Origin: Leisingera sp. SS27
GTDB taxonomy: Bacteria; Pseudomonadota; Alphaproteobacteria; Rhodobacterales; Rhodobacteraceae
Direction: 5' to 3'
Assembly: GCF_028368855.1 (NCBI RefSeq)
Contig: NZ_JAQNCY010000004.1
Location: 124,001-188,000 of the forward strand
DNA length: 64,000 bases
The position numbers and the translations under genes were made by a program. Positions 1 to 64,000 of this stretch are shown here, in pieces (position 1 is the stretch's first letter; each line of letters begins with the position of its first letter). The notes beneath the pieces were generated by a model. The model saw only the letters and a program-made list of their open reading frames with translations. It ran no database searches and had not been told where the DNA came from.

Positions 1-114
1 GAACAGCGCGAGGAACACCATCGCGATGCAGAAACGGGTCACGAAGGTCATGAAGCTCGAGAACATCTTCTCCTGAACGGTGATGTCCATGGTGCCGTGC
101 TGGTGATCAGCCAT
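1..114 (-). CDS. aa3-type cytochrome c oxidase subunit IV (3' end outside window)
   Basis: The reverse strand starts MADHQHGTMDITVQEKMF and runs off the left edge after 38 codons, entering a hydrophobic stretch (FCIAMVFLALF). The motif HGTMDITVQEK followed by one membrane helix is the hallmark of the short (about 45-50 residue) bacterial aa3 oxidase subunit IV (PF07835), a single-pass accessory subunit of the terminal oxidase in the inner membrane of Rhodobacter relatives. Only a few C-terminal residues are missing. No other oxidase gene is visible here. Confidence 0.85.
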   Translation of the reverse strand, partial: MADHQHGTMDITVQEKMFSSFMTFVTRFCIAMVFLALF

Positions 115-227
115 GTGAGTTATCCCTCAAAATTCACGTGCGTTTTCCCGGTGATTACCGGATTTGCCGTCCCCTGTCACCACGTCATTCGGGCGCATCC
201 CCGGGAAATGCCGTCCGAAAACCACAT

Positions 228-252
228 AAAACCGCTGCGGATCCTGCGGTTT
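228..252 (-). terminator. possible terminator of the DUF6173-like gene
   Basis: Inverted repeat AAACCGC (229-235) / GCGGTTT (246-252), read on the minus strand as a hairpin followed by TTTTATG. It lies 26 bp past the stop of the gene at 278-730 and before the cytochrome oxidase gene. The T-run is short. Confidence 0.45.
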
Positions 253-277
253 CGGCCCGGGCGGCGAATCGTGCGGC

Positions 278-730
278 TCACTCCTGCTGCAAATCCGAGG
301 CGAGACGGAAACCGATACGGTTGGCGGGCTCTTCCTCGCGTGCCTTGGGCACTGCGCGCAGCATCACATTGAGCTGGCTCACGTGCTGCACCAGCTGGGT
401 CCGGGAGCCATCCGGCTCGCTGCCGTAATAGGTGATGATGTCCGGGTCGAAATAGCCCATGCCCTCAATCCGGAGCACGCCGGTATTGCCGCCGGTGAAG
501 CCCATTGCGACCTCGTGTTCAGCGTCCAGCTGCTGTTCGAAGTTCTGGATATAAAGGATCAGCCGTTCATAGGCCCAGCGGGCCGGGCTTTTGGCCGCAT
601 CCGGTTTCTGCAGCTTCTCCGGCACTTTGGTGAGGCCTGCACAGGCATCCGGGTCGGAGTGGACTTCATGCACGCAGGGCAGCACCGCCGCCTCTGCCGC
701 CTCGGCGCTGGTGGAAATCTCGTCGCTCAT
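278..730 (-). CDS. conserved hypothetical protein, DUF6173-like
   Basis: A 150-residue soluble protein without signal peptide or membrane helix. The conserved-looking core runs from about residue 48 (KSPARWAYERLILYIQNFEQQLD) through MGFTGGNTGVLRIEGMGYFDPDIITYYG to VQHVSQLNVMLRAVPK. From memory this resembles the DUF6173 family of Alphaproteobacteria, whose function is unknown. It is preceded by GGGGAGGCACC, a strong ribosome-binding site, and follows the MBL hydrolase gene on the same strand with a 27-bp gap, so the two are probably cotranscribed. I do not assign a function. Confidence 0.75.
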   Translation of the reverse strand: MSDEISTSAEAAEAAVLPCVHEVHSDPDACAGLTKVPEKLQKPDAAKSPARWAYERLILYIQNFEQQLDAEHEVAMGFTGGNTGVLRIEGMGYFDPDIITYYGSEPDGSRTQLVQHVSQLNVMLRAVPKAREEEPANRIGFRLASDLQQE

Positions 731-757
731 GGTGCCTCCCCTTTTGCGGGGTGCGGA

Positions 758-1804
758 TCACCCCTTGCTTTGATAGAGCCAGGCGCCGTCTTCGCCTTTC
801 CAGCGCGCCACCTGGCCGGTGTGGTACAGGTGATTTACATGGGCCACCGCCTCGACCAGTGCAAGCCCGTACTCACCTTCACCGATTGTGCGCTTGAACA
901 GCGGCGCAAAGCAATCAGCAGCTGTGCGCGGCACGGAAAGGTGATCCATCAGCCGCTCCAGCGCGCCGTGGTGGTTGCCAATGAGCTGCTGCATCCGAAG
1001 CGGCAAGCGTGAGAACGGCAGCTTGTGGCCGCCAAGCGCCAGGTGATCCGGACGCGCCAGTTTCGCCAGCCGTTCGCAGGCTTCCAGCCATTCGCCCAGC
1101 GGATCGGCCATCGGTTCGGTCGCATAAACACCGATGTTGGGGCTGATGGTCGACAGGATCTGATCGCCGGTAATCACCAGGTTGTCATCCCGGCTCCAGA
1201 AGGTCGCGTGCTCCGGGGCGTGGCCGTTGCCGGTGTGCACATCCCAGTCGCGCCCGCCCATGCGGATTACATCGCCCTGTTTGATGCGGGTGAAGCCCAG
1301 GGGCATCGGATGCACGGTGTCGGCAAAGTTGAAAGGCCGGTCATTGACGCGCTTCTCATAGATCTCAGGCGCCATGCCGGCACTGCGGTAATAGGCCAGC
1401 GTCTCTTCCGGCCACGTCTCCTGCACGTCCAGCGTCAGCATCCGGGCAAACAGCCAGGCGGTGCGGGTGGTGACCAGTTCGGCGCCGTGGACGCTCTGGA
1501 ACCAGCCCGCCAAACCGATGTGATCAGGGTGGTGATGGGTGACGACCACGCGGGTCACCGGCTTGCCCTTCAAGGGGCCTGCCATCAGTCTTTCCCAGAT
1601 GCCGCGGCTTTTGCGGGAGTTGAAACCGGTGTCGATCACCGTCCAGCCGTCGCCCTCATCCAGCGCGTAGATGTTGACGTGATCCAGCTTCATCGGCAGC
1701 GGCTGGCGCATCCAAAGGACGCCCTCGGCCACTTCGATCGCCTCCCCCTGTGCGGGCGGTTCTTCCCAGGGGGTGCGGGGGGAGACGTCGGGAATATCAG
1801 TCAC
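758..1804 (-). CDS. MBL-fold metallo-hydrolase
   Basis: 348 residues with the metallo-beta-lactamase signature THHHPDH (His90, His92, Asp94, His95), then His195 in GNGHAPEH, Asp214 in ITGDQ and His260 in GGHK, which completes a two-metal site. The domain fills the N-terminal 260 residues; the C-terminal part (ALVEAVAHVNHLYHTGQ) resembles the winged-helix tail of LACTB2/glyoxalase-II-like proteins. Substrate unknown; thioester or phosphodiester hydrolysis is usual for the family. The start follows the acyl-CoA dehydrogenase stop by 5 bp on the same strand, so an operon with it is likely and a thioesterase role would fit. Confidence 0.9.
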   Translation of the reverse strand: MTDIPDVSPRTPWEEPPAQGEAIEVAEGVLWMRQPLPMKLDHVNIYALDEGDGWTVIDTGFNSRKSRGIWERLMAGPLKGKPVTRVVVTHHHPDHIGLAGWFQSVHGAELVTTRTAWLFARMLTLDVQETWPEETLAYYRSAGMAPEIYEKRVNDRPFNFADTVHPMPLGFTRIKQGDVIRMGGRDWDVHTGNGHAPEHATFWSRDDNLVITGDQILSTISPNIGVYATEPMADPLGEWLEACERLAKLARPDHLALGGHKLPFSRLPLRMQQLIGNHHGALERLMDHLSVPRTAADCFAPLFKRTIGEGEYGLALVEAVAHVNHLYHTGQVARWKGEDGAWLYQSKG

Positions 1805-1809
1805 GGCTG

Positions 1810-3513
1810 TCAGCCCGCCAGCTCATCAAGGCTGAGGGCGAAGGTGCCTTCTGCCCCCGCCTGTGCATGGGCCAAAAGCGCGCTGTGCTCCGGCAGCATG
1901 CGGGTGATGTAGAAGCGGGCCAGCTTCTCGCGCGGGCCGCCCTGATCCGCCATCGCGGCTGCCAGGTGATAATGGCCGCCCAGCACCCGGGCAAATGCGC
2001 GCAGGTACGGAACCGAGCCTGCAAAACGGTCCTGCATGTCCTGCTGCGACACCAGCCATTCGGTGGCTTCGCGCAGGGATTCACATGCCTGCCAGACGGC
2101 TTCGGCCATGTTGGGATGGGTGGCGCGGGCGCGTTCAGCCTGTTCCTCGATCTCGTCAATCAGGGCAAAACCCATTTCGCCGCCGTCCATCATCTTGCGC
2201 GCCACCAGATCCATTGACTGGATGCCATTGGTGCCTTCGTAGATCGCTGTCACCCGCACGTCGCGGTAATACTGCGCGGCTCCGCTTTCTTCGATGAAAC
2301 CCATGCCGCCGTAGACCTGCACCCCGGTTTCCGAAACGCGCATGCCGGTGTCAGTGCCAAAGGCCTTGGCAATCGGGGTCAGGAAGGCCGCGCGGGCGGC
2401 CCAATCGCTGCCACCAGTGGCGGTATGCATGTCGATAGCGCGGGCGCAGGCCATCAGGATTGCGCGGGAGGCAAAAAGATCCGCCTTCATTTCCATCAGC
2501 ATCCGGCGCACATCGGCGTGGTCGGCGATGAAGCCGCTGGCGGTCTTGCCCTGCTTGCGCTCCAGCGCATAGGCCAGCGCGTGCTGATAAGCGCCCTCGC
2601 CCGCACCAACGCCCTGGCCGCCGACACCGAGACGGGCGTTGTTCATCATGGTGAACATCGCTGCCATGCCGCCGTGCTCCGGCCCGACCAGCCAGCCGGT
2701 GGCGCCGTCGAACTGCATCACGCAGGTGGGGGAGCCGTGCAGGCCCATCTTGTGTTCAAGGCTCACGACCTTCAGATCATTCGCCTTGCCAGGATTGCCG
2801 TCCGCATCCGGCAGGAATTTCGGCACCAGGAACAGCGAGATCCCCTTGGTTCCTGGCACGCCATCAGGCAGCCGCGCCAGCACCAGGTGGCAGATGTTGC
2901 CGCAGAAATCATTGTCGCCCCATGAGATGAAGATCTTCTGGCCAGTCACCGCAAAGGTGCCGTCGCCGTTGGGTTCCGCCTTTGACGTCAGCGCGCCGAC
3001 ATCGGACCCGGCCTGCGGCTCGGTCAGGTTCATGGTGCCGGACCATTCACCGGAGATCAGCTTGGGCAGATACAGCTCCTTGATCGCATCTGACGCATGG
3101 TGTTCGAGCGCTTCGATCTGGCCCTGGCTCAGAAGCGGTGCCAGCTGCAGCGACAGACAGGCGCCGGCCATCATTTCATAGACCGCGACAGCGACAGTCT
3201 GCGGCAGCCCCATGCCGCCGAATTCCTCCGCCGCGCTGATGCCGACCCAGCCGCCATCGCAAATGGCCTGATAGCCATCGGCAAACCCGGGCGAAGTCCG
3301 CAGCACGCCGTTTTCCAGACGTGCAGGATGCAGGTCGCCATTGCGCTGCAGCGGGGCCATCACCTCGTCGCACAGCTTGCCTGCTTCTGTCAGGATCGCG
3401 CTTACAGTGTCGGATGTTGCTTCAGCAAAGCGGTCTGTAGCCGGGATGCTGTGATAGCCCACAACGTGGTTCAGCAGAAATTCATACTCGGAAACGGGGG
3501 CGCGGAAAGTCAT
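1810..3513 (-). CDS. acyl-CoA dehydrogenase, DmdC-type
   Basis: 567 residues. The N-terminal extension (MTFRAPVSEYEFLLNHVV) and the length fit the DmdC/large acyl-CoA dehydrogenase family rather than the 380-residue classical enzymes. Visible family features are the FAD-contact segment MNLTEPQAGSDVGAL, the middle domain ITGQKIFISWGDND-like stretch, MMNNARLGVGGQG, and the C-terminal VYGGMGFIEESGAAQYYRD. The reaction is alpha,beta-oxidation of an acyl-CoA with FAD. DmdC itself oxidises methylmercaptopropionyl-CoA in DMSP demethylation, but Roseobacters carry several paralogues, so the substrate is unassigned. The start at 3513 is chosen over an upstream in-frame ATG because AGAGGA precedes it and MTFRAP is the family N-terminus. 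Confidence 0.85.
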   Translation of the reverse strand: MTFRAPVSEYEFLLNHVVGYHSIPATDRFAEATSDTVSAILTEAGKLCDEVMAPLQRNGDLHPARLENGVLRTSPGFADGYQAICDGGWVGISAAEEFGGMGLPQTVAVAVYEMMAGACLSLQLAPLLSQGQIEALEHHASDAIKELYLPKLISGEWSGTMNLTEPQAGSDVGALTSKAEPNGDGTFAVTGQKIFISWGDNDFCGNICHLVLARLPDGVPGTKGISLFLVPKFLPDADGNPGKANDLKVVSLEHKMGLHGSPTCVMQFDGATGWLVGPEHGGMAAMFTMMNNARLGVGGQGVGAGEGAYQHALAYALERKQGKTASGFIADHADVRRMLMEMKADLFASRAILMACARAIDMHTATGGSDWAARAAFLTPIAKAFGTDTGMRVSETGVQVYGGMGFIEESGAAQYYRDVRVTAIYEGTNGIQSMDLVARKMMDGGEMGFALIDEIEEQAERARATHPNMAEAVWQACESLREATEWLVSQQDMQDRFAGSVPYLRAFARVLGGHYHLAAAMADQGGPREKLARFYITRMLPEHSALLAHAQAGAEGTFALSLDELAG

Positions 3514-3654
3514 GGACGTCCTCTGGCGGGGGTTTCTGGGGCCTGCGGAGCGGGCAGTCTTGGCTTCCCGGCGCGGGCCCATTATGGTCTGTGGCTTGTC
3601 CGATTACCTAACCGGGCGCTTATTTCAATCAACCAAAACGCCGCGTCACCCGGA

Positions 3655-4605
3655 ATGCCCCAGCAGAGCACTGAAATCCTTGCCGCAACGGCAAGCGGCA
3701 TCGCCCGCGCCGCCCGGCTTTTGCAGGCCGGGCAACTGGTCTCCTTCCCGACCGAAACAGTTTATGGCCTTGGCGCTGATGCCCGGCAGGGCAAGGCGGT
3801 TGCGGCCATTTACGAGGCCAAGGGGCGGCCGTCATTCAATCCGCTGATTGCCCATGTCCATTCGGCAGAGGCCGCGCGGCGGTATGTGCAATGGAATGAC
3901 GTTGCGGAACAGCTGGCCGCGGCCTTCTGGCCAGGGCCGATGACTTTGGTGCTGCCGCTGCGTGCGGGGCACGGGATCTCGCCGCTGGTTACGGCAGGGC
4001 TGGAGACGCTTGGCGTGCGGGTGCCCGCGCATCCGGCGGCGCAGGTGCTGCTGCGGGAGCTGGACGGTCCGGTGGCCGCACCTTCCGCCAACCCCTCCGG
4101 CAAGATCAGCCCGACGACGGCCGCGCATGTGAAAGCCGGGCTGGACGGCCGGATTGCCGCGATCCTGGATGACGGCGCCTGCGGTGTGGGGCTGGAATCC
4201 ACCATCATCGGCCTGGCCGGACCGGACCCGCTGCTGCTGCGCCCCGGCGGGCTGGCGGCGGAAGAAATCGAAGCCGTGCTGGGCCGCAAATTGGCAGAAC
4301 GCGATGTGCACGACCCGCTGACCGCGCCCGGTCAGCTGCTGTCGCACTACGCCCCCGGCGCGCCGGTGCGGCTCAACGCGGAGGCACCGCGCGACGGCGA
4401 GCTATATCTTGGCTTTGGACCCGGACCTTGTGATCTGAATCTGTCCGAAAGCGGTGACCTGGCAGAGGCCGCGGCCAATCTCTTTGGGCAGCTCCACCAA
4501 CTGGATGCACTTGGCAAGCCGATTGCCGTTGCGCCGATTCCGATGCGCGGGCTGGGCGAGGCCATCAACGACCGCCTGCGCCGCGCCGCCGCGCCGCGGG
4601 ACTGA
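3655..4605 (+). CDS. tsaC: L-threonylcarbamoyladenylate synthase (Sua5/TsaC)
   Basis: 316 residues. The YrdC domain shows FPTETVYGLGADA near residue 27, KGRPSFNPLIAH, and the nucleotide-site segment PSANPSGKISPTTAAHV; a C-terminal Sua5 domain starts after SHYAPGAP. This is the long Sua5 form. It makes threonylcarbamoyl-AMP from threonine, bicarbonate and ATP for the t6A37 modification of ANN-decoding tRNAs in the cytoplasm. The reading frame is open far upstream; ATG 3655 is chosen because similarity begins there. It is divergent from the acyl-CoA dehydrogenase and convergent with yqgE. Confidence 0.92.
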   Translation: MPQQSTEILAATASGIARAARLLQAGQLVSFPTETVYGLGADARQGKAVAAIYEAKGRPSFNPLIAHVHSAEAARRYVQWNDVAEQLAAAFWPGPMTLVLPLRAGHGISPLVTAGLETLGVRVPAHPAAQVLLRELDGPVAAPSANPSGKISPTTAAHVKAGLDGRIAAILDDGACGVGLESTIIGLAGPDPLLLRPGGLAAEEIEAVLGRKLAERDVHDPLTAPGQLLSHYAPGAPVRLNAEAPRDGELYLGFGPGPCDLNLSESGDLAEAAANLFGQLHQLDALGKPIAVAPIPMRGLGEAINDRLRRAAAPRD

Positions 4606-4628
4606 ACGCGGCAAGCCGCAGCGCACCC

Positions 4629-4649
4629 GCGCCCATCAAAGATGGGCGC
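4629..4649. terminator. hairpin between convergent genes
   Basis: Perfect 9-bp stem GCGCCCATC / GATGGGCGC with an AAA loop, 24 bp after the Sua5 stop and between convergent genes. No T-run follows directly; GGGTTTTGGG and an AT-rich TTATCTTTGATAATC inverted repeat (4670-4684) come next. It may end transcription in either direction. Confidence 0.45.
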
Positions 4650-4731
4650 CCGGCCCAAGGGTTTTGGGATTATCTTTGATAATCAGAAAATGCGCGGGAG
4701 CCTTCCGCTTGCGCCGCCCGGATTTTAGCTT

Positions 4732-5289
4732 TCAGGCGTGGCCCGCACTGGACGAAAGCGTCAACGGATCAACCCCCAGGGTTTTTAGCGCCGCGCCCCA
4801 TTTGCTGTCATCGGCAAGGCTGAACACCAGCTCGGGGCTGGCCTCGGCCGTCAGCCAGCCGTTCATGGTGATTTCCGATTCCAGCTGACCCGGCCCCCAG
4901 CCGGCATAGCCCAGCAGCACCAGCAGCTGTTCCGGCCCCTGACCCTCGGCGATGTCCTCAAGAATATCCAGCGTGGCGGTCATCGAAAAGCCGCCCGGCA
5001 CCTTCAGGGAACTCACATCCGATTCGTAATCCGGTGTGTGCAGCACAAAACCGCGCTGGGTCTCCACCGGGCCTCCAAAGCGCACCGGCAGCGCCGCTGC
5101 CGCGTTGCTGTCACCGCCCAGGTCCAGCTGCTCCAGCAGATCGCCCAGCGCCACGCCGTCGGCGGGCTTGTTGACGATCAGCCCCATAGCGCCCTCCTCG
5201 CCGTGCGAACACAGGAAGATCACCGAATGCTCGAACCTCGGGTCGCCAATTCCAGGCATTGCAATCAAGAGCTTGCCAGTCAGATCCAT
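4732..5289 (-). CDS. YqgE/AlgH family protein
   Basis: 185 residues beginning MDLTGKLLIAMPGIGDPRFEHSVIFLCSH, the diagnostic N-terminus of the YqgE/AlgH family (DUF179), followed by GAMGLIVNKP, RFGGPVE, GFVLHT and LGYAGWGPGQLESEI. Cytoplasmic; molecular role unresolved, although alginate-regulation (AlgH) was the first link. An in-frame ATG lies 192 bp upstream, but similarity starts at 5289. It is divergent from the DsbD-domain gene. Confidence 0.92.
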   Translation of the reverse strand: MDLTGKLLIAMPGIGDPRFEHSVIFLCSHGEEGAMGLIVNKPADGVALGDLLEQLDLGGDSNAAAALPVRFGGPVETQRGFVLHTPDYESDVSSLKVPGGFSMTATLDILEDIAEGQGPEQLLVLLGYAGWGPGQLESEITMNGWLTAEASPELVFSLADDSKWGAALKTLGVDPLTLSSSAGHA

Positions 5290-5468
5290 GAATTTCCGTC
5301 TTTCTGCTGCCTCCCCCCACCATGACGTGCACCCGCTTGCCGCGCAAGGGGCGCATCGGCGCAACTCCGCGCAGGCTCCGGCAAATTTGCCGCAAACACA
5401 GAGGGATGCGGGCGGCATGACCGGATCGTGACTTGGCAAACGGGGCTGGCGGGCGCATGTATTCGGGT

Positions 5469-6290
5469 ATGAAACGGACAATGCTCAAAACCACTGCTGC
5501 CGCGGCAGCTTTGCTGGCTGCTGCAAGCGGGTCGTCTGCATTTGCCGGCGCTGCGGACAGCGATATCGTGCAGGTCGAGGTGCTGGATGGCGGGATGACG
5601 TCCCGCGGCACCCATATGGGGGCGCTTCGGATCACCCTGCAGCCGGGATGGAAGACCTATTGGCGCGCACCCGGAGATGCGGGCATCCCGCCCAGTTTTT
5701 CCTGGCGCGGGGCGCGCAATGTCGGCGGGCTGTCGATCACCTGGCCTTCGCCCGAGGTTTTCCTGACCTCCGGCTACCGAACCATTGGTTATCATGACCA
5801 GCTGGTGCTGCCGCTGGAGATCACGCCTGCGACCCCAGGCAAGCCGGTGCGCCTCAAAGGGCGGATGCAGCTGGGGGTGTGCAAGGATGTCTGCGTGCCG
5901 GCCGAGCTGAAGTTCGACCAGGAACTGGACGGCAGCGCAGGCCGCCACCCGGCAATTGCTGCAGCCATGGCGAACCGCCCCTGGTCAGCCAAGGAGGCCG
6001 GCGTGCGCAAGGCCACCTGCAGCCTGCGCCCGTCGCAATACGGCATGACGGTCACCGCCCGCATCTCGATGCCCTCTGCCGGCGGTGAGGAGGTTGCGGT
6101 GATCGAACCGGGCAACCCCAAGCTTTACGCAGGTGAAACCAAGACCCGCCGCGAGGGCGGGCAGCTGGTGGCGGAGACCGAGTTTCTCCCCGCGCACGGC
6201 AGTCCTTATGCCATTGACCGCTCGCAGCTGCGGATCACCGTGCTTGGGAAAAACCACGCTGTTGACATTCAGGGCTGCAGCGCGGGATGA
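5469..6290 (+). CDS. exported protein with DsbD-like N-terminal domain
   Basis: 273 residues. A signal peptide (MKRTMLKTTAAAAALLAAASGSSAFA) leads into a domain like the periplasmic alpha domain of DsbD: TLQPGWKTYWRAPGDAGIPPSF, WPSPEVF, GYHDQLVLPLEI, and LGVCKDVCVP with Cys138 and Cys142. There is no transmembrane beta domain or thioredoxin gamma domain, so this is the alpha module alone, as in other Rhodobacterales. A periplasmic thiol-exchange role is inferred. ATG 5469 is used; ATG 5457 is also possible. The stop overlaps the next start (ATGA). Confidence 0.82.
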   Translation: MKRTMLKTTAAAAALLAAASGSSAFAGAADSDIVQVEVLDGGMTSRGTHMGALRITLQPGWKTYWRAPGDAGIPPSFSWRGARNVGGLSITWPSPEVFLTSGYRTIGYHDQLVLPLEITPATPGKPVRLKGRMQLGVCKDVCVPAELKFDQELDGSAGRHPAIAAAMANRPWSAKEAGVRKATCSLRPSQYGMTVTARISMPSAGGEEVAVIEPGNPKLYAGETKTRREGGQLVAETEFLPAHGSPYAIDRSQLRITVLGKNHAVDIQGCSAG

Positions 6291-6748
6291 GCGCAGCCGG
6301 CAGCCCTGCCCGCCCGGTTCTGGGTACAATTGCCGTGGTCTGCCGCCATTTCGGCGGGCAGGACCATGTCATTCTGGTGCAGCGCGGCAAGGAACCGAAC
6401 GCAGGCTGGTGGGGCTTTCCCGGCGGCCATGTGGAGATGGGCGAGACCGCCCTGCAGGCCGCTGCACGCGAGCTGATGGAGGAGACCGGCGTGACCGCCC
6501 GGCCGCTGGAGTATCTCACCAATGTGGATGTGATCTCGCGCCATGCGTCCGGTGTGGCGCAGCGGCAGTATCTGCTGACCGTGGTGCTGTGCGAACACGT
6601 AAGCGGCGAACCGGTGCCTGATGATGACGCTGAACAGGCCGAATGGATCCCGATCACAGAAATCGAAACCCGCGGGCTGCAGCTTCTGGATCAGGTCGGC
6701 GATGTGGCGCTGCTGGCTCAGGCCCGCTGGCGGGCGTTGAGCCGGTAG
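6287..6748 (+). CDS. NUDIX hydrolase
   Basis: 153 residues with a complete Nudix box at residues 46-69 (GGHVEMGETALQAAARELMEETGV without gaps, matching GX5EX7REUXEEXGU). The substrate is a nucleoside diphosphate linked to another group; the short form with a preceding WWGFPGG resembles ADP-ribose/MutT-like members. It overlaps the DsbD-like gene by 4 bp and so is translationally coupled to it. Its last 31 bp overlap the 3' end of the RND transporter gene on the other strand. Confidence 0.92.
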   Translation: MSAAGSPARPVLGTIAVVCRHFGGQDHVILVQRGKEPNAGWWGFPGGHVEMGETALQAAARELMEETGVTARPLEYLTNVDVISRHASGVAQRQYLLTVVLCEHVSGEPVPDDDAEQAEWIPITEIETRGLQLLDQVGDVALLAQARWRALSR

Positions 6749-9700
6749 GCAATACCGCCCGCTGCATAGGCAAGAAGCGCCAGCGCGAAGGCGCCCAGAA
6801 GGAAAGCCAGCAATCCGGCCTTCACCGGCTCCATTGCTGCCAGTGCCGGGATCATCCGCAGCGCGGGGTGCAAGGCGCCGGATGCCATCGCCCAGCCCAG
6901 CGTCAGCACCAGCCAGCCCAGTTGCGCCAGCGCTGTGCCCAGCACCAGCCAGCGCAGGCGGCCTGCCCCCTGCCGCAGCGCACGGCGCAAGGAAGTGAGC
7001 GGCCGCGACAGATCGCGCTGCATCGCCACCAGCGCAGGCACCACCAGCAGCACCAGGAACATCCCGAATCCCAAGCCATAGACCAAGGTAATCACCGTAG
7101 GTTTCAGGAACTGTGCCTGCTGTGAGCGTTCAAACAGCAAGGGCGCCAGGCCCAGCACCGTGGTCATCGTGGTCAGCATCACCGGGCGCAGCCGGTCTGC
7201 TGCCGCGTCGATGATCGACGGGATCAGCCCGCGGTCCTGAGCATATTGGTCGATCGTCGTTACCAGCACGATTGAGTCGTTGATAATGATCCCGGTCATT
7301 CCCAACAGGCCCACCACGGTGAACATGGACAGCGGCACCTCCCACACGTAGTGGCCCCAGATGGTGCCGACGAGGCCGAAGGGGATAATCGCCATCACCA
7401 CCAGCGGCCGGGTCCAGCTGGCAAAGATCCAGGACAGCACCAGATAGATCCCGGTGAGGCAGAGGATCAGCCCGGTGCCCGCCTCCTGCAGGAAGGTCTG
7501 TTCCTGCTCTGCCAGTCCGGAAAGACGCCATTCAACCTGCCGCTCACTGGCGATCTTCGGCAGAATCTCGTCCTGCAGGGCCTGGGTCACTGCCTCCGCA
7601 CGCGCGGGATCGTCTTCGGAAATATCACCCGTCACGCTGATAACCCGAATACCGTTTTCGCGGAGCACGGTAGAGAACCCGGTACGCTGGGTCACGGAGA
7701 CAATATCGGCAAGCGGCACGTAGATGCCGCTGGGGGCCCGCATAAGGGTGCGCTCCAGGAAATCGGCGGTCAGTTCGTTCTCCGGCAGTTCCACGCGGAT
7801 GGTGGCGCTGCGCGGACCATCGGGATAGGTCGCGGCCTCGATCCCGTTGAGCCGTGCCCGAAGCGCCTGCCCCAGGCTGCCGATGGTAAAGTTCAGCGCC
7901 TGGCCCTGCGGGGTCAGATCGAGGATCACTTCCTCTTTGTCGTAGGCGAGATTGTCCTCAACCGCTGAAACTTCCGGAAAGCGCAGCAACGCGGTTTTCA
8001 GGTCTTCGGAGGCATCTTTCAGCACCTGCACGCTGGGGCCGGAAAACTGCACGTCCAGCGCGTCGCCGCCAGGCCCCGACCGCCAGCTGCGGAAGGAAAT
8101 CGTCTCGACCATCGGGTGACTCACCACCCGCTCCTGCAGTTCCGCCACAAAGGCAAAGCTGGAATAGGGACGCAGGTCGGCGTCGATCAGTTCGATTGAG
8201 ATGCCGCCAAGGAGGTCGGTGTCCTTTGCCTCCACCCCGCTGAGGCCGCGGCCTGCATTGCCGCCGGTTTCGGCCATCACGAAATCCAGCGGGTTGCGAC
8301 CGTAGCGTTCTGCGTATTCAGCGCCCAGCGCCTCTGTCGCACGCTGCATCTCCTGCATCATCATCATGGTGTCGGCGCGGCTGGCGCCCTCCACCATGGC
8401 GAAGTTGCCGGTGACCGAACCACGCTCCGGCGCGTTGAAGAAGCGCCACTGCACATCGCCGTTGATAAACAGCGCGGCCTGACTGGCCAGAATTGCCACA
8501 GCCCCCGCCAGAACAGCATAGCGGGCGGTCACGACGTAACCCATCAGAGGCCGGAACGCGTGGTCGCGCAGCCAGCGGAAGCCGCGGTTCACCATCCTGT
8601 TCGGCCAGTCGTACCAGTGGCGCGCCTGAGCATGGGTCAGCGCGTGGGCCAGATGGTTGGGCAGGATCAGGAAGCATTCCACCAGGGAGGCCGCCAGCAC
8701 CGCAATCACGGTAAAGGGAATGTCGCGGATCAGCTCGCCGAAGCGCCCGCCCACCAGCACCAGCCCAAAGAAGGCGATGATGGTTGTGAGGGTTGCGGCA
8801 AAGACCGGCATTGCCATACGGCGGGCGGCGTTCTCCGCTGCTTGCATGGGGCTTTCGCCCAGCCGCCGGACCCGGAAATCGGCATGTTCCCCGACCACGA
8901 TGGCATCATCCACCACGATTCCAAGGGTGATGATCAGACCAAACAGGCTGACCATGTTGATGGTGATCCCCGCGGCATACATCAGCGCAACGGCGGCAAA
9001 CATCGAGGCCGGGATCCCCATTGCCACCCAAAAGGCGATGCGGGTGTTCAGGAACAGGAACAAGAGGCACAGCACCAGGCCAAGCCCCATCAGGCCATTG
9101 TCGACCAGGATATCCAGGCGGTCAGTGATGGACTGGGCGCGGGTCCGGATCAGTTCCGCCGTCACTCCCTGCGGCAGGCTGGCCTGCATCTCATCCACGA
9201 CCTCCTGCACCTGTGCCTGCAGGCGGATGGCGTTGCCCTGATCGGAGCGGTCCACCCGGATCGACATCGCCGGGTTGTCATCCACGAAGTAGGAGCGGTT
9301 GCGGTCCACCCCCTCAACCCGGATCTGCGCCACATCGGCGATGGTCAGCACAGAACCGTCAGCGTTGGTGCGCAGCACGATGGCCGCCAGCTCGTCCGGC
9401 TTGCGCTTTTCGCTGCCGGTGCGCACGCGGGCGTTGGCGCCGCTCACATCGCCTGCAGGGTCTGCATCTACCTCTGCGCCAATCGCCTCCGCGATCTCGC
9501 GCATGGTGATGTTGTGGGTGATCAGCTTGGCAGTGGGCACCTCTACAATCGTTTCCGGCGCCGCCACGCCGCGGATTGTGGTGCGGGTGACACCGGCCTC
9601 AAAGAGGCGCACAACCAGCTCGTCGGCAAAAAGGCCCAGCTGCCCCGCCCCGACCGGCCCGGTGATCACCACATCTGTCACGCGGTCCCGCCAAGCGCCG

Positions 9701-10113
9701 CGGCGCACCTCCGGCTCCTCCGCCTCCTCCGGCAGGGTGGTGATCCCGTCCACCGCGGTCTGCACATCGTCTGTGGCCTGGCCCATGTCGGAGCCGGGCT
9801 CAAACTCCAAGGTCAGGGTCGCCAGCCCTTCGCGGGAGATCGAGGAAGTTTCCTCAACTCCGTCGACGGCAAGCAGCGCGGGCTCCAGCACCTGCACGAT
9901 GGCGCTGTCCACATCTTCGGGACCGGCACCTTCCCATTCGACGGAGACGGTGACGCGCTCGACGATCACATCCGGAAAGAACTGCGCCCGCATGTTGGGC
10001 ATCGCCGCCGCGCCCAGCACCAGCATGATCACCAGCAAAAGGTTGGCCGCGGTACGGTGGCGGGTGAAATAGCTGAACAGCCCGCGGGCCTGCCGGGGGA
10101 GCCTGCGCGCCAT
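6718..10113 (-). CDS. RND efflux transporter permease (AcrB/HAE family)
   Basis: 1131 residues, slightly longer than AcrB because of an extra hydrophobic C-terminal tail (LGTALAQLGWLVLTLGW and LLAFLLGAFALALLAYAAGG). N-terminal FTRHRTAANLLLVIMLVLGAAA is TM1; porter-domain segment QFFPDVIVERVTVSVEWEGAGPEDVD; TM4 carries LGIVVDDAIVVGEH with the paired Asp of the proton relay; a second repeat has GMTGIIINDSIVL. It uses proton motive force to expel substrates in complex with the adaptor encoded just upstream (5-bp gap) and an outer-membrane channel not present here. The pair is one operon. Confidence 0.93.
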   Translation of the reverse strand: MARRLPRQARGLFSYFTRHRTAANLLLVIMLVLGAAAMPNMRAQFFPDVIVERVTVSVEWEGAGPEDVDSAIVQVLEPALLAVDGVEETSSISREGLATLTLEFEPGSDMGQATDDVQTAVDGITTLPEEAEEPEVRRGAWRDRVTDVVITGPVGAGQLGLFADELVVRLFEAGVTRTTIRGVAAPETIVEVPTAKLITHNITMREIAEAIGAEVDADPAGDVSGANARVRTGSEKRKPDELAAIVLRTNADGSVLTIADVAQIRVEGVDRNRSYFVDDNPAMSIRVDRSDQGNAIRLQAQVQEVVDEMQASLPQGVTAELIRTRAQSITDRLDILVDNGLMGLGLVLCLLFLFLNTRIAFWVAMGIPASMFAAVALMYAAGITINMVSLFGLIITLGIVVDDAIVVGEHADFRVRRLGESPMQAAENAARRMAMPVFAATLTTIIAFFGLVLVGGRFGELIRDIPFTVIAVLAASLVECFLILPNHLAHALTHAQARHWYDWPNRMVNRGFRWLRDHAFRPLMGYVVTARYAVLAGAVAILASQAALFINGDVQWRFFNAPERGSVTGNFAMVEGASRADTMMMMQEMQRATEALGAEYAERYGRNPLDFVMAETGGNAGRGLSGVEAKDTDLLGGISIELIDADLRPYSSFAFVAELQERVVSHPMVETISFRSWRSGPGGDALDVQFSGPSVQVLKDASEDLKTALLRFPEVSAVEDNLAYDKEEVILDLTPQGQALNFTIGSLGQALRARLNGIEAATYPDGPRSATIRVELPENELTADFLERTLMRAPSGIYVPLADIVSVTQRTGFSTVLRENGIRVISVTGDISEDDPARAEAVTQALQDEILPKIASERQVEWRLSGLAEQEQTFLQEAGTGLILCLTGIYLVLSWIFASWTRPLVVMAIIPFGLVGTIWGHYVWEVPLSMFTVVGLLGMTGIIINDSIVLVTTIDQYAQDRGLIPSIIDAAADRLRPVMLTTMTTVLGLAPLLFERSQQAQFLKPTVITLVYGLGFGMFLVLLVVPALVAMQRDLSRPLTSLRRALRQGAGRLRWLVLGTALAQLGWLVLTLGWAMASGALHPALRMIPALAAMEPVKAGLLAFLLGAFALALLAYAAGGIAYRLNARQRA

Positions 10114-10118
10114 CGGGT

Positions 10119-11573
10119 TCAGCCTCCCATCCGGGCTTCAATCCGGCTGATCAGCTGTGCAGGCACCTTGGCCTCTGCCAGCTGCTGAAGCATTTTAGCC
10201 TTCATCTCAGAGGGCATCCGGCTGTTGCCTTCAACCAGCGCCACCAGCCGGGCGCGGCGCTCGTCCGTGAGTTCGATCAGCTCCGGCAGAGTCTGCGCTT
10301 CTGCCCCCTGCCGCAAGGGGCGCACCTTGATGCCAGCCCCCAGCAGGGGCGTGCGCCCGGTGACAACCTCGCGGCCTTCCAGTCCTGAGCCGCGGATCAG
10401 AACATCATCGCCCTGACGGCGGACTAATTCGACAGGCAGCGCCTCCAGCCGGTCCTCTTCACCCAACAGCAGAACGGTGCCGTCCGCGCCCAGTGCAGAG
10501 GCCGCAACCCGCGCCACCGCACGGACCTCCGGCTCTGTCACATGAACAGTGACGAAATCTTCAGGTTTGAACCCGGGGGCAGCATCCAAACTGGCATAGA
10601 CCAGCCGCCCGGTTTGCCCGTCGCCCGCGGCACCGCTGGCACGTGATATCAGCCCGGTTGCACTGAGGCCCGCACCAGCCGCGTCCAGCGCCACCCGCAC
10701 CGGCGCCTGCAACAGGCGCCCGTCGCTGTCCAGCAGCCGGGCGTATTGCGCGGTGGAGACCCTGAACGCCACCTCCAGCAAGTCCGGGTCAACCAGATCC
10801 GCGAGTTTCTCGTTGGCAGACACCAGCCGGCCCTGCACCAGGCTGACCGACTGCAGCGTGCCATCAAAGCCCGCCTTGATGGTGGTGTCATCTAAATCCC
10901 GCCGTGCTTCATCCAGCGCAATCTGCGCCCGGGCCACCCGGGTGGCGGCCTGATCTGCGCGCGCCTCTGCCTGGCTTACGGCCTGACGGCGCGAGATCAC
11001 GGTCTGGCGGGCCTGAACCGCGGCAAGCTCTGCGGTTTCCACCGTGGCCGCAGTGCCGACCCCGCGCTCCTGCAGATCCACCTGCCGCTGGAAGGCGCGT
11101 TCGCGCAGCTGCGCCTGATCCTGCGTCGCCTGAAGCTCGTCCTGCGCCAGGATCAGCGCGCGTCCGGCATCGCGTTCCTCGGCGCGGGCATCCATCATGT
11201 CAGCCTCGGCCCGGTCCAGCGCGGCCTGGGCATCCGCCGGATCGACTTGCACGAGCACCTCGCCCGCCCGGACGGCACCGCCTTCTTCAAAATCCTCAGA
11301 CAGCTGCACAATCCGGCCACCTGCAGCAGTGCGCAGTTCCAGAGTGCGGCGGCTTTCGACGCGGCCAAAGGCTGTGAGTTCCGGTGCCACCGTCTGCAGA
11401 TCCGCGGTCACAACATTGACTGCAAAGACCCGCTCGCGCACCGGCGGCGGTTTGCGTTCAGCGTTGAGCTGCGCCTCTATAGCGCCAAAGATCAGCTGCC
11501 CGGCATAAAGCAGCATGGCCGCCGTCAGCGACGCCAGGAAAAGCCCCATCAAACTCTGACGCAAAAAGCGCAT
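10119..11573 (-). CDS. RND efflux periplasmic adaptor (membrane fusion protein)
   Basis: 484 residues: an N-terminal membrane anchor (about 7-28), a biotinyl-lipoyl half motif with LELRTAAGGRIVQLSEDFEEGGAVRAGEVL, a long alpha-helical hairpin rich in Ala/Gln/Glu/Arg (about 105-225), the second lipoyl half (IKAGFDGTLQSVSLVQGRLV) and a beta-barrel/MP region. The last 40 residues (LVALVEGNSRMPSEMKAKMLQQLAEAKVP) are an extra helical tail. It bridges the RND pump and the outer membrane. The start at 11573 has GGGAGA upstream; an in-frame ATG 57 bp earlier lacks family similarity. Confidence 0.92.
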   Translation of the reverse strand: MRFLRQSLMGLFLASLTAAMLLYAGQLIFGAIEAQLNAERKPPPVRERVFAVNVVTADLQTVAPELTAFGRVESRRTLELRTAAGGRIVQLSEDFEEGGAVRAGEVLVQVDPADAQAALDRAEADMMDARAEERDAGRALILAQDELQATQDQAQLRERAFQRQVDLQERGVGTAATVETAELAAVQARQTVISRRQAVSQAEARADQAATRVARAQIALDEARRDLDDTTIKAGFDGTLQSVSLVQGRLVSANEKLADLVDPDLLEVAFRVSTAQYARLLDSDGRLLQAPVRVALDAAGAGLSATGLISRASGAAGDGQTGRLVYASLDAAPGFKPEDFVTVHVTEPEVRAVARVAASALGADGTVLLLGEEDRLEALPVELVRRQGDDVLIRGSGLEGREVVTGRTPLLGAGIKVRPLRQGAEAQTLPELIELTDERRARLVALVEGNSRMPSEMKAKMLQQLAEAKVPAQLISRIEARMGG

Positions 11574-11698
11574 GTCTCTCCCTTCCGGTGGCGGCGGCTG
11601 CCGGGGCCGCGCATGGGCCGGTAGGCGCAAAAGCCTTGTGCCCGCTTGGAAATATAGGATTTTCCGCGCAGGTTTGCGAGGTTACACGCAGCGCAAGG

Positions 11699-12241
11699 TT
11701 ACTTCCGGCGCAGATGCTCCTCCAATCTGGGCATGATTTCCACGAAATTGCAGGGGCGGTGGCGGTAATCGAGCTGTTTTAACAGGATTTCGTCCCAGCC
11801 GTCCTTGCACGCGCCTGGGCTGCCGGGCAGCGCAAACAAATAGGTGCCGCCCGCAACGCCGCCGGTGGCCCGTGACTGGACCGCGCTGGTGCCGATCTTT
11901 TGCATCGAGACCATGGTGAAGACGGTTCCAAAGGCCTCGATCTCCTTCTCGTAGACGTCACGGTGCGCCTCCACCGTCACATCGCGCCCCGTCAGGCCGG
12001 TGCCGCCGGTGGAAATCACCACGTCGACCTTGGTGTCGGCGATCCAGGCGCGCAGCTGAGCAGCGATCTCTGCGCGCTCATCGGGGATGATCTTGCGGTC
12101 AGCCAGGGTGTGGCCAGCCTCGCGCAGCCGGTCGACCAGCACCTGGCCGGAGCGGTCGTCCACCATCTTGCGGCTGTCCGAGACCGTCAGGACCGCGATG
12201 CGGACCGGGATGAATTCCATGCTTTCGTCGATACGGGACAT
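11699..12241 (-). CDS. moaB: molybdenum cofactor biosynthesis protein MoaB
   Basis: 180 residues of the MogA/MoaB fold: IAVLTVSDSRKMVDDRSGQVLVDRL, VISTGGTGLTGRDVTVEA (molybdopterin-binding loop) and LFALPGSPGACKDGWDEIL. In the molybdenum cofactor pathway this family adenylylates molybdopterin before metal insertion. Its start follows the stop of the LysE-type gene without a gap (12241/12242), so they are cotranscribed. Two other molybdopterin genes (moaE, moaD) lie 14 kb away. Confidence 0.92.
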   Translation of the reverse strand: MSRIDESMEFIPVRIAVLTVSDSRKMVDDRSGQVLVDRLREAGHTLADRKIIPDERAEIAAQLRAWIADTKVDVVISTGGTGLTGRDVTVEAHRDVYEKEIEAFGTVFTMVSMQKIGTSAVQSRATGGVAGGTYLFALPGSPGACKDGWDEILLKQLDYRHRPCNFVEIMPRLEEHLRRK

Positions 12242-12862
12242 CTACGCCCTCTCCATGATTGCCAGCCGCACGGCCAGCCCTGCGAAAATTCCGGCCGAGA
12301 TCCGGCCCAGCCAGCGCGCAAACAACTGCGAGCCCGCCAGCTGTCTGCCCGCCTGGCCTGCAAAAATGCCTACGAGACCGTTGATGACAAACCCGCCCGC
12401 AGCCAGGATCAGGCCAAAAACCATAAACTGCGCCAGCACCGGCCCCGCTTCGGGCTTCACGAATTGCGGCACAAAGGCCAGCACAAACAGAATCACCTTG
12501 GGGTTGGTAAGGTTGACAAGAAAGCCGGTGCGGAACGCCCGCCGGGCGGGCTCTGCGGGTTTGTCCTCCGTGACCGGACCGCTGCGGAGAGCGTTCCAGG
12601 CGAGATACAGAAGGTACCCCACTCCGATCCAGCGGATCAGGTCAAACAGCGCTGGCATGGCAGCAACCACAGCGCCCAGTCCGAGACCTGCCAGCGCGAC
12701 ATGCACTATGCTGCCTGCCGAAATGCCTGCACTGGCCGCCACCGCTGCAGCGCGGCCGGAGCGCAGCCCCTGGCCGAGGCAGAACATCATGTCCGCACCC
12801 GGTGTCAGGTTCAGTGCCAGCGCTGCCGGGACAAAGGCCAGCAGGGTCACGGGATCAATCAT
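12242..12862 (-). CDS. LysE/RhtB family amino-acid exporter
   Basis: 206 residues with six predicted membrane helices. The N-terminus MIDPVTLLAFVPAALALNLTPGADMMFCLGQGLRSG has the NxTPGxD motif of LysE/RhtB exporters, and ISAGSIVHVALAGLGLGAVV and FLVNLTNPKVILFVLAFVPQF are further family segments. It exports small amino acids or homoserine-lactone-like compounds; the substrate is not inferable. The start overlaps the phosphoesterase stop by 4 bp (ATGA). Confidence 0.9.
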   Translation of the reverse strand: MIDPVTLLAFVPAALALNLTPGADMMFCLGQGLRSGRAAAVAASAGISAGSIVHVALAGLGLGAVVAAMPALFDLIRWIGVGYLLYLAWNALRSGPVTEDKPAEPARRAFRTGFLVNLTNPKVILFVLAFVPQFVKPEAGPVLAQFMVFGLILAAGGFVINGLVGIFAGQAGRQLAGSQLFARWLGRISAGIFAGLAVRLAIMERA

Positions 12863-13458
12863 GGTTCCACCTCGAACCAATTCAAACCGGGACCGAGGTT
12901 TGCCACCTCCGTCTTCCCCAATTTGCCGCGAAAGCCCCAGCAATCATGCACATGGCCGCACAGCAACAGCTGCGGCTGGATTCGCTCGGCCGCAGCGCAG
13001 ACCGCGGTGGACCCCACGGACAGTCCGCCGGACGTCACATCCCCGAACCCCTTGGGCGGTGAATGGGAAATCAGGATATCTGCGTGATCGCAGGCCGCCA
13101 GCATCACCCCCGCCTGCACCTCGCTCAGGTCGCAGGACCAGCCGCCAAAGGGTGTCTCGGGCACACCATAGCCCAGACCGAACAGGCGCAGGCCCTCGAT
13201 GTCAGTGCCTTCGCCATGCAGGACCGTGGTGTTCGCAAACCCTGCTGCGCGCAACTCATCGGCGCTTTCGCCATTGCCGGGCACGGCCACCATCGGCGCC
13301 TTCAGTCCCGACAGCATGGCAACGGCACTGTCCATCCCCATCCGCATGTTGCAGAAATCGCCGGCGCCGATGACCAGATCCGCACCCGCACTGGCAGCGA
13401 CGATATCTGCGGCATGAGAGGCAGAAAGATGCAGATCGGAGAACGCCAGAATTTTCAT
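12859..13458 (-). CDS. metallophosphoesterase
   Basis: 199 residues of the calcineurin-like fold: FSDLHLS (Asp and His ligands at 7 and 9), IGAGDFCN, VPGNGES, ISHSPP and CGHVHD. The usual GNHE/D catalytic motif reads GNGE, so the expected His is missing at that position; related small phosphoesterases also vary here. The other metal ligands remain. Substrate unknown. It is first in an apparent operon with the LysE exporter and moaB, 9 bp after the glycosylase stop. Confidence 0.85.
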   Translation of the reverse strand: MKILAFSDLHLSASHAADIVAASAGADLVIGAGDFCNMRMGMDSAVAMLSGLKAPMVAVPGNGESADELRAAGFANTTVLHGEGTDIEGLRLFGLGYGVPETPFGGWSCDLSEVQAGVMLAACDHADILISHSPPKGFGDVTSGGLSVGSTAVCAAAERIQPQLLLCGHVHDCWGFRGKLGKTEVANLGPGLNWFEVEP

Positions 13459-13467
13459 GGAACTACC

Positions 13468-14232
13468 TCAGGTCAAGCTCCCAAGCCGTGCCTTCAATTC
13501 CAAAAGATCGGCCCAGGCCAGCCGTTTCTGCGCGGGCTGACGCAGCAGATAGGCAGGGTGGAACATCGGTATTACCGGCTTGCTCCAGGCCTGATCCCAC
13601 TGTCCGCGCAGCCGGGTGATGCCGCGTTTTCCCAATACCGCCTGACAGCTGATATTGCCCATCAGCACCAAGATCTCAGGCTCAGCCAGTGCAACATGCC
13701 TTTCCAGAAAGGGTGTCAGCATCGAGATCTCAGCGGGCAGCGGGTCGCGGTTCTGCGGCGGCCGCCAGGGCAGCACATTGGTGATATAGACGTTTTCCGC
13801 GCGGCTGAGGCCGATCGCTTCCAGCATTTTGTCCAGAAGCTGTCCGGCGCGGCCGACAAAGGGCTTGCCCTGCAGATCCTCATCGCGGCCCGGGGCTTCG
13901 CCGATGACCATCACCCGCGCGCCTGCCTGTCCGTCGGAGAACACCAGATTGCGGGCGCCGCGCTTCAGGTCGCAGTGGCTGAAGCCTTCCATCGCACCGC
14001 GCAAGGCAGGCAGCGAGGCTGCGCCACTGGCCGCCTTCTGTGCCACCTCGACCGGATCAACCTCCTTGGGCTTAGGCGGCGGCGCCGGGGCGGCACCCGG
14101 TTTCGGCTTGGGGGCGGCCTGTTCCAGCGCATAGCGGTCGACCGGCTCGTCGCACAGCGCCTCAGTGGCGCCAAGCTCCGCCTGCCACTCCAACAGCGCA
14201 CGCGCGCTCCAGTAATCCAATGCCGATTCCAT
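13468..14232 (-). CDS. uracil-DNA glycosylase, family 4-like, without the usual Fe-S cysteines
   Basis: 254 residues. After a Pro/Ala/Lys-rich linker (38-60) comes a family-4-type glycosylase core: motif [10 protein letters not shown] (111-119), [30 protein letters not shown], and motif B HPAYLL (225-230). It removes uracil from DNA in base-excision repair. Classical family 4 enzymes bind a 4Fe-4S cluster with four cysteines; here only Cys87 of the first pair is kept, the residue after NV(V/L)x is Trp156 instead of Cys, and the later Cys position is Leu. So the cluster is probably absent. The gene is divergent from pyrB. Confidence 0.88.
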
Positions 14233-14386
14233 GCGCCCAAGCTACTCCGCCTGCCGGATAAGCGGAACACCTCCCTGTCATCTTGCTGCAAATACTCAAA
14301 TTCTCTGACCGCATCCTGCAAGCAGCCGTTGCCCGTTCTGCCCCCCCCGCCTATAAGAACCGGCAAATCAAGCGGAGCTGCCCCAT

Positions 14387-15337
14387 ATGTCCTTCGAACA
14401 CCGCCATTTGCTTGGCATCGAACCGCTGAAGCCGCATGAGATCACCGCGATCCTTGATCTGGCCGACGACTATGTGGCGCTGAACCGCCGCCCGGAGAAG
14501 CACTCCGATGTGCTGGCGGGGCTCACCCAGATCAACATGTTCTTTGAAAACTCCACCCGCACCCAAGCGTCGTTTGAACTTGCGGGCAAGCGGCTGGGCG
14601 CCGATGTGATGAACATGGCGATGCAGGCGTCCTCGATCAAAAAGGGCGAGACCCTGATCGACACCGCGATGACGCTGAATGCGATGCACCCTGACCTGCT
14701 GGTCGTCCGTCACCCGCATTCAGGCGCGGTGGATCTGCTGGCCCAGAAGGTGAACTGCGCGGTGCTGAATGCGGGCGACGGCAAGCACGAGCACCCGACC
14801 CAGGCTCTGCTGGATGCACTGACCATCCGCCGTTCCAAGGGCCGCCTGCACCGGCTGAACATAGCGATTTGCGGCGACATAGCGCACAGCCGCGTTGCGC
14901 GCTCGAACCTGATCCTCTTGGGCAAGATGGAAAACCGCATCCGCCTGATCGGCCCGCCGACCTTGGTGCCCGGCCAGTTCGCTGAGTTCGGCGCCGAGAT
15001 TTACGACGACATGCGCGAGGGGCTGAAGGACGTTGATGTGGTGATGATGCTGCGCCTGCAGAAGGAACGCATGGATGGCGGCTTCATCCCGTCGGAGCGC
15101 GAGTATTACCACCGCTATGGGCTGGATGCTGACAAGCTTGGCCGCGCCAAGCCCGACGCCATCGTCATGCACCCCGGGCCAATGAACCGCGGGGTCGAGA
15201 TTGACGGCACGCTCGCTGACGACATCAACCGCTCGGTCATTCAGGAGCAGGTCGAGATGGGTGTGGCGGTGCGGATGGCGGCGATGGACCTCCTGGCCCG
15301 CAACCTGCGCGCCGAACGCCAGGCCAAAGCAGGCTGA
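14387..15337 (+). CDS. pyrB: aspartate carbamoyltransferase catalytic subunit
   Basis: 316 residues. The carbamoyl-phosphate loop STRTQ is at 56-60, HPTQ at 136-139, and HPGPMNRG at 262-269. It makes carbamoyl aspartate from carbamoyl phosphate and aspartate, the second step of UMP synthesis. No pyrI regulatory gene is present; instead a degenerate dihydroorotase gene lies downstream in the same operon, as in Pseudomonas-type ATCase, where such a protein forms part of the holoenzyme. The start is the first ATG of the run, 154 bp after the divergent glycosylase start. Confidence 0.96.
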
Positions 15338-15342
15338 GCCGC

Positions 15343-15876
15343 TTGGAGGGCGTGATCCATATCCCGGCGGGCGAGCGTGGCGTAATCCGTCTGTTTGAGC
15401 TCGCCATGCGGCCCGAGCAGGCAGCGTTTCTGAAGGAACCCGGCGCGCTGGCTCAGGTTCTGGGGATCAAAGCGCTGGACATGGAACAGGTGGAGATCTT
15501 TCCGGTCTCAGACCTGGAGGATATCGGCTTGACCGGTTACCTGACCGAGGGCTGCGGCGTGCCGCGGGCGCAGGTCGAAGAAGACCGGGAAATACTGCAG
15601 ACCCTGGAAGGCCATGTGCTGCTGATCCGCTCCCGTGCTTTTGGCGGTGAAGAGACGCGGCTCACCCCGGCGGACCAGATCGTGCTGAAGGGCACCTATG
15701 GTGAACGGCGGACCAATTGGAATGCTGCTCCTGAGACTGCCGAGAGCGCCAAGCCCTATTCCGCACCCAAGTTGCCCCCCCGCGAGGCCCGTTCGCAGGC
15801 CCGCCGCATCGGGGCTGCGCTGTTTGCCATTGTCATGGCCCTGATCGCCCTGATTGCATGGCTGCTGGTGTTCTGA
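15343..15876 (+). CDS. conserved membrane-anchored protein between pyrB and pyrC
   Basis: 177 residues. A soluble N-terminal part (IHIPAGERGVIRLFELAM, VEIFPVSDLEDIGLTGYLTEGCG, LLIRSRAFGGEETRLTP) is followed by a Pro/Ala-rich linker and one C-terminal helix (IGAALFAIVMALIALIAWLLVF). The first in-frame start after the pyrB stop is TTG 15343; GTG 15352 is an alternative closer to the GGAGGG, though that spacing is too short. From memory this gene recurs in Roseobacter pyrB clusters, but I know no function. Its stop overlaps the next start (TGATG). Confidence 0.75.
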   Translation: MEGVIHIPAGERGVIRLFELAMRPEQAAFLKEPGALAQVLGIKALDMEQVEIFPVSDLEDIGLTGYLTEGCGVPRAQVEEDREILQTLEGHVLLIRSRAFGGEETRLTPADQIVLKGTYGERRTNWNAAPETAESAKPYSAPKLPPREARSQARRIGAALFAIVMALIALIAWLLVF

Positions 15877-16259
15877 TGGCGAACATAGAATTCAAACCAG
15901 ACCGCAGCGCCTACGTCCGCGCCCACGCCTGGATGGCCGCAATTGGCATGGGCGGCGCTATGGCGGTGCTCTGGTTCATGGGCAGCCCGCATATCTGGAC
16001 AGGCGCCGTTGGCGGGCTGGCTGCCATCGCCCTGCGCGGCTGGTACATGGCCAGCGAGGAACTGGCAGTGGTCTGGACCCTGACGCAAGAGACCCTCTCA
16101 GGCCCCGCGGGGCGTTCCGTGCCGCTCTCCCAAATCGAAGCCATCAAGACCATGGGCAGCTATGTGCAGGTCATCACCCAGGGCGGTGACAAGCACCTGA
16201 TCAAATACCAGGCCGACCCGGCCGCGACCCTCAACGCAATTGAAAGAGCCAAGGCATGA
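15876..16259 (+). CDS. small membrane protein with PH-like C-terminal part
   Basis: 127 residues. Two hydrophobic segments (about 17-35 and 40-57, WMAAIGMGGAMAVLWFMG and WTGAVGGLAAIALRGWYMA) are followed by a compact beta-rich part (VWTLTQETLSGPAGRSVPLSQIEAIKTMGSYVQVITQGGDKHLIKYQADP) that reads like a bacterial PH domain. It is translationally coupled on both sides: TGATG with the gene before and ATGA with the dihydroorotase-like gene after. Role unknown; the position suggests it is coexpressed with the pyrimidine enzymes. Confidence 0.75.
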   Translation: MANIEFKPDRSAYVRAHAWMAAIGMGGAMAVLWFMGSPHIWTGAVGGLAAIALRGWYMASEELAVVWTLTQETLSGPAGRSVPLSQIEAIKTMGSYVQVITQGGDKHLIKYQADPAATLNAIERAKA

Positions 16260-17566
16260 GCACTCTCTTCATCAACGCCCGCCTGATCGACCCTGAGGCA
16301 GGAACCGACACACCGGGGGCAGTTCTGGTGCGGAAAGGACGGATCGCGGCGGTTGAAAAGGATACTGCAGACCCAGCGCGGATGCTGAACGCGCAAGGCC
16401 TTTCACCAAATGATGTGACCCAGGTGGACTGCGGCTGCAAATGCCTGGCGCCGGGGATCGTCGATATCGGCGTCAAGGTCTGCGAACCCGGTGAGCGGCA
16501 CAAAGAAAGCTATAAGTCCGCAGGTCTGGCGGCGGCGGCGGGCGGCGTGACCACAATCGTCACCCGGCCCGATACCACTCCGGCAATTGACAGCCCGGAG
16601 GCGCTGGAGTTTGTCACCCGCCGCGCCCAGGCGGATACACCGGTGAACGTGCTGCCTATGGCGGCGCTGACCAAGGGACGCGAAGGCCGCGAAATGACCG
16701 AGATCGGCTTTCTGATGGATGCCGGCGCGGTTGCCTTTTGCGATTGCGACCATGTGGTCAGCAACACCAAGGTGTTCCAGCGGGCGCTGACCTATGCGCG
16801 TTCCTGCGGTGCGCTGGTCATCGCGCATCCGCAGGAACCTGTTCTGAGCAAGGGCGCGGCTGCAACCAGCGGCAAATTTGCTGCCCTTTATGGCTTGCCC
16901 GCGGTGTCACCGATGGCGGAACGGATGGGGCTGGACCGCGATATTGCCCTCTTGGAAATGACCGGCGCAAAATACCATGCCGACCAGATTACGACAGCAC
17001 GCGCCCTGCCCGCGCTGGAGCGTGCCAAATCCAACGGTTTGGATATCACCGCGGGCACCTCTATCCATCACCTGACACTCAATGAGCTGGATGTGGCGGG
17101 ATACCGCAGCTTCTTCAAGGTGAAACCGCCGCTGCGCTCCGAGGACGACCGGCTGGCGGTGGTTGAGGCGGTGCGGACCGGGCTCATTGACATCATCTCC
17201 TCCATGCACACGCCGCAGGATGAGGAAAGCAAGCGCCTGCCGTTCGAGGAAGCTGCGGCCGGTGCGGTGGCGCTGGAGACACTTCTGCCAGCAGCATTGC
17301 GGCTGTACCACGCCGAGCTTCTGGACCTGCCCGCCCTGTTCCGCGCCATGTCGCTGAACCCTGCCAAACGGCTGGGGCTGGAAAGCGGCCGCCTGGCCGC
17401 GGGCGCGCCCGCCGATCTGGTGCTGTTCGATGCGGATGTGCCGTTTGTGCTCGACCGCTTCACGCTGCGTTCAAAGTCGCAGAACACGCCTTTTGACGGC
17501 CAGCGGATGCAGGGCCGGGTCGAAGCAACTTACGTGGCGGGCGAACCCGTCTACCGGAGGGACTGA
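16256..17566 (+). CDS. dihydroorotase-like protein, probably catalytically inactive (PyrC')
   Basis: 436 residues with the amidohydrolase/dihydroorotase fold from end to end (LAPGIVDIGVKVCEPGERHKES, AAAAGGVTTIVTRPDT, DITAGTSIHHLTLNE, GLIDIISSMHTPQDEESKRLPFEEA, LNPAKRLGLESGRLAAGAPADLVLFD). The metal-binding HxH after PGIVD is replaced by Gly72-Val-Lys74, and the catalytic D-x-H (usually TDHAPH) reads SMHTP, with Ser in place of Asp. Automatic annotation would call it PyrC, but the zinc site looks destroyed. Pseudomonas has such a PyrC' that holds ATCase together; the pyrB link here supports that. An active dihydroorotase should exist elsewhere. Confidence 0.88.
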   Translation: MSTLFINARLIDPEAGTDTPGAVLVRKGRIAAVEKDTADPARMLNAQGLSPNDVTQVDCGCKCLAPGIVDIGVKVCEPGERHKESYKSAGLAAAAGGVTTIVTRPDTTPAIDSPEALEFVTRRAQADTPVNVLPMAALTKGREGREMTEIGFLMDAGAVAFCDCDHVVSNTKVFQRALTYARSCGALVIAHPQEPVLSKGAAATSGKFAALYGLPAVSPMAERMGLDRDIALLEMTGAKYHADQITTARALPALERAKSNGLDITAGTSIHHLTLNELDVAGYRSFFKVKPPLRSEDDRLAVVEAVRTGLIDIISSMHTPQDEESKRLPFEEAAAGAVALETLLPAALRLYHAELLDLPALFRAMSLNPAKRLGLESGRLAAGAPADLVLFDADVPFVLDRFTLRSKSQNTPFDGQRMQGRVEATYVAGEPVYRRD

Positions 17567-18171
17567 TGCCTGTACTAGAAAGCTCTGCCGTTGTGCTGAT
17601 CCTGTGGGCGGCGATTGGCTACGGTCTCGGCTCCGTGCCGTTCGGGCTGGTGGTCACCAAGGCGTTTGGCCTTGGCAACCTGCGGGAAATCGGGTCTGGC
17701 AATATTGGCACTACCAACGTGCTGCGCACCGGCAGCAAGGCGGCCGCGGCACTGACGCTGCTTTTGGATGGCGGCAAGGGCGCGGCGGCAGTGCTGCTGG
17801 CCCGGTTTCTGGCGGGCGAGGACGCGGCGCAGGCCGCTGGGCTGATGGCCTTCCTCGGCCATTGCTTTCCAGTCTGGCTGCGCTTCAAGGGCGGCAAGGG
17901 GGTGGCAACCTTCCTGGGCCTGATGCTGGCGCTGGCCTGGCCGGTGGGCATCGCTTGCTGCCTGACCTGGCTGGCGGCGGCTGCAGTCAGCCGGATCTCC
18001 TCAATGGGCGCGCTGACCTCTGCCGCATCGGGTGCGGCCTGGGCGTTGCTGCTGGGTTATCAGCAGGTTGCGGTTCTCGCGCTGCTGCTGGCGGCCGTCG
18101 TGTTCATCCGCCACTCGGCCAATATCACCCGCCTGCGGGCAGGCACAGAGCCGCGGATCGGCCAGAAGTGA
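17566..18171 (+). CDS. plsY: glycerol-3-phosphate acyltransferase PlsY
   Basis: 201 residues with five membrane helices. Family motifs: GYGLGSVPFGLVV, GSGNIGTTNVLRT (phosphate loop), DGGKGAAAVLLAR, GHCFPVWLRFKGGKGVATFLG. It transfers the acyl group from acyl-phosphate to glycerol-3-phosphate at the inner membrane, the first acylation step of phospholipid synthesis. The start overlaps the stop of the dihydroorotase-like gene (TGATG), so lipid and pyrimidine genes share an operon here. Confidence 0.95.
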   Translation: MPVLESSAVVLILWAAIGYGLGSVPFGLVVTKAFGLGNLREIGSGNIGTTNVLRTGSKAAAALTLLLDGGKGAAAVLLARFLAGEDAAQAAGLMAFLGHCFPVWLRFKGGKGVATFLGLMLALAWPVGIACCLTWLAAAAVSRISSMGALTSAASGAAWALLLGYQQVAVLALLLAAVVFIRHSANITRLRAGTEPRIGQK

Positions 18172-18440
18172 CACCGGAAAAGCTGCAGGCCTTTCTTGCA
18201 GCTTTTGACACCCTGCCGCTGGGCGCCTTCACCGGGACTGCGGAAGGGTGCAAGTACATGGTGACCCGCGAAGACCTGGCCGGCGGCAAATCGCAGAAGC
18301 TGGTGGCGCGGGAACTGGGAGGCGCGGATTACATCAGCCTCAACCTCTACCGGCTCACGTCCGGTGCCCGGCTGAAACCCTGCGAGATGCCTGCGGAGAA
18401 AGTGGTCCGCTTCGTGCTGGCACTGCAGGTTATGGAATGA
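18168..18440 (+). CDS. small conserved hypothetical protein at the end of the pyrB operon
   Basis: 90 residues from GTG 18168, whose GTGA overlaps the plsY stop; the frame is open further upstream, but that part is antisense-like composition. The sequence VTPEKLQAFLAAFDTLPLGAFTGTAEGCKYMVTREDLAGGKSQKLVA... is soluble, with KYMVTREDLAGGKSQKLVARELGGADYISLNLY as the most regular part. From memory a similar short gene follows plsY in relatives. Function unknown. Its last 11 bp overlap the convergent gene. Confidence 0.72.
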   Translation: MTPEKLQAFLAAFDTLPLGAFTGTAEGCKYMVTREDLAGGKSQKLVARELGGADYISLNLYRLTSGARLKPCEMPAEKVVRFVLALQVME

Positions 18441-18780
18441 GCCGCTCCAAAGCGCGGCCGTTGGACCAGGTGCCGTGCAGCTCACCGCTTGGCATCCGCA
18501 CGTAGACCACCGGATAGGTATCGCCCCAGTCGACCCAGACCACATCGCCGTTGCGGGTACCGGTCCCGGCATAGGCCTGGACACCGACCTGCCAGCTCAT
18601 CTCGATCGCACCGCCATAGTCCTGGATTTGCACCGTGCCGGTATAGGTGGTGCCATCGGGGTTGCGGCCTTCGGCGCGGTAGCTGCCGCTGATGTCCTGG
18701 GCCGCGGCCGCCCCTGCAAAGGCTGCTGCTGCCAACAGGCCGCCCAGCGCGGCGCGGCGGGTAGTGAATGAGCGTGTCAT
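18430..18780 (-). CDS. exported hypothetical protein
   Basis: 116 residues. The N-terminus MTRSFTTRRAALGGLLAAAAFAGAAAAQ is a signal peptide with a twin-arginine-like TTRRAAL core and a cleavage site after AAA. The mature part is a repetitive beta pattern (GSYRAEGRNPDGTTYTGTVQIQDYGGAIEMSWQVG..., GDVVWVDWGDTYPVVYVRMPSGELHGTWSNGRALERL), typical of small periplasmic barrel-like proteins that end in GxLxGxWxxGxGxExL. Function unknown. A ribosome-binding site GGAGGACAGG precedes the start. Confidence 0.8.
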   Translation of the reverse strand: MTRSFTTRRAALGGLLAAAAFAGAAAAQDISGSYRAEGRNPDGTTYTGTVQIQDYGGAIEMSWQVGVQAYAGTGTRNGDVVWVDWGDTYPVVYVRMPSGELHGTWSNGRALERLIP

Positions 18781-19018
18781 CCTGTCCTCCGTTCTTTGTG
18801 CCCAGTCTGCCTGCGTCCGGGCGGCATGTCATCCGTTCTGCGCACCACTGCACAGGCGGCAGCCAACCTGCGCACAGTCAAATTGAGTTGTTTTGAATGT
18901 GATCGCCCGGCTCTCCACATCGGTTCCGTGACCCGCAGCATACCGCGGCACACATGGTGAAACGCCGGCCGGGCAAGCATTTGGGAACGCCACGGCCGGG
19001 ATTTGAAAGGACGGGACC

Positions 19019-19495
19019 ATGAACAAAGTAAAAGCACTGATCAGCGGTGTGGCTCTGTCGGTTGCAATGGCAACCTCGGCACTGGCGGCGGGCGTTGAGA
19101 TCAACGCGTCCTCCACTGGCCTGGCCATGCAGGGCTATGACCCGGTCGCATATTTCACGGACGGTGCCCCCACCAAGGGCAGCTACAAAATCACTTCCAT
19201 TTACAATGACGCAACTTACCGTTTTGCCTCGGAAGAGCACAAAGCGGCCTTTGAGAAGAATCCCGAAGCCTATGTTCCGGCCTACGGCGGCTACTGCGCC
19301 TTTGGCACCGCGATGGGCTTCAAGTTCGACGGTGATCCGAACCACTGGAAAATCGTCGACAACACCCTGTACCTGAACCTGTCGCAGGACATTCAGGAAC
19401 GCTGGGAGGGCGACATCCCGGGCTTCATCGAGAAGGCCAGCGTCAACTGGACCGATATTGCTGAAAAGACCCCGGAGGAGCTGCAGGCCCAGTAA
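19019..19495 (+). CDS. exported YHS domain protein
   Basis: 158 residues with a clear signal peptide (MNKVKALISGVALSVAMATSALA). The YHS domain follows: LAMQGYDPVAYFTDGAPTKGSYKITSIYNDATYRFASEEHKAAFEKNPEAYVPAYGGYCAFGTAMG, containing the Y-D-P-V-A-Y-F and G-G-Y-C-A motifs. YHS domains are often tied to metal (copper) handling; the Cys and the aromatic cage are present. Periplasmic. It is monocistronic: GAAAGGACGGGACC upstream and two strong hairpins downstream. The 238 bp upstream (18781-19018) show no further gene. Confidence 0.88.
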   Translation: MNKVKALISGVALSVAMATSALAAGVEINASSTGLAMQGYDPVAYFTDGAPTKGSYKITSIYNDATYRFASEEHKAAFEKNPEAYVPAYGGYCAFGTAMGFKFDGDPNHWKIVDNTLYLNLSQDIQERWEGDIPGFIEKASVNWTDIAEKTPEELQAQ

Positions 19496-19521
19496 CGCCT
19501 GAAGCCACCACTCACAAAAAC

Positions 19522-19551
19522 AGCCGGCGGCAGGATATCCTGCCGCCGGCT
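19522..19551. terminator. bidirectional terminator hairpin
   Basis: A perfect 30-bp palindrome (AGCCGGCGGCAGGAT and its complement) that starts 26 bp after the YHS stop and is followed by TTCTTTC. It lies between convergent genes and can fold on either strand. Confidence 0.8.
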
Positions 19552-19566
19552 TCTTTCAATGAGAAA

Positions 19567-19593
19567 GGCCGCGCCCGAAGCGCGGCCTGTTTT
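19567..19593. terminator. second terminator hairpin
   Basis: GGCCGCGC - CCGAA - GCGCGGCC followed by TGTTTTATT on the + strand; on the - strand the same stem is followed by TTTCTC, 17 bp after the gshA stop. It probably ends gshA transcription and backs up the palindrome before it. Confidence 0.8.
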
Positions 19594-19603
19594 ATTCCTG
19601 TTA

Positions 19604-20974
19604 TCAGTAAGCGAATTCGCCGTAGATCCGGCTGAGGTCGCCCTCCCAGGCGCCACTGTAGCGCTCCAGCAGCTCATCCGCGGGCACTTTGCCGGTTTCC
19701 AGACTGTCTTTCAGTGCGTTCAGGAAGTGAGTTTCATCCGGCACCAGACCGCCAGCACCGGGGCGCGCACGCGCCTTCAGGCCGCTTTCAGAAATTGCCA
19801 CTGCCTCGCGGGCCAATTCATGCATGCTGATGCCATTCACCTTGGCCTGCAGGCCCTGTTCAGAGGCGGCAACGCGCAGGGCGTCGCGGGTTTCCGCGTC
19901 CCAGCCCTTAACCAGGTCCCAAGCTGCATCCAGCGCAATTTGGTCATAGGTCAGGCCGACCCAGAAGGCAGGCAGCGCGCAGAGGCGGCGCCAGGGACCG
20001 CCGTCGGCGCCACGCATTTCGATGAATTTCTTGATACGTGCCTCGGGGAAGATGGTGGTAAGGTGGTCGGCCCAGTCGCTGAGCGTCGGGGTTTCGCCCG
20101 GCAGCGCAGGCAGTTCGCCCTTCAGGAAGTCACGGAAGGACATGCCCAGCGCATTGATGTACTCGCCATTGCGGTAAACGAAATACATCGGCACATCGAG
20201 CGCATACTGCACCCAGGCTTCAAATCCGAAACCTTCCTCGAATACAAAGGGCAGCATGCCGGTGCGGTCAGCGTCCAAATCGCGCCAAACCCGGGCGCGC
20301 CAGGATTTGTGGCCGTTGGGCTGGCCGTCCAGGAACGGCGAATTGGCAAACAGCGCCGTTGCGACCGGTTGCAGCGCCAGCGCCACGCGCAGTTTCTGCA
20401 CCATGTCGGCCTCGGACGAGAAGTCGAGATTCACCTGCACGGTGCAGGTGCGGCGCATCATGGTGGTGCCCATGGTGCCGACTTCCTGCATGTAGCCGTC
20501 CATCAGCTTGTAGCGTCCCTTGGGCATCAGAGGCATGTCTTCATGGTGCCACACAGGGGCAGCGCCCAATCCGATGAAACCCACGCCGATCTTATCGGCG
20601 ATGTCCTTGACGTCGCGCAAGTGCGCGTTCACCTCGTCGCAAGTCTCGTGGATGGTTTCCAGCGGCGCACCTGACAATTCCAGCTGGCCGCCCGGCTCCA
20701 GGCTTATGTTGGCACCGTCCTTGGTCAGGCCGATGAGGTTATCGCCTTCGGTAAGCGGAGCCCAACCGTGGCCATCGCGCAGGCCTTCGAGAACCGCCAG
20801 GATGGATCGCTCACCGGCATAGGGCAGAGGCTTCAGCGTATCCTTGCAGAAGCCAAACTTCTCATGCTCGGTGCCGATGCGCCAGTCTTCCTTAGGCTTG
20901 CAGCCATCGGCAAGGTACTGGGCAAGCTGCTCGTGGCGTTCGATCGGCCCGCCGCCGGACTGGGGAATGGACAT
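19604..20974 (-). CDS. gshA: glutamate-cysteine ligase (plant/alphaproteobacterial type)
   Basis: 456 residues. Family features: WRIGTEHEKFGF near the N-terminus (Mg-ATP/glutamate site), ISLEPGGQLELSGAP, MRRTCTVQVNLDFSSEADMVQK, and RGADGGPWRRLCALPAFWVG. It forms gamma-glutamylcysteine, the first step of glutathione synthesis, in the cytoplasm. Length and motifs fit the plant-like GCL2 class rather than the E. coli GshA class. ATG 20974 is used, 8 nt after AGGACGGAG; a GTG 9 bp upstream is less well placed. Confidence 0.95.
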   Translation of the reverse strand: MSIPQSGGGPIERHEQLAQYLADGCKPKEDWRIGTEHEKFGFCKDTLKPLPYAGERSILAVLEGLRDGHGWAPLTEGDNLIGLTKDGANISLEPGGQLELSGAPLETIHETCDEVNAHLRDVKDIADKIGVGFIGLGAAPVWHHEDMPLMPKGRYKLMDGYMQEVGTMGTTMMRRTCTVQVNLDFSSEADMVQKLRVALALQPVATALFANSPFLDGQPNGHKSWRARVWRDLDADRTGMLPFVFEEGFGFEAWVQYALDVPMYFVYRNGEYINALGMSFRDFLKGELPALPGETPTLSDWADHLTTIFPEARIKKFIEMRGADGGPWRRLCALPAFWVGLTYDQIALDAAWDLVKGWDAETRDALRVAASEQGLQAKVNGISMHELAREAVAISESGLKARARPGAGGLVPDETHFLNALKDSLETGKVPADELLERYSGAWEGDLSRIYGEFAY

Positions 20975-21039
20975 GCCTGGCACTCCGTCCTGTTAGATCT
21001 GTCTTGAACGGTCAGTCGTGGGCGGAATCGCCGCCGGTG

Positions 21040-21567
21040 TCAATGCAGGCGCTGATGTTCCGGACGGCTGGCAGCACGCTCCCAGATCACGACCTGGTGA
21101 GGGCCCCGGCGGCGCAGCTCGGTGAGCATCCGTTCCGTCTTGAGGCCCGGGAGGGCGGCAAAGACATCAAACAGCGCCTCGTAGCCTTCGGCGTTGACCG
21201 GAATTGCCAGCGGCGGCTGGCCCGGCTGCTCCAGCAGCCAGTGCGGCGGCTTGGACGTGTGGTCCAGCGCCAGCCGCTCCAGCTCCGAGGCTGCCACTGC
21301 ACCGCCATTGAGCGGGCCGAAATAGGCGATCTGCCCCTCGTCGACCTGCACCACGCCAGGGCCGCCACTGCCGCGCCGGAACCGCATTCGCTGAACGCCG
21401 ATGACAGCGGCGATCAGACCGGTTGCAACCAGCGCCCAGCCGGTGATTGCGGTAAAGCCGGCCGCGGAATACGCCCATTTCAGCCCCAGCAGGAACATCA
21501 GCGCTGCGGCCAGAACCTCGCGCCATTGCCACAGTGTTTCGCGGGCTTCAGGGCGGATGAAACTCAT
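21040..21567 (-). CDS. conserved membrane protein
   Basis: 175 residues. Two helices (about residues 18-35 and 40-58: LAAALMFLLGLKWAYSAAGF, ITGWALVATGLIAAVIGV) precede a soluble part with VVQVDEGQIAYFGPLNGGAVAASELERLALDHTSKPPHWLLEQPGQPPLAIPVNAEGYEALFDVFAALPGL and HQVVIWERA near the end. The soluble part looks like a small PH-like beta domain with a terminal helix. Function unknown; it lies upstream of gshA on the same strand with a 65-bp gap. Start chosen by AGAGG upstream of ATG 21567. Confidence 0.82.
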   Translation of the reverse strand: MSFIRPEARETLWQWREVLAAALMFLLGLKWAYSAAGFTAITGWALVATGLIAAVIGVQRMRFRRGSGGPGVVQVDEGQIAYFGPLNGGAVAASELERLALDHTSKPPHWLLEQPGQPPLAIPVNAEGYEALFDVFAALPGLKTERMLTELRRRGPHQVVIWERAASRPEHQRLH

Positions 21568-21714
21568 TTGTTTCGCCTCTTTAAAACGTTTAGCAAACGG
21601 TGCAGCCTGCCTTGCCATCCTTATTTGTTCAGCCAGGACGGCGGATACAATGGCCGCGGACGCCGCAGCACAATTAAAGGTTAACCGGAAATGGTTTCCA
21701 GTCTGTGACCAATG

Positions 21715-22455
21715 TCACCCAGCTTTCCCTTGCCAGTCCCCCAACGCCTGCTGCCACAGGGTCATCGCTGCGACGGCGGCGGTATCGGCGCGCAGGATTC
21801 GGGGGCCAAGGCTGACAACATGGGATTGCGGCAGCGCGTGCAGCCGCTTGCGTTCTGCCTCGGAAAACCCGCCCTCGGGGCCGATCAGAATGGCCCAGGG
21901 AGCGTCTTTCTGCTTCTCGGCGGCCAATTGCAGCGCATTGCCCACCTCCGCCTCGTCGCAGAACATCAACTGACGCTCGGCGGGCCAATGGTCCAGCAGG
22001 CGGGAGAGCTTCTGCAGGTCCGCCACCTCCGGCACATAAGTGCCGCCGCATTGCTCCGCGGCCTCGACCGCATGGGCCTGCAGCCGGTCCTGGCGGATAC
22101 GTTCGGAATTGGTAAACTCCGTTTGAACCGGCAGGATACGCGCGGCACCCATTTCCGCTGCTTTCTCAACAATAAAATCTGTGCGCGCTTTCTTGATCGG
22201 CGCAAACATCAGCCACAGGTCCGGCGGCAGCTGCAACGGTTTGGTCTGTTCCTGGCAAACCAGCGTGCCGCCACGCTTTCCGGCCTCTGCCACCTCGGCC
22301 AGCCACTCGCCGTCCTGGCCGTTAAACAGCGCCACATGGGCGCCCGCCGTCAGACGCATCACTCCGAACAGGTAATGCGCCTGATCACGATCCAAGGGAA
22401 GTGATTGCCCTGCGCCCAAAGGGTGCTCTACATACAGTCTGATTTTTGCACTCAT
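21715..22455 (-). CDS. rsmE: 16S rRNA (uracil-1498-N3)-methyltransferase RsmE
   Basis: 246 residues of the SPOUT superfamily. An N-terminal PUA-like part (RLYVEHPLGAGQSLPLDRDQAHYLFGVMRLTAGA) is followed by KKARTDFIVEKAAEMGAARILPVQTEFT, the knotted SAM site ILIGPEGGFSEAE and LGPRILRADTAAVAAMTLWQ. It methylates U1498 of 16S rRNA. Its start codon and that of ubiA on the other strand are 12 bp apart; AGGA precedes it inside that gap. Confidence 0.94.
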   Translation of the reverse strand: MSAKIRLYVEHPLGAGQSLPLDRDQAHYLFGVMRLTAGAHVALFNGQDGEWLAEVAEAGKRGGTLVCQEQTKPLQLPPDLWLMFAPIKKARTDFIVEKAAEMGAARILPVQTEFTNSERIRQDRLQAHAVEAAEQCGGTYVPEVADLQKLSRLLDHWPAERQLMFCDEAEVGNALQLAAEKQKDAPWAILIGPEGGFSEAERKRLHALPQSHVVSLGPRILRADTAAVAAMTLWQQALGDWQGKAG

Positions 22456-22467
22456 GGGGTCCTACAT

Positions 22468-23430
22468 ATGCAAGGCGAGACACCAGCACCAGAGGGTCAG
22501 GTCGCGGATGCGGTCACGGGAAACTGGGTCGACACCTACGCCCCGGAATGGACACGCCCCTATCTGCGCCTCAGCCGCGCCGACCGGCCCATCGGCACCT
22601 GGCTGCTGCTTATCCCCTGCTGGTGGGGGCTTGCCTTGGCAATCCTAGCAGATCAAAGCCCGCGCTGGAGCGACCTGTGGATTGCCGTCGGCTGCGCCGC
22701 TGGCGCCTGGCTGATGCGCGGGGCCGGCTGCACCTGGAACGACATCACCGACCGCAACTTCGACGGCCAGGTTGAACGCACCCGCTCCCGCCCTATCCCC
22801 TCCGGCCAAGTCACCGTAAAGGGCGCTCTGGCTTGGATGGGGCTGCAGTGCTTTTTGGGCCTGATGATCCTCTTGACGTTCAACCAGGCCGCTGTCGCCA
22901 TGGGCATCCTGTCGCTCTTGCCAGTGGCGGTCTACCCCTTTGCCAAGCGCTTTACCTGGTGGCCGCAGGTGTTTCTGGGCCTTGCCTTCAACTGGGGGGC
23001 CATGCTGGCCTGGGTTGCGCACACCGGCTCTATGGGCTGGCCGCCGGTTCTGCTGTATCTGGCCGGCATCGCCTGGACGCTGTTCTATGACACCATCTAT
23101 GCCCATCAGGACACCGAGGACGACGCGCTGATCGGGGTGAAGTCCACTGCCCGGCTGTTCGGCACGGAAACCCCGATGTGGCTGCGCCGTTTCATCGTGG
23201 GTTTTGTCTGCCTGATGGCGATGGCGGTCATTGGTGCGATGCTGGAAAGCGCTTCGGTTCTGGCGCTGGTGCTGGCACTCGCAGCCCCTTGGGCAATGGG
23301 CTGGCACATGACCTGGCAGCTGCGCGCCTTTGACGCGGACAACAATGCCCGGCTTCTGCAATTGTTCCGGCTGAACCGCGATACCGGCCTGATCCCGCTG
23401 ATCTTCTTCGCCTTGGCCATGTTCGCATGA
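22468..23430 (+). CDS. ubiA: 4-hydroxybenzoate polyprenyltransferase
   Basis: 320 residues with eight or nine membrane helices. The two prenyl-diphosphate/Mg motifs are NDITDRNFD (91-99) and DTIYAHQDTEDD (208-219), and RTRSRPIPSGQV follows the first. It attaches the polyprenyl chain to 4-hydroxybenzoate in ubiquinone synthesis at the inner membrane. ATG 22468 gives the usual hydrophilic lead (ending TYAPEWTRPYLRLSRADRPIGTWLLL). Confidence 0.95.
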   Translation: MQGETPAPEGQVADAVTGNWVDTYAPEWTRPYLRLSRADRPIGTWLLLIPCWWGLALAILADQSPRWSDLWIAVGCAAGAWLMRGAGCTWNDITDRNFDGQVERTRSRPIPSGQVTVKGALAWMGLQCFLGLMILLTFNQAAVAMGILSLLPVAVYPFAKRFTWWPQVFLGLAFNWGAMLAWVAHTGSMGWPPVLLYLAGIAWTLFYDTIYAHQDTEDDALIGVKSTARLFGTETPMWLRRFIVGFVCLMAMAVIGAMLESASVLALVLALAAPWAMGWHMTWQLRAFDADNNARLLQLFRLNRDTGLIPLIFFALAMFA

Positions 23431-23490
23431 TTGAACCCCAGCGCCGCGCGCGGTAAGAGCCACTAACTGACCAAGGGAAACTGCCGCCGT

Positions 23491-25380
23491 ATGCGCTTGT
23501 CCTCTCTGCTGATCCCAGGCCTGGCCTTTACCGCCGCTGCAGGGCTGAGCCTTGTGGCCGCCGGTTTTTCCGTCACCGCGGTGGAACGCAGCACCGAAAC
23601 CGGGGTGCGGCAGGCGCTGGACCGCGCGGGCTTCACCTGGGCCGAGGTAACGGCGGACGGGCTTCAAGTGCTGCTGGAAGGCACAGCCCCTGACGAGGCA
23701 ACCCGGTTTTCGGTGATTTCCCTGATCGGCGGCGTGGTAGATGCGGCGCGGATCATCGACGGGATGGAGGTTCCTCCAGCCAAGGGGCTGGCGCCGCCGC
23801 GGTTTTCCGCCGAAATCCTGCGAAACGACAGCGGCATCTCCATCATCGGGCTGATACCAGCAGGCTCCGGCCGCGCGGCAATGGTCAAGAAGCTGAACGC
23901 GCTCGCTGGCGAAGGCAATGTGGCGGACCTTTTGGAAACCGCCAAATATGCCAAGCCCGATGGCTGGCAGCGCGCCCTGGATTTCGCCGTCGAGGCGCTG
24001 AAGCTGCTGCCGCGCGCCAAGATTTCGGTTGAAGCGGGCGAGGTCTCCATCACCGCAATTTCCGGCAGTGAAGAGGCCAAGCATCAATTGGAGGAGCAGC
24101 TTGGCAGGCTGGCACCGCCCGGGCTGCGGCTGGCGATGGACATTGCTGCTCCGCGCCCGGTGATCACCCCCTTCACTCTGCGGTTCCTGCTAGGTCAGGA
24201 TGGTGCTCAGTTCGACGCCTGCTCTGCCGAAACCGAGGAGAGCCGAAATCGCATAATTGATGCCGCCCGCAAGGCGGGGCTGGAAGGAGACGCTGATTGC
24301 GTGATCGGCATGGGTGTACCCTCGCCCAACTGGGCCCGTGCGGCAGAGCTAAGCATCGCCAGCCTTGCCGAACTGGGCGGCGGTTCCGTGACCATTGCCA
24401 ATGCCGACATCACGCTGGTTGCCGCGGAAGGCACCGCCAGCGGCACTTTCGACCATGTGGTTGGCGAGTTGGAAAACGCCTTGCCCCGGGTTTTTGCCCT
24501 GCACGCCGTTCTGCCGGTTCCCGAAGCCAGCACCACCGCCGGACCGCCAGAATTTACAGCTACCCTCAGCCCCGAAGGCCAGGTGCAGCTTCGCGGACGG
24601 CTGAGCGACGCAGCACTGCGCACGGTGGCCGACAGCTATGCCAAGGCGCGCTTTGGCTCCGGGAATGTGCACACCGCCACCCGGATTGTCGCCGATCTGC
24701 CCGCCGATTGGCCAGTGCGCGTACTGGCAGGGCTGGAGGCACTCTCTTATTTGCAGCGCGGATCAGTGACGGTTACACCGGAAAACCTGGAACTGCGCGG
24801 GATGAGCTACCGCAAGGATGCGCTCTCCGAGATCGCGCGCTTCCTGTCCGCCAAGCTCGGCGAGGCTGAGACCTACGGGCTCGACATCACCTACGAGGAA
24901 CCGCCCGCACCCAAGGACCAGCCGATCCCGCCGGAGCTTTGCGAGGCGCAGCTGGCCGGCGCCCAAGCCGAAGCCAAAATCGCCTTTGAACCCGGTTCCG
25001 CCACCATTGCCACCGAAAGCGCAGGCACCATGGACCGGATCGCAGCGGTGCTGAGCCGCTGCGGACCCGTGCGGCTGGAAATCCAGGGCCATACCGACAG
25101 CCAAGGCCGCGAGGTTATGAACCAGAACCTGAGCCAGGCCAGGGCGCAATCGGTGCTGAACGAGCTGCGGGCGCGCCGGGTGGTGACCTCTACCTTCGCC
25201 GCCAAGGGCTATGGCGAAAGCGAACCGATCGCCGACAACGGCACCGAAGAAGGCCGTGAGGCCAACCGCCGCATCGAGTTCAAGCTGGTCCGCCCGGTGG
25301 AGCAGGCGGAAACAAATGACGACGATAGCGGCGAGACCGCCGAAAGCGCAGACGGCGCACAGGAGACACCAGAGGAATGA
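23491..25380 (+). CDS. OmpA family protein with BON-like repeats
   Basis: 629 residues. One N-terminal hydrophobic segment (SSLLIPGLAFTAAAGLSLVAAGFSV) acts as signal or anchor. Residues 30-480 contain repeated alpha/beta units resembling BON domains (GVRQALDRAGFTWAEVTADGLQVLLEGTAPDEATRF is the clearest). The C-terminal 120 residues are an OmpA peptidoglycan-binding domain from KIAFEPGSATI (about 496), with LEIQGHTDSQGREVMNQNLSQARAQSVLNEL and ANRRIEFKLV. It probably links the envelope to peptidoglycan. A short acidic tail follows. The stop overlaps the next gene by ATGA. Confidence 0.88.
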   Translation: MRLSSLLIPGLAFTAAAGLSLVAAGFSVTAVERSTETGVRQALDRAGFTWAEVTADGLQVLLEGTAPDEATRFSVISLIGGVVDAARIIDGMEVPPAKGLAPPRFSAEILRNDSGISIIGLIPAGSGRAAMVKKLNALAGEGNVADLLETAKYAKPDGWQRALDFAVEALKLLPRAKISVEAGEVSITAISGSEEAKHQLEEQLGRLAPPGLRLAMDIAAPRPVITPFTLRFLLGQDGAQFDACSAETEESRNRIIDAARKAGLEGDADCVIGMGVPSPNWARAAELSIASLAELGGGSVTIANADITLVAAEGTASGTFDHVVGELENALPRVFALHAVLPVPEASTTAGPPEFTATLSPEGQVQLRGRLSDAALRTVADSYAKARFGSGNVHTATRIVADLPADWPVRVLAGLEALSYLQRGSVTVTPENLELRGMSYRKDALSEIARFLSAKLGEAETYGLDITYEEPPAPKDQPIPPELCEAQLAGAQAEAKIAFEPGSATIATESAGTMDRIAAVLSRCGPVRLEIQGHTDSQGREVMNQNLSQARAQSVLNELRARRVVTSTFAAKGYGESEPIADNGTEEGREANRRIEFKLVRPVEQAETNDDDSGETAESADGAQETPEE

Positions 25381-25691
25381 ACAGGACAGAGTTCATCATC
25401 ACCACCGCGATCATCCTGTTTGCGGCCTTTGCCATGGGCTGGTTTGCCAACTGGCTGGTGCACCGGTTCACCCGGGTTCGCCAGAGCGATGTGGCCGATC
25501 TGGACCGGATGAGCCAGGAGTTGCATGAGGCCGAAGAGACGCGCGACCAGGCGATCACTTACCTGCAGCAGCGTGAGGCGGAACTGACCAACCAGCTGAC
25601 CCAGACCGAGGCGGAACTGCGGGCAGCAATGGAAGGCCTGCGCGAAGCCCGCCGCGAGGCTGAGGAACTGCGCAGCCAGATCCCGCACTGA
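25377..25691 (+). CDS. small membrane-anchored coiled-coil protein
   Basis: 104 residues: an N-terminal helix (IITTAIILFAAFAMGWFANWLVHRF) and then a long heptad-patterned segment rich in Glu, Gln and Arg (LDRMSQELHEAEETRDQAITYLQQREAELTNQLTQTEAELRAAMEGLREARREAEELRSQ), a predicted coiled coil. It is translationally coupled to the OmpA-like gene (ATGA), which suggests a joint envelope role. Function unknown. Confidence 0.82.
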   Translation: MNRTEFIITTAIILFAAFAMGWFANWLVHRFTRVRQSDVADLDRMSQELHEAEETRDQAITYLQQREAELTNQLTQTEAELRAAMEGLREARREAEELRSQIPH

Positions 25692-25740
25692 GCAGCTTGT
25701 TGCAGCGGGACACTCCCGCGCCTGCAAAACGCGCTGGATG

Positions 25741-25778
25741 TGTCCGCGCCCTTCCAACAGCCTTGGGCCGGGCGGACA
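25741..25778. terminator. imperfect hairpin between convergent genes
   Basis: TGTCCGC (25741-25747) and GCGGACA (25772-25778) flank an inner GCCC/GGGC. The repeat lies in the 133 bp between the coiled-coil gene and moaE, both of which end here. No strong T-run is present, so it is only a candidate terminator. Confidence 0.35.
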
Positions 25779-25824
25779 TCATCCAAAATGATTGAATGCT
25801 TGGGGGACTTGACGTCGCCTGGCC

Positions 25825-26271
25825 TCACCAGCGCTTAAGCGCGTCCTCGTCGGCCTCCTTGGCCGCTACCCAATCCGCGCTCCCGCCTGCGAGGATTTCT
25901 TTCTTCCAGAACGGCGCGCGGGATTTCAGGTAATCCATCAGGTACTCAGCTGCCTCAAAGGCATCCTTGCGGTGGCGCGCGGCGGTCGCAACCATCATGA
26001 TGCGCTCACCCGGGGCCAGGCGGCCATGGCGGTGGATCACCAGTGCATCGGCCAGAGACCAGCGGCTCATGGCTTCCTCCGCAATGGCGGTCAGCGCCTT
26101 TTCCGTCATGCCCGGGTAATGCTCAATCTCCATCGCCTGGAGACCGCCCGCATCTGCATCCCGCACCACGCCTGTGAAAGTCACCACCGCGCCAGCGTTT
26201 TCAATCCCGGCCGCAAAAGCATCGCTTTCTGCCCCCAGCTCAAACGGGTCTTCCTGAACCGAGATCCGCAT
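25825..26271 (-). CDS. moaE: molybdopterin synthase catalytic subunit MoaE
   Basis: 148 residues. Family motifs: VVTFTGVVRDADAGG near 30, MEIEHYPGMTEKAL, VIHRHGRLAPGERIMMVATAARHRKDAFEAAEYLMDYLKSRAPFWKKE, including the catalytic Lys and the KSRAPFWKKE motif. With MoaD it converts precursor Z to molybdopterin. It lies 4 bp after moaD on the same strand. Confidence 0.95.
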   Translation of the reverse strand: MRISVQEDPFELGAESDAFAAGIENAGAVVTFTGVVRDADAGGLQAMEIEHYPGMTEKALTAIAEEAMSRWSLADALVIHRHGRLAPGERIMMVATAARHRKDAFEAAEYLMDYLKSRAPFWKKEILAGGSADWVAAKEADEDALKRW

Positions 26272-26275
26272 TGCC

Positions 26276-26521
26276 TTAGCCCCCGGTCATCGGCGGGAAA
26301 AAGGCAACCTCGCGCACCCCATCCAGGGGGGAGTCGAATTCAGACAGCTCCTGGTCCAGCGCCACCCGCAGCGCCGACAGATCGGCAAAGGCAGCGGCGT
26401 AGCGGTCTTCACGCCCGCGCAGCTCCTCGACCAGATCCGACACCGTGGCGGCAGCCGTTTCCACCCGCTCGCGCGGCACGCCGATGCGCTCCCGCACCCA
26501 AGCAAAATACAGGACGTCCAT
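26276..26521 (-). CDS. moaD: molybdopterin synthase sulfur-carrier subunit MoaD
   Basis: 81 residues, beginning MDVLYFAWVRERIGVPRERVE and ending FFPPMTGG. The terminal Gly-Gly, which carries the thiocarboxylate, is intact. The beta-grasp fold is expected. It is the sulfur donor to MoaE, encoded next. GGAGG lies 7 nt before the ATG, inside the end of pgsA, and the start shares one base with the pgsA stop (TGATG). Confidence 0.93.
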   Translation of the reverse strand: MDVLYFAWVRERIGVPRERVETAAATVSDLVEELRGREDRYAAAFADLSALRVALDQELSEFDSPLDGVREVAFFPPMTGG

Positions 26522-27192
26522 CAGTGCGCCTCCTTCAGATGCGGCATCGCCTTGCGCAAATAGTCGATCCCGGTGATGGCAGTCAGCGCCGCCGCGACCC
26601 ATAGGAGCCAAAGACCGGCACGGCCGGTCCAGACCATACCATCGAACTTCCAGCGCAGGCCCATTTCGTCGGAAACCTGCCCCGTCATGATCTGTTCGAT
26701 CAGCGCCTGGTCCATGCCAAACGAGGACATCACCAGATAGTGCTCAAAGATGCCCTGCGAGAACAACGTAGCAATTGCGATCATCTGGGCCGTGGTTTTC
26801 CATTTGGCGAGCTTGGTGACTTTCAGCGTTCCTGCCGTGTCTCCGAGATATTCGCGCAAACCCGATACAAACACCTCGCGGAACAGAATCACCGTAGCCG
26901 GAAGCACCAGCCAGGGAGTCCAGTGCTCAGCGGAATAACCCACCAGGATCATCAGCGCGATCACCACCATCGCCTTGTCGGCAATCGGGTCCAGCATCGC
27001 GCCCATCTTGGTTTCCTGCTTCCAGGCCCGCGCCAAATAGCCGTCAAACCAGTCAGTGACCGCAGCCGTCACAAACAGCAGCAAGGCAAACCAGTCCGCG
27101 TACGGCCGGGTGAAATACAGGAACATCACGGCCAAGCCGGGTGCTGCGACCAGCCGCAGCAAGGTGAGGATATTAGGCAGAGTCCACTTCAT
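26521..27192 (-). CDS. pgsA: CDP-diacylglycerol-glycerol-3-phosphate 3-phosphatidyltransferase
   Basis: 223 residues. The CDP-alcohol phosphotransferase motif D-G-x2-A-R-x8-G-x3-D-x3-D is present as DGYLARAWKQETKMGAMLDPIAD. Four to six hydrophobic segments follow. The enzyme makes phosphatidylglycerol-phosphate at the inner membrane. The start at 27192 (MKWTLPNILTLLRL) is the family N-terminus. The pgsA-moaD-moaE order is cotranscribed with overlapping ends. Confidence 0.94.
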   Translation of the reverse strand: MKWTLPNILTLLRLVAAPGLAVMFLYFTRPYADWFALLLFVTAAVTDWFDGYLARAWKQETKMGAMLDPIADKAMVVIALMILVGYSAEHWTPWLVLPATVILFREVFVSGLREYLGDTAGTLKVTKLAKWKTTAQMIAIATLFSQGIFEHYLVMSSFGMDQALIEQIMTGQVSDEMGLRWKFDGMVWTGRAGLWLLWVAAALTAITGIDYLRKAMPHLKEAH

Positions 27193-27320
27193 GCCGCGCA
27201 CATTATCCGGCTGTTTCGAAAGTGGAAAGCGGCGTTGATCAAAATTCGGCGATGGCTTGTACCACGAAACAGCGGCAGCCGGCGGCAATCAGGTCCGTGT
27301 GCACGCGGGACGTGTTCGCC

Positions 27321-27932
27321 TCATCCTACGGAAGTATCCAGCAACGCCCCCTTCTTTTCGCCGTGGTGGCTTGAGTGGTCAAACTTCCGGTGCACTTCGT
27401 TCAGCCGGTCCCGGTCGACAAAGATGTGGTTGTTGATTTCCCGCATAAGGTCTTCCTTCGCCATCTTCAGGGCATCTGCTTCCGTGTCCGCAAGCCCCTT
27501 GCCTTTCAGCTTGTTGAGTTCCTTGGCGATCTTGTCGCATTCCTTCTTGGCCTTATCCAAGTGCTGCGCCTCATGCGCCAGGCAGCACGCATAAAAGCGG
27601 TACCATTCGATCAGCGCCCGCGGCGACAGCCCGCTGACAGAGCGTTTCGGGCATTTGACCGTCGTGTGCAGAATCAGTTTCAGCGTTGAAACCTTGGCCG
27701 TGACCTCAAACCAGCCGGTTTTCTTGTCGATCTTGGGTTTGCCGTCGGCAGCATATTTTCCCTTGGCGGTCAGGCATTCCAATTCCGTTGTGGTCAGAAA
27801 GGCCACTTTCTTGTTGTCGTTCGGGTCTTTGGGCCCGCTTTTCTCGATGCTTTTAGCGATGTCCGGCAGCGTTTTTCCGGACACCGAGTAGGTGTCATAG
27901 ACGACGTTTTTCACGGTCAGGGAGACAGGCAT
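27321..27932 (-). CDS. DUF922-like putative Zn-dependent protease, possibly acquired
   Basis: 203 residues, rich in Lys (unlike its neighbours), with no signal peptide. Residues 10-40 (VVYDTYSVSGKTLPDIAKSIEKSGPKD) and the HEAQHLDKAKKECDKIAKEL segment near 117 resemble DUF922, a family of predicted secreted metalloproteases with an HExxH site. The preceding W-Y-R-F-Y-A-C-C-L-A and strand pattern also fit. Base composition by eye is lower in G+C than pgsA and uvrC on either side. It has its own good ribosome-binding site (CGGAGGAATT). It is perhaps a cargo gene inserted between housekeeping genes. Function not established. Confidence 0.68.
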   Translation of the reverse strand: MPVSLTVKNVVYDTYSVSGKTLPDIAKSIEKSGPKDPNDNKKVAFLTTTELECLTAKGKYAADGKPKIDKKTGWFEVTAKVSTLKLILHTTVKCPKRSVSGLSPRALIEWYRFYACCLAHEAQHLDKAKKECDKIAKELNKLKGKGLADTEADALKMAKEDLMREINNHIFVDRDRLNEVHRKFDHSSHHGEKKGALLDTSVG

Positions 27933-28003
27933 AATTCCTCCGGGCAGTTAAGGGCTGCCATTGGGATTTAGCACGAATGCACCCTCAGCCCAAATCCAGC
28001 GGC

Positions 28004-29896
28004 CTAGCCCTGCGTGTGGAAGTGGTCATAAATCCGTTCGGCGAGCGCTTCGGATATTCCATCCACGGCCTTGAGGTCGGCCAGATTGGCGCGGCTGACG
28101 GCCTTCGCACTGCCGAAATGCGCCAGCAGCGCCCTCTTTCGCGAGGCTCCGACGCCCGGCACCTCATCCAATGGCGTCGCACTGACGGCCTTGGCGCGTT
28201 TGGCACGGTGGGTGCCAATCGCAAACCGGTGCGCCTCATCCCTCATCCGCTGGATGAAATAAAGCACCGGATCATTGCGCTGCAGCGCAAATACGCTCTC
28301 GCCCGGGCGGTAGAATTCTTCCTTGCCGTGGTCGCGGTCCACGCCCTTGGCAACGCCAACCATCGGGATGTCCTGCACCCCGTGGGCCTCCATGATCTCT
28401 GCCACCGCTGAAACCTGGCCCGCGCCGCCGTCGATCAGCAGCAGATCCGGCCACAGACCTTTTTCCCGGTCCGGATCCTCCTTCAGCAGGCGGGAAAAAC
28501 GGCGGTTCAGCACTTCCTTCATCATGCCGAAGTCATCGCCGGGGACTAGGTCGTCGCCCCTGATGTTGAACTTGCGGTAGGCGTTCTTCATGAAGCCTTC
28601 CGGCCCCATCACGATCATGCCGCCCACCGCATTGGTGCCTTGGATGTGCGAGTTGTCGTAGACTTCGATCCGCTGCGGCGGGCCGTCCAGCCCGAAGGCA
28701 TCGGCCAGCCCGCGCAGGAGCTTCGCCTGGGTGGCGCTTTCGGCCATGCGGCGGGCCAGGCTTTCGCGAGCGTTGCGCACGGCAAAAGCCACCAATTCTG
28801 TCTTCTCGCCGCGCTGGGGAACCAGCAGTTCAACCTTACGCTCGGCTTTTTCGCTCAGCGCCGTTTCCATCAGGTCGGCATTTTCGATGCCATCGGAAAG
28901 GATCAGCTGACGCGGCGGCTCCTTGTTGCTGTAGAACTGGCCCAGAAAGGCTTCCATGATTTCCGCCGGGCTGTTGTCAGCATCGACCCGGGGGTAGAAA
29001 TCCTGGTTGCCCCAGTTCTGGTTGGCGCGGATGAAGAAAACCTGCACGCAGGCCTGGCCGCCATCCATGTGCAGACCGATCACATCCGCCTCTGCCACCC
29101 CGCGCGGGTTGATGCCTTGTGAGGATTGCACCTGGGTCAGCGCCTTGATCCGGTCGCGCAAGGCGGCGGCGCGTTCAAACTCCATCGCCTCAGACGCGGC
29201 CATCATTTGCTCCGCCAGCTCCTCCTGGATCTTGGTGGAGCGGCCCGACAGGAAGCGTTCGGCGTCACGCACGCTGGACGCGTAGTCCTCCTCGCTGATC
29301 AGCCCAGTGCAGGGCGCGGTGCAGCGTTTGATCTGATGCTGCAGGCAGGGCCGCGTTCGCGTTTCGAACATGGAATCCGAGCAGTTGCGCAGCAGGAATG
29401 CCTTTTGCAGCTGGTTCAGGGTCCGGTTCACCGCACCGGCGCTGGCGAACGGTCCGAAATAGCTGCCCTTCTGCTTGCGGGCGCCGCGGTGCTTCTTGAT
29501 CTGGGGAAAGGCATGATCTTTGGCAACCAGAATATTCGGGAAGCTTTTGTCATCGCGCAAGAGCACGTTGTACTTGGGCTTCAGCTGCTTGATCAGGTTC
29601 TGCTCCAAGAGCAGCGCCTCAGTCTCGGTCCGCGTGGTCAGGAACATCATCGAAGCGGTGAGCGCGATCATCCGCTCGATCCGCGGGCTGTTTCCCGGGC
29701 GCGTGTAATTCGATACCCGCGCCTTGAGGTTGCGTGCCTTGCCAACGTACAGAACCCGGCTGTCTGCATCCAGCATCCGGTAAACACCGGGTGATGCGTC
29801 CAGAGTTTTCACATAATCCTGGATCACCGCATAACCGGTTCGGACAGGCGAATCCGGGGCTGTTTCGGAAGGCTGGTCAGTCATGCGCCCAGACAT
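28004..29896 (-). CDS. uvrC: excinuclease ABC subunit C
   Basis: 630 residues. GIY-YIG nuclease at the N-terminus ([30 protein letters not shown]), a Cys-containing segment ([15 protein letters not shown]), the UVR motif ([26 protein letters not shown]), the C-terminal RNase H-like nuclease ([32 protein letters not shown]) and helix-hairpin-helix DNA binding ([18 protein letters not shown]). It makes both incisions of nucleotide-excision repair. ATG 29896 is used with GGGAA upstream; ATG 29884 is an alternative. Confidence 0.96.
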
Positions 29897-30195
29897 ATGA
29901 TTCCCTGCGCGTGGCTGCAATGTTTGCCTGTCAGGATCAAGAGCGGGAAAATCCACGGAAGCTGTGGATAACTACGGAGATATCTTTGGGCTATCCCGCC
30001 TTTTCTCTTATTTCAGAGCGGTTTTGGACAGATGCCTAAATTTTAGGCACACTGTTAAAGTGCTGATTTAAGGCGAAACTTTTCACGCAACCTGTCAAGG
30101 TTTTGAAAAGAAAGGCACTTTTGTAACGCTTACGTGACGGTACGCGAGACGGTGCAAAACTTGCAGCGAAAGGGCCGGATTTGTCCTTGTATGCG
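29897..30195. promoter_or_regulatory. 299-bp uvrC upstream region with a palindrome and one DnaA-box-like site
   Basis: An AT-richer gap between the SDR gene and uvrC, both on the minus strand. At 30033-30049 lies a perfect palindrome TGCCTAAATTTTAGGCA (8-bp arms, one central base), an operator-like or short-hairpin site; reading toward uvrC it contains TAAAAT, a possible -10. At 29963-29971 the minus strand reads TTATCCACA, the DnaA-box consensus. No reading frame is convincing. The regulator is not identified. Confidence 0.5.
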
Positions 30196-30972
30196 TCACT
30201 CAAGGCCGTCGCTGTCGGGTGTCTGCCAGCCCAGGTGCTGGCCGCCGTCCACGCAGATCATCTGGCCTGTCACGGCCTTTGCCTGCAGCAAATAGCTGAG
30301 AGCCGCCGTGACATCGCCAGCATCCGCGCCGCGCTGCAGAATTGTTGCCTTACGCTGGCGGGCAAATTGCTCTGCGCTCTGCCGCGGTCCCTGCAGGGTT
30401 GGGCCGGGACCGATGGCGTTAACGCGGATCCGCGGAGCCAGCGCCTGCGCCGCCGTCTGCGTCAATGTCCATAGCGCTGATTTGGCCAGCGTGTAGCTCA
30501 TGAAGTCAGGTGTCAGTTTCCGCACCCGCTGGTCGATCATGTTGACCGCCAGCCCCCAGGCCCGCGGCTCGCCGCCGGCATCAATCTCTATGGGAACCTC
30601 TTGCGCCGCCATTGCCTGCAACAATACGAACGGCGCTCGCAGATTGCTGTCCAGATGCCGGTCCCAGCTGCCGCGCGTGGCTGTGGCAAGCGTGTCATGC
30701 TCAAACACAGACGCATTGTTGACCAAGCAATTTATGGTGCCGCCGAGGCTCTCAGCAGCGCGCGAAAGCAGTTCCTGGGTTTGGGCCTCCTGCAGAAGGT
30801 CCGCCTGCACAACTGCTGCCTGACGGCCCATGCCGCGGATCTGTTCCGCCGTAGCCTCAGCTTCAGCAGCCGAAGACGCATAGTGGACGGCAACATCGTA
30901 CCCTTGGGCTGCAAGCTCCAATGCCATGGAGCGCCCCAGCCGCCTGCCTGCTCCGGTCACCAATGCCCGCAT
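30196..30972 (-). CDS. SDR family oxidoreductase, pteridine-reductase-like
   Basis: 258 residues. The cofactor motif TGAGRRLGRSMA (the Arg after the Gly resembles FolM/PTR1 pteridine reductases and indicates NADPH), NNASVFEHD, and the catalytic YTLAK with preceding polar segment. C-terminal VTGQMICVDGGQHLGWQ is typical. FolM-type proteins reduce dihydrofolate or dihydromonapterin; that role is a suggestion from the TGAGRR motif only. It follows the CaCA antiporter gene by 33 bp on the same strand. Confidence 0.85.
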   Translation of the reverse strand: MRALVTGAGRRLGRSMALELAAQGYDVAVHYASSAAEAEATAEQIRGMGRQAAVVQADLLQEAQTQELLSRAAESLGGTINCLVNNASVFEHDTLATATRGSWDRHLDSNLRAPFVLLQAMAAQEVPIEIDAGGEPRAWGLAVNMIDQRVRKLTPDFMSYTLAKSALWTLTQTAAQALAPRIRVNAIGPGPTLQGPRQSAEQFARQRKATILQRGADAGDVTAALSYLLQAKAVTGQMICVDGGQHLGWQTPDSDGLE

Positions 30973-31005
30973 CTGCGCCTCCCTGCTGCTGCCTTGAAAA
31001 CAGAG

Positions 31006-31962
31006 TTAGAACAGGATGAAGAGATAGGCCAGATAGAGCGCCGTCAGAATCACACCCCAGACGCGGGTGATGTCTTGCTTGAAAAAGACAAAGGGGATCA
31101 GCAGCAATGAGGCCGCCAGCATCACCCACAAGTCGAACTGCAGGAACTCCGGATCCACGCTGATCGGGCCGATGAAAGTGGCAATTCCGATGATGGCCAG
31201 CAAGTTGAACATGTTGGAGCCGATCACATTGCCCAGCGCCACGTCTGCCTGACGCCGCAGCGCTGCCATCACAGTGGTGGCCAGTTCCGGCAGCGAAGTT
31301 CCAATTGCAACAAGCGTCAGACCGATAACGGGCTCGCTGACACCATAAAGGCGTGCAATGATTGTCGCATTGTCCACCAGCAGATCGGCACCCAGCGGCA
31401 GGCCGATTAAGCCAAGCAGCAGGTACAAACCGACTCGCCAGTACGGCATGTCCGGGTCGGCTTCCTCAATGTCTTCCAGATCCGCATCCGCAGCACAGTC
31501 ATTGCCGTTGCGCCGGTGGTTGCGGGCGTCCCTGAAGGCCACGCCCAAAACGCCGGCCAACGCCGTCAGAAGGATCAGTCCGGACCAGAGGGTGAACGTG
31601 CCGCAGAAAGCAAGGCCGATGAACAGAACCGAGGCACACAGCATGAAGATATAGTTCCTGCGGGTGCTGCATTCACTGGTGTGCAAGGCCCGCATGAGGG
31701 CCGGTATTCCCAGAACCAGCAGGATATTGGCTGTGTTGGAACCAACGACATTGCCCATCGCAATACCATCAGCGCCCTCATGCACGGCGCTGATCGCGAT
31801 CAGCAATTCCGGCGCTGAGGTGCCAAAGGCAACAATGGTCAGGCTGACGATCAGCGCTGGCACCCCCAGCCGCAGGCTGAGGTTCACCGCACCGCGCACC
31901 AGCGCGTCCCCCGCCAGCAGCAGGATGACCAGACCAAGCGCCGAATACAGCCATGGCATCAT
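31006..31962 (-). CDS. calcium/sodium antiporter (CaCA family)
   Basis: 318 residues with ten or so membrane helices in two inverted repeats. The alpha motifs are VAFGTSAPELLIAISAVHEGADGIAMGNVVGSNTANILLVLG in the first half and VAIGTSLPELATTVMAALRRQADVALGNVIGSNMFNLLAIIG in the second. An acidic loop (DADLEDIEEADPD) sits between. It exchanges Na+ or H+ for Ca2+ across the inner membrane (YrbG type). The start ATGATG overlaps the stop of the small upstream gene. Confidence 0.94.
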   Translation of the reverse strand: MMPWLYSALGLVILLLAGDALVRGAVNLSLRLGVPALIVSLTIVAFGTSAPELLIAISAVHEGADGIAMGNVVGSNTANILLVLGIPALMRALHTSECSTRRNYIFMLCASVLFIGLAFCGTFTLWSGLILLTALAGVLGVAFRDARNHRRNGNDCAADADLEDIEEADPDMPYWRVGLYLLLGLIGLPLGADLLVDNATIIARLYGVSEPVIGLTLVAIGTSLPELATTVMAALRRQADVALGNVIGSNMFNLLAIIGIATFIGPISVDPEFLQFDLWVMLAASLLLIPFVFFKQDITRVWGVILTALYLAYLFILF

Positions 31963-32132
31963 TTGCCACGATCCCCCTTTTTACAGGCGCACGGCCCCTT
32001 GCCGATCTTGAAGCGGCCGCAGGACGGGCAGCGCCTGGAATTGATTTGCTTCTGGCCGGGAAACCGCAGCTTGCCGAACATCGCCAGCACAGCCATCACC
32101 ACCAGAAAGATTGCAACGATCTTGAACAGCAC
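31959..32132 (-). CDS. 57-residue membrane-anchored zinc-ribbon-like protein
   Basis: Starts with GTG 32132, one base after the S49 peptidase stop, and ends overlapping the antiporter start (TGA within ATGATG). Translation: VLFKIVAIFLVVMAVLAMFGK (one helix), LRFPGQKQINSRR, then CPSCGRFKIGKGPCACKKGDRGK, with CPSC and CAC forming a four-cysteine knuckle. The tight coupling on both sides and the coherent helix-plus-zinc-finger layout make it a real gene, although short. I recall similar small proteins in other Roseobacters. Function unknown. Confidence 0.78.
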   Translation of the reverse strand: MLFKIVAIFLVVMAVLAMFGKLRFPGQKQINSRRCPSCGRFKIGKGPCACKKGDRGK

Positions 32133-32133
32133 G

Positions 32134-32931
32134 TCAGAGGCCGAAACGCGCGTATTCGGCCCGCTCCTCGATCCCTGTCAGCGCATCCTGCGCGATCTGC
32201 ATGCCAAAGCGGCTCAGCAGCGGTTTCTTGAGACCATAGCGGCGGAAGCGGACCTTCTCGCCGTAACGTTCCTGCATCTTTGGTTTCAGATGTCCGATGC
32301 CGTCGATCAGCCCCAGTTGCTCGGCCCGGCGTGCGAGCCAGATCTCCCCGGTGAACAGGTTTTCTTCACTATTGAGCTTGGAGCCGCGGCGTTCGGTGAC
32401 ATGGTCGATGAAGTTGGCGTGGATGTCGTTCAGGATCACCTTAAGGCGCTTCACATCCTCCGGGTTTTCGGGGCTGAACGGATCCAGCATGGATTTGCTC
32501 TCACCGGCGGTATAGACGCGCCGCTCCACCCCCTGGCGCGCCAGCAGCACATGCGCACCAAAACCGGCCGAGATCACCCCGACCGAGCCCAGCACCGAGC
32601 TGGCGTCGGCCCAGATTTCCTCCGCAGCCGCAGCCAGCCAGTACCCGCCCGAAGCAGCCACATCCTCGACAAAAGCATAAACCGGCACATCCAGTTCTTC
32701 CGACAGCCGCCGGATGCGGGCGCCGATCAGCGAACTTTGCACCGGCGAACCGCCAGGCGAGTTGATCTCCAGCGCAACAGCGGCGGGTTTACCCTTGCGG
32801 AAGGCACGCTCCAGCACCGGCGCCAACGCGGCGTCACTCAGGGAGCCGCGCCCGGGCATACCGATGGCACCATTCAGGCGCACCACTGCCACCAGCGGCT
32901 GTCTCTTCAGGAAAGGCAGGCGAAATCTCAT
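32134..32931 (-). CDS. S49 family peptidase (SppA/SohB-like)
   Basis: 265 residues. VAVVRLNGAIGMPGRGSLSDAALAPVLERAF, ALEINSPGGSPVQSSLIGARIRRLSEELDVPVYAFVEDVAASGGYWLAAAAEEIWADASSVLGSVGVI show the serine (ASGGYW) and downstream Lys (ESKSMLDPFSPENPED) of the Ser-Lys protease dyad. It has no strong transmembrane anchor and is the short form. It probably degrades signal peptides or membrane-released fragments. An open frame extends to 33204 but similarity and a sensible start are at 32931. Confidence 0.9.
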   Translation of the reverse strand: MRFRLPFLKRQPLVAVVRLNGAIGMPGRGSLSDAALAPVLERAFRKGKPAAVALEINSPGGSPVQSSLIGARIRRLSEELDVPVYAFVEDVAASGGYWLAAAAEEIWADASSVLGSVGVISAGFGAHVLLARQGVERRVYTAGESKSMLDPFSPENPEDVKRLKVILNDIHANFIDHVTERRGSKLNSEENLFTGEIWLARRAEQLGLIDGIGHLKPKMQERYGEKVRFRRYGLKKPLLSRFGMQIAQDALTGIEERAEYARFGL

Positions 32932-33122
32932 GGCGCCGATGTAGAGGGCCGTCCGGGGTGAAACAAGGTGCGCGGACTTGGGAATTTCCTTGAAATGCAA
33001 AAACCGCACAGCCGCGGGCATAAATGCAACGCCGTTTTGTGCCAGCAAAATAGCTCCCCAGCCTTCTTGCAATTCAGGACAGCCGCTTTCGGCGGCCGCC
33101 TTGAAAGAACGCCTGGCACGGA

Positions 33123-33884
33123 TCAGGCCCGGATGCGCCAGCCTGTTTTGAAGATCCACCAGATGACGCCAACGCAAGCCAGTGTGAAGCCGCCAATTGC
33201 GCACAGGCTGAGCAGCACTGGCACATCAGCCTGACCAAAGAATGCCCAGCGGAAACCCGACACCAGATAGACCACCGGGTTAAACAGGGTAATCGTCTGC
33301 CAGACCGGGGGCAGCATGGAGATCGAATAGAAGGATCCGCCCAGGAACACCAGCGGCGTCACCACCAAGAGCGGCACCAGCTGCAGCTGCTCGAAATTCC
33401 CGGCCCAGATGCCGATGATGAAGCCCATCAAGGAGAAGCTGAGACAGGTCAGCACCAGAAACGCCACCATCGCCAGCGGATGCTGGACTGTGAGATCGAC
33501 AAACAACGAAGCCGTGCAAAGGATAACCGTGCCAATGAACAGGGATTTCGTCGCTGCCGCACCGACAAAGCCCGCTACGACCTCCAGAAAGTTGATCGGC
33601 GCCGAGAGGATCTCATAGATATTGCCAATGAACTTCGGGAAGTAGATCCCGAAGGACGCGTTGGAAATACTCTGGGTGATCACCGACAGCATCACCAGCC
33701 CCGGCACGATAAAGGCGCCGTATTCGACCCCGTCGACCTCCTGGATGCGGCTGCCAATTGCACTGCCGAACACCACGAAATAGAGCGAGGTGGACAGGAC
33801 CGGCGAAATGAAGCTTTGCAGAAAGGTGCGCCAGAACCGCGCCATTTCCGCCTTGTAGATCGTGGCAACTGCGGTCCAGTTCAT
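33123..33884 (-). CDS. ABC-2 type transporter permease
   Basis: 253 residues with six membrane helices. Typical segments: [114 protein letters not shown]. The family exports polysaccharide, lipid or drug substrates; the substrate is unknown. It overlaps its ATPase gene by 4 bp (ATGA) on the same strand. The 191 bp downstream up to the S49 gene hold no convincing gene. Confidence 0.93.
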
Positions 33885-34840
33885 GCTGCATCTCCTGCGG
33901 TTGCGTCTTTTACTGCCTGCCCGCCGGAGACCAGACCGACAAAGATATCTTCCAAGCTGGACTCCCGGGTCTGCACGTCCGCGAGCACCAGTCCCGCCTG
34001 GGCGACATCGTTCAGCAAGGTGGTAATCCCGGTTCGCTCCGCACGTGCATCATAGGTGTAGAGGAGAGCTCCGCCGCCATGGACGATTTGCAGGTTGTGC
34101 TGCGACAGCGCCTCAGGAATTGCCTCGACCGGTGCGGTCAGTTGCACCTCCAGCTGCTTCTGCCCCATACGGGCCATCAGCTGTTCTTTCTCCTCGACCA
34201 GCAGCAACTCACCGCCGGTGATGACCCCGACCCTGTCGGCAATTGCCTCGGCCTCTTCGATGTAGTGGGTGGTCAGGATGATGGTGACGCCGTCCGCCTT
34301 CAGCTCCCGGACGATTTCCCACATGTCCTTGCGCAGTTCGACATCGACGCCCGCGGTCGGCTCATCCAGGAACAGGATGCGCGGCTCATGGGCCAGCGCC
34401 TTGGCGATCAGCACCCGCCGCTTCATGCCGCCCGACAGGTCCATGATCCGGCTGTCCCGCTTGTCCCACAGCGACAGCTTGCGCAATATGTCCTCCACCA
34501 GCGCAGGCTTGGCAGGCTTGCCGAACAGGCCGCGCGAGAAGGTGACCGTGTCCAGAACCTTGGTGAAGGGTTCAAGCGTGATCTCCTGCGGCACCAGTCC
34601 GATCAGCGCCCGCGCCTGCCGGAATTGGCCGACGTTGTCGAACCCGCCAACGCTGACACTTCCGGAGGTTGCTGTGGTTATGCCGCAAATGGTTGAAATC
34701 AGGGTGGTCTTGCCCGCGCCATTGGGGCCAAGCAGGGCAAGAATTTCCCCCTCTTCAATATCAAGCGAGACGCCCTTCAGCGCCTGAAAGCCGCCATCAT
34801 ATGTTTTGCGCAGATCGCGGATAGTCAGGATCGCCGCCAT
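33881..34840 (-). CDS. ABC transporter ATP-binding protein
   Basis: 319 residues. Walker [11 protein letters not shown] (about 38), signature LSGGMKRR, Walker [13 protein letters not shown], switch His in [11 protein letters not shown]-terminal extension of about 95 residues with [11 protein letters not shown] is the drug/nodulation (NodI/DrrA-like) exporter tail. It energises the permease encoded next. Confidence 0.94.
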
Positions 34841-34951
34841 GGTGCCTCCGGGATAATCTCAAATCCCGGCCACCCTAGCGGCGGTTTGCCGCATCTGCCA
34901 GCCCTGCTCCGCGGGCCGGTCCGCAGAATGGCCTGTGCGCCAGTGCAGGGG

Positions 34952-35473
34952 TCAGCCGCGGCCGGTGACCTTGCTGAACCAGCCTTTCTTTTCCTCACCC
35001 GTTTCCGGCACCTCGCCATCCTGGCTTTCCTCCTCCGGCGCCAGATGCGCCTGCAGGTTGGCAAAGAACTGATCCGCCATCTTTTTGGCAAAGCCGTCAA
35101 TGATCCGGCTGCCCAGCTGCGCCAGCTTGCCGCCGACCTTGGCCTCCACATCATAGGACAGCAGCGTGCCGGTCTCCGACGGCACCAAAGTCACGACAGC
35201 ACCGCCCTTGGCAAAACCAGCCGCACCGCCCTTGCCCTCACCGGAAATGGTCAGCTTTTCGTTTTCAATCAGATCCGACAGCGAGACCTGCCCTTTGAAG
35301 GTGGCTTTGACCGGCCCGACCTTCTGGGTAACCGTGGCCTCAAACCCGTCCTCCGGCGTGCCGGTCACTTCCTGCGCACCGGGCACACAGGCCTGCAGCA
35401 CCTCCGGCGTCAGCAGCGCGGCATAGACAGTTGCCGGATCGGCGGCGATCTCTTTCTGGTCACTCATCTGCAT
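34952..35473 (-). CDS. SRPBCC family protein, CoxG-like
   Basis: 173 residues. MQMSDQKEIAADPATVYAALLTPEVLQACVPGAQEV is the CoxG (carbon monoxide dehydrogenase subunit G) N-terminus, followed by FKGQVSLSDLIENEKLTISGEGKGGAAGFAKGGAVVTL and VGGKLAQLGSRIIDGFAKKMADQFF. CoxG assists form I CO dehydrogenase, but no coxMSL genes are nearby, and the family occurs alone in many genomes. The C-terminal tail EEESQDGEVPETGEEKKGWFSKVTG is charged, ending in a small amphipathic GWFSKV. GGGAGG supports ATG 35473. Confidence 0.87.
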   Translation of the reverse strand: MQMSDQKEIAADPATVYAALLTPEVLQACVPGAQEVTGTPEDGFEATVTQKVGPVKATFKGQVSLSDLIENEKLTISGEGKGGAAGFAKGGAVVTLVPSETGTLLSYDVEAKVGGKLAQLGSRIIDGFAKKMADQFFANLQAHLAPEEESQDGEVPETGEEKKGWFSKVTGRG

Positions 35474-35589
35474 GGGCTGGCCTCCCTGGCGCTCGCTTGC
35501 GGTTCCTTTCAGACCTAGCCGCCCCGCCCCGCTCTGCCAAGCCCGCAGCGGCATTCCCGGCAGCTCATGGCATTCAGCTCGGCGGCTTT

Positions 35590-35633
35590 ATCTTGACGTC
35601 AAGATTTAAACTTATATATCTCGACCTCAAGAT
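35590..35633 (+). promoter_or_regulatory. promoter with two palindromic operators
   Basis: ATCTTGACGTCAAGAT (35590-35605) is a perfect 16-bp palindrome; ATCTCGACCTCAAGAT (35618-35633) matches it in 14 of 16 positions, centres 28 bp apart. TTGACG (35593-35598) and TATATC (35615-35620), 16 bp apart, form a plausible -35/-10, so the first operator covers the -35 and the second overlaps the -10. The sequence type (ATCTTGANNTCAAGAT) is used by MarR-family repressors. No MarR gene is adjacent. Confidence 0.7.
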
Positions 35634-35648
35634 TAATTGGAGAACGTC

Positions 35649-36323
35649 ATGAAGATCATACTTTTTGGTGCCACCGGCGACGTAGGCAGCGCAGCATTGA
35701 AAGCCGCGGTATCCCGCGGCCACCACGTGACCGCGGTGGCGCGCCAACCGCAGGCACTGGCCGCCATCAGCCCGAATGTCACACCGCTTGCATTGGATCT
35801 GCTGAAAGACACTGACGCTGCGGCAGAGGCAGCCAAGGGGCATGACTGGGTGATCAGCGCCCTGCGCCCGCCCGCCGGCCATGAGGCGGACTTGGTACCG
35901 CTGACCCGCACCGCACTGGCTGCTGCACGGCGGGCTGCCCTTCCGGTGCTGATAACCGGCGGTGCGGCAACGCTGAAACTGGCAGACGGAAGCGGCCATA
36001 CGGTGCTGAGCGCACCCGGTTTCCTGCCTGGCGGTGTCCGCCCGATTGCCGAGGCCTGCGCGGAACAGGACGCACTGCTGGACGCTGAAACAGAGGCGCA
36101 ATGGACCTGCCTGCGCCCTCCTGCGATGCTGGCAGCGGGGCCGCAAACAGGCAGCTACCGCTTCGGCACCGATACGCTGGTCACGGATGCGGCAGGCAAC
36201 TCTCAGATTTCCTTCGCAGATTTCGGCGCGGCGCTGCTGGATCTGGTTGAGGCTTCGCGCGGCAGCCAGCGGAAACTGACAGTTGCCTGGCGCGCTCCCG
36301 TCCCGGCCCTGGCGGCCGGCTGA
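35649..36323 (+). CDS. NAD(P)-binding oxidoreductase (NmrA/SDR-a type)
   Basis: 224 residues. N-terminal dinucleotide motif MKIILFGATGDVGSAALKAAVSRGHHVTAVAR (G-x-x-G-x-x-G), later VISALRPPA, LITGGAATLKL and CLRPPAMLAAG. This is the atypical SDR family without a Tyr-x3-Lys active site, often NADPH-dependent reductases of quinones or sensors. GGAGA precedes ATG 35649. Its own promoter with twin operators suggests tight repression and induction by a small compound. Confidence 0.85.
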   Translation: MKIILFGATGDVGSAALKAAVSRGHHVTAVARQPQALAAISPNVTPLALDLLKDTDAAAEAAKGHDWVISALRPPAGHEADLVPLTRTALAAARRAALPVLITGGAATLKLADGSGHTVLSAPGFLPGGVRPIAEACAEQDALLDAETEAQWTCLRPPAMLAAGPQTGSYRFGTDTLVTDAAGNSQISFADFGAALLDLVEASRGSQRKLTVAWRAPVPALAAG

Positions 36324-36340
36324 TGCCCGGCCTTGAGCCG

Positions 36341-36406
36341 CGTTGGGCCAGGCAGCGCGCCAGGCGCGCTGCCGCGCCGCGCTTCTGCGCGGCGCCGGAC
36401 CCAAGG
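36341..36406. repeat. palindromic extragenic element, copy A
   Basis: Outer arms TTGGG (36343-36347) and CCCAA (36400-36404) enclose two adjoining hairpins: GGCAGCGCGCC-A-GGCGCGCTGCC (36351-36373) and GCGCCGCGC-TTCT-GCGCGGCGC (36374-36395). The first 33 bases match 28 of 33 in the element at 49701-49733, and one of the changed stem pairs is G-C here and C-G there. It lies between the oxidoreductase and pobA stops (convergent). Confidence 0.75.
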
Positions 36407-36490
36407 CTTAGCAGGGCATCTGCGATGCACTGCAAAGGCGCGGGAGACCCCGTTTTCCGGATATCAGACGCGGCTGAGATTGCGGCACAG

Positions 36491-37765
<1,275 letters not shown>

Positions 37766-37776
37766 TTATTTCGCAC

Positions 37777-38637
37777 ATGACCGCATCAGCACGCATCGAC
37801 AGCTACAACCTATTTGGCGAAACCGCCGAACTGCCCGATGTGCTTCACGTGGAGACAATTCGCGCCCGTTCTGAGCTGCATGATTGGAAACTGCGCCCCC
37901 ACCGGCACGCAAGGCTGCATCAGTTTCTGGTGCTGAACAGCGGGGAGGGGGTGGCAGATCTTGACGGAAACGGACATAACCTTACCCCGCCCTGCCTGAT
38001 CAACGTGCCCCGCGGCGTGGTGCATGGGTTCCGGTTTGGCAGCGGCACCGGCGGCTGGGTGATCTCCCTGGCCTCCGACTTGCTGGACCAAGACCTCGCA
38101 TCAGGCGCGGGGCTGCGGGCGCCATTGGAGTTACCTGCCGTCCTGCCGCTGCCCAAAGGTTTGCGGGAACTGGCTGAAAGGCTGTTCCGCGAATACCAAG
38201 CCAAGGCATTTGGCCGCGCGCAGATGCTGCGCGGGCTGGCGCTTTTGCTCACTGCTGAAGCCGCGCGCGCCATTGCAGCAGACCTGAACGCCGCGTCGCA
38301 GCCATCTGCAAGCCCCTTGTTTGCAAGGTTCGAGACCCTGTTGGAGCGCGATTTCCGCCTGCGCCGCCGGCTGACGGAGTATGCGGCTGAGCTGGCCGTT
38401 TCACCAACACACCTCAATCGCATCACCCATCAGGCCACCGGGCAGCCGGCCTCTGCCCTGGTCAGCGCCCGGATGCTGCGGGAGGCGCGGCGGCTGCTGA
38501 TCTACACCAACCTGACAGCCGCCCAGATTGCCTATGAGCTGGGTTTCAACGATCCGGCCCATTTCAGCCGGGTCTTTGCCAAAGGCACCGGAATGCCGCC
38601 ACGGAAATTCCGGCAGCAGCTTGCCGGAACGGGCTGA
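37777..38637 (+). CDS. AraC-family regulator, probable activator of pobA
   Basis: 286 residues. An N-terminal cupin-like effector domain (LRPHRHARLHQFLVLNSGEGVADLDGNGHNLTPPCLINVPRGVVHGFRF) is followed by a C-terminal double helix-turn-helix (LTEYAAELAVSPTHLNRITHQATGQPASALVSARMLREARRLLIYTNLTAAQIAYELGFNDPAHFSRVFAKGTGMPPRKFRQQ). The layout and the position divergent from pobA match PobR regulators of the AraC type, which activate with 4-hydroxybenzoate. ATG 37777 is used; a TTG 15 bp upstream is possible. Confidence 0.9.
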   Translation: MTASARIDSYNLFGETAELPDVLHVETIRARSELHDWKLRPHRHARLHQFLVLNSGEGVADLDGNGHNLTPPCLINVPRGVVHGFRFGSGTGGWVISLASDLLDQDLASGAGLRAPLELPAVLPLPKGLRELAERLFREYQAKAFGRAQMLRGLALLLTAEAARAIAADLNAASQPSASPLFARFETLLERDFRLRRRLTEYAAELAVSPTHLNRITHQATGQPASALVSARMLREARRLLIYTNLTAAQIAYELGFNDPAHFSRVFAKGTGMPPRKFRQQLAGTG

Positions 38638-38682
38638 GCCGCCGCAGACTGTTCTTGCCGGACAGCGAAAGGGAGAAGGCAA

Positions 38683-39780
38683 ATGCTGCAGGGGATCCGC
38701 ATCCTGGAAGTTGAGGGGCTCGGTCCCGGCCCCTTTGCAGCGATGACGCTGGCGGACCTCGGGGCAGAGGTGATCTGCGTGCACCGGCCGTACACCACCC
38801 GTGCACCGGGCAGTGCACCTGGAATGCCGGAGCACTCTTTGCTGGACCGCGGCAAACGGTCGGTCACACTGGACCTGAAGGAGTCAGGCGACGCCGAAAC
38901 CTTCCTGAAACTTGCCGAAACCGCACATGGACTGATCGAGGGGTTCCGCCCAGGCGTGATGGAGAGGCTGGGCCTGGGGCCGGAGCAGTGCCATGCGATG
39001 AACCCAGGCCTGGTCTATGGCCGCATGACCGGCTGGGGCCAGGACAGCCCGCTGGCCCATACGGCGGGCCATGACCTCAATTACATCTCGCTGTCGGGTG
39101 CGTTGTGGTACGCCTCCAGCCCTCGTGACGCACCGCTGACACCCGCCACGCTGGTCGGCGACATCGGCGGTGGGGCGATGTATCTGGTGGCGGGGATGCT
39201 GGCGGGCATTCTGAAGGCCAAGGCCACCGGCGAGGGCTGCGTGGTGGATGCCGCGATCTATGACGGATCGGCCCATATGATGAACCTCCTGATGAGCATC
39301 CGGCAGGCTGGAAACTTTGGCGTCACACGTGGAGCAAATCTGCTCGACGGGCCGCATTGGAGCCGTACCTATGCCTGCGCCGGTGGCGGCTATGTCTCTG
39401 TCCAATGCCTGGAGCCGAAGTTTTATGCGCAGTTTCTGGAGAAACTTGGGCTGTCAGAGGATCCGGAGTTTCAGCGGCAGTTCGACAAGGCGCTTTGGCC
39501 TGCACTCACTGGCCGCCTTGCCGGGATCTTTGCCGGCCAGCCGCGCGATCATTGGGCGGCGCTGTTCGGGGGATCAGATGCCTGCGTGGCGCCGGTGCTG
39601 AACCCGGAGGAGGCAATGGCGCATCCAATGAATGCGCGCCGTGCCTGGATAGAGGCAGAAGGCGTCTTACAAGCCGCCCCTGCCCCGCGGTTCTCAGGGC
39701 AGCCGGAGTGGACGCCTCCGGAGATCCCCCGGCGCGGCCAGCACACGGAAGAAATCCTGGCAGAACTGAACCAGAAGTAG
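38683..39780 (+). CDS. CaiB/BaiF CoA-transferase family protein, alpha-methylacyl-CoA racemase-like
   Basis: 365 residues. N-terminal GIRILEVEGLGPGPFAAMTLADLGAEVICVHRP; RGKRSVTLDLK; MTGWGQDSPLAHTAGHDLNYISLSGAL with the His and Asp of the racemase active site; and GEGCVVDAAIYDGSAHM. The GHDLNYI motif points to alpha-methylacyl-CoA racemase rather than a plain CoA transferase. It interconverts 2-methylacyl-CoA epimers, used in degradation of branched chains. The gene follows the AraC regulator by 45 bp on the same strand, possibly in one transcript. Confidence 0.88.
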   Translation: MLQGIRILEVEGLGPGPFAAMTLADLGAEVICVHRPYTTRAPGSAPGMPEHSLLDRGKRSVTLDLKESGDAETFLKLAETAHGLIEGFRPGVMERLGLGPEQCHAMNPGLVYGRMTGWGQDSPLAHTAGHDLNYISLSGALWYASSPRDAPLTPATLVGDIGGGAMYLVAGMLAGILKAKATGEGCVVDAAIYDGSAHMMNLLMSIRQAGNFGVTRGANLLDGPHWSRTYACAGGGYVSVQCLEPKFYAQFLEKLGLSEDPEFQRQFDKALWPALTGRLAGIFAGQPRDHWAALFGGSDACVAPVLNPEEAMAHPMNARRAWIEAEGVLQAAPAPRFSGQPEWTPPEIPRRGQHTEEILAELNQK

Positions 39781-39782
39781 GA

Positions 39783-39950
39783 TCAGTCCTCTTTCTTGGT
39801 TTTTTCCGCCGCGGCCTTCATCCGCTTGAGCAGTTCGGTCTTATCCGCCTGCTTGCCAAAAGGGTTCTTCTTGGTGCCCTTGGCATTATGTTCCGCGTGG
39901 CGGGGCTTGTTGCTGCCCATGCGGGCGCCGCCCATTCTGCTGTAGTCCAT
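39783..39950 (-). CDS. 55-residue basic protein
   Basis: ATG 39950 with AGAGGT upstream gives MDYSRMGGARMGSNKPRHAEHNAKGTKKNPFG followed by KQADKTELLKRMKAAAEKTKKED. It is highly charged, Lys-rich and without hydrophobic segments, so probably disordered and perhaps nucleic-acid-binding. A good ribosome-binding site and consistent codon use make it plausible as a gene; homologues in Roseobacters are recalled but have no function. It ends 2 bp from the CoA-transferase stop (convergent). Confidence 0.65.
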   Translation of the reverse strand: MDYSRMGGARMGSNKPRHAEHNAKGTKKNPFGKQADKTELLKRMKAAAEKTKKED

Positions 39951-39974
39951 CGTAAGACCTCTGAATGTATCCGA

Positions 39975-39996
39975 AGATGCGGCTATTGCCGCATCT
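39975..39996 (-). terminator. hairpin after hemE
   Basis: Perfect 9-bp stem AGATGCGGC / GCCGCATCT with a TATT loop, 18 bp beyond the hemE stop on the minus strand and before the small gene. The T-run is weak (TCTTCGG). Confidence 0.5.
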
Positions 39997-40013
39997 TTCA
40001 GGCTAACACAAGA

Positions 40014-41048
40014 TCAGCCGCCCCGGACGGTGTCGATCATCAATTGCACATTGCCGGGGTCCGCGTCCGGCGTGATGCCGTGGCCCAGGTTGAAGATATG
40101 CGGGCCGTTCCTGAACGCCTCGACAATGCGGCGGGTGTCATCGACCAGCTCCTGCCCGCCGGTCACCATGTGGCGGGAGGCCAGATTGCCCTGCACGCAG
40201 CCGTCCACCTGCACATTGGCCGCCGCCCAGGCCGGATCGACGGAGTTGTCCAGCGCCACGCAGTCCACACCGGTCGCCTTGGCAAAGCCGACGTATTTCT
40301 CGCCCGCCTCGCGCGGGAAACCGATGACGGGGATGCCCGGGTGGCGCTCCTTCAGCGCCGCGGTGATCTGGCGGCAGGGTTCCAGCGCGTATTTCTGGAA
40401 CGCTTCACCCTTCAGCGAACCGGCCCAGCTGTCGAAGATCTTGACGACTTCGGCGCCGGCCTCGATCTGCTTGGAAAGATAGTCGATGGTTGCCTCGGTG
40501 ATCCGCGCCAGCAGCGCCTCGAACAGGGCGGTGTTTTCTTCGCGAAGGGCGTGCGCAGGCCCTTGGTCCGGGGTGCCGCGGCCTGCGATCATGTAGGTTG
40601 CCACGGTCCAGGGCGCACCGGCAAAGCCGATCAGCGTGGTCTCAGGCGGCAGCTCGCGCGACAGGATTCGGACGGTTTCATAGATCGGGTTCAGCGTCTC
40701 GTGAATGTCGCTTGCCGGGCCCAGCTTTGCAAAATCCGCCTCGGTGGTGATGGTCGACAGCCGCGGGCCTTCGCCGGTCACGAACCACAGGTCGGCGCCC
40801 AGCGCCTGCGGCACCAGCAGGATATCGGCAAACAGGATTGCGGCATCAAAGCCGTAGCGGCGGATCGGCTGCAGCGTCACCTCGGCGGCCAGATCGGAAT
40901 TGTAGCAAAGCGACAGGAAATCCCCGGCCTCGGCCCGCGTCGCGCGGTATTCCGGCAGGTAGCGGCCCGCCTGGCGCATCATCCAGATCGGCGGCACATC
41001 CTGTTTTTCACCCGCCAATGCGCGCAGCAGCTTCTTTTGTCCGGCCAT
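40014..41048 (-). CDS. hemE: uroporphyrinogen decarboxylase
   Basis: 344 residues. Signature segments: [90 protein letters not shown]. It removes the four acetate carboxyls of uroporphyrinogen III to give coproporphyrinogen III. ATG 41048 is preceded by GAGGAAAATC; an in-frame ATG 18 bp upstream is possible. It is divergent from hemC over 186 bp. Confidence 0.97.
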
Positions 41049-41234
41049 GATTTTCCTCGCTATCATTCGCCCACGTAGGTCGCCCTCTGAGGTCACGCCT
41101 GCGAGGGCGAATGTCAAGGGCAGGGGCGATCTGCCGCGCCGGGGCTTTGCGCGCCTTGTCCTATATCAAAGCCTGTGAGCGGCGCCCGTGGAACATGCGC
41201 AAAAACCGGTTTCCACCGGCACGCAATCTGATTT

Positions 41235-42206
41235 ATGGCTTCTTCCATGACACTGTCCCTGCCCTCCCCCGCTTCGCCCCTGAAAATCGGCACCCGCGGA
41301 TCGCCGCTGGCGCTGGCCCAGGCGTATGAAACCCGTTCCCGCCTCGCCGATGCCTTCGACCTGCCGCCCGAGGCGTTCGAGATCGTGGTGATCAAAACCA
41401 CCGGCGACAATCAGGCGCTGATCGCGGCGGACAAGCCGCTGAAGGAATTGGGTGGCAAGGGGCTGTTCACCAAGGAGATCGAGGAGGACCTGCTGTCGGG
41501 CGCGATCGACATTGCGGTGCATTCGATGAAGGACATGCCGGTTCTGCAGCCGGAGGGGCTGGCGCTGGATACCTACTTGCCGCGCGAGGACGTGCGGGAT
41601 GCGTTTATTTCACCGTCGCTGACATCGCTGCATGATCTGGCCGAGGGCGCGGTGGTCGGCACCTCCTCGCTGCGCCGCCGGGCACAGTTGCTCAATCGCC
41701 GCCCGGATCTGAAGGTGGTTGAGTTCCGCGGCAACGTTCAAACCCGCCTGCGCAAACTCTCCGAGGGCGTCGCCGAGTGCACCTTCCTGGCAATGGCCGG
41801 CCTCAACCGTCTGGCAATGGACGATGTGCCTGCCACAGCGATTGAGACCTCTGACATGCTGCCCGCGGTGGCGCAGGGCGCGATCGGCATCGAGCGGCGC
41901 GCCGGTGACAGCCGCGCAGGCGACATGCTGGCGGCGATCCATGACCATGAGACCGGCCAGCGGCTGGCGGCGGAGCGCGCCTTCCTGGCCGCGCTCGACG
42001 GCTCCTGCGAGACGCCGATTGCGGGGCTTGCGGAACTGGACGGCACCACCCTGCGCCTGCGCGGTGAGGTGCTGCGCCCGGATGGCTCGGAAGCGATCAA
42101 TGACGACCAGACCTGCCCGGTCGAAGACGGCGCGCAGCTGGGCCGGGAGATGGCGGCCAAGCTGCTGGAGAAGGCCGGTAAAGGCTTCTTTGATTGGAGA
42201 GCCTGA
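41235..42206 (+). CDS. hemC: hydroxymethylbilane synthase (porphobilinogen deaminase)
   Basis: 323 residues. KIGTRGSPLALAQA, IKTTGD, GKGLFTKEIEEDLLSGAIDIAVHSMKDMP, VGTSSLRRRAQLL, and the cofactor Cys in LDGSCETPIAG, which carries the dipyrromethane. It polymerises four porphobilinogens to hydroxymethylbilane in tetrapyrrole synthesis. ATG 41235 and an in-frame ATG 12 bp later are both possible. Confidence 0.97.
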   Translation: MASSMTLSLPSPASPLKIGTRGSPLALAQAYETRSRLADAFDLPPEAFEIVVIKTTGDNQALIAADKPLKELGGKGLFTKEIEEDLLSGAIDIAVHSMKDMPVLQPEGLALDTYLPREDVRDAFISPSLTSLHDLAEGAVVGTSSLRRRAQLLNRRPDLKVVEFRGNVQTRLRKLSEGVAECTFLAMAGLNRLAMDDVPATAIETSDMLPAVAQGAIGIERRAGDSRAGDMLAAIHDHETGQRLAAERAFLAALDGSCETPIAGLAELDGTTLRLRGEVLRPDGSEAINDDQTCPVEDGAQLGREMAAKLLEKAGKGFFDWRA

Positions 42207-42323
42207 GCGAGGCTCTGCCTCGCGCTCCGGGATAATTAAGGCCAGATGAAATAAGGATCCATTCTTCATCTGGCTGAAAATATCCTGGGGGTGAGCGCCA
42301 ATGGCGCGAGGGGGCAATGCCCA
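42207..42323. repeat. multi-hairpin extragenic region after hemC
   Basis: Between convergent hemC and the lysozyme gene: GCGAGG/CCTCGC (42207-42223, just after the stop); GCCAGATGAA (42241-42250) / TTCATCTGGC (42265-42274), a perfect 10-bp repeat; GCGCC-AAT-GGCGC (42295-42307) between G-runs (TGGGGGTGAGC and GAGGGGGC). From memory the phrase ending in AAATATCC-GGGGG plus a short hairpin plus GGGGGC recurs downstream of genes in Rhodobacterales genomes. It may act in transcript ends. Confidence 0.55.
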
Positions 42324-42333
42324 CTGCTTGGCT

Positions 42334-43149
42334 TTAGATCTGCCCGGACCACCTCAGCCAGCTTTCCGGGCTGCCGCGGAAGGTGTTGAGATCGACGTCG
42401 CCCGCCACCCCTGGCACCTCACCGGTGCCGGAATACTGCCAGAAGCTCCAAGCCTTGCCCGGGTAGACCTTTTGCGGATGGCCCGCGACGGAGCGCAGCC
42501 AGAATTCGGTGCCGCCTAGGCGTCCGATGCCGGTGTCGCGGTAGAAATCCACTGTTGTATAAACCACCGGGCGCTTGCCGTAGTGGCGTTCAAGGATGTT
42601 CAGGAACTTGCGCGCCTCGGCCCGGACCGTGGCACCGTCAGGCCGCGTGCGGCAGGTGCGGGAGCGGTGGTTCCATTCCATGTCCAGCACCGGCGGCAGC
42701 GCGTTTGCGTCCTTTGGCACGTTGCGGATGAACCAGCGCGCCTGTTCTGCTGCGGGGCGGCAGAAGTAGTAGTAGTGATAGGCGCCGCGTTTCATGCCAG
42801 CCGCGCGGGCACCACGCCAGTTGTCGCGGAACCTGGCATCAATGTGATCGCCGCCTTCGGTCGCCTTGATATAGGCGAAGGACACGCCGGAGCGGCGCAC
42901 AGTGCGCCAGTCTATGTCACCCTGATAGCGCGAGACGTCGATGCCGTGCACCGGGTAGGACCAGGGTTTGCGCCCCTCCCAGTCATGCGGGTCGCGGTCG
43001 CCGAAGCGGGGATAGGTCGAAAGCCCGGCCAGCCGCGCATTGGCGGGTTCGGTGCGGGTGACTGCCGTCGCGCCGGCTTCCCTTTCCGGCGGCCTGCCGC
43101 ATCCCGCTGCCAACGCCAGTGCCAATGCCCCAAGAACCAGTCTGCGCAT
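42334..43149 (-). CDS. lipoprotein of glycoside hydrolase family 25 (lysozyme)
   Basis: 271 residues. The lipobox LAAGC (Cys17) follows a short basic-hydrophobic leader, so it is predicted to be lipidated. The GH25 domain begins at VHGIDVSRYQGDIDW (catalytic Asp), with SFAYIKATEGGDHIDARFRDNWRGARAAGMKRGAYHYYYF, PPVLDMEWN (second acidic pair), and WSFWQYSGTGEVPGVAGDVDLNTFRG at the end. It cleaves the N-acetylmuramic-N-acetylglucosamine bond of peptidoglycan. It sits inside a haem gene cluster without an evident link. Confidence 0.92.
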   Translation of the reverse strand: MRRLVLGALALALAAGCGRPPEREAGATAVTRTEPANARLAGLSTYPRFGDRDPHDWEGRKPWSYPVHGIDVSRYQGDIDWRTVRRSGVSFAYIKATEGGDHIDARFRDNWRGARAAGMKRGAYHYYYFCRPAAEQARWFIRNVPKDANALPPVLDMEWNHRSRTCRTRPDGATVRAEARKFLNILERHYGKRPVVYTTVDFYRDTGIGRLGGTEFWLRSVAGHPQKVYPGKAWSFWQYSGTGEVPGVAGDVDLNTFRGSPESWLRWSGQI

Positions 43150-43273
43150 GTGATGTGCTCCCTGCCTCGCTTCGTTACAACTGCTCTTTTCTTTGCCTGT
43201 TGAGTTTCATCTTAGCGCAGGGCAGCGCAAAGTCGCGCCCCAAAGGGCGCAGATCAGCGTAAATCCGCCGCAA

Positions 43274-43302
43274 GAAAAAACGCGCCGCTTTGGGGCGGCG
43301 CG
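43274..43302 (-). terminator. rho-independent terminator of hemF
   Basis: On the minus strand, CGCGCCGC-CCCAAA-GCGGCGCG is followed by TTTTTTC (bases 43281-43302 and 43275-43280), 23 bp after the hemF stop. A textbook intrinsic terminator. Confidence 0.9.
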
Positions 43303-43324
43303 CTGCTGTTTCAGAAAGGGCGGG

Positions 43325-44218
43325 TCAGACCCATTTGGCCAGGGGCGGCAGGCTCATCAGCACCGCATTTGCATCATGGCCGGTTTCCAGCCCGAACTTG
43401 GTGCCGCGGTCGTAGACCAGATTGTATTCCGCATAGAGGCCGCGGTGGATCAGTTGGGCGTCCTTGTCCGCCTCGTCAAATTCCTGCACCCGGCGCTTTT
43501 CGACGAGCGGCACGAAGGCCGGCAGGAAGGCGCGGCCGATGTCCCGGGTCAGGGCAAAATCCGCAGCCCAATCGCCGGAGTTCTGGTCGTCCATGAAGAT
43601 GCCGCCAACGCCGCGGGCGCGCTTACGGTGGGGGATGTAGAAATACTCATCCGCCCATTCCTTGAGCCGCGGGTACTGGTCTGCCCCGTGCGGGTCCAGG
43701 TGCTGCTTTTGCGTCGCGTGGAAATGCGCGGTGTCCTCATCGTATTCGATGCAGGGGTTGAGGTCCGAGCCGCCACCGAACCACCAGGCGTGCGGGGTCC
43801 AGAACATGCGGGTGTTCATGTGCACGGCGGGCACATGCGGGTTGCGCATATGGGCAACCAGCGAAATGCCGGAGGCCCAAAAGCGCGGATCATCCTTCAT
43901 CCCGGGAATGCCCTTGCGCGCCGCCATCGCGGCCTGCGCGCGTTCGCCCAGGGTGCCGTAGACCTCGGAAATGTTGACGCCGACCTTCTCGAAAACCCGG
44001 CCGCCGCGCATCACGCTCATCAGCCCGCCGCCCGCATCGGAACCGTCGTCCGAGGTGCGCTTGGTTTCGGTCACGTCAAACCGGCCCGGGTCCATTTCCG
44101 CAAACGGACCCTCGTCATGGCTGTCCTCCAGCGCCTCAAAGGCCGCAACGATCTGGTCGCGCAATTCCCGGAACCAGGCAGCCGCCCGGGTTTTTTCTTC
44201 TTTCATTTCAGCAGTCAA
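43325..44218 (-). CDS. hemF: oxygen-dependent coproporphyrinogen-III oxidase
   Basis: 297 residues. Key segments: GGGLMSVMRGGRVFEKVGVNISEVYG, VHMNTRMFWTPHAWWFGGGSDLNPCIEYDEDTAHFHATQK, KWADEYFYIPHRKRARGVGGIFMDD-like stretch, and YAEYNLVYDRGTKFGL. It converts coproporphyrinogen III to protoporphyrinogen IX with O2. With hemE and hemC nearby it makes a small haem cluster. The terminator downstream and a preceding SDR gene 12 bp upstream suggest that the SDR and hemF share a transcript. Confidence 0.96.
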   Translation of the reverse strand: MTAEMKEEKTRAAAWFRELRDQIVAAFEALEDSHDEGPFAEMDPGRFDVTETKRTSDDGSDAGGGLMSVMRGGRVFEKVGVNISEVYGTLGERAQAAMAARKGIPGMKDDPRFWASGISLVAHMRNPHVPAVHMNTRMFWTPHAWWFGGGSDLNPCIEYDEDTAHFHATQKQHLDPHGADQYPRLKEWADEYFYIPHRKRARGVGGIFMDDQNSGDWAADFALTRDIGRAFLPAFVPLVEKRRVQEFDEADKDAQLIHRGLYAEYNLVYDRGTKFGLETGHDANAVLMSLPPLAKWV

Positions 44219-44230
44219 TGGTCAGTCCAA

Positions 44231-45037
44231 TCAGTGCATCGGTGCGGAGACCGGATCCAGCAGGGTGCGGCCGCCATCCAGCGTGAGCACCTGCCCGGTC
44301 ATGAACCCTGAGGCGTCAGAAGCCAGATACTGGGCCGTCTCTGTCAGTTCCGTCGGAGAGGCCACCCGGCCCAGCGGCGTGTGCGCCTCGATGTCCTGGC
44401 GGAAGCTGCGGTTTTCCCTGAGGGTTTCCTGCATTGAGGCGCTCATCACCGATCCGAAGGCAATCGAATTGACCCGGATCCGGTGCGGCGCCAGCGCCAC
44501 TGCCAAGGATCGCGTGACCTGGTCCAGCGCGGCAGAGGCCACCGAATAGGCCATCAGTTCCGGGTGGGTGCGGCGGGCCGCAATCGATGACAGGTTGATG
44601 ATGGTGCCAAGCGGGCTGTCGCTGTCCTCACGCTCTTCGCCCCGCTTGATCATCCGCTTGGCAACCTGCTGGGACAAGCGCACCGACGGCAGCAGGCTTT
44701 GGTTCAGGAGCTGATCCAGAGTCTCGTCCTGAGGGTCCAATGCGTCGGTCGCCACCACCTGCCGCGCGCCGTTGACCAGAATGTCGATATCGTCAAAGGC
44801 ATCGATGGTGGCCGACAGCAGGTTGGCAATGGTCAGCCGCTCGCGCAGATCGCCTGCGAAATAGCGGATATTGCTTTCGTCGGCCTGCTCTCCCAGCTCA
44901 TCAACCAGCTGGGCTTCGTGCATGTCGGCAAACATCACATTGGCGCCGGCATCGGCGAACTGCTTGCCGATCGCCAGTCCGATGCCGCTGGCGGCGCCGG
45001 TTACGATGGCAGTCTTTCCGGAAATGGAAAAGGACAT
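44231..45037 (-). CDS. SDR family oxidoreductase
   Basis: 268 residues. NAD(P) motif VTGAASGIGLAIG, VNGARQVVATD (in place of the usual NNAG), INLSSIAARRTHPELMAYSVASAALDQVTR carrying the Ser and a Tyr-x3-Ser variant: the usual YxxxK reads YSVAS, so the catalytic Lys is replaced by Ser. C-terminal MTGQVLTLDGGRTL. Substrate unknown; a catalytically altered SDR is possible. It lies 12 bp upstream of hemF. Confidence 0.85.
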   Translation of the reverse strand: MSFSISGKTAIVTGAASGIGLAIGKQFADAGANVMFADMHEAQLVDELGEQADESNIRYFAGDLRERLTIANLLSATIDAFDDIDILVNGARQVVATDALDPQDETLDQLLNQSLLPSVRLSQQVAKRMIKRGEEREDSDSPLGTIINLSSIAARRTHPELMAYSVASAALDQVTRSLAVALAPHRIRVNSIAFGSVMSASMQETLRENRSFRQDIEAHTPLGRVASPTELTETAQYLASDASGFMTGQVLTLDGGRTLLDPVSAPMH

Positions 45038-45121
45038 GAAAGGGTGCTCCGCTATGGCATTTGGCCCGCACGTTAGACCGCGCCTGCCGGTTTGGAAACC
45101 GCCATTGCGCCGCGCGCGCGG

Positions 45122-46111
45122 TTACTTGCGCCCGCGTTTCGGCTTGGCCGCATGCAGGATTTTGAAGCGGTTGTCGCCGCCCTCCTCGCGCACCAGGGCG
45201 AATTTTTCCGCCAGCGCTGTCTCATACGGCAGGTGCCGGTTGGCCACCATCCAAAGGCTGCCGCTGGTGGCCAGCATGGAGGCCGCCGCAGCGATGAAGG
45301 CCTGCCCGAGCGCAGGCTCCGCGGCGCGGCCGCTGTGGAACGGCGGGTTCATCACCACAGTGCTCACCACACCCGGCGCCCTCCATGTCCGGGCATCCGC
45401 CCAGTGGAAATGCGACCGCGGATCCGCTGCATTCAGGCGGGCACAGGCCAGTGCGGCATGGTCGGCCTCAACCAGATGCAGGTCTTCGACGCCCTCATGT
45501 TTCAGCACCTGCGCCGAAAGATAGCCCCAGCCGGCGCCAAGATCCGCCACGCAACGGCCCAGTTTTTGCGGCAGTGCCGCCGCCAGCATCCGGGAGGCCG
45601 GGTCGATGCCATCCGCCGAGAACACGCCCGGGGCGGTGATGAACCCCTCAACCTGTTGCGGGCCATCGGGCAGCCAATCGGACAGATCGGTGCCGCCCTC
45701 GATCCAGAACACCTTGCCATGAGCCTTGGAGACCGGCGCGGAGGGCGTGCAGCGCTTGCGCAGGTCCTTCAGCACCGAATCGATCCCTTCGGTCTTGGCG
45801 CCGTCGATCAGCACCTGCCCCGCGGTGACAGCGGCGGCCTGTGCAACCAGCATCCGGGCCAGCGCCTTGGCCCGCGGCAGGAAGACGACGGCGGCGGCGT
45901 ATTGCGCTCCGGCTTCCAGTGCGGGTGCGCAGGTGAACCCCTGCCCGGCGAAATGATCATGGTCCGGGCGGAGCGGCTGGATGACCAGAACCTGCTCCTT
46001 GGGCAGCACCGCCAGATCGTGTTCGCTGCGCGGGTGGAACACGGCAATGCGGCCCTCGGCAGGCACAGCAAAGCCGCCCGATTGGGCGGCCAGGGACAAG
46101 CGTACGGACAT
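45122..46111 (-). CDS. class I SAM-dependent methyltransferase, RsmC-like
   Basis: 329 residues. The C-terminal half is an MTS domain: GVFSADGIDPASRMLAAALPQKLGRCVADLGAGWGYLSAQVLKH (SAM site), LVEADHAALACARLNAAD, VVMNPPFHSGRAAEPALGQAFI (catalytic NPPFH), and WMVANRHLPYE. The N-terminal half is the RsmC-type degenerate copy. RsmC/RlmG methylate guanines in rRNA at N2. It is 10 bp from the clpS end region on the same strand. Confidence 0.9.
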   Translation of the reverse strand: MSVRLSLAAQSGGFAVPAEGRIAVFHPRSEHDLAVLPKEQVLVIQPLRPDHDHFAGQGFTCAPALEAGAQYAAAVVFLPRAKALARMLVAQAAAVTAGQVLIDGAKTEGIDSVLKDLRKRCTPSAPVSKAHGKVFWIEGGTDLSDWLPDGPQQVEGFITAPGVFSADGIDPASRMLAAALPQKLGRCVADLGAGWGYLSAQVLKHEGVEDLHLVEADHAALACARLNAADPRSHFHWADARTWRAPGVVSTVVMNPPFHSGRAAEPALGQAFIAAAASMLATSGSLWMVANRHLPYETALAEKFALVREEGGDNRFKILHAAKPKRGRK

Positions 46112-46123
46112 CTAAAGGCCTCT

Positions 46124-46447
46124 TTACTCTTCTTTTTCCATGGTGCACTGCAGCGGGTGCTGGTGGCGGCGGGCGAAATCCATCACCTGGCCCACCTTGG
46201 TTTCCGCCACCTCATGGCTGAACACGCCGACCACGGCAACGCCCTTCTTGTGCACCGTCAGCATGATCTCAAACGCCTGCGCGTGTGTCATACCAAAGAA
46301 GCGTTCCAGCACCATCACCACGAATTCCATCGGGGTGTAGTCGTCGTTCAGCAGCAGCACCTTGTAGCGCGGCGGACGCTTGGTCTTGGGCCGCGTCTTA
46401 GTCAGAACGCCGGATTCCGTGTCGTCGTCAGAATGATCGGTCATCAT
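46124..46447 (-). CDS. clpS: ATP-dependent Clp protease adaptor ClpS
   Basis: 107 residues. [79 protein letters not shown] is the full ClpS domain, with the [12 protein letters not shown]-degron pocket. It hands N-degron substrates to ClpAP. The N-terminus is uncertain: ATG 46447 and the adjacent ATG 46444 are used most often in relatives; ATG 46465 is also in frame, and none has a strong ribosome-binding site. Confidence 0.94.
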
Positions 46448-46553
46448 TGTCGGCAGCAGCGGCATAGGCAATTTGATCCAGTGATACGTGGAATTAACTG
46501 TGACGCTTATATAGCGTCTATAGCGTAGAGGAAAAGAGACTGAGACCGGCAGA

Positions 46554-47267
46554 TTGACACCTAATTTGACAACAATCGGTTTTGATGCCGATGATACCCT
46601 CTGGCACAACGAACGGTTCTTCCGGGTGACGCAGGAACGGTTTGCTGAACTGTTGCAGGATCACACCCCCGCGGATGTCGGCCCCGAACAGCTGGAGCGC
46701 CAGCTGCTGGACGCCGAAAAGCGCAATCTCGGGCGTTATGGTTACGGGGTGAAGGGCTTCACCCTCTCGATGATCGAAACCGCGATCGAAGTGACCGGCG
46801 AGAGAGTGCCTGCAGCAGTCATCAAGGAGCTGATCACCGCGGGACAGATGATGCTGTCCTACCCGATCGAACTGCTGCCCCATGCGCGGGAGGCAGTGGA
46901 GTCCGTTGCAGGCCGGTACAAGGTGGTGCTGATCACCAAGGGTGACCTGCTGGATCAGGAGCGAAAGCTGGCCCAGTCCGGCCTGGGCGAGCTGTTCGAT
47001 GGTGTTGAGGTCGTGTCGGAGAAGACGCCGGAGGTCTATCTGGACATCTTCACCCGCCATGGCGACGGCGCAGAACGCGCGATGATGGTCGGCAACTCCA
47101 TGCGGTCTGACGTGGTGCCGGTGATCGAGGCCGGCGGCTGGGGCACCTATGTGCCGCACGGGCTGATCTGGGAGGTCGAGCACGCCGAAGCCCCCGAACA
47201 TAGTCCGCGGTACACGGAGATCGCCGATCTGCGCGGGCTGGCGGATCTGGTGGACAGCCTGGGCTGA
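46554..47267 (+). CDS. HAD family hydrolase
   Basis: 237 residues. Motif I DADDTLW (Asp11-x-Asp13) with HNERFF, motif II VLITKGD, motif III Lys in SEKTPEVY and motif [26 protein letters not shown] complete a HAD phosphatase with a helical cap. Substrate unknown. No ATG or GTG is available in frame before the DADDTLW motif and a stop lies at 46521, so translation probably starts at TTG 46554 (or TTG 46566). It is divergent from clpS; the 106-bp gap contains the inverted repeat GACGCT-TATAT-AGCGTC (46502-46518). Confidence 0.87.
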
Positions 47268-47278
47268 GCGGCGTTATC

Positions 47279-47300
47279 CCTTTGGCAAATGCCAAAGGAG
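47279..47300 (+). promoter_or_regulatory. hairpin overlapping the ribosome-binding site of the CHMI-like gene
   Basis: CCTTTGGCA-AA-TGCCAAAGG (47279-47298) is a perfect 9-bp stem that ends inside AAAGGAG, the ribosome-binding site of the gene at 47311 (11 nt before its ATG). It starts 11 bp after the HAD stop. Folding would hide the ribosome site, so it could be a terminator-like structure of the HAD transcript or a translational switch. Confidence 0.5.
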
Positions 47301-47310
47301 CCCCGGACAC

Positions 47311-47637
47311 ATGCCGCACGCAGAACTGAAGTACTCCAGCGACCTGGATGTCGATGCAGAGGCCATTCTTGCCGAAATCGAAACTGTGATTCTGGAACAC
47401 GACAGCGGCGCGGGCGCCTGCAAAGGCCGCGCCTACCCTGCCGGCCGGTTCCACCACTCGCATATCACCATCAGCGTCGCGCTGCTGACCAAGCCGCACC
47501 GGGATGAAGCCTTTTCCAGGGCATTGCTGGCGGACCTCGAATCCCGCATCAAGAAGCAACTGCATCAGCCCTGTGAATTCTCTCTCGGTCTCAGCTATTC
47601 CACCCCGTTCTATGTGACCAATTTCCACGGCGGATGA
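47311..47637 (+). CDS. 5-carboxymethyl-2-hydroxymuconate isomerase-like tautomerase
   Basis: 108 residues. It begins Met-Pro-His (MPHAELKYS), so Pro becomes the N-terminal residue after Met removal, as in the tautomerase superfamily. Spacing and later segments (GACKGRAYPAGRFHHSHITISVALLTKPHRDEAFSRALLADLE and FSLGLSYSTPFYVTNFHGG) fit the CHMI family, which isomerises 5-carboxymethyl-2-hydroxymuconate in homoprotocatechuate degradation. No other homoprotocatechuate genes are present. The substrate is therefore open. A ribosome-binding site AAAGGAG lies in a hairpin. Confidence 0.7.
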   Translation: MPHAELKYSSDLDVDAEAILAEIETVILEHDSGAGACKGRAYPAGRFHHSHITISVALLTKPHRDEAFSRALLADLESRIKKQLHQPCEFSLGLSYSTPFYVTNFHGG

Positions 47638-47897
47638 CCCGGAAAACCGGCCGATGCCCTTCCCGCAGGCGCCTCCGGCCGCTGCCCCCGGCCGCAGAGG
47701 CAACTTTTTTTGATAACATTTCGTTAGGACTTGCCGCATCTAGCGGCCAGATCCGCTCCGCACACAAGATGCCGGCACAGTTTGGCCGAAGCACCCAACA
47801 GTGCGCTTTCGCGCCTGTTTATTCCTCGTAAACCCTGTGCTACGCTTTTCAGCACAGGCAAAAACGTCAGCCGGAAAACCGGCGGCACGAGGCAAAC

Positions 47898-49574
47898 ATG
47901 GCAGTGATCACGCAGGTAAGTCCGGCGTCCAGCCGGTATTCCCGTACCCGGTTCCTATGGGCAGCCGCGGTCTTTCTTTTGGCAGTTTTTACGGTGGCGT
48001 TTCAGCCGCAGCGGGCCTTAGCTGCGCCTTATGCGGCCATGGTCATCGACGCCCGCACCGGCGAGGTGCTGCATTCGCGTAATGCCGACACCCGGCTGCA
48101 CCCGGCATCGCTGACCAAGATGATGACGCTCTACATCGCGTTTGAGGCGGTGCGGAACGGCGAGATCACGCTGGACACCAAGGTTCGGATCAGCCGCAAT
48201 GCAGCGGCTGAACCCCCGTCGAAACTGGGGCTGAAGTCCGGCCAGAAAATTGCCTTCCGCTATCTGATCCGCGCCGCGGCGGTGAAGTCCGCCAATGACG
48301 CCGCCACCGCTATCGGCGAGACCCTGTCCGGATCTGAGGCAGCCTTTGCCCGCCGGATGAACCGCACCGCCAAGGCGCTGGGGATGACCCGCACAACCTT
48401 CAAGAACGCCCACGGGCTGACTGCCAGCGGGCATCTGTCGACCGCCAGCGACATGACCACGCTGGGGCGGCACCTGTTGTATGACTATCCGGAATATTAC
48501 AACCTTTTCTCACGCCGCTCGACCCATGCCGGCATCCGTGAGGTTCCCAATACCAACCGCCGCCTGCTGGCCGCCTACCGCGGTGCCGACGGGATCAAAA
48601 CCGGCTATACCCGCGCAGCCGGCTTCAACCTGGTCGCGTCGGCCAAACGCGGCAATGAACGTATCATAGCCACTGTGTTCGGCGGCAAATCCACCGCCTC
48701 GCGCAATGCCAAGGTGGCGGAACTGCTGGATCTGGGCTTCCGCCGGGCGCCATCGCGCGCGGCCCTGCGCAAACCGCGCCGGCCGGCCTATCAGGGAGCG
48801 GGTAATGTGGTTGTTGCCGACGCCGGTGACGGTTCCTCGTCTGGCGTGGCAGGCAAGACCCTCCGTGTGAGCGGCCAGGTGAACACAAGCCTGCGTCCCA
48901 AGACGCGCCCTGCCGCCGGCGGCTCGCCGGTGCTGGTTGCCGCCCTCGAAGAAGCGCTCCAGACACCGGTTGGCGAACCGCAAGAGAATGCCGCCCCGGC
49001 TGAGTCAGTTGCCTCCGCTGAGGCCGTTGACGGCACAGCCTCTGAAACCGCAGTAAACCCGGCGGACAACAGCCAGCGGGAGCAGATAGAGAACGTTCAG
49101 ACCGTCAGCGCGGATACTTTGGTTCAGGGTGATGCCCTGCGCGATAGCATTGCAGTGGCCCTGGCCGAAGCGGAAGCCGAACCGCAGCCCTTAGAAGAGA
49201 CATCGGAGCCGGTCATCATCGCTGCCGTGCAGAAGGTGCCCTTTACCGGCTTGCGCCCTGTGGCCCGCCCGGCCAGCCTGACCGGAGCCGCACCTGAGGC
49301 GGAGCCCGTCGTCGTGACCCGCCTGTCCACGTCCGGCGGGCGCTACTGGGGAGTCAATGTGGGGCTCTACACCAGCCGCTACCAGGCTGAGAAGGTGCTG
49401 CTGCGCACGGCGCTGTCGGAACTGGAAACACTGGACGGCTCCTTGCGCAAGGTGGCCAAGACCCGCCGCGGGTTCGAGGCCAACTTCCTGGGTATGAGCC
49501 AGGAGCAGGCGGAACTGGCCTGCCGCCGCCTCAATGCCCGCAACGTCACCTGCGAGCCGATCGGCCCCTCCTGA
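47898..49574 (+). CDS. serine-type D-Ala-D-Ala carboxypeptidase with C-terminal SPOR domain
   Basis: 558 residues. N-terminal signal/anchor (TRFLWAAAVFLLAVFTVAFQPQRALAAP), then the penicillin-binding domain with all three motifs: S71-L-T-K74, S131-A-N133, K234-T-G236. Residues 290-470 are a long low-complexity region rich in Ala, Glu, Pro and Val. The C-terminal part (RYWGVNVGLYTSRYQAEKVLLRTALSELETLDGSLRKVAKTRRGFEANFLGMSQEQAELACRRLNARNVTCEPI) is a SPOR domain, which binds denuded septal peptidoglycan. It trims pentapeptides in the periplasm, probably at the division site. The 260-bp upstream gap (47638-47897) holds no gene. Confidence 0.93.
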   Translation: MAVITQVSPASSRYSRTRFLWAAAVFLLAVFTVAFQPQRALAAPYAAMVIDARTGEVLHSRNADTRLHPASLTKMMTLYIAFEAVRNGEITLDTKVRISRNAAAEPPSKLGLKSGQKIAFRYLIRAAAVKSANDAATAIGETLSGSEAAFARRMNRTAKALGMTRTTFKNAHGLTASGHLSTASDMTTLGRHLLYDYPEYYNLFSRRSTHAGIREVPNTNRRLLAAYRGADGIKTGYTRAAGFNLVASAKRGNERIIATVFGGKSTASRNAKVAELLDLGFRRAPSRAALRKPRRPAYQGAGNVVVADAGDGSSSGVAGKTLRVSGQVNTSLRPKTRPAAGGSPVLVAALEEALQTPVGEPQENAAPAESVASAEAVDGTASETAVNPADNSQREQIENVQTVSADTLVQGDALRDSIAVALAEAEAEPQPLEETSEPVIIAAVQKVPFTGLRPVARPASLTGAAPEAEPVVVTRLSTSGGRYWGVNVGLYTSRYQAEKVLLRTALSELETLDGSLRKVAKTRRGFEANFLGMSQEQAELACRRLNARNVTCEPIGPS

Positions 49575-49602
49575 CCAGTGCGGTGCCGCAGGATTGAGCA
49601 AA

Positions 49603-49625
49603 GGCGCCCGCAAAGGCGCCTTTTT
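49603..49625 (+). terminator. rho-independent terminator of the carboxypeptidase gene
   Basis: GGCGCC-CGCAAA-GGCGCC followed by TTTTT, 28 bp after the stop codon. Confidence 0.85.
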
Positions 49626-49701
49626 CATGCCAGGGTCCAATTCGTTTCCGGCAGATTCTCCCGCCCGTCGTCAGGCTTTTCTTTCGAAAACCCTTTTTCC
49701 C

Positions 49702-49742
49702 GTTGGGCGTGGCACCGCGCCTGGCGCGGTGCCACGCCCAAC
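49702..49742. repeat. palindromic extragenic element, copy B
   Basis: Perfect inverted repeat of 20 bp with one central base (T49722): left arm GTTGGGCGTGGCACCGCGCC at 49702-49721, its exact complement at 49723-49742. Same family as 36341-36406: 28 of 33 leading bases match and a stem pair is swapped (G-C there, C-G here). It lies between the carboxypeptidase terminator and ccoS, both ends convergent. Confidence 0.8.
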
Positions 49743-49812
49743 ACCGCCAAGCTGCTCTGGCGCCAGCCAGGGCACCTACGGGGGCGGGAGGTCTTGACTT
49801 CGGAACAGCCCG

Positions 49813-49971
49813 TCAGGGCTTGGGCTTGTCGTCCCATTCATCATTGAGGATCCGGCGCGAGTCGCCTTCCGGATCATCGTACTGATTGCTGCGCACCGTG
49901 TAGAAGAAGGCTGCAAGCCCCACCGAACCTAGGATCAGGGAAATCGGGATCAGATAGGCAAGGACACTCAT
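49813..49971 (-). CDS. ccoS: cbb3-type cytochrome oxidase assembly protein CcoS
   Basis: 52 residues: MSVLAYLIPISLILGSVGLAAFF (one helix), then TVRSNQYDDPEGDSRRILND and EWDDKPKP. The NQYDDPEGD(S)RRIL motif is the hallmark of CcoS, a membrane protein needed to insert cofactors into cbb3 oxidase. It lies 19 bp downstream of ccoI on the same strand, completing ccoGHIS. Confidence 0.93.
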   Translation of the reverse strand: MSVLAYLIPISLILGSVGLAAFFYTVRSNQYDDPEGDSRRILNDEWDDKPKP

Positions 49972-49990
49972 GGGTTTGGTACCAGTGCAG

Positions 49991-52168
49991 TCAGCGCAGC
50001 CGCAGCGCGTTGAGGGAAACGGTTATGGAAGAGGTAGACATCGCCAGCGCTGCAATCAAGGGCGTTGCCAGCCCGGCGATGGCCAGCGGCACAGCAATCA
50101 CGTTGTAGAGCGTGGCAATGCGGAAGTTCTCGCGGATGCGGCGGGTGGCCTTTTGCGCCACGCCGCAGGCCTCGGCAATCGGCTCAAGGTCCTGCCCCAG
50201 CAGCACGATATCGGAGGCAACACGCGCCGCGTCCAGGGCAGAGGCCGGGGAGATGGAGACATGTGCAGCTGCCAGCGCCGCGGTATCGTTGAGGCCATCG
50301 CCCACCATCAGCACCTTTTGGCCCTGATCCGTCAGCAACTGGACCCGGGCGGATTTGTCCGCAGGCAGCGCCTCAGCCACCCATTTGGAAATGCCGAGCC
50401 GCACAGCCAGATCCTCTACTGCGCCGACGGTGTCACCGGAGATCAGCAGCACATCCTTGCCCGCCTCCTTCAGCGCCTGCACGGCTTCTGCCGCGCCGGG
50501 CCGCAGCGCGTCGGTGAACAGGAAGGGTTTGGCCGCCCCTGCCCCGCCGTCGAGCCAGGCAGCGGTCTGGCTGCCCTGCGCGGCCCCGATCCAGGCCGCA
50601 CGGCCCAGCCGGACGCGGGCGCCGCGGTACAGGCCCTCAGCGCCATAACCCGGCACTTCGGTTATGTCCTGCACGGCAGCAGGCTTGATCCCGGCCGCGC
50701 GCGCGGCGCGGGACAGTGCCACCGACAGCGGATGGGAGGAGCCTTCGGCCAGTGCCAGGGCAATTTCAAGATCAGCGCGGGCATGGTTGCCCAGGTTGGT
50801 GACTTCCGGCGTGCCGGCAGTCAGCGTCCCGGTCTTGTCAAAGACCACGGTATCCACTTCTGCCAGCCGCTCCAGCGCGGTGGCGTGCTTGATCAGCATG
50901 CCTTTCTTGAAAAGCCGGCCCGAGGCTGCAGTTGTCACTGCAGGCACTGCAAGACCCAGCGCGCAGGGGCAGGTGATGATCAGCACCGCGGCGGCAATGT
51001 TCAGCGCCGTGCGGATGTCGAAGGTGTAGAGATACCAGCCCGCAAAGGCGAGCGCCGACAGGATGTGGACACCGGGCGCATAGAGTTTTGCTGCACTGTC
51101 GGCCAGCGACGTGTAGCGGGAACGGCCGGATTCCGCGATGGCCACCAGATCAGTCATGCGGTGCAGCGAGGTGTCTTCTCCCACTGCAGTTGCGCGGATA
51201 GTCAGCGGGCCGGTCAGGTTCACTTCACCTGCAGAGACTGCCAGCCCCGGTTCTGCAAAGACCGGCAGGGTTTCCCCCGTCAGCAGCGAGCGGTCGAGTT
51301 CAGACCGGCCGGAAACGATCTCGCCATCCACCGGCATCCGTCCGCCTGGGCGCACCAGAATCAGGTCGCCGATGCCCAGATCCGCCACCGGCACCTCGTA
51401 TTCGTCACCGTCCAGCAGCCGGATGGCACGGGGCACTTCCAGCGCCGCCAGTTCCTCCGCTGCGGAGCGTGCCACCGCACGGGTGCGGTAATCCAGATAG
51501 CGGCCCGCCAGCAGGAAAAACGTGAGCGTCAGTGCCGCATCGAAATAGGCGTGCTCGCCTGACAGGAAGGTCTCCCATAGCGATGTGACCAACGCCAGCA
51601 CCAGCGCCAGGACGATCGGCACATCCATGTTGAGACGCCTGACGCGCAGCGCGCTCCAGGCGTTGGCAAAGAAGGGCTGCGCAGAGAAGATGATCGCCGG
51701 GAAGGTGATCGCGGCGGAAATCCAGTGAAACATGTCCCGCGTCGCGTCAGACGCCCCGGACCAGACCGAAACCGACAGAAGCATCACGTTCATGGAGGCG
51801 AAGAAGGCCACCGCCAGCCGCATCAGCAAATCCCGCCCGGCCTTGTCGTTCTGGGTGGCCGCCAGCGCCGCGAGATCCAGTTCATGCGCCTCGAAACCGG
51901 CCCGCTCCAGTACCGGAATCAGATCGGCGGCGCGCACATCCGGCTCCGCCTCAATCAGCGCCCGTTTCAGGGTCAGGTTCACCCGCGCCGAATGGATGCC
52001 CGGATGGGCGTTCAGCTCCCTTTCCACTGTTGAAATACAGGCCTGGCAGTGGATGCCTGGCAGGGACAGCGCCAGCCGTGCTTCGGTCGGCGCCTGTTCT
52101 GCCCCGCCATGCGGAGCGGCAACACAAGCGGGACAAGCGGCCAGCGAGGGGCGGAGCTGCGCGGTCAT
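49991..52168 (-). CDS. ccoI: copper-translocating P-type ATPase CcoI
   Basis: 725 residues. An N-terminal heavy-metal domain with CQAC (Cys41, Cys44), eight membrane helices, the translocation motif C400-P-C402, the phosphorylation motif DKTGT (Asp444), SSHPLS and GDGLND. A second CPAC lies at residues 12-15, before the metal domain. It is a P1B-type Cu+ ATPase; as ccoI it supplies copper for the CuB site of cbb3 oxidase. Its start is 5 bp after the ccoH stop. Confidence 0.95.
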   Translation of the reverse strand: MTAQLRPSLAACPACVAAPHGGAEQAPTEARLALSLPGIHCQACISTVERELNAHPGIHSARVNLTLKRALIEAEPDVRAADLIPVLERAGFEAHELDLAALAATQNDKAGRDLLMRLAVAFFASMNVMLLSVSVWSGASDATRDMFHWISAAITFPAIIFSAQPFFANAWSALRVRRLNMDVPIVLALVLALVTSLWETFLSGEHAYFDAALTLTFFLLAGRYLDYRTRAVARSAAEELAALEVPRAIRLLDGDEYEVPVADLGIGDLILVRPGGRMPVDGEIVSGRSELDRSLLTGETLPVFAEPGLAVSAGEVNLTGPLTIRATAVGEDTSLHRMTDLVAIAESGRSRYTSLADSAAKLYAPGVHILSALAFAGWYLYTFDIRTALNIAAAVLIITCPCALGLAVPAVTTAASGRLFKKGMLIKHATALERLAEVDTVVFDKTGTLTAGTPEVTNLGNHARADLEIALALAEGSSHPLSVALSRAARAAGIKPAAVQDITEVPGYGAEGLYRGARVRLGRAAWIGAAQGSQTAAWLDGGAGAAKPFLFTDALRPGAAEAVQALKEAGKDVLLISGDTVGAVEDLAVRLGISKWVAEALPADKSARVQLLTDQGQKVLMVGDGLNDTAALAAAHVSISPASALDAARVASDIVLLGQDLEPIAEACGVAQKATRRIRENFRIATLYNVIAVPLAIAGLATPLIAALAMSTSSITVSLNALRLR

Positions 52169-52173
52169 CGCGG

Positions 52174-52638
52174 TCAGCCTTTCACATGCAGGATCACCCG
52201 CTGGGTGAATTCGGTGCCATCCTTGGCCCGGGCCACCATACGGATGTTCCAGTTGCCCGGGCCCAGATCAGCCGGCGCCACATAGGCCTGGCCGTCAAAG
52301 GTGAACTCCGGCTTCTGGTCGTCCTGCACATGGGTTGCGCGGCCGAGCGTTGCTGTCAGCTTGGCGACCTTGACCGGGACACCTTCGGCGTCGGTGATCT
52401 CCAGCTTGACCTGATCGCCCTGAGAGGATGCATAGACCGACCAGCCCAGCGCCTCCTGCGCAGAGCGGCGCTGGTCAAACTCCTGGCTGGCGACATAAGA
52501 GTTCTTCACCTCAAGCCCCGGAAAGGTCTTTACTGCATTGACCGCCAGGATGATGTTCACTCCGATGATCACCGCAAAGGCGCCGCCGAACAGCATCAGG
52601 GCGTGCTTGCCGGTAAATTCGCGTTCGCGCTTGGCCAT
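52174..52638 (-). CDS. ccoH: FixH family protein CcoH
   Basis: 154 residues. One N-terminal helix (HALMLFGGAFAVIIGVNIILAV) and a periplasmic beta-sandwich containing AVKTFPGLEVKNSYVASQEFDQRRSAQEALGW, LGRATHVQDD, and GPGNWNIRMVARAKDGTEF. This is FixH/CcoH, which works with CcoI and CcoG in cbb3 oxidase assembly. It follows ccoG by 3 bp. Confidence 0.93.
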   Translation of the reverse strand: MAKREREFTGKHALMLFGGAFAVIIGVNIILAVNAVKTFPGLEVKNSYVASQEFDQRRSAQEALGWSVYASSQGDQVKLEITDAEGVPVKVAKLTATLGRATHVQDDQKPEFTFDGQAYVAPADLGPGNWNIRMVARAKDGTEFTQRVILHVKG

Positions 52639-52641
52639 GGC

Positions 52642-54072
52642 TCAGTTCCCCTTGCCGTTAAAGCTGGTGTCCTTGTGGGCCCGTTCCCCGTTTATCAGAT
52701 CCTCGACCCAGATGCGAACCGGGGTGCTGGAGGCCTGTGACGGCGCGGAGCCCTTGGCGGAGACAATATAGACCCGCTGCAGCAGCGCTGTATCCGCCGG
52801 CACGTTCACCGAATGATAAACGGTGCCTTCCAATTGCAGGCGCATCGCCGGGTCGCCCTTGATCGACAGTTTGAACACCCGGTCCTCGCCATGCTTGTTG
52901 CGCAGGCGCACGTCATAGGTATTGCGGATCGAGCCGTCCGACAGGGTTACAAAGGTCGGGTTGCGTTCCGGTGCGACGGTCAGTTCGATGTCGGAGCGGA
53001 TGAACAGCGCAAACAGCAGCCCCACCCCCACCAGCGACCACATGCTGGTATACATGATGGTGCGCGGGCGCAGGATGTGCTTCCAGATATTCTTGGGCGG
53101 CTGGCCTTCGCGCTCCAGCGTCTCGTCCGACAGCGCCATATAGTCGATCAGGCCGCGCGGCTTGCCGATCTTGGCCATCACATCATCGCAGGCGTCGATG
53201 CACAGCGCGCAGGTGATGCACTCCATCTGCTGTCCGTCGCGGATGTCGATGCCCACGGGGCAGACGTTGACGCAGGCCATGCAGTCGATGCAGTCGCCCT
53301 GCCCTTCAGCGACCTGGCCCTTCTTCAGCTTGCCGCGCGGCTCCCCCCGCCATTCGCGGTAGCCGACGGTCAGCGTGTCTTCATCCATCATCGCCGCCTG
53401 GATGCGCGGCCAGGGGCAGGCGTAGATGCAGATCTGCTCGCGCGCGAAGCCGCCGAACAGGAAGGTGGTCGCGGTCAGGATCAGCATCGTCGAATAGGCA
53501 ATGGGGTGCGCGTTCAGCGTCACCAGATCATAGGCCAGCGTCGGCGCGTCAGCGAAATAGAAGACCCAAGCGCCCCCGGTGGCGAGTCCGATCAGGAACC
53601 AGGCCACCCATTTGGTCACCCGCAGGCGCGCCTTGCGGAAATCCATTTTCTTCTGCCGGTGAAGGCGCAGGCGGGCGTTGCGGTCGCCCTCAATCCACCG
53701 TTCCACCAGGATAAACAGGTCGGTCCAGACCGTTTGCGGGCAGGCGTAACCGCACCAGACCCGGCCCAGCGCCGAGGTGAACAGGAAAAGTCCAAGCCCG
53801 GCCATGATCAAAAGACCCGCTACGAAATAGAACTCATGCGGCCAGATCTCGATCCAGAAAAAGTAGAACCGGCGGTTTGCCAGATCCAGAAGCACCGCCT
53901 GGTCCGGCAGCGACGGCCCGCGGTCCCAGCGGATCCAGGGGGTCAGGTAGTAAATCCCCAGCGTCACCGCCATGATGTACCACTTCAGGTTTCGGAACTT
54001 GCCGGACACGCGCCGCGGGAAAATTGGCTCTCTGGCGGCGTAAAGGCTGGGGGCCGGTTTGGAATCGCTCAC
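52642..54072 (-). CDS. ccoG: cbb3 oxidase accessory protein CcoG (FixG/RdxB)
   Basis: 476 residues. Five membrane helices, the CGYACPQTVWTDLF motif near residue 107, and two 4Fe-4S motifs: Cys261, 264, 267, 271 (CIDCMACVNVCP) and Cys285, 288, 291, 295 (CITCALCIDAC, followed by Asp instead of Pro). The C-terminal part is an Ig-like periplasmic domain. CcoG reduces copper for cbb3 oxidase. The start is GTG 54072 with GGAGAG upstream; longer in-frame starts have no similarity. Confidence 0.95.
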   Translation of the reverse strand: MSDSKPAPSLYAAREPIFPRRVSGKFRNLKWYIMAVTLGIYYLTPWIRWDRGPSLPDQAVLLDLANRRFYFFWIEIWPHEFYFVAGLLIMAGLGLFLFTSALGRVWCGYACPQTVWTDLFILVERWIEGDRNARLRLHRQKKMDFRKARLRVTKWVAWFLIGLATGGAWVFYFADAPTLAYDLVTLNAHPIAYSTMLILTATTFLFGGFAREQICIYACPWPRIQAAMMDEDTLTVGYREWRGEPRGKLKKGQVAEGQGDCIDCMACVNVCPVGIDIRDGQQMECITCALCIDACDDVMAKIGKPRGLIDYMALSDETLEREGQPPKNIWKHILRPRTIMYTSMWSLVGVGLLFALFIRSDIELTVAPERNPTFVTLSDGSIRNTYDVRLRNKHGEDRVFKLSIKGDPAMRLQLEGTVYHSVNVPADTALLQRVYIVSAKGSAPSQASSTPVRIWVEDLINGERAHKDTSFNGKGN

Positions 54073-54133
54073 GGACTCTCTCCGTCTTGTGGCAGTGCTG
54101 CCGCCCTTGTCACAGAAGCAAAGTGCCGGAACT

Positions 54134-54147
54134 TTGACGTGGATCAA
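54134..54147 (-). promoter_or_regulatory. FNR/FnrL box upstream of ccoG
   Basis: Minus strand TTGATCCACGTCAA, 13 of 14 fit to TTGATNNNNATCAA. Its centre is 68 bp from the ccoG start codon. FnrL activates cbb3 assembly genes under low oxygen in Rhodobacter, so oxygen control of ccoGHIS is likely. Confidence 0.8.
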
Positions 54148-54330
54148 AAAGCGCATCACACAATCATGTTTTCCGGCCCGGTCTTGCCCTCCGGAGCGGT
54201 ATTCCGCCACCTATGCCTGTGCCTTCCGTGCTGCCAGAGGCAAGTTGCCGCAGAAGCCGGAAACACAGCGTTGAGGCGCTTTCCTGTGCGCCTCTTAGAT
54301 GCAGTTTTTCTTGAATTTTCGAGGTCTACG

Positions 54331-54355
54331 GGAACCTTCCCGGCTTGAGCGGGTT
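54331..54355 (+). promoter_or_regulatory. EcfG-type promoter for the PRC-barrel gene
   Basis: GGAAC (54331-54335), 16 bp, then GGTT (54352-54355). The -10 end lies 53 bp before the start at 54409. Confidence 0.75.
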
Positions 54356-54408
54356 GAGGGGGTGCTTAACACGCGCTCTGAAATGCGGAACACTCAGGAG
54401 ATCAACCA

Positions 54409-54855
54409 ATGAAACATCTTACGCTTTCGGCTTCGCTGATCATCGCTGCTGCGGTTCCTGCGGCCTCCGGCACGGATGGAGGCATTTCCGCAAACAGCCC
54501 GCTCAGCGGCGGCACGGCTTCCGGGGGCGGCATTGCGGCCCTGATATCCGGCGCCGACGGGCCTGCGATGGAGCCGCTGGGCATGAATGAGGTCACGGCT
54601 TCGGAGCTGACCGGCGCCCCGGCCTATGACGCCAAGGACGAGCATATTGGCGAACTCTCGCAGGTCGTGGTGAACACCAATGGTGGCGTCGAAGCCGTCA
54701 TCATCGATGTGGGCGGGTTTCTAGGCTTCGGCGAAAAGCCGGTCGAGCTGTCGATGGGCGATATCGAGATCGTGCAGGCCGAAACTGACGTGCGTGTCTT
54801 CACCCATCTGACTCGCGAGCAACTGGAAGCCTTGCCGGACTACCGGCCGGGATAA
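54409..54855 (+). CDS. exported PRC-barrel domain protein
   Basis: 148 residues. A signal peptide (MKHLTLSASLIIAAAVPAASG) is followed by a Gly/Ser-rich stretch (NSPLSGGTASGGGIAALISGADGP) and a PRC-barrel domain (ASELTGAPAYDAKDEHIGELSQVVVNTNGGVEAVIIDVGGFLGFGEKPVELSMGDIEIV). PRC-barrel proteins of this exported form are common in Rhizobiales and Rhodobacterales and are often stress-induced. An EcfG promoter lies upstream and a terminator downstream, so it is monocistronic. Confidence 0.88.
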   Translation: MKHLTLSASLIIAAAVPAASGTDGGISANSPLSGGTASGGGIAALISGADGPAMEPLGMNEVTASELTGAPAYDAKDEHIGELSQVVVNTNGGVEAVIIDVGGFLGFGEKPVELSMGDIEIVQAETDVRVFTHLTREQLEALPDYRPG

Positions 54856-54975
54856 GATACAGAAATCGTGGCGGCCTGCTGGCCGGCATGATCACCTCCG
54901 CTTGTTTGTCTTCCCCGGTTCCGGGTTCCTGCCTCGTACCGGAGTCCCGGGGGATTTCACTGCCAAGCGGCCTGC

Positions 54976-55008
54976 AAGACCGGGTTCCCGACGGAGCCCG
55001 GTCTTTTT
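54976..55008 (+). terminator. rho-independent terminator after the PRC-barrel gene
   Basis: AAGACCGGG (54976-54984) and CCCGGTCTT (54997-55005) around a 12-nt loop, followed by TTTCC. It lies 121 bp after the stop codon and 25 bp before the end of the convergent exoD. Confidence 0.75.
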
Positions 55009-55032
55009 CCCTCTGGCCGGAGCGCATGCCAA

Positions 55033-55620
55033 TCAAACAAATCCCGACGCGATCGCGGCAGCTGCGGCAAAGAGCGCGGCAAGCGTGATCAAGGCAATCA
55101 GCCCGTCGCGGGTCAGCATGGACACAGCCAGAAGGCTGACAATGCCGCCCAGCACCGATGAGGAGAACGGGACAATTTCCAGCAGGGGCATCAGAGCACC
55201 GCAGATCAGGCAAACGGTCTGGATGAGAGTGAGAAAAGGCTGGCGGGTCAGCAATGCCAGCCGCTTGCCCGAATGGCGGTCCATCCAGCGCACGCTACCG
55301 CGTAGTGCTGCTGCCCCCTTGCGCACGGCATCAGCCTGGATCCTGCGGCGGCCCAGCCAGCCGGGGATCCACAGGTGCCGTCGTCCCATCAGCATCTGGA
55401 CCGAGATCAGGCAGATCAGAGCACCGCAGGCGGAAGAGAACAGCGGCACCCCGCTGAGCGGTGTGACCACAGCCATGGCCGGGACGGCCAGCACCGCCGG
55501 AAGCGAACTCTGCCCCAGTTTCTCGGCAAACCGGCTGACAGTAAAGCCGCCGCGGTTTCTGCGCGCAAGGCTGCTGGTTTTCTTCAGAACATGTTCAACG
55601 GGCTGTTTCGCTGATGTCAT
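55033..55620 (-). CDS. ExoD-family membrane protein
   Basis: 195 residues. A basic N-terminal segment (TSAKQPVEHVLKKTSSLARRNRGGFTVSRFAEKLGQSSL) then four or five membrane helices (VLAVPAMAVVTPLSGVPLFSSACGALICLISVQMLMG, LIQTVCLICGALMPLLEIVPFSSSVLGG, LITLAALFAAAAAIAS). The G-x-P-L-F-S-S and LMGRRHLWIPGWLGRR motifs place it in the exopolysaccharide synthesis ExoD family (PF06055). Its membrane role is unclear; in Sinorhizobium, exoD mutants are alkali-sensitive. A perfect EcfG promoter lies upstream. Confidence 0.9.
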   Translation of the reverse strand: MTSAKQPVEHVLKKTSSLARRNRGGFTVSRFAEKLGQSSLPAVLAVPAMAVVTPLSGVPLFSSACGALICLISVQMLMGRRHLWIPGWLGRRRIQADAVRKGAAALRGSVRWMDRHSGKRLALLTRQPFLTLIQTVCLICGALMPLLEIVPFSSSVLGGIVSLLAVSMLTRDGLIALITLAALFAAAAAIASGFV

Positions 55621-55660
55621 CTTGCCCCCCTTTTCTCTGGCTGTTCCGGTTTACAGGGGC

Positions 55661-55685
55661 AACGCGCCTTCCGGTTTGAAGTTCC
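55661..55685 (-). promoter_or_regulatory. EcfG-type promoter for exoD
   Basis: Minus strand GGAAC (55681-55685), 16 bp, then CGTT (55661-55664), 41 bp before the exoD start. A full match to GGAAC-N16-CGTT. Confidence 0.8.
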
Positions 55686-55751
55686 AAGTGCCTGATTTTC
55701 GCAAAAATCCGCCTACGCAGTGTTGGCCGGGCCGACCGCCGGATTTTTGCC

Positions 55752-55777
55752 GGAACCTTTCGTCTGCCTGTCGCGTT
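55752..55777 (+). promoter_or_regulatory. EcfG-type promoter for the exported protein and entericidin genes
   Basis: GGAAC (55752-55756), 17 bp, CGTT (55774-55777), 48 bp before the start at 55826. Confidence 0.75.
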
Positions 55778-55825
55778 CTGTCGGTGCATCCCCAAGCGGG
55801 ACACAACTGGAAAGGAACATCGACG

Positions 55826-56314
55826 ATGAAACATCTGATCCGCACCACTGCTCTTGTCGCAGCCATGGCAACCGCCGCTACCGCTGGCTCCATGGTCTCA
55901 GAAATCGACGTGACCGCCGATCTGAGCGCGGTTGAGAACTATCCGGCAGCAAAAGTCTGGACCAGCCTCGAAACCGACCTGGAAACCGCCCTGGCAGAGA
56001 AGCTGGTGGGACAGATCGCTGAAGCCGGCGCTGAGGACGCGGCAGAAATCCATGTGGAGATCGACTCGGTGGCAATGGCCAGCAATTTCGAGCAGGCTCT
56101 GGGTGTCGGCGAATGGGTGCTGAAGGGCGATGTGGACATCGATATGGCCGACGCTTCCAAAGATCTACGCTATGACCTGACCGTGTCCGCCGACCAGCTG
56201 AACGCCTACTATCCTGAAGGCACCGATCCCGCAGCCGTGACCGTTGACAGCGACCTGTTCTACAATGCCGTCATTGATGCCTTTGCCGGCAATGTGGCCT
56301 CGAAACTGCAATAA
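55826..56314 (+). CDS. exported hypothetical protein
   Basis: 162 residues. Signal peptide MKHLIRTTALVAAMATAATAG. The mature part has no known domain: AADLSAVENYPAAKVW-like start, then ETDLETALAEKLVGQIAEAGAEDAAEIHVEIDSVAMASNFEQALGVGEWVLKGDVDIDMADASKDLRYDLTVSADQLNAY, with alternating strands that could form a small beta domain, acidic overall. AAAGGAACATCGACG precedes the start. It is followed after 10 bp by the entericidin gene. Role unknown, but EcfG control suggests an envelope stress function. Confidence 0.8.
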   Translation: MKHLIRTTALVAAMATAATAGSMVSEIDVTADLSAVENYPAAKVWTSLETDLETALAEKLVGQIAEAGAEDAAEIHVEIDSVAMASNFEQALGVGEWVLKGDVDIDMADASKDLRYDLTVSADQLNAYYPEGTDPAAVTVDSDLFYNAVIDAFAGNVASKLQ

Positions 56315-56324
56315 GGAGGCCAGC

Positions 56325-56450
56325 ATGCGTATCCTGATAGCTATGCTTGCAATGGCGGGCCTGGCGGCCTGCGAGACTGCAGAAGGTTTCGGCAGGGATG
56401 TGTCGAACCTTGGCAACGAAATCACCGAGGAATCGCAGGAAGCTCAATAA
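56325..56450 (+). CDS. entericidin-like small lipoprotein
   Basis: 41 residues: MRILIAMLAMAGLAAC (lipobox LAAC, Cys16) followed by ETAEGFGRDVSNLGNEI and TEESQEAQ. The C-x-T-x-E-G-x-G-x-D-x2-x-x-G motif is that of the entericidin A/B family (PF08085), small stationary-phase lipoproteins. AAGGAGG precedes the start. It is the second gene of an EcfG-driven pair. Confidence 0.85.
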   Translation: MRILIAMLAMAGLAACETAEGFGRDVSNLGNEITEESQEAQ

Positions 56451-56477
56451 GGCTTACGGAATTTCCTCCCGTCCCGA

Positions 56478-56509
56478 AGGCCCGGTGCAGTGCTGCACCG
56501 GGCCTTTTT
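56478..56509 (+). terminator. rho-independent terminator after the entericidin gene
   Basis: AGGCCCGGTGCA-GTGC-TGCACCGGGCCT (56478-56505), perfect 12-bp stem, followed by TTTT. It ends the exported-protein/entericidin transcript. Confidence 0.92.
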
Positions 56510-56569
56510 CATGGGCATGAACACTTGATTGCAAAGCTCTTGGGCACCTGTGGCAGAAGACAGTGCCAG

Positions 56570-58057
56570 TCAGACAATGTCTTCCGTAGCACCCGGCAGG
56601 GGCTGCTGCAGTTCTGCCATCCTGTCCGGCTGATGCGGCACCAGCAGCCCGCGCCGGGCCTCGGGGCGGCGCACCTGGTTGCGGCGGATTTCCTGCTGCC
56701 ACCAGGCGGCAGCGCTGGCCGGATCCAATGCCTCCTCCGGCAAGTCTTCCTGCCACCAGTGCCGGGCCAGCACCTGCCAGAGCTGCCCGATCCGGTCCTT
56801 GCCAGTGATGCGCAAAGCTGCCTCGGTATCCCAGCGCATTGACCGCCCGTTGAGGTTGGCCGACCCCACCAGGGCAAAATCCCTGTCAGTGATGAGCGCC
56901 TTGCTGTGCACGTAAATCAGCGGCGAGCCCGCAAGGGTCGAAGGCGCATCCCGCGCGGCCATCCGGCGCTGCACCGGGCTGGCGATACAGGCACGGGACC
57001 CAAAGGCTGAACTCACGGTCTCAAGCGCCTCCGCCTGCAGCGCCATGCCATAGCGGGCATCAAGCTCCTGATTGCCATCGAAGGCAACATCTTCCGGCAG
57101 GCCGGGAAGGATGAGGATCAGCGACAATGCGGGATTGCGGCGGGCTGCATCTGCCAGCCCCCGGGCAATGACGCTGGAGCGCAGAAACTGGGTTTCCAGA
57201 TAGATCAGGCGGCGGGCAGCGGCAAAAGCGGCCAGGTGATCTTCCTCGATTTCGCGCAGAACGGTTTTTGGCGACAGCGCCCAGAAGCCCGCACGGCGCG
57301 GAACTGACAACGTCCGCCGGATGTGTTTGCGGACAGGCGGCGGCCTGCGTCCGGCGATATCATCCAGAAAGCTATCAAGATGATCAGCGGCTTCCTCAGC
57401 CTCGGGGCCGCGCAACAGCAATTGCACATCCGCCCATGTTTTGAACGCAGGCTGGTCGTGGGTGATGGTGTCATACCGGCGGTGGTTCTGATCCAGCCCG
57501 CCGATGTAGAGAACCTGCCGGTCGATCACCGCTACCTTCTGGTGATGAGAGACGGGAAAAAGCTGCGGCAAACTGCGGTTCGCAGGGGAGGGCCTGAGCC
57601 GCCGCGGAAGCTTGCGAAGCTTGCGGATCACAAAAGGTGAAAACGCCAGCCGCGGCAGCAAGCCTGCCCGTGCCGGATGCAGCGCCGCGGTCACCGACAG
57701 GCGCGCAGCCGCTTCCGGCGCAAGGCCACAGGCAATCTCCCTGGCCTGGGCAAGCGTGTTTTGCGCCGCCGCATGCAGCGGGGCCGCCATCACCGGGTCA
57801 AAGTCGCTCACCACCAAGCGGACCTGAACGCCGCGCCGCAGGGCGTCTGCAATCAGTTCTGCCCAGGTTTCTCCTGTTTTTCTGCCTTCCGGGCTTAGCA
57901 GCCGGGTCGCGAAATCGAACAGCCGGAAGCTCGCAATGATTTCCTGCTTGGCCTCCAGGACCGCACGCTCGAACGCCGGCCAGGCCTGTTCAGCCGTGAC
58001 CAGAACTGAAAATTCCGGGCCGCTGAAGCCATCACGCTGCGGGTTCTTCTGCGTCAT
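56570..58057 (-). CDS. phospholipase D family protein, cardiolipin-synthase-like
   Basis: 495 residues without signal peptide or helix. Both HKD motifs are complete: His172-x-Lys174-x4-Asp (HHQKVAVID) with GGLD, and His384-x-Lys386-x4-Asp (VHSKALITD) with GSANLNGRSM. The second is followed by the N-G-R-S motif of cardiolipin synthases. It transfers or hydrolyses phosphatidyl groups. The start lies 26 bp inside the 3' end of the histidine kinase gene, so it belongs to the general stress operon nepR-ecfG-kinase-pld. Stress-induced membrane lipid change is the simplest reading. Confidence 0.9.
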   Translation of the reverse strand: MTQKNPQRDGFSGPEFSVLVTAEQAWPAFERAVLEAKQEIIASFRLFDFATRLLSPEGRKTGETWAELIADALRRGVQVRLVVSDFDPVMAAPLHAAAQNTLAQAREIACGLAPEAAARLSVTAALHPARAGLLPRLAFSPFVIRKLRKLPRRLRPSPANRSLPQLFPVSHHQKVAVIDRQVLYIGGLDQNHRRYDTITHDQPAFKTWADVQLLLRGPEAEEAADHLDSFLDDIAGRRPPPVRKHIRRTLSVPRRAGFWALSPKTVLREIEEDHLAAFAAARRLIYLETQFLRSSVIARGLADAARRNPALSLILILPGLPEDVAFDGNQELDARYGMALQAEALETVSSAFGSRACIASPVQRRMAARDAPSTLAGSPLIYVHSKALITDRDFALVGSANLNGRSMRWDTEAALRITGKDRIGQLWQVLARHWWQEDLPEEALDPASAAAWWQQEIRRNQVRRPEARRGLLVPHQPDRMAELQQPLPGATEDIV

Positions 58058-59804
58058 GATCCTGTTCTGTGTCCCTTGCGGCTGGCGGAACTGCACCGGC
58101 GGCAACGGGAAAACCCAGCCGGTAGGTGTAGGCTGTCTCTGTCTCGCCGGTAGTGGCGATGCCGTCAAGCTGCGCCGTAAAGGCCATCATCAGCCGAGCG
58201 CCGATGCCGGTGCCTTGAATGGCTTCTTCCTCCGCGGCCAGCGGCTGGCCCTTGGTATTGGTGATTTCAAGCTCAAGCCAATCTGGCGCCGTTTCATGCA
58301 GGCGGACATCAATGCGCGGGCGTCCTCCATCAGGCACACCCAGGTACTTGACTGCATTGGTCATCGCCTCCGACACCAGCATCGAAAGCGTAACGCCCTG
58401 ATCCTGGCTCAGCGGCACAGGCGCGAGGTCGGTTTCGATCATAATCTCCTGCCCCGTCCCGGCGTTCATCGACCCGATCTCCGTGATCAGCTCTTGAACA
58501 AGGTCGCGGCTGTCGACCGTCGTGATATCCGGGTTGGTGTTCAGGCTGCGATGTATGGTGGCCAGCCCGCGCACCCGGCGCTGCAGCTGCGACAGCATCC
58601 GGCGGGCTTCGGGCGTCTGTGCGGTGCGGCCCTGCATGTTCATGATCGAGGCGACCAGCTGGAGGTTGTTCTTGACCCGGTGGTGCACCTCCCGCAGCAG
58701 GATCGTCTTTTCTTCCAGGTCCAGTTCGCGCCGCCGTTCTGCCTCGCTCAGGATGGCAACCATCCTGTTGAAGGACTGCTCTGCTTCCTCGAACTCACGC
58801 GGCGGGTTGAGGAGTTCCAGCCTCGGGTCTTCACGCTCCCCCAGTGCATAGCGGCGCATTGCGCGGCGCAGCGCACTGAGGTGGCGGATGACCATTTGCT
58901 GCAGGCCAAGGACGGCCACGGAAATCCCTGCAAGCCACATCAGGACCGGAAAAGCGATCGTCATCAGGGAGGCGGGGTTTCTGGCCGCGGTCATGGCGTT
59001 TTCCACCGGCCAGCTGCCTACAACCGAAACCTGGCCGGGAAGGATACCGCTGACAGCAAAGAACCGTTCGCTGCCTGAACGGTCATCCTCAAAAAAGGTC
59101 TCCCCGGTATGCGCCAGCAGGTCCCGCCGCGGCACGGAAACGGGCAGCACTTGGGCCGCCTCCTCTTCCGGCACGCTGGACGAAAGAATTTCGCCCTGCG
59201 CGTCGATCGTCACATACTGAATTCCCCGGTCCGGCCAGTTATTGCCGGAACCGGCTGCGGAAACCTTGTGCGGAATGGCGATGGACACATAACCCAGCAA
59301 AATGCCGTCGCGCTGCACCGGGCTGGTGGCCAGCAGGAACGAGCCGCCCTCCCCCAACAAGTCGCGGCCCAAAGCAAAGGACAATTGTGCTGTCTGGCGG
59401 GCTTTCAGATACATCCACCGCTCAGACACGTCCCGCGACTTGCCGTCGGATGCGCAAATCATCCGGCCATCCGGCGTGATGAATGCCGCAAAGGTGAACG
59501 GATTCGGGCCTTCCGTGAAAGCTTGCAGAAGACCGCTGCAGGCGCGGCGGTCGTCCAGAACCGGAAGTATAGCCGCCGCGACCCCTTCTGTAGCACCGCC
59601 AGCACGCTGCAGCAGTTCGCGTTCCCTGGATGCCGCCCGTTCGGTCTGGTCAAGCAAAGACGCATGCGACAGCCGGGTGGCCTCATCAACAACAGCATTG
59701 GTCTGATAGAGCGCGATCAGGCCCAGCGGCAGCAGCGCAAAGGTCATCAGCGCTGCGAGCCGCACCAGAAGCCCCCCCGCCTGCAACCGCGGCATTGAGA
59801 TCAT
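58032..59804 (-). CDS. sensor histidine kinase (HisKA_2/HWE type) of the general stress module
   Basis: 590 residues. Helix 11-33; a periplasmic region of about 250 residues with a dCache-like pattern (FAAFITPDGRMICASDGKSRDVSERWMYLKARQ, VSERWMYLKAR); second helix 283-302; a HAMP-like linker; and the HisKA_2 box REVHHRVKNN (371-380; phospho-His 374 or 375), then N483 (N box) and GTGIG (531-535). Such kinases feed PhyR in the general stress response. It overlaps ecfG by 4 bp (ATGA) and the phospholipase gene by 26 bp. Confidence 0.92.
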   Translation of the reverse strand: MISMPRLQAGGLLVRLAALMTFALLPLGLIALYQTNAVVDEATRLSHASLLDQTERAASRERELLQRAGGATEGVAAAILPVLDDRRACSGLLQAFTEGPNPFTFAAFITPDGRMICASDGKSRDVSERWMYLKARQTAQLSFALGRDLLGEGGSFLLATSPVQRDGILLGYVSIAIPHKVSAAGSGNNWPDRGIQYVTIDAQGEILSSSVPEEEAAQVLPVSVPRRDLLAHTGETFFEDDRSGSERFFAVSGILPGQVSVVGSWPVENAMTAARNPASLMTIAFPVLMWLAGISVAVLGLQQMVIRHLSALRRAMRRYALGEREDPRLELLNPPREFEEAEQSFNRMVAILSEAERRRELDLEEKTILLREVHHRVKNNLQLVASIMNMQGRTAQTPEARRMLSQLQRRVRGLATIHRSLNTNPDITTVDSRDLVQELITEIGSMNAGTGQEIMIETDLAPVPLSQDQGVTLSMLVSEAMTNAVKYLGVPDGGRPRIDVRLHETAPDWLELEITNTKGQPLAAEEEAIQGTGIGARLMMAFTAQLDGIATTGETETAYTYRLGFPVAAGAVPPAARDTEQDHDAEEPAA

Positions 59805-60358
59805 GCGGCGCTCTGCTGCGCGACGATTCCGGCGGTCACGGTGTCGGTCAGCTCAATCTGACCGTCTTCGTCCAGATCCATCAGCTCAGCCAGACGGGCG
59901 CGGGCGCGGTTCACACGGCTTTTTATGGTGCCGGTTTTCACGCCGCACATTTCGGCGGCCTCATCGTAGGAAAAGCCGCCTGCGCCGACCAGCACCAGGG
60001 CCTCGCGCTGCTCATCGTTCAATTGGGCAAAGGCAACCTGAAAATCGCGCATGTGAAGCCGACCGTCGTGATCTGGCTTTTGCGCCAGGCTGCCGGACAG
60101 TGCCCCGTCGGCATCCTCGACCTCACGCTTGCGCTTGCGGCGCAGCGAATAAAAGGTGTTACGCAGGATGGTGAAGAGCCAGGCCCGCATGTTGGAGCCT
60201 GCTTCGAATTTTTCGATATTGGTCCAGGCCTTGACCAGCGTGTCCTGAACCAGGTCATCAGCGGTGGCGCCGTTCCGGGTCAGGCTGATTGCGAATGCCC
60301 GCAATGCGCCCAAGTGGTTGACCAGGTCGTCCCTGGGGTTAGGCTGTATCTCAGTCAT
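59801..60358 (-). CDS. ecfG: general stress ECF sigma factor EcfG
   Basis: 185 residues. Sigma2 region: LVNHLGALRAFAISLTRNGATADDLVQDTLVKAWTNIEKFEAGSNMRAWLFTILRNTFYS; sigma4: LNDEQREALVLVGAGGFSYDEAAEMCGVKTGTIKSRVNRARARL. These match EcfG of the alphaproteobacterial general stress response, which recognises GGAAC-N16/17-CGTT. NepR holds it inactive until phosphorylated PhyR takes NepR away. Its start overlaps the nepR end by 8 bp, and the kinase start overlaps its stop by 4 bp. Confidence 0.95.
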   Translation of the reverse strand: MTEIQPNPRDDLVNHLGALRAFAISLTRNGATADDLVQDTLVKAWTNIEKFEAGSNMRAWLFTILRNTFYSLRRKRKREVEDADGALSGSLAQKPDHDGRLHMRDFQVAFAQLNDEQREALVLVGAGGFSYDEAAEMCGVKTGTIKSRVNRARARLAELMDLDEDGQIELTDTVTAGIVAQQSAA

Positions 60359-60554
60359 TGGAGGTGCTCTCCTCTGACTGCTTTGTCTTTCCCAGAGTCT
60401 CTTTTTCCTTCAGCTGCTTCAGCAGGTCAGTGAAGCGGTCCGGCACCGGTTCACTGGCGACCTGTTCGAACGCCCGCTTGAGGTTTTCATCGATTTCGCG
60501 GTCGGCCTGCTCATTCCGGGGCCGGGCACGTTGTGGCTGTGTCATGCGATCCAT
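60351..60554 (-). CDS. nepR: anti-sigma factor NepR
   Basis: 67 residues, mostly helical: REIDENLKRAFEQVASEPVPDRFTDLLKQLKEKE is the NepR core (two amphipathic helices that bind sigma2 and sigma4 of EcfG). The start is limited by the EcfG promoter, whose -10 is at 60582-60585; so ATG 60554 or ATG 60545 is used, and the in-frame ATG 60608 lies within the promoter and is excluded. Neither candidate has a strong ribosome-binding site. Placed before ecfG, as usual for this module. Confidence 0.9.
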   Translation of the reverse strand: MDRMTQPQRARPRNEQADREIDENLKRAFEQVASEPVPDRFTDLLKQLKEKETLGKTKQSEESTSND

Positions 60555-60574
60555 CAATTTTTTGCGCAGTTTCT

Positions 60575-60599
60575 GGAACCAAACGCGCGGCGGTGCGTA
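60575..60599 (+). promoter_or_regulatory. EcfG-like promoter for phyR
   Basis: GGAAC (60575-60579), 16 bp, CGTA (60596-60599), one mismatch in the -10; 39 bp before the phyR start. It interleaves with the nepR promoter on the other strand. Confidence 0.55.
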
Positions 60600-60606
60600 T
60601 AGTTCC
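60582..60606 (-). promoter_or_regulatory. EcfG promoter for nepR-ecfG
   Basis: Minus strand GGAAC (60602-60606), 16 bp, CGTT (60582-60585). Full consensus. It would give autoregulation of the nepR-ecfG-kinase-pld operon. Confidence 0.85.
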
Positions 60607-60638
60607 ATATATATTGTAAAAAAAAGGAACGTCGCACA

Positions 60639-61454
60639 ATGACCGCTCAATCGGGAGAACTGATCGCCAGCCAGATTGGCGCCAACCTGCCCTATCTGCG
60701 CCGCTATGCGCGTGCCCTGACCGGCAGCCAGAGCAGTGGCGACAAATATGCCCTGGCGGCGCTGGAGGCGATCCTGGCAGGGGAGGCCGAGTATGACAGC
60801 AACCTGTCACCCAAGGCAGCCCTGTTCCGGGTCTTCCACGCAATCTGGTCCTCCACCGGCGCTCCGGCAGGCGAGGATGAGGACGATTCCGGGCTTGCCG
60901 CCAAAGCGCAAAGGCACTTGCGACAGCTGACACCGAACACCCGTGAAGCTTTGCTGCTGCATACCATCGAAGAATTCAGCGCCGCCAGTACCGGCATCAT
61001 CATGGGGGTCAGTGAAGATGAGGCATCCGATCTGATTTCAATCGCTTACGAGGAAATGTCACGCGCCACTGCCGGGCGGGTGATGATCATCGAGGACGAA
61101 GCCGTTATTGCGATGGATCTGGAGGCAATTGTCACCGGTATGGGTCACAGCGTCACGGGTATCGCCCGCACTGAATCTCAGGCGATGGAGCTTGCATCCA
61201 GTGCGCCTGCGGAACTTGTGCTCTCTGATATCCAGCTCGCCGATAATTCTAGCGGTATAGATGCTGTGAACGGCATTCTGCAACAACACGGCGACCGCCC
61301 GGTGATTTTCATAACCGCCTACCCGGAACGGCTGCTGACCGGGGAAGGCCCCGAACCGGCCTTTCTGATTTCCAAGCCTTATACAGAGGAGCAAGTCCGC
61401 TCTGCCGTAAGTCAGGCGATGTTCTTTTCTTCCACGGAAACACTGAAAGTCTGA
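60639..61454 (+). CDS. phyR: general stress response regulator PhyR
   Basis: 271 residues in the PhyR order: an N-terminal sigma-like domain (about 1-140; ANLPYLRRYARALTGSQSSGDKYALAALEAI, LTPNTREALLLHTIEEFSAASTGIIMGVSEDEASDLI) and a C-terminal receiver (147-265) with acidic pair Glu152/Asp153, phospho-Asp197, FITAYPERLLTG and Lys246 (SKPYTEEQV). When phosphorylated, the sigma-like domain binds NepR and frees EcfG. GGAACGTCGCACA precedes the start. It is divergent from nepR and ends at a strong terminator. Confidence 0.96.
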   Translation: MTAQSGELIASQIGANLPYLRRYARALTGSQSSGDKYALAALEAILAGEAEYDSNLSPKAALFRVFHAIWSSTGAPAGEDEDDSGLAAKAQRHLRQLTPNTREALLLHTIEEFSAASTGIIMGVSEDEASDLISIAYEEMSRATAGRVMIIEDEAVIAMDLEAIVTGMGHSVTGIARTESQAMELASSAPAELVLSDIQLADNSSGIDAVNGILQQHGDRPVIFITAYPERLLTGEGPEPAFLISKPYTEEQVRSAVSQAMFFSSTETLKV

Positions 61455-61483
61455 AAGCTGCTCACGACTTTGCAAAGTAATCC

Positions 61484-61514
61484 CCGGACCGCCACTGCGG
61501 TCCGGTTTTCTTTT
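61484..61514 (+). terminator. rho-independent terminator of phyR
   Basis: CCGGACCGC-CACT-GCGGTCCGG (61484-61505) followed by TTTTCTTTT, 30 bp after the phyR stop. Confidence 0.92.
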
Positions 61515-61523
61515 GCGAGCTGC

Positions 61524-61562
61524 AAAAAAGCCCTTAGTCATTGGTCTGACCAAGGGCTTTGC
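61524..61562 (-). terminator. rho-independent terminator of dps
   Basis: Minus strand: AAGCCCTT (61552-61559) and AAGGGCTT (61528-61535) with inner GGTCAGACC, followed by TTTTTT (61524-61529). It lies 49 bp after the dps stop. Confidence 0.8.
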
Positions 61563-61610
61563 AATGCCCTGCCCAGCAAAGCGGGGCAGGACGCCGGGAC
61601 TGCTTTTAAC

Positions 61611-62108
61611 TTACGACTTGGCGATTGCACGCAGCATCCAAGCTGCCTGCTCGTGGAAGGCAGACCGTGCGGTTGCCAGATCCTCTGTCACGATGTCGCG
61701 GCGGCGGCTTGCCAGTTCCGCAAGCGCGTGCATGCGGTGGGCAATGCGCTCATGGCTTGACGCCAGATCCTGCGCCATCTCACCGGCGCTCAAGTCGCCG
61801 CAGGGATCTTCGATCTTGGACCGGCTCAGGATTTCGCCCATACGAGACGGTGCCAAATGCCCCAAGGCGCGGATTCGCTCTGCCAGCTGATCAGCGGCGG
61901 AGAACATGTTCTCATACTGGTCTTCGGTCAGCTTGTGCATCGAAAAAAAGGCCGGGCCCTCCACATTCCAGTGGCAGGCGTGGGTCTTGAAAACCAAACG
62001 GTAGGTATCTGCAAGCACATCCGCCAAGCCGTCAGCAATTGCGCCGGTGTCCCGGACACCGGTCTCAACTTTGTCGGGGCTTGGTACGGCGGTCAGTGCG
62101 CCAGTCAT
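61611..62108 (-). CDS. dps: Dps-family DNA-binding ferritin
   Basis: 165 residues. The ferroxidase site KTHACHWNVEGPAFFSMHKL (His46, His58) and DQLAERI (Asp73, Glu77) is intact; the four-helix bundle runs through ESTSHERIAHRMHALAELASRRRDIVTEDLATARSAFHEQAAWMLRA-like C-terminus. It oxidises iron with peroxide and protects DNA as a dodecamer. AAGGAGTTTCCC precedes the start, and a full EcfG promoter lies upstream. Confidence 0.95.
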   Translation of the reverse strand: MTGALTAVPSPDKVETGVRDTGAIADGLADVLADTYRLVFKTHACHWNVEGPAFFSMHKLTEDQYENMFSAADQLAERIRALGHLAPSRMGEILSRSKIEDPCGDLSAGEMAQDLASSHERIAHRMHALAELASRRRDIVTEDLATARSAFHEQAAWMLRAIAKS

Positions 62109-62150
62109 GGGAAACTCCTTTTCCTGTTGCAAGTTACTTACTGGAAAGTC

Positions 62151-62175
62151 AACGCAAGCGGGGCCTGATCGTTCC
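62151..62175 (-). promoter_or_regulatory. EcfG promoter for dps
   Basis: Minus strand GGAAC (62171-62175), 16 bp, CGTT (62151-62154), full consensus, 43 bp before the dps start. Confidence 0.85.
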
Positions 62176-62227
62176 GCCCCGCCAGCAAGAAAATGCCGCC
62201 CATCTGCAGAACGCCCCGCACCCGCTT

Positions 62228-62398
62228 TCATCGGGAAGCGCCGCGAAGCAGCCGGACGATCAACGCTGCCGCGAAGAGAAGCACAAAGATGTAGAACAGG
62301 ATCTGTGCGATCCCTGCGGAGGCCGTGGCGATGCCGCTAAATCCGAAGATTCCGGCGATGATTGCAACGGCCAGGAAGACAATTGCCCAGTAAAGCAT
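62228..62398 (-). CDS. DUF1328 (YtjA-like) small membrane protein
   Basis: 56 residues: [20 protein letters not shown] then [20 protein letters not shown] and [16 protein letters not shown]. The G-F-x-G-I-A-x-A-S-A-G-I-A motif with two short helices is DUF1328 (PF07043), a stress-linked small membrane protein in many proteobacteria. AAAGGAGATGGC precedes the start; an EcfG-type promoter lies upstream. A second copy lies at the right window edge. Confidence 0.93.
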
Positions 62399-62432
62399 GC
62401 CATCTCCTTTCTGTTGCTGGTTTCACCTACCC

Positions 62433-62457
62433 AACCCGCGGCCGCTGGAATTGTTCC
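62433..62457 (-). promoter_or_regulatory. EcfG-type promoter for the DUF1328 gene
   Basis: Minus strand GGAAC (62453-62457), 16 bp, GGTT (62433-62436), 35 bp before the start at 62398. Confidence 0.75.
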
Positions 62458-62566
62458 AATCCACGGGGAGCACATTTCCTGAAAATCGTTGCGGCCTCCC
62501 TGCAGGGCGTCGTGCAATGCACTTGCTCAATCGCAAACACGAGAAGGCAGGCCGCTTCTGGCCACG

Positions 62567-63301
62567 TCAGATCAGCGGCCGGATTTCAGGGGCGGACTCC
62601 TCGATCAGCGCCATTTCGGCGAGCGCTGGAATACTTCTGATCTTCAGCATCCCGTTCTGCCATTCGGCCAGCTTGGTATCACGCAGGGCCTTCAGCATTT
62701 TGTTTGTGTGCACCAGGGACAGCCCCAGCGCATCTGCCAGGTCCTGCTGACGGTAGGGGAGCGGCACCGCGCTCTTGACCTCCATTCCCACGGCCTTCAG
62801 CCTTTCATAAATACGTACCAGCGCCCAGGCGATGCGCTGCCGGGCATCGCGCTGGCCTAACGAGGCAATGGTCTCGCCAAGGAAGTGTTCCTCTACCGCT
62901 GCAATCCACGTCAGGTCGTATGCGCGTTCTGGATGCTGCTGGAACAGCTCGAATAGCGCGGACCGGCGAAACACACAGAGCGTCATGCTGGTGGTTGCTT
63001 CGACGGAATGCTTCATCTCGCCCATCAGCCCTGCCTGAAGCCCGGCGAAATCGCCCGGAAAAAGGAAGTTGATTACCTGCCGTCGGCCGTTTTCCAACGT
63101 CTTGTAGCGCGTGCCCATGCCCTTGAGGACAGTAAAAAGCTGCGGGCTGTTTGAACCTTCCAGAAGGATGGTTGTGCCTGCATCCACCACCATTTCTCCG
63201 GTTTTGAAGGATTGAGTGAAGGCGACCTCCTCGCGCGACATTGGCGTGAAAATGGTGCGTTTGCGCAGCGGGCAGTTCTGACAGGCGGTCGCAGACATCA
63301 T
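62567..63301 (-). CDS. Crp/Fnr-family transcriptional regulator
   Basis: 244 residues. A cyclic-nucleotide-binding fold (VVDAGTTILLEGSNSPQLFTVLKGMGTRYKTLENGRRQVINFLFPGDFAGLQAGLMGEMKHSVEATTSMTLCVFRRSALF) and a C-terminal winged helix with RQQDLADALGLSLVHTNKMLKALRDTKLAEWQNGM. The N-terminus has CQNCPLRKR (Cys7, Cys10) but not the further Cys expected for the oxygen-sensing 4Fe-4S cluster of FNR, so it is not a standard FnrL. AAGGGGAAAAA supports ATG 63301. It neighbours stress genes and has an imperfect EcfG-like site upstream. Confidence 0.88.
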   Translation of the reverse strand: MMSATACQNCPLRKRTIFTPMSREEVAFTQSFKTGEMVVDAGTTILLEGSNSPQLFTVLKGMGTRYKTLENGRRQVINFLFPGDFAGLQAGLMGEMKHSVEATTSMTLCVFRRSALFELFQQHPERAYDLTWIAAVEEHFLGETIASLGQRDARQRIAWALVRIYERLKAVGMEVKSAVPLPYRQQDLADALGLSLVHTNKMLKALRDTKLAEWQNGMLKIRSIPALAEMALIEESAPEIRPLI

Positions 63302-63331
63302 TTTTTCCCCTTCCATCGTATGTCACAGTTT

Positions 63332-63356
63332 AATGCGCCCGAAGCCCAAAAGTTCC
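63332..63356 (-). promoter_or_regulatory. weak EcfG-like site upstream of the Crp/Fnr gene
   Basis: Minus strand GGAAC (63352-63356), 16 bp, CATT (63332-63335): the -10 has one mismatch. Spacing to the start (31 bp) fits the others. Kept as tentative. Confidence 0.4.
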
Positions 63357-63386
63357 AAACTCGCAGGCCAAATGGGGAGCGAAGCA

Positions 63387-63806
63387 ATGGAGTGGCTGAA
63401 CCGCGAAAGCGCACCTGTCTACCTGATTGCGTCCAGAAATTTTCTGGTCACCTGCGATATCTGCGACACCATTCTGGACTTTGATCCAGCTGCCGAGATC
63501 AATGTGCAGAGCAGCCAGAGCGCGGCGCTGCCATTTCTGTCACGCTACCGCAGGATCGCAGTGGCTTTCATGGAATGCGGATCCGAAATGATTGCCCGGT
63601 TCGGGATTGACCAGACCGTTCGCAGCCGTGGCGGCAGGCTGGTCCTGATGGGCAGTAGAGCCGAGCGGGAATTGGAAAGGCAATCCCGGAAGCTGCGGTG
63701 GCCGGTGCTCTCCAGGCCTGTGTCGACGCAGATGATTATTGGGCATCTGATGCCCCCGGACGAGCGGTCTGGGAACAAATCCGGTGTCTGCGGGTTGACA
63801 ACCTGA
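63387..63806 (+). CDS. receiver-like protein without the phosphoacceptor Asp
   Basis: 139 residues. Pattern: PVYLIASRNFLVTCDICDTILDFDPAAEINVQSSQSAALPFLSRYRRIAVAFMECG then GIDQTVRSRGGRLVLMGSRAERELERQSRKLRWPVLSRPVSTQMIIGHL. The order of strands and helices and the final WPVLSRPVST (like the K-P-F of receivers, with Arg for Lys) suggest a response-regulator receiver fold; the position of the acidic pair and the phospho-Asp (here in VAFMECG) are not acidic. I chose ATG 63387 because GGGGAG lies 8 nt upstream; ATG 63333 is also in frame. Function unknown. It is divergent from the Crp/Fnr gene. Confidence 0.65.
   Translation: MEWLNRESAPVYLIASRNFLVTCDICDTILDFDPAAEINVQSSQSAALPFLSRYRRIAVAFMECGSEMIARFGIDQTVRSRGGRLVLMGSRAERELERQSRKLRWPVLSRPVSTQMIIGHLMPPDERSGNKSGVCGLTT
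63772..63796 (+). promoter_or_regulatory. EcfG-type promoter inside the receiver-like gene, for the last DUF1328 gene
   Basis: GGAAC (63772-63776), 16 bp, GGTT (63793-63796), 49 bp before the start at 63846. It lies within the last codons of the gene before. Confidence 0.75.
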
Positions 63807-63845
63807 ACGCTGCTTCCGGCAGCCCCGTTGAAAAGGAGAAACGAC

Positions 63846-64000
63846 ATGCTTGGTTGGGCATTTACATTTCTGGTGATCGCATTGGTCGCAGCACTGCTCG
63901 GGTTCGGCGGAATTGCAGGAGCGTCGGCCGGCATAGCGAAGATCCTATTCGTCATCTTCCTGATCCTCTTTGTTGTCGCGATGGTTGCGCGCGCAGTGAA
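63846..64000 (+). CDS. DUF1328 small membrane protein, second copy (3' end outside window)
   Basis: 51 codons visible: [20 protein letters not shown] then [20 protein letters not shown] and [11 protein letters not shown], running off the right edge. Same family and layout as 62228-62398 (GFxGIAxASAGIA). AAAAGGAGAAACGAC precedes the ATG. An EcfG-type promoter lies 49 bp upstream. Confidence 0.92.

Follow-up and report, generated by a model that had tools for sequence, protein, structure and literature searches.

Clustered EcfG-type promoter sites and a probable shared nepR/phyR promoter in the general stress locus of Leisingera sp. SS27

Organization of the locus

The window, i.e., the whole 64,000-nucleotide stretch of Leisingera sp. 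SS27 DNA that was analysed, contains in its region 54331–64000 what is, judging from sequence and protein profiles, the general stress switch familiar from Alphaproteobacteria, flanked by several genes that are likely targets of it (Table 1). PhyR scores above cut-off (PRK09191.1, 343.8 bits against 240) and combines a sigma-like domain with a receiver (PF22029, PF22233, PF00072). NepR (PF18557, 59.6 bits against 25.7) is encoded directly upstream of ecfG, the two genes overlapping. EcfG scores as an ECF sigma factor of the EcfG type (PRK12546.1, 313.4 bits against 270) and also matches Sigma70_r2/r4 and PhyR_sigma2. The sensor kinase is of the HWE/HisKA_2 type, with HRVKN, an HRXXN-type motif, in its translation; its score against the PhyK model, 180.9 bits, is well under the cut-off of 750 bits. 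The profiles bear out the claim of the earlier note that regulator, sigma factor, and kinase lie together. A PhyR–NepR–EcfG locus that includes a kinase of the HWE type and lies next to plausible targets is an ordinary, known system; less expected is the apparently shared promoter.

Table 1. Genes and predicted promoter elements of the region (window numbering)
Feature	Position	Strand	Basis
EcfG-type site, PRC-barrel gene	54331–54355	+	strict pattern; -10 to ATG 53 bases
PRC-barrel protein	54409–54855	+	PF05239
ExoD family protein	55033–55620	-	PF06055
EcfG-type site, exoD	55661–55685	-	strict pattern; -10 to ATG 40 bases
EcfG-type site, exported protein/entericidin pair	55752–55777	+	strict pattern; -10 to ATG 48 bases
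Exported protein	55826–56314	+	without Pfam or NCBIfam match
Entericidin-like small lipoprotein	56325–56450	+	match below cut-off
Phospholipase D-like protein, last gene in nepR-ecfG-kinase run	56570–58057	-	PF13091, PF00614
HisKA_2/HWE sensor kinase, PhyK-like	58032–59804	-	PF07568, PF07536
ecfG, sigma factor	59801–60358	-	profile matches
nepR, anti-sigma factor	60351–60554	-	PF18557
Predicted phyR promoter GGAAC-N16-CGTA with a non-consensus last base	60575–60599	+	sequence
32-bp inverted repeat GGAACCAAACGCGCGGCGGTGCGTATAGTTCC, predicted superimposed divergent EcfG promoters	60575–60606		sequence and conservation
nepR-ecfG promoter GGAAC-N16-CGTT	60582–60606	-	strict pattern; -10 to ATG 27 bases
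phyR, anti-anti-sigma response regulator	60639–61454	+	profile matches
dps	61611–62108	-	PF00210; start codon assessed
EcfG-type site, dps	62151–62175	-	strict pattern; -10 to ATG 42 bases
First DUF1328 protein	62228–62398	-	PF07043
EcfG-type site, first DUF1328 gene	62433–62457	-	strict pattern; -10 to ATG 34 bases
Crp/Fnr regulator, FnrL-like under cut-off	62567–63316	-	profile matches
Doubtful near-match GGAAC-N16-CATT, crp/fnr	63332–63356	-	0/30 relatives with strict motif
EcfG-type site, second DUF1328 gene	63772–63796	+	strict pattern; -10 to ATG 49 bases
Second DUF1328 gene	63846–64000, continuing past window end to 64019	+	PF07043

Clustering of EcfG-type sites

The strict pattern, GGAAC-N16/17-(C/G)GTT on both strands, occurs eight times in the 64-kb window, seven of these within 54331–63796. 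All seven sites named in the earlier note exist, each before a plausible ATG; of the range given there for the -10 to start distance (28–53 bp), the upper end holds and the lower end has to be moved to 27, the value at nepR. The G+C content of about 62 percent assumed there agrees with the measured 62.9%. In 100 dinucleotide shuffles of the window, the strict pattern was matched 1.28 times on average and five times at most. A further strict match lies just outside the window at 64061–64086 (window numbering); the long reading frame nearest to follow it is 130 bases or more away.

Genome density was obtained by counting the strict pattern over the whole genome, which gave 85 forward and 75 reverse matches, i.e., 160 in 4,798,424 bases. 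A reversed control pattern gave 215, more than the strict one. Over the genome as a whole the strict pattern is thus not in excess, and single matches are probably mostly due to chance. The local picture is different, as the earlier note had expected: a 9,466-bp stretch should hold 0.32 strict matches and here holds seven. The corresponding Poisson probability of at least seven, ~5e-8, is too optimistic, since the matches themselves set the limits of the stretch; in a fairer simulation with 160 random points, only 3 of 20,000 runs had seven points anywhere within 9,466 bp. Elsewhere in the genome, among the listed part of the 160 matches, a by-eye count found at most four matches, at three places, within 10 kb. 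The sites are thus strongly clustered around the stress-switch locus, and this clustering of GGAAC-N16/17-(C/G)GTT at putative targets is a mark of the PhyR–NepR–EcfG system.

Conservation of putative target promoters in relatives

Three of the putative target promoters are kept in relatives, against a background of 4.0%: that of DUF1328 in 38/46, that of the exported protein in 15/16, and that of dps in 9/16. The rates for the nepR and phyR promoters were left unused in this count, which would be circular for them, the loci having been chosen by the repeat. For exoD, the promoter was found in only 1/4 relatives and in 0/3 of a second set, and for the PRC-barrel gene in 0/3 and 1/2, respectively, so neither set of relatives supports these two genes as conserved family targets. 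The earlier note's reading of the region as a compact EcfG regulon is by and large supported, with backing from relatives for the DUF1328, exported-protein, and dps promoters and none for exoD and PRC as conserved targets; the word regulon itself denotes a sequence-based prediction.

The crp/fnr gene was also considered as an EcfG target and is a doubtful candidate. There is a near-match here, overlooked in the earlier note, and relaxed matches occur in 5/13 relatives, but the strict motif occurs in 0/13 and 0/30; the conserved element upstream of crp/fnr in relatives is a different box.

A predicted superimposed nepR/phyR promoter

The most unusual feature of the region, a predicted phyR promoter superimposed on that of nepR, was missed in the earlier note. 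The two promoters interlock, the -35 box of each lying a few bases past the -10 of the other, so that symmetric core elements on both strands share one footprint, as in a bidirectional promoter. The two opposing units, nepR-ecfG-kinase and phyR, appear to start from this one palindromic promoter, which RNA polymerase could probably use in just one direction at a time. A relaxed form of the repeat occurs at a single place in the 4.8-Mb genome.

Conservation was followed in 198 Rhodobacteraceae genomes including this one, with all EcfG loci of E <= 3.2e-48 (96 in a by-eye count) examined and the repeat scored as GGAAC-N20..24-GTTCC. It was present in 81 of the 88 loci with a divergent adjacent phyR and in none of the eight without (Fisher 5e-8); carriers include Cereibacter johrii, C. 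ovatus, and C. changlensis. In genome G173, which lacks the repeat, phyR lies ~6 kb off and each unit has its own single EcfG promoter. The repeat is not essential, because it is missing in 7/88 divergent loci and in G408 (L095), a further family member with a divergent phyR.

One could ask whether two ordinary EcfG promoters simply overlap through the short nepR–phyR gap and fire too rarely to collide, with no regulatory effect. This is possible, if less likely than not: the two ATGs are only 84 bases apart here, and five bidirectional promoters tested in E. coli had, according to the part of PMC12825309 consulted, basal activity too low for competition, but the exact interlock recurs in 81/88 loci with a length of 30–33 bp, mostly 32 or 33, despite a variable distance to phyR. 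Moreover, 0/21 loci of other families have the repeat in the scanned stretch, and in nine loci of other families with strict sites on both strands the two promoters are separate.

The arms of the repeat are conserved and its centre is not. Among repeats with a length of 32 bp, 46 in number, the inner arm positions (6–11 and 22–27), which had no role in selecting the repeats, carry 0.4–2.3 bits each, and the middle ten positions average 0.14 bits, with flanks at 0.21–0.33. The letters AAC(C/G) of a reverse -10 fall within positions 6–13 in 118/156 repeat readings and in just 6/81 single promoters (dps, DUF1328, exported gene). Such conserved arms would also suit the operator of a dimeric regulator, e.g., the neighbouring Crp/Fnr, whose gene was matched near the locus in 13/20 relatives, with the nepR direction as the sole real EcfG promoter. 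We regard this as highly improbable: the arm pairs yield a properly spaced EcfG promoter both ways, operators usually recur in a genome whereas the relaxed repeat occurs once, and the eight loci lacking a divergent phyR lack the repeat.

Both directions show a strict -10 in 43 of the first 78 repeats, against a mean of 0.02 and a maximum of one when the interiors are shuffled. In this genome the -10 in the phyR direction reads CGTA, and phyR may be only weakly driven from the repeat. That phyR is mostly transcribed from a housekeeping promoter, its EcfG promoter being vestigial at least here, seems unlikely; CGTA favours it, as does the finding, in the excerpts of PMC5830050, that membrane stress in R. 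sphaeroides raised ecfG (RSP_1272) mRNA in a PhyR-dependent manner and not phyR mRNA, but across the family the strict -10 is commoner in the phyR direction (62/78) than in the nepR direction (54/78).

Two pattern searches need separate mention. A class-wide exact pattern was found in 1/385 genomes; it says little about rarity because it is too strict and misses the repeats of this window, G055, and G075, and the scan of 21 loci from other families serves better as a comparison. The compact repeat upstream of nepR in family f11 (GGAAC-N16-CGTTCC, 25/28 loci) was set apart from the interlocked repeat because a divergent PhyR was matched in 1/28 loci (L319), and L319 lacks the repeat. The CC in this motif may be part of that family's -10 box.

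Proposed mechanism

We consider it likely that this is a general stress control locus in which both units start at one 30–33 bp repeat with mutually exclusive EcfG orientations. By homology with the pathway of other species, NepR would hold EcfG, the HWE-type kinase would phosphorylate PhyR, and phosphorylated PhyR would remove NepR from EcfG, which, once freed, would drive nepR-ecfG-kinase(-PLD), phyR, and the adjoining protection and envelope genes. The sequence shows a conserved repeat that is linked to a divergent phyR and has a single copy in the genome; from this we infer that EcfG may transcribe both ways with exclusive binding: one EcfG polymerase would occupy the repeat at a time, its orientation picking either nepR-ecfG-kinase or phyR. 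The same factor would then amplify both the sigma/anti-sigma pair and the anti-anti-sigma factor, the two competing event by event.

It could quite well be, although we propose it tentatively, that the core of the Rhodobacterales stress switch is a single-site toggle, a palindromic EcfG promoter from which the polymerase carrying that sigma factor produces sigma plus anti-sigma factor or anti-anti-sigma factor, never both at once. Partner-switch stress circuits hinge on the ratio of these three factors. If the proposal is correct, then the choice of orientation would set the ratio of PhyR to NepR/EcfG, curb runaway feedback, and lower noise, and species would tune the toggle via the two -10 boxes, here tilted to nepR-ecfG. 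Competition for one polymerase site, an arrangement kept in dozens of genera, would offer a simple means of controlling this ratio at the level of DNA.

Comparison with known systems

The general description of PhyR–NepR–EcfG systems in Alphaproteobacteria, as excerpted from PMC8103513, has the same proteins, a nepR-ecfG operon with divergent phyR, an HRXXN-type kinase nearby, and, as here, both units under general stress response (GSR) promoters. The Rhodobacteraceae sample differs from this layout in that the promoters are superimposed in a 30–33 bp repeat. In R. sphaeroides (RSP_1271–1274), the gene order is as here, including the Crp/Fnr gene that lies downstream of phyR. A transcription start was mapped upstream of RSP_1273, and the passages of PMC5830050 consulted mention no shared or palindromic promoter. 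They also report that phyR mRNA was raised by other stresses; together with the response to membrane stress, this pattern is as compatible with a separate phyR promoter as with competition. For the GSR loci of Rubellimicrobium thermophilum, promoters were predicted with the same consensus and the strain has the repeat; their overlap is not discussed in the consulted part of PMC12148442. No description of a superimposed nepR/phyR promoter was found in the portions of the open-access literature covered.

A parallel is offered by the bidirectional sigma-70 promoters of E. coli, which, according to PMC12825309 (a paper in which the terms "extracytoplasmic" and "alternative sigma" are absent), likewise consist of pseudo-symmetric DNA with two exclusive polymerase orientations. 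There, a symmetric -10 is shared and the starts are commonly 10, 18, or 23 bp apart, whereas in the repeat described here the two -10 boxes are separate, each beside the opposite -35. Unlike in E. coli, complete ECF promoters interlock here, and what they would produce is the switch that governs the sigma factor itself. A shared promoter of this kind would add ECF sigma factors to sigma-70 as users of bidirectional promoters.

A probable palindromic promoter between nepR and phyR

The gap between nepR (anti-sigma factor, minus strand) and the divergent phyR (anti-anti-sigma response regulator) contains an inverted repeat, which read leftwards is the nepR promoter named in the earlier note, and read rightwards is a predicted phyR promoter with the -10 sequence CGTA. 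Such a repeat was found in 29 of the first 30 loci of the family, probably Rhodobacteraceae in the wide sense. The full set comprised all 96 EcfG loci (E <= 3.2e-48, counted by eye, window's genome included, examined in batches of 90 and 6) of a 198-genome family sample; GGAAC-N20..24-GTTCC was present in 81 of the 88 loci with a divergent adjacent phyR vs. 0 of the 8 without it (Fisher 5e-8). Among 78 repeats of the 90-locus batch, 46 were 32 bp long, 24 were 33 bp, seven were 31 bp, and one was 30 bp. The strict -10, (C/G)GTT, was present in the nepR direction in 54 of them, in the phyR direction in 62, and in both in 43, compared with 0.02 for both directions after shuffling of the interiors. 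Among the 46 repeats of the 32-bp class, selected by their five outermost bases on either side, conservation is seen in the inner arms and is absent from the ten central bases. A divergent phyR without the repeat was also seen in G408, which belongs to the family but not to the set of 96. The system itself looks patchy in the family, as an EcfG match at this threshold was seen in only about 90 of the 198 genomes (counted by eye). The T-rich tracts of relatives that correspond to the phyR leader are mildly conserved, at most about 1 bit per base.

Features of the nepR-phyR region and its surroundings (window positions, unless a locus is named)
Feature	Position	Strand	Remark
Stretch with clustered strict sites	54331-63796		
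Inverted repeat GGAACCAAACGCGCGGCGGTGCGTATAGTTCC	60575-60606		in nepR-phyR gap; 32 bp
phyR leader	60610-60638		A-rich; upstream of phyR
Box TTAAACTGTGACATA (longer form GCATTAAACTRTGACATA)	63319-63333	-	immediately before crp/fnr reading frame
Reading frame	63333-63806	+	between crp/fnr and second DUF1328 gene; no Pfam/NCBIfam match
Palindromic EcfG promoter, exact copy	1501-1532 of L173 (G369)		adjoins receiver-domain gene

In 20 relatives, each compared as a 20-kb region, the order kinase-ecfG-nepR with divergent phyR is conserved in 19; the exception is G173 (L070), with phyR about 6 kb off and the kinase unmatched. This genome bears on the rival proposal that the repeat is the operator of a regulator rather than two superimposed promoters: its nepR and phyR, which do not adjoin, each have one single EcfG promoter, and the repeat is absent. 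A regulator's operator would usually recur, but a search of the window's genome with a relaxed repeat pattern found a single site, the nepR-phyR gap. After the -35, the reverse -10 letters AAC(C/G) were seen in 118 of the 156 repeat readings, compared with 6 of 81 one-directional promoters of relatives. The best explanation, which we consider likely, is that two EcfG promoters are superimposed in the repeat and that the orientation of one polymerase selects the unit.

Range of the arrangement

A genome-contig scan with the strict form of the repeat gave at least 118 stretches, the matches listed being from Rhodobacterales (112), Hyphomicrobiales (2), and unplaced genomes (4). With L173 added to the 118 listed, 119 loci were examined; among these matches, the repeat lies between nepR-ecfG and divergent phyR in 103, adjoins one of them with the other unmatched in the locus in 13, and lies elsewhere in three (L173, L247, L248). 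The 3-kb locus L173 has no NepR/EcfG match.

The class sample gave loci for 30 NepR matches, 26 outside the family, of which 21 have a divergent PhyR. In the 450 bases scanned at each of these 21, no repeat lies between the genes, the nepR-phyR gap exceeding the scanned stretch in L100 and L111; L109 has one repeat match, past the phyR start. Nine of the 21 carry strict sites on both strands with -35 boxes back to back, the nearest -35 to -35 distance being 28-41 bp in three. In the remaining six (L093, L094, L096, L099, L104, L109), the boxes of the divergent nepR/phyR promoters are a near-constant 6-9 bp apart, which suggests a constrained back-to-back arrangement in other families. At 25 of the 28 loci of family f11 (L292-L319), the nepR promoter takes the form GGAAC-N16-CGTTCC, an inverted repeat of 27 bp, although just one of the 28 has a match to a divergent PhyR; this may be a -10 element that is extended, or a further symmetric promoter.

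Clustered promoters and their predicted targets

The strict motif, GGAAC-N16/17-(C/G)GTT, has eight matches in the window by pattern scan; seven are clustered, each preceding a plausible ATG at 27-53 bases from the -10, which bears out the earlier note's claim of seven correctly placed sites. Equal motif density everywhere, which would have contradicted that claim, was not found: seven sites were observed in the stretch vs. 0.32 expected. Since the boundaries had been set around the matches, a random-placement simulation is the fairer figure (seven sites in any equal-length stretch in 3 of 20,000 runs). Genome-wide (4,798,424 bases), the motif is not enriched, with 160 matches vs. 215 for the reversed control pattern. 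The clustering is correctly described and in itself ordinary for the class.

Pfam and NCBIfam identified PRC-barrel, ExoD, phospholipase D-like (PLD), HisKA_2/HWE kinase, EcfG-type sigma factor, NepR, PhyR, Dps, two DUF1328 proteins, and a Crp/Fnr regulator; an entericidin-like lipoprotein matched below cut-off. On the minus strand, nepR, ecfG, kinase, and PLD genes overlap end onto start, and the nepR site is the only strict site preceding this run. Nearby matches in the 20 relatives were DUF1328 and Crp/Fnr (13 each), Dps and PLD (11 each), ExoD (3), and PRC (2). In these regions, strict sites lie upstream of dps in 9/11, DUF1328 in 9/13, and PRC in 1/2, with none for exoD (0/3), PLD (0/11), kinase (0/19), or Crp/Fnr (0/13), at a background of 3.3%. 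A second comparison set, of loci from a pattern scan of genome contigs (site within 160 bases upstream; background 473/11,700), gave DUF1328 38/46, exported protein 15/16, dps 9/16, PLD 5/34, kinase 2/91, exoD 1/4, PRC 0/3, and Crp/Fnr 0/30. These counts give good support to DUF1328, the exported protein, and dps as predicted EcfG targets; exoD and PRC are candidates from the sequence of the window's genome alone. The box before crp/fnr occurs once in the window, and a similar one lies upstream of crp/fnr in 11 of 13 relatives (by eye), several without GGAAC; it is possibly a promoter or operator of the regulator.

Comparison with known systems

A superimposed nepR/phyR promoter was not found described in the open-access literature searched; the proposed shared palindromic promoter is open to direct testing. 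According to an excerpt of a review, the nepR-ecfG and phyR units are both under promoters dependent on the general stress response, which amplifies the response (PMC8103513). In E. coli, the excerpted account of sigma-70 bidirectional promoters states that polymerase binds them in either of two mutually exclusive orientations and that basal firing is too low for competition, but that the opposite direction was repressed, and noise altered, when one direction was strongly activated (PMC12825309). By analogy, EcfG polymerase would fire nepR-ecfG-kinase or phyR per binding event. It is tentatively proposed, at somewhat under even chances, that the palindrome acts as a single-site toggle, read as sigma and anti-sigma or as anti-anti-sigma, never both at once. 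The low basal firing in E. coli and the long gaps of L100 and L111 call for caution with both the superimposed promoters and the toggle. In R. sphaeroides, an excerpt reports that membrane stress raised ecfG mRNA via PhyR with no rise of phyR mRNA (PMC5830050). The repeat was found in three other Cereibacter species, and the R. sphaeroides pattern could be that of competition or of a separate phyR promoter.
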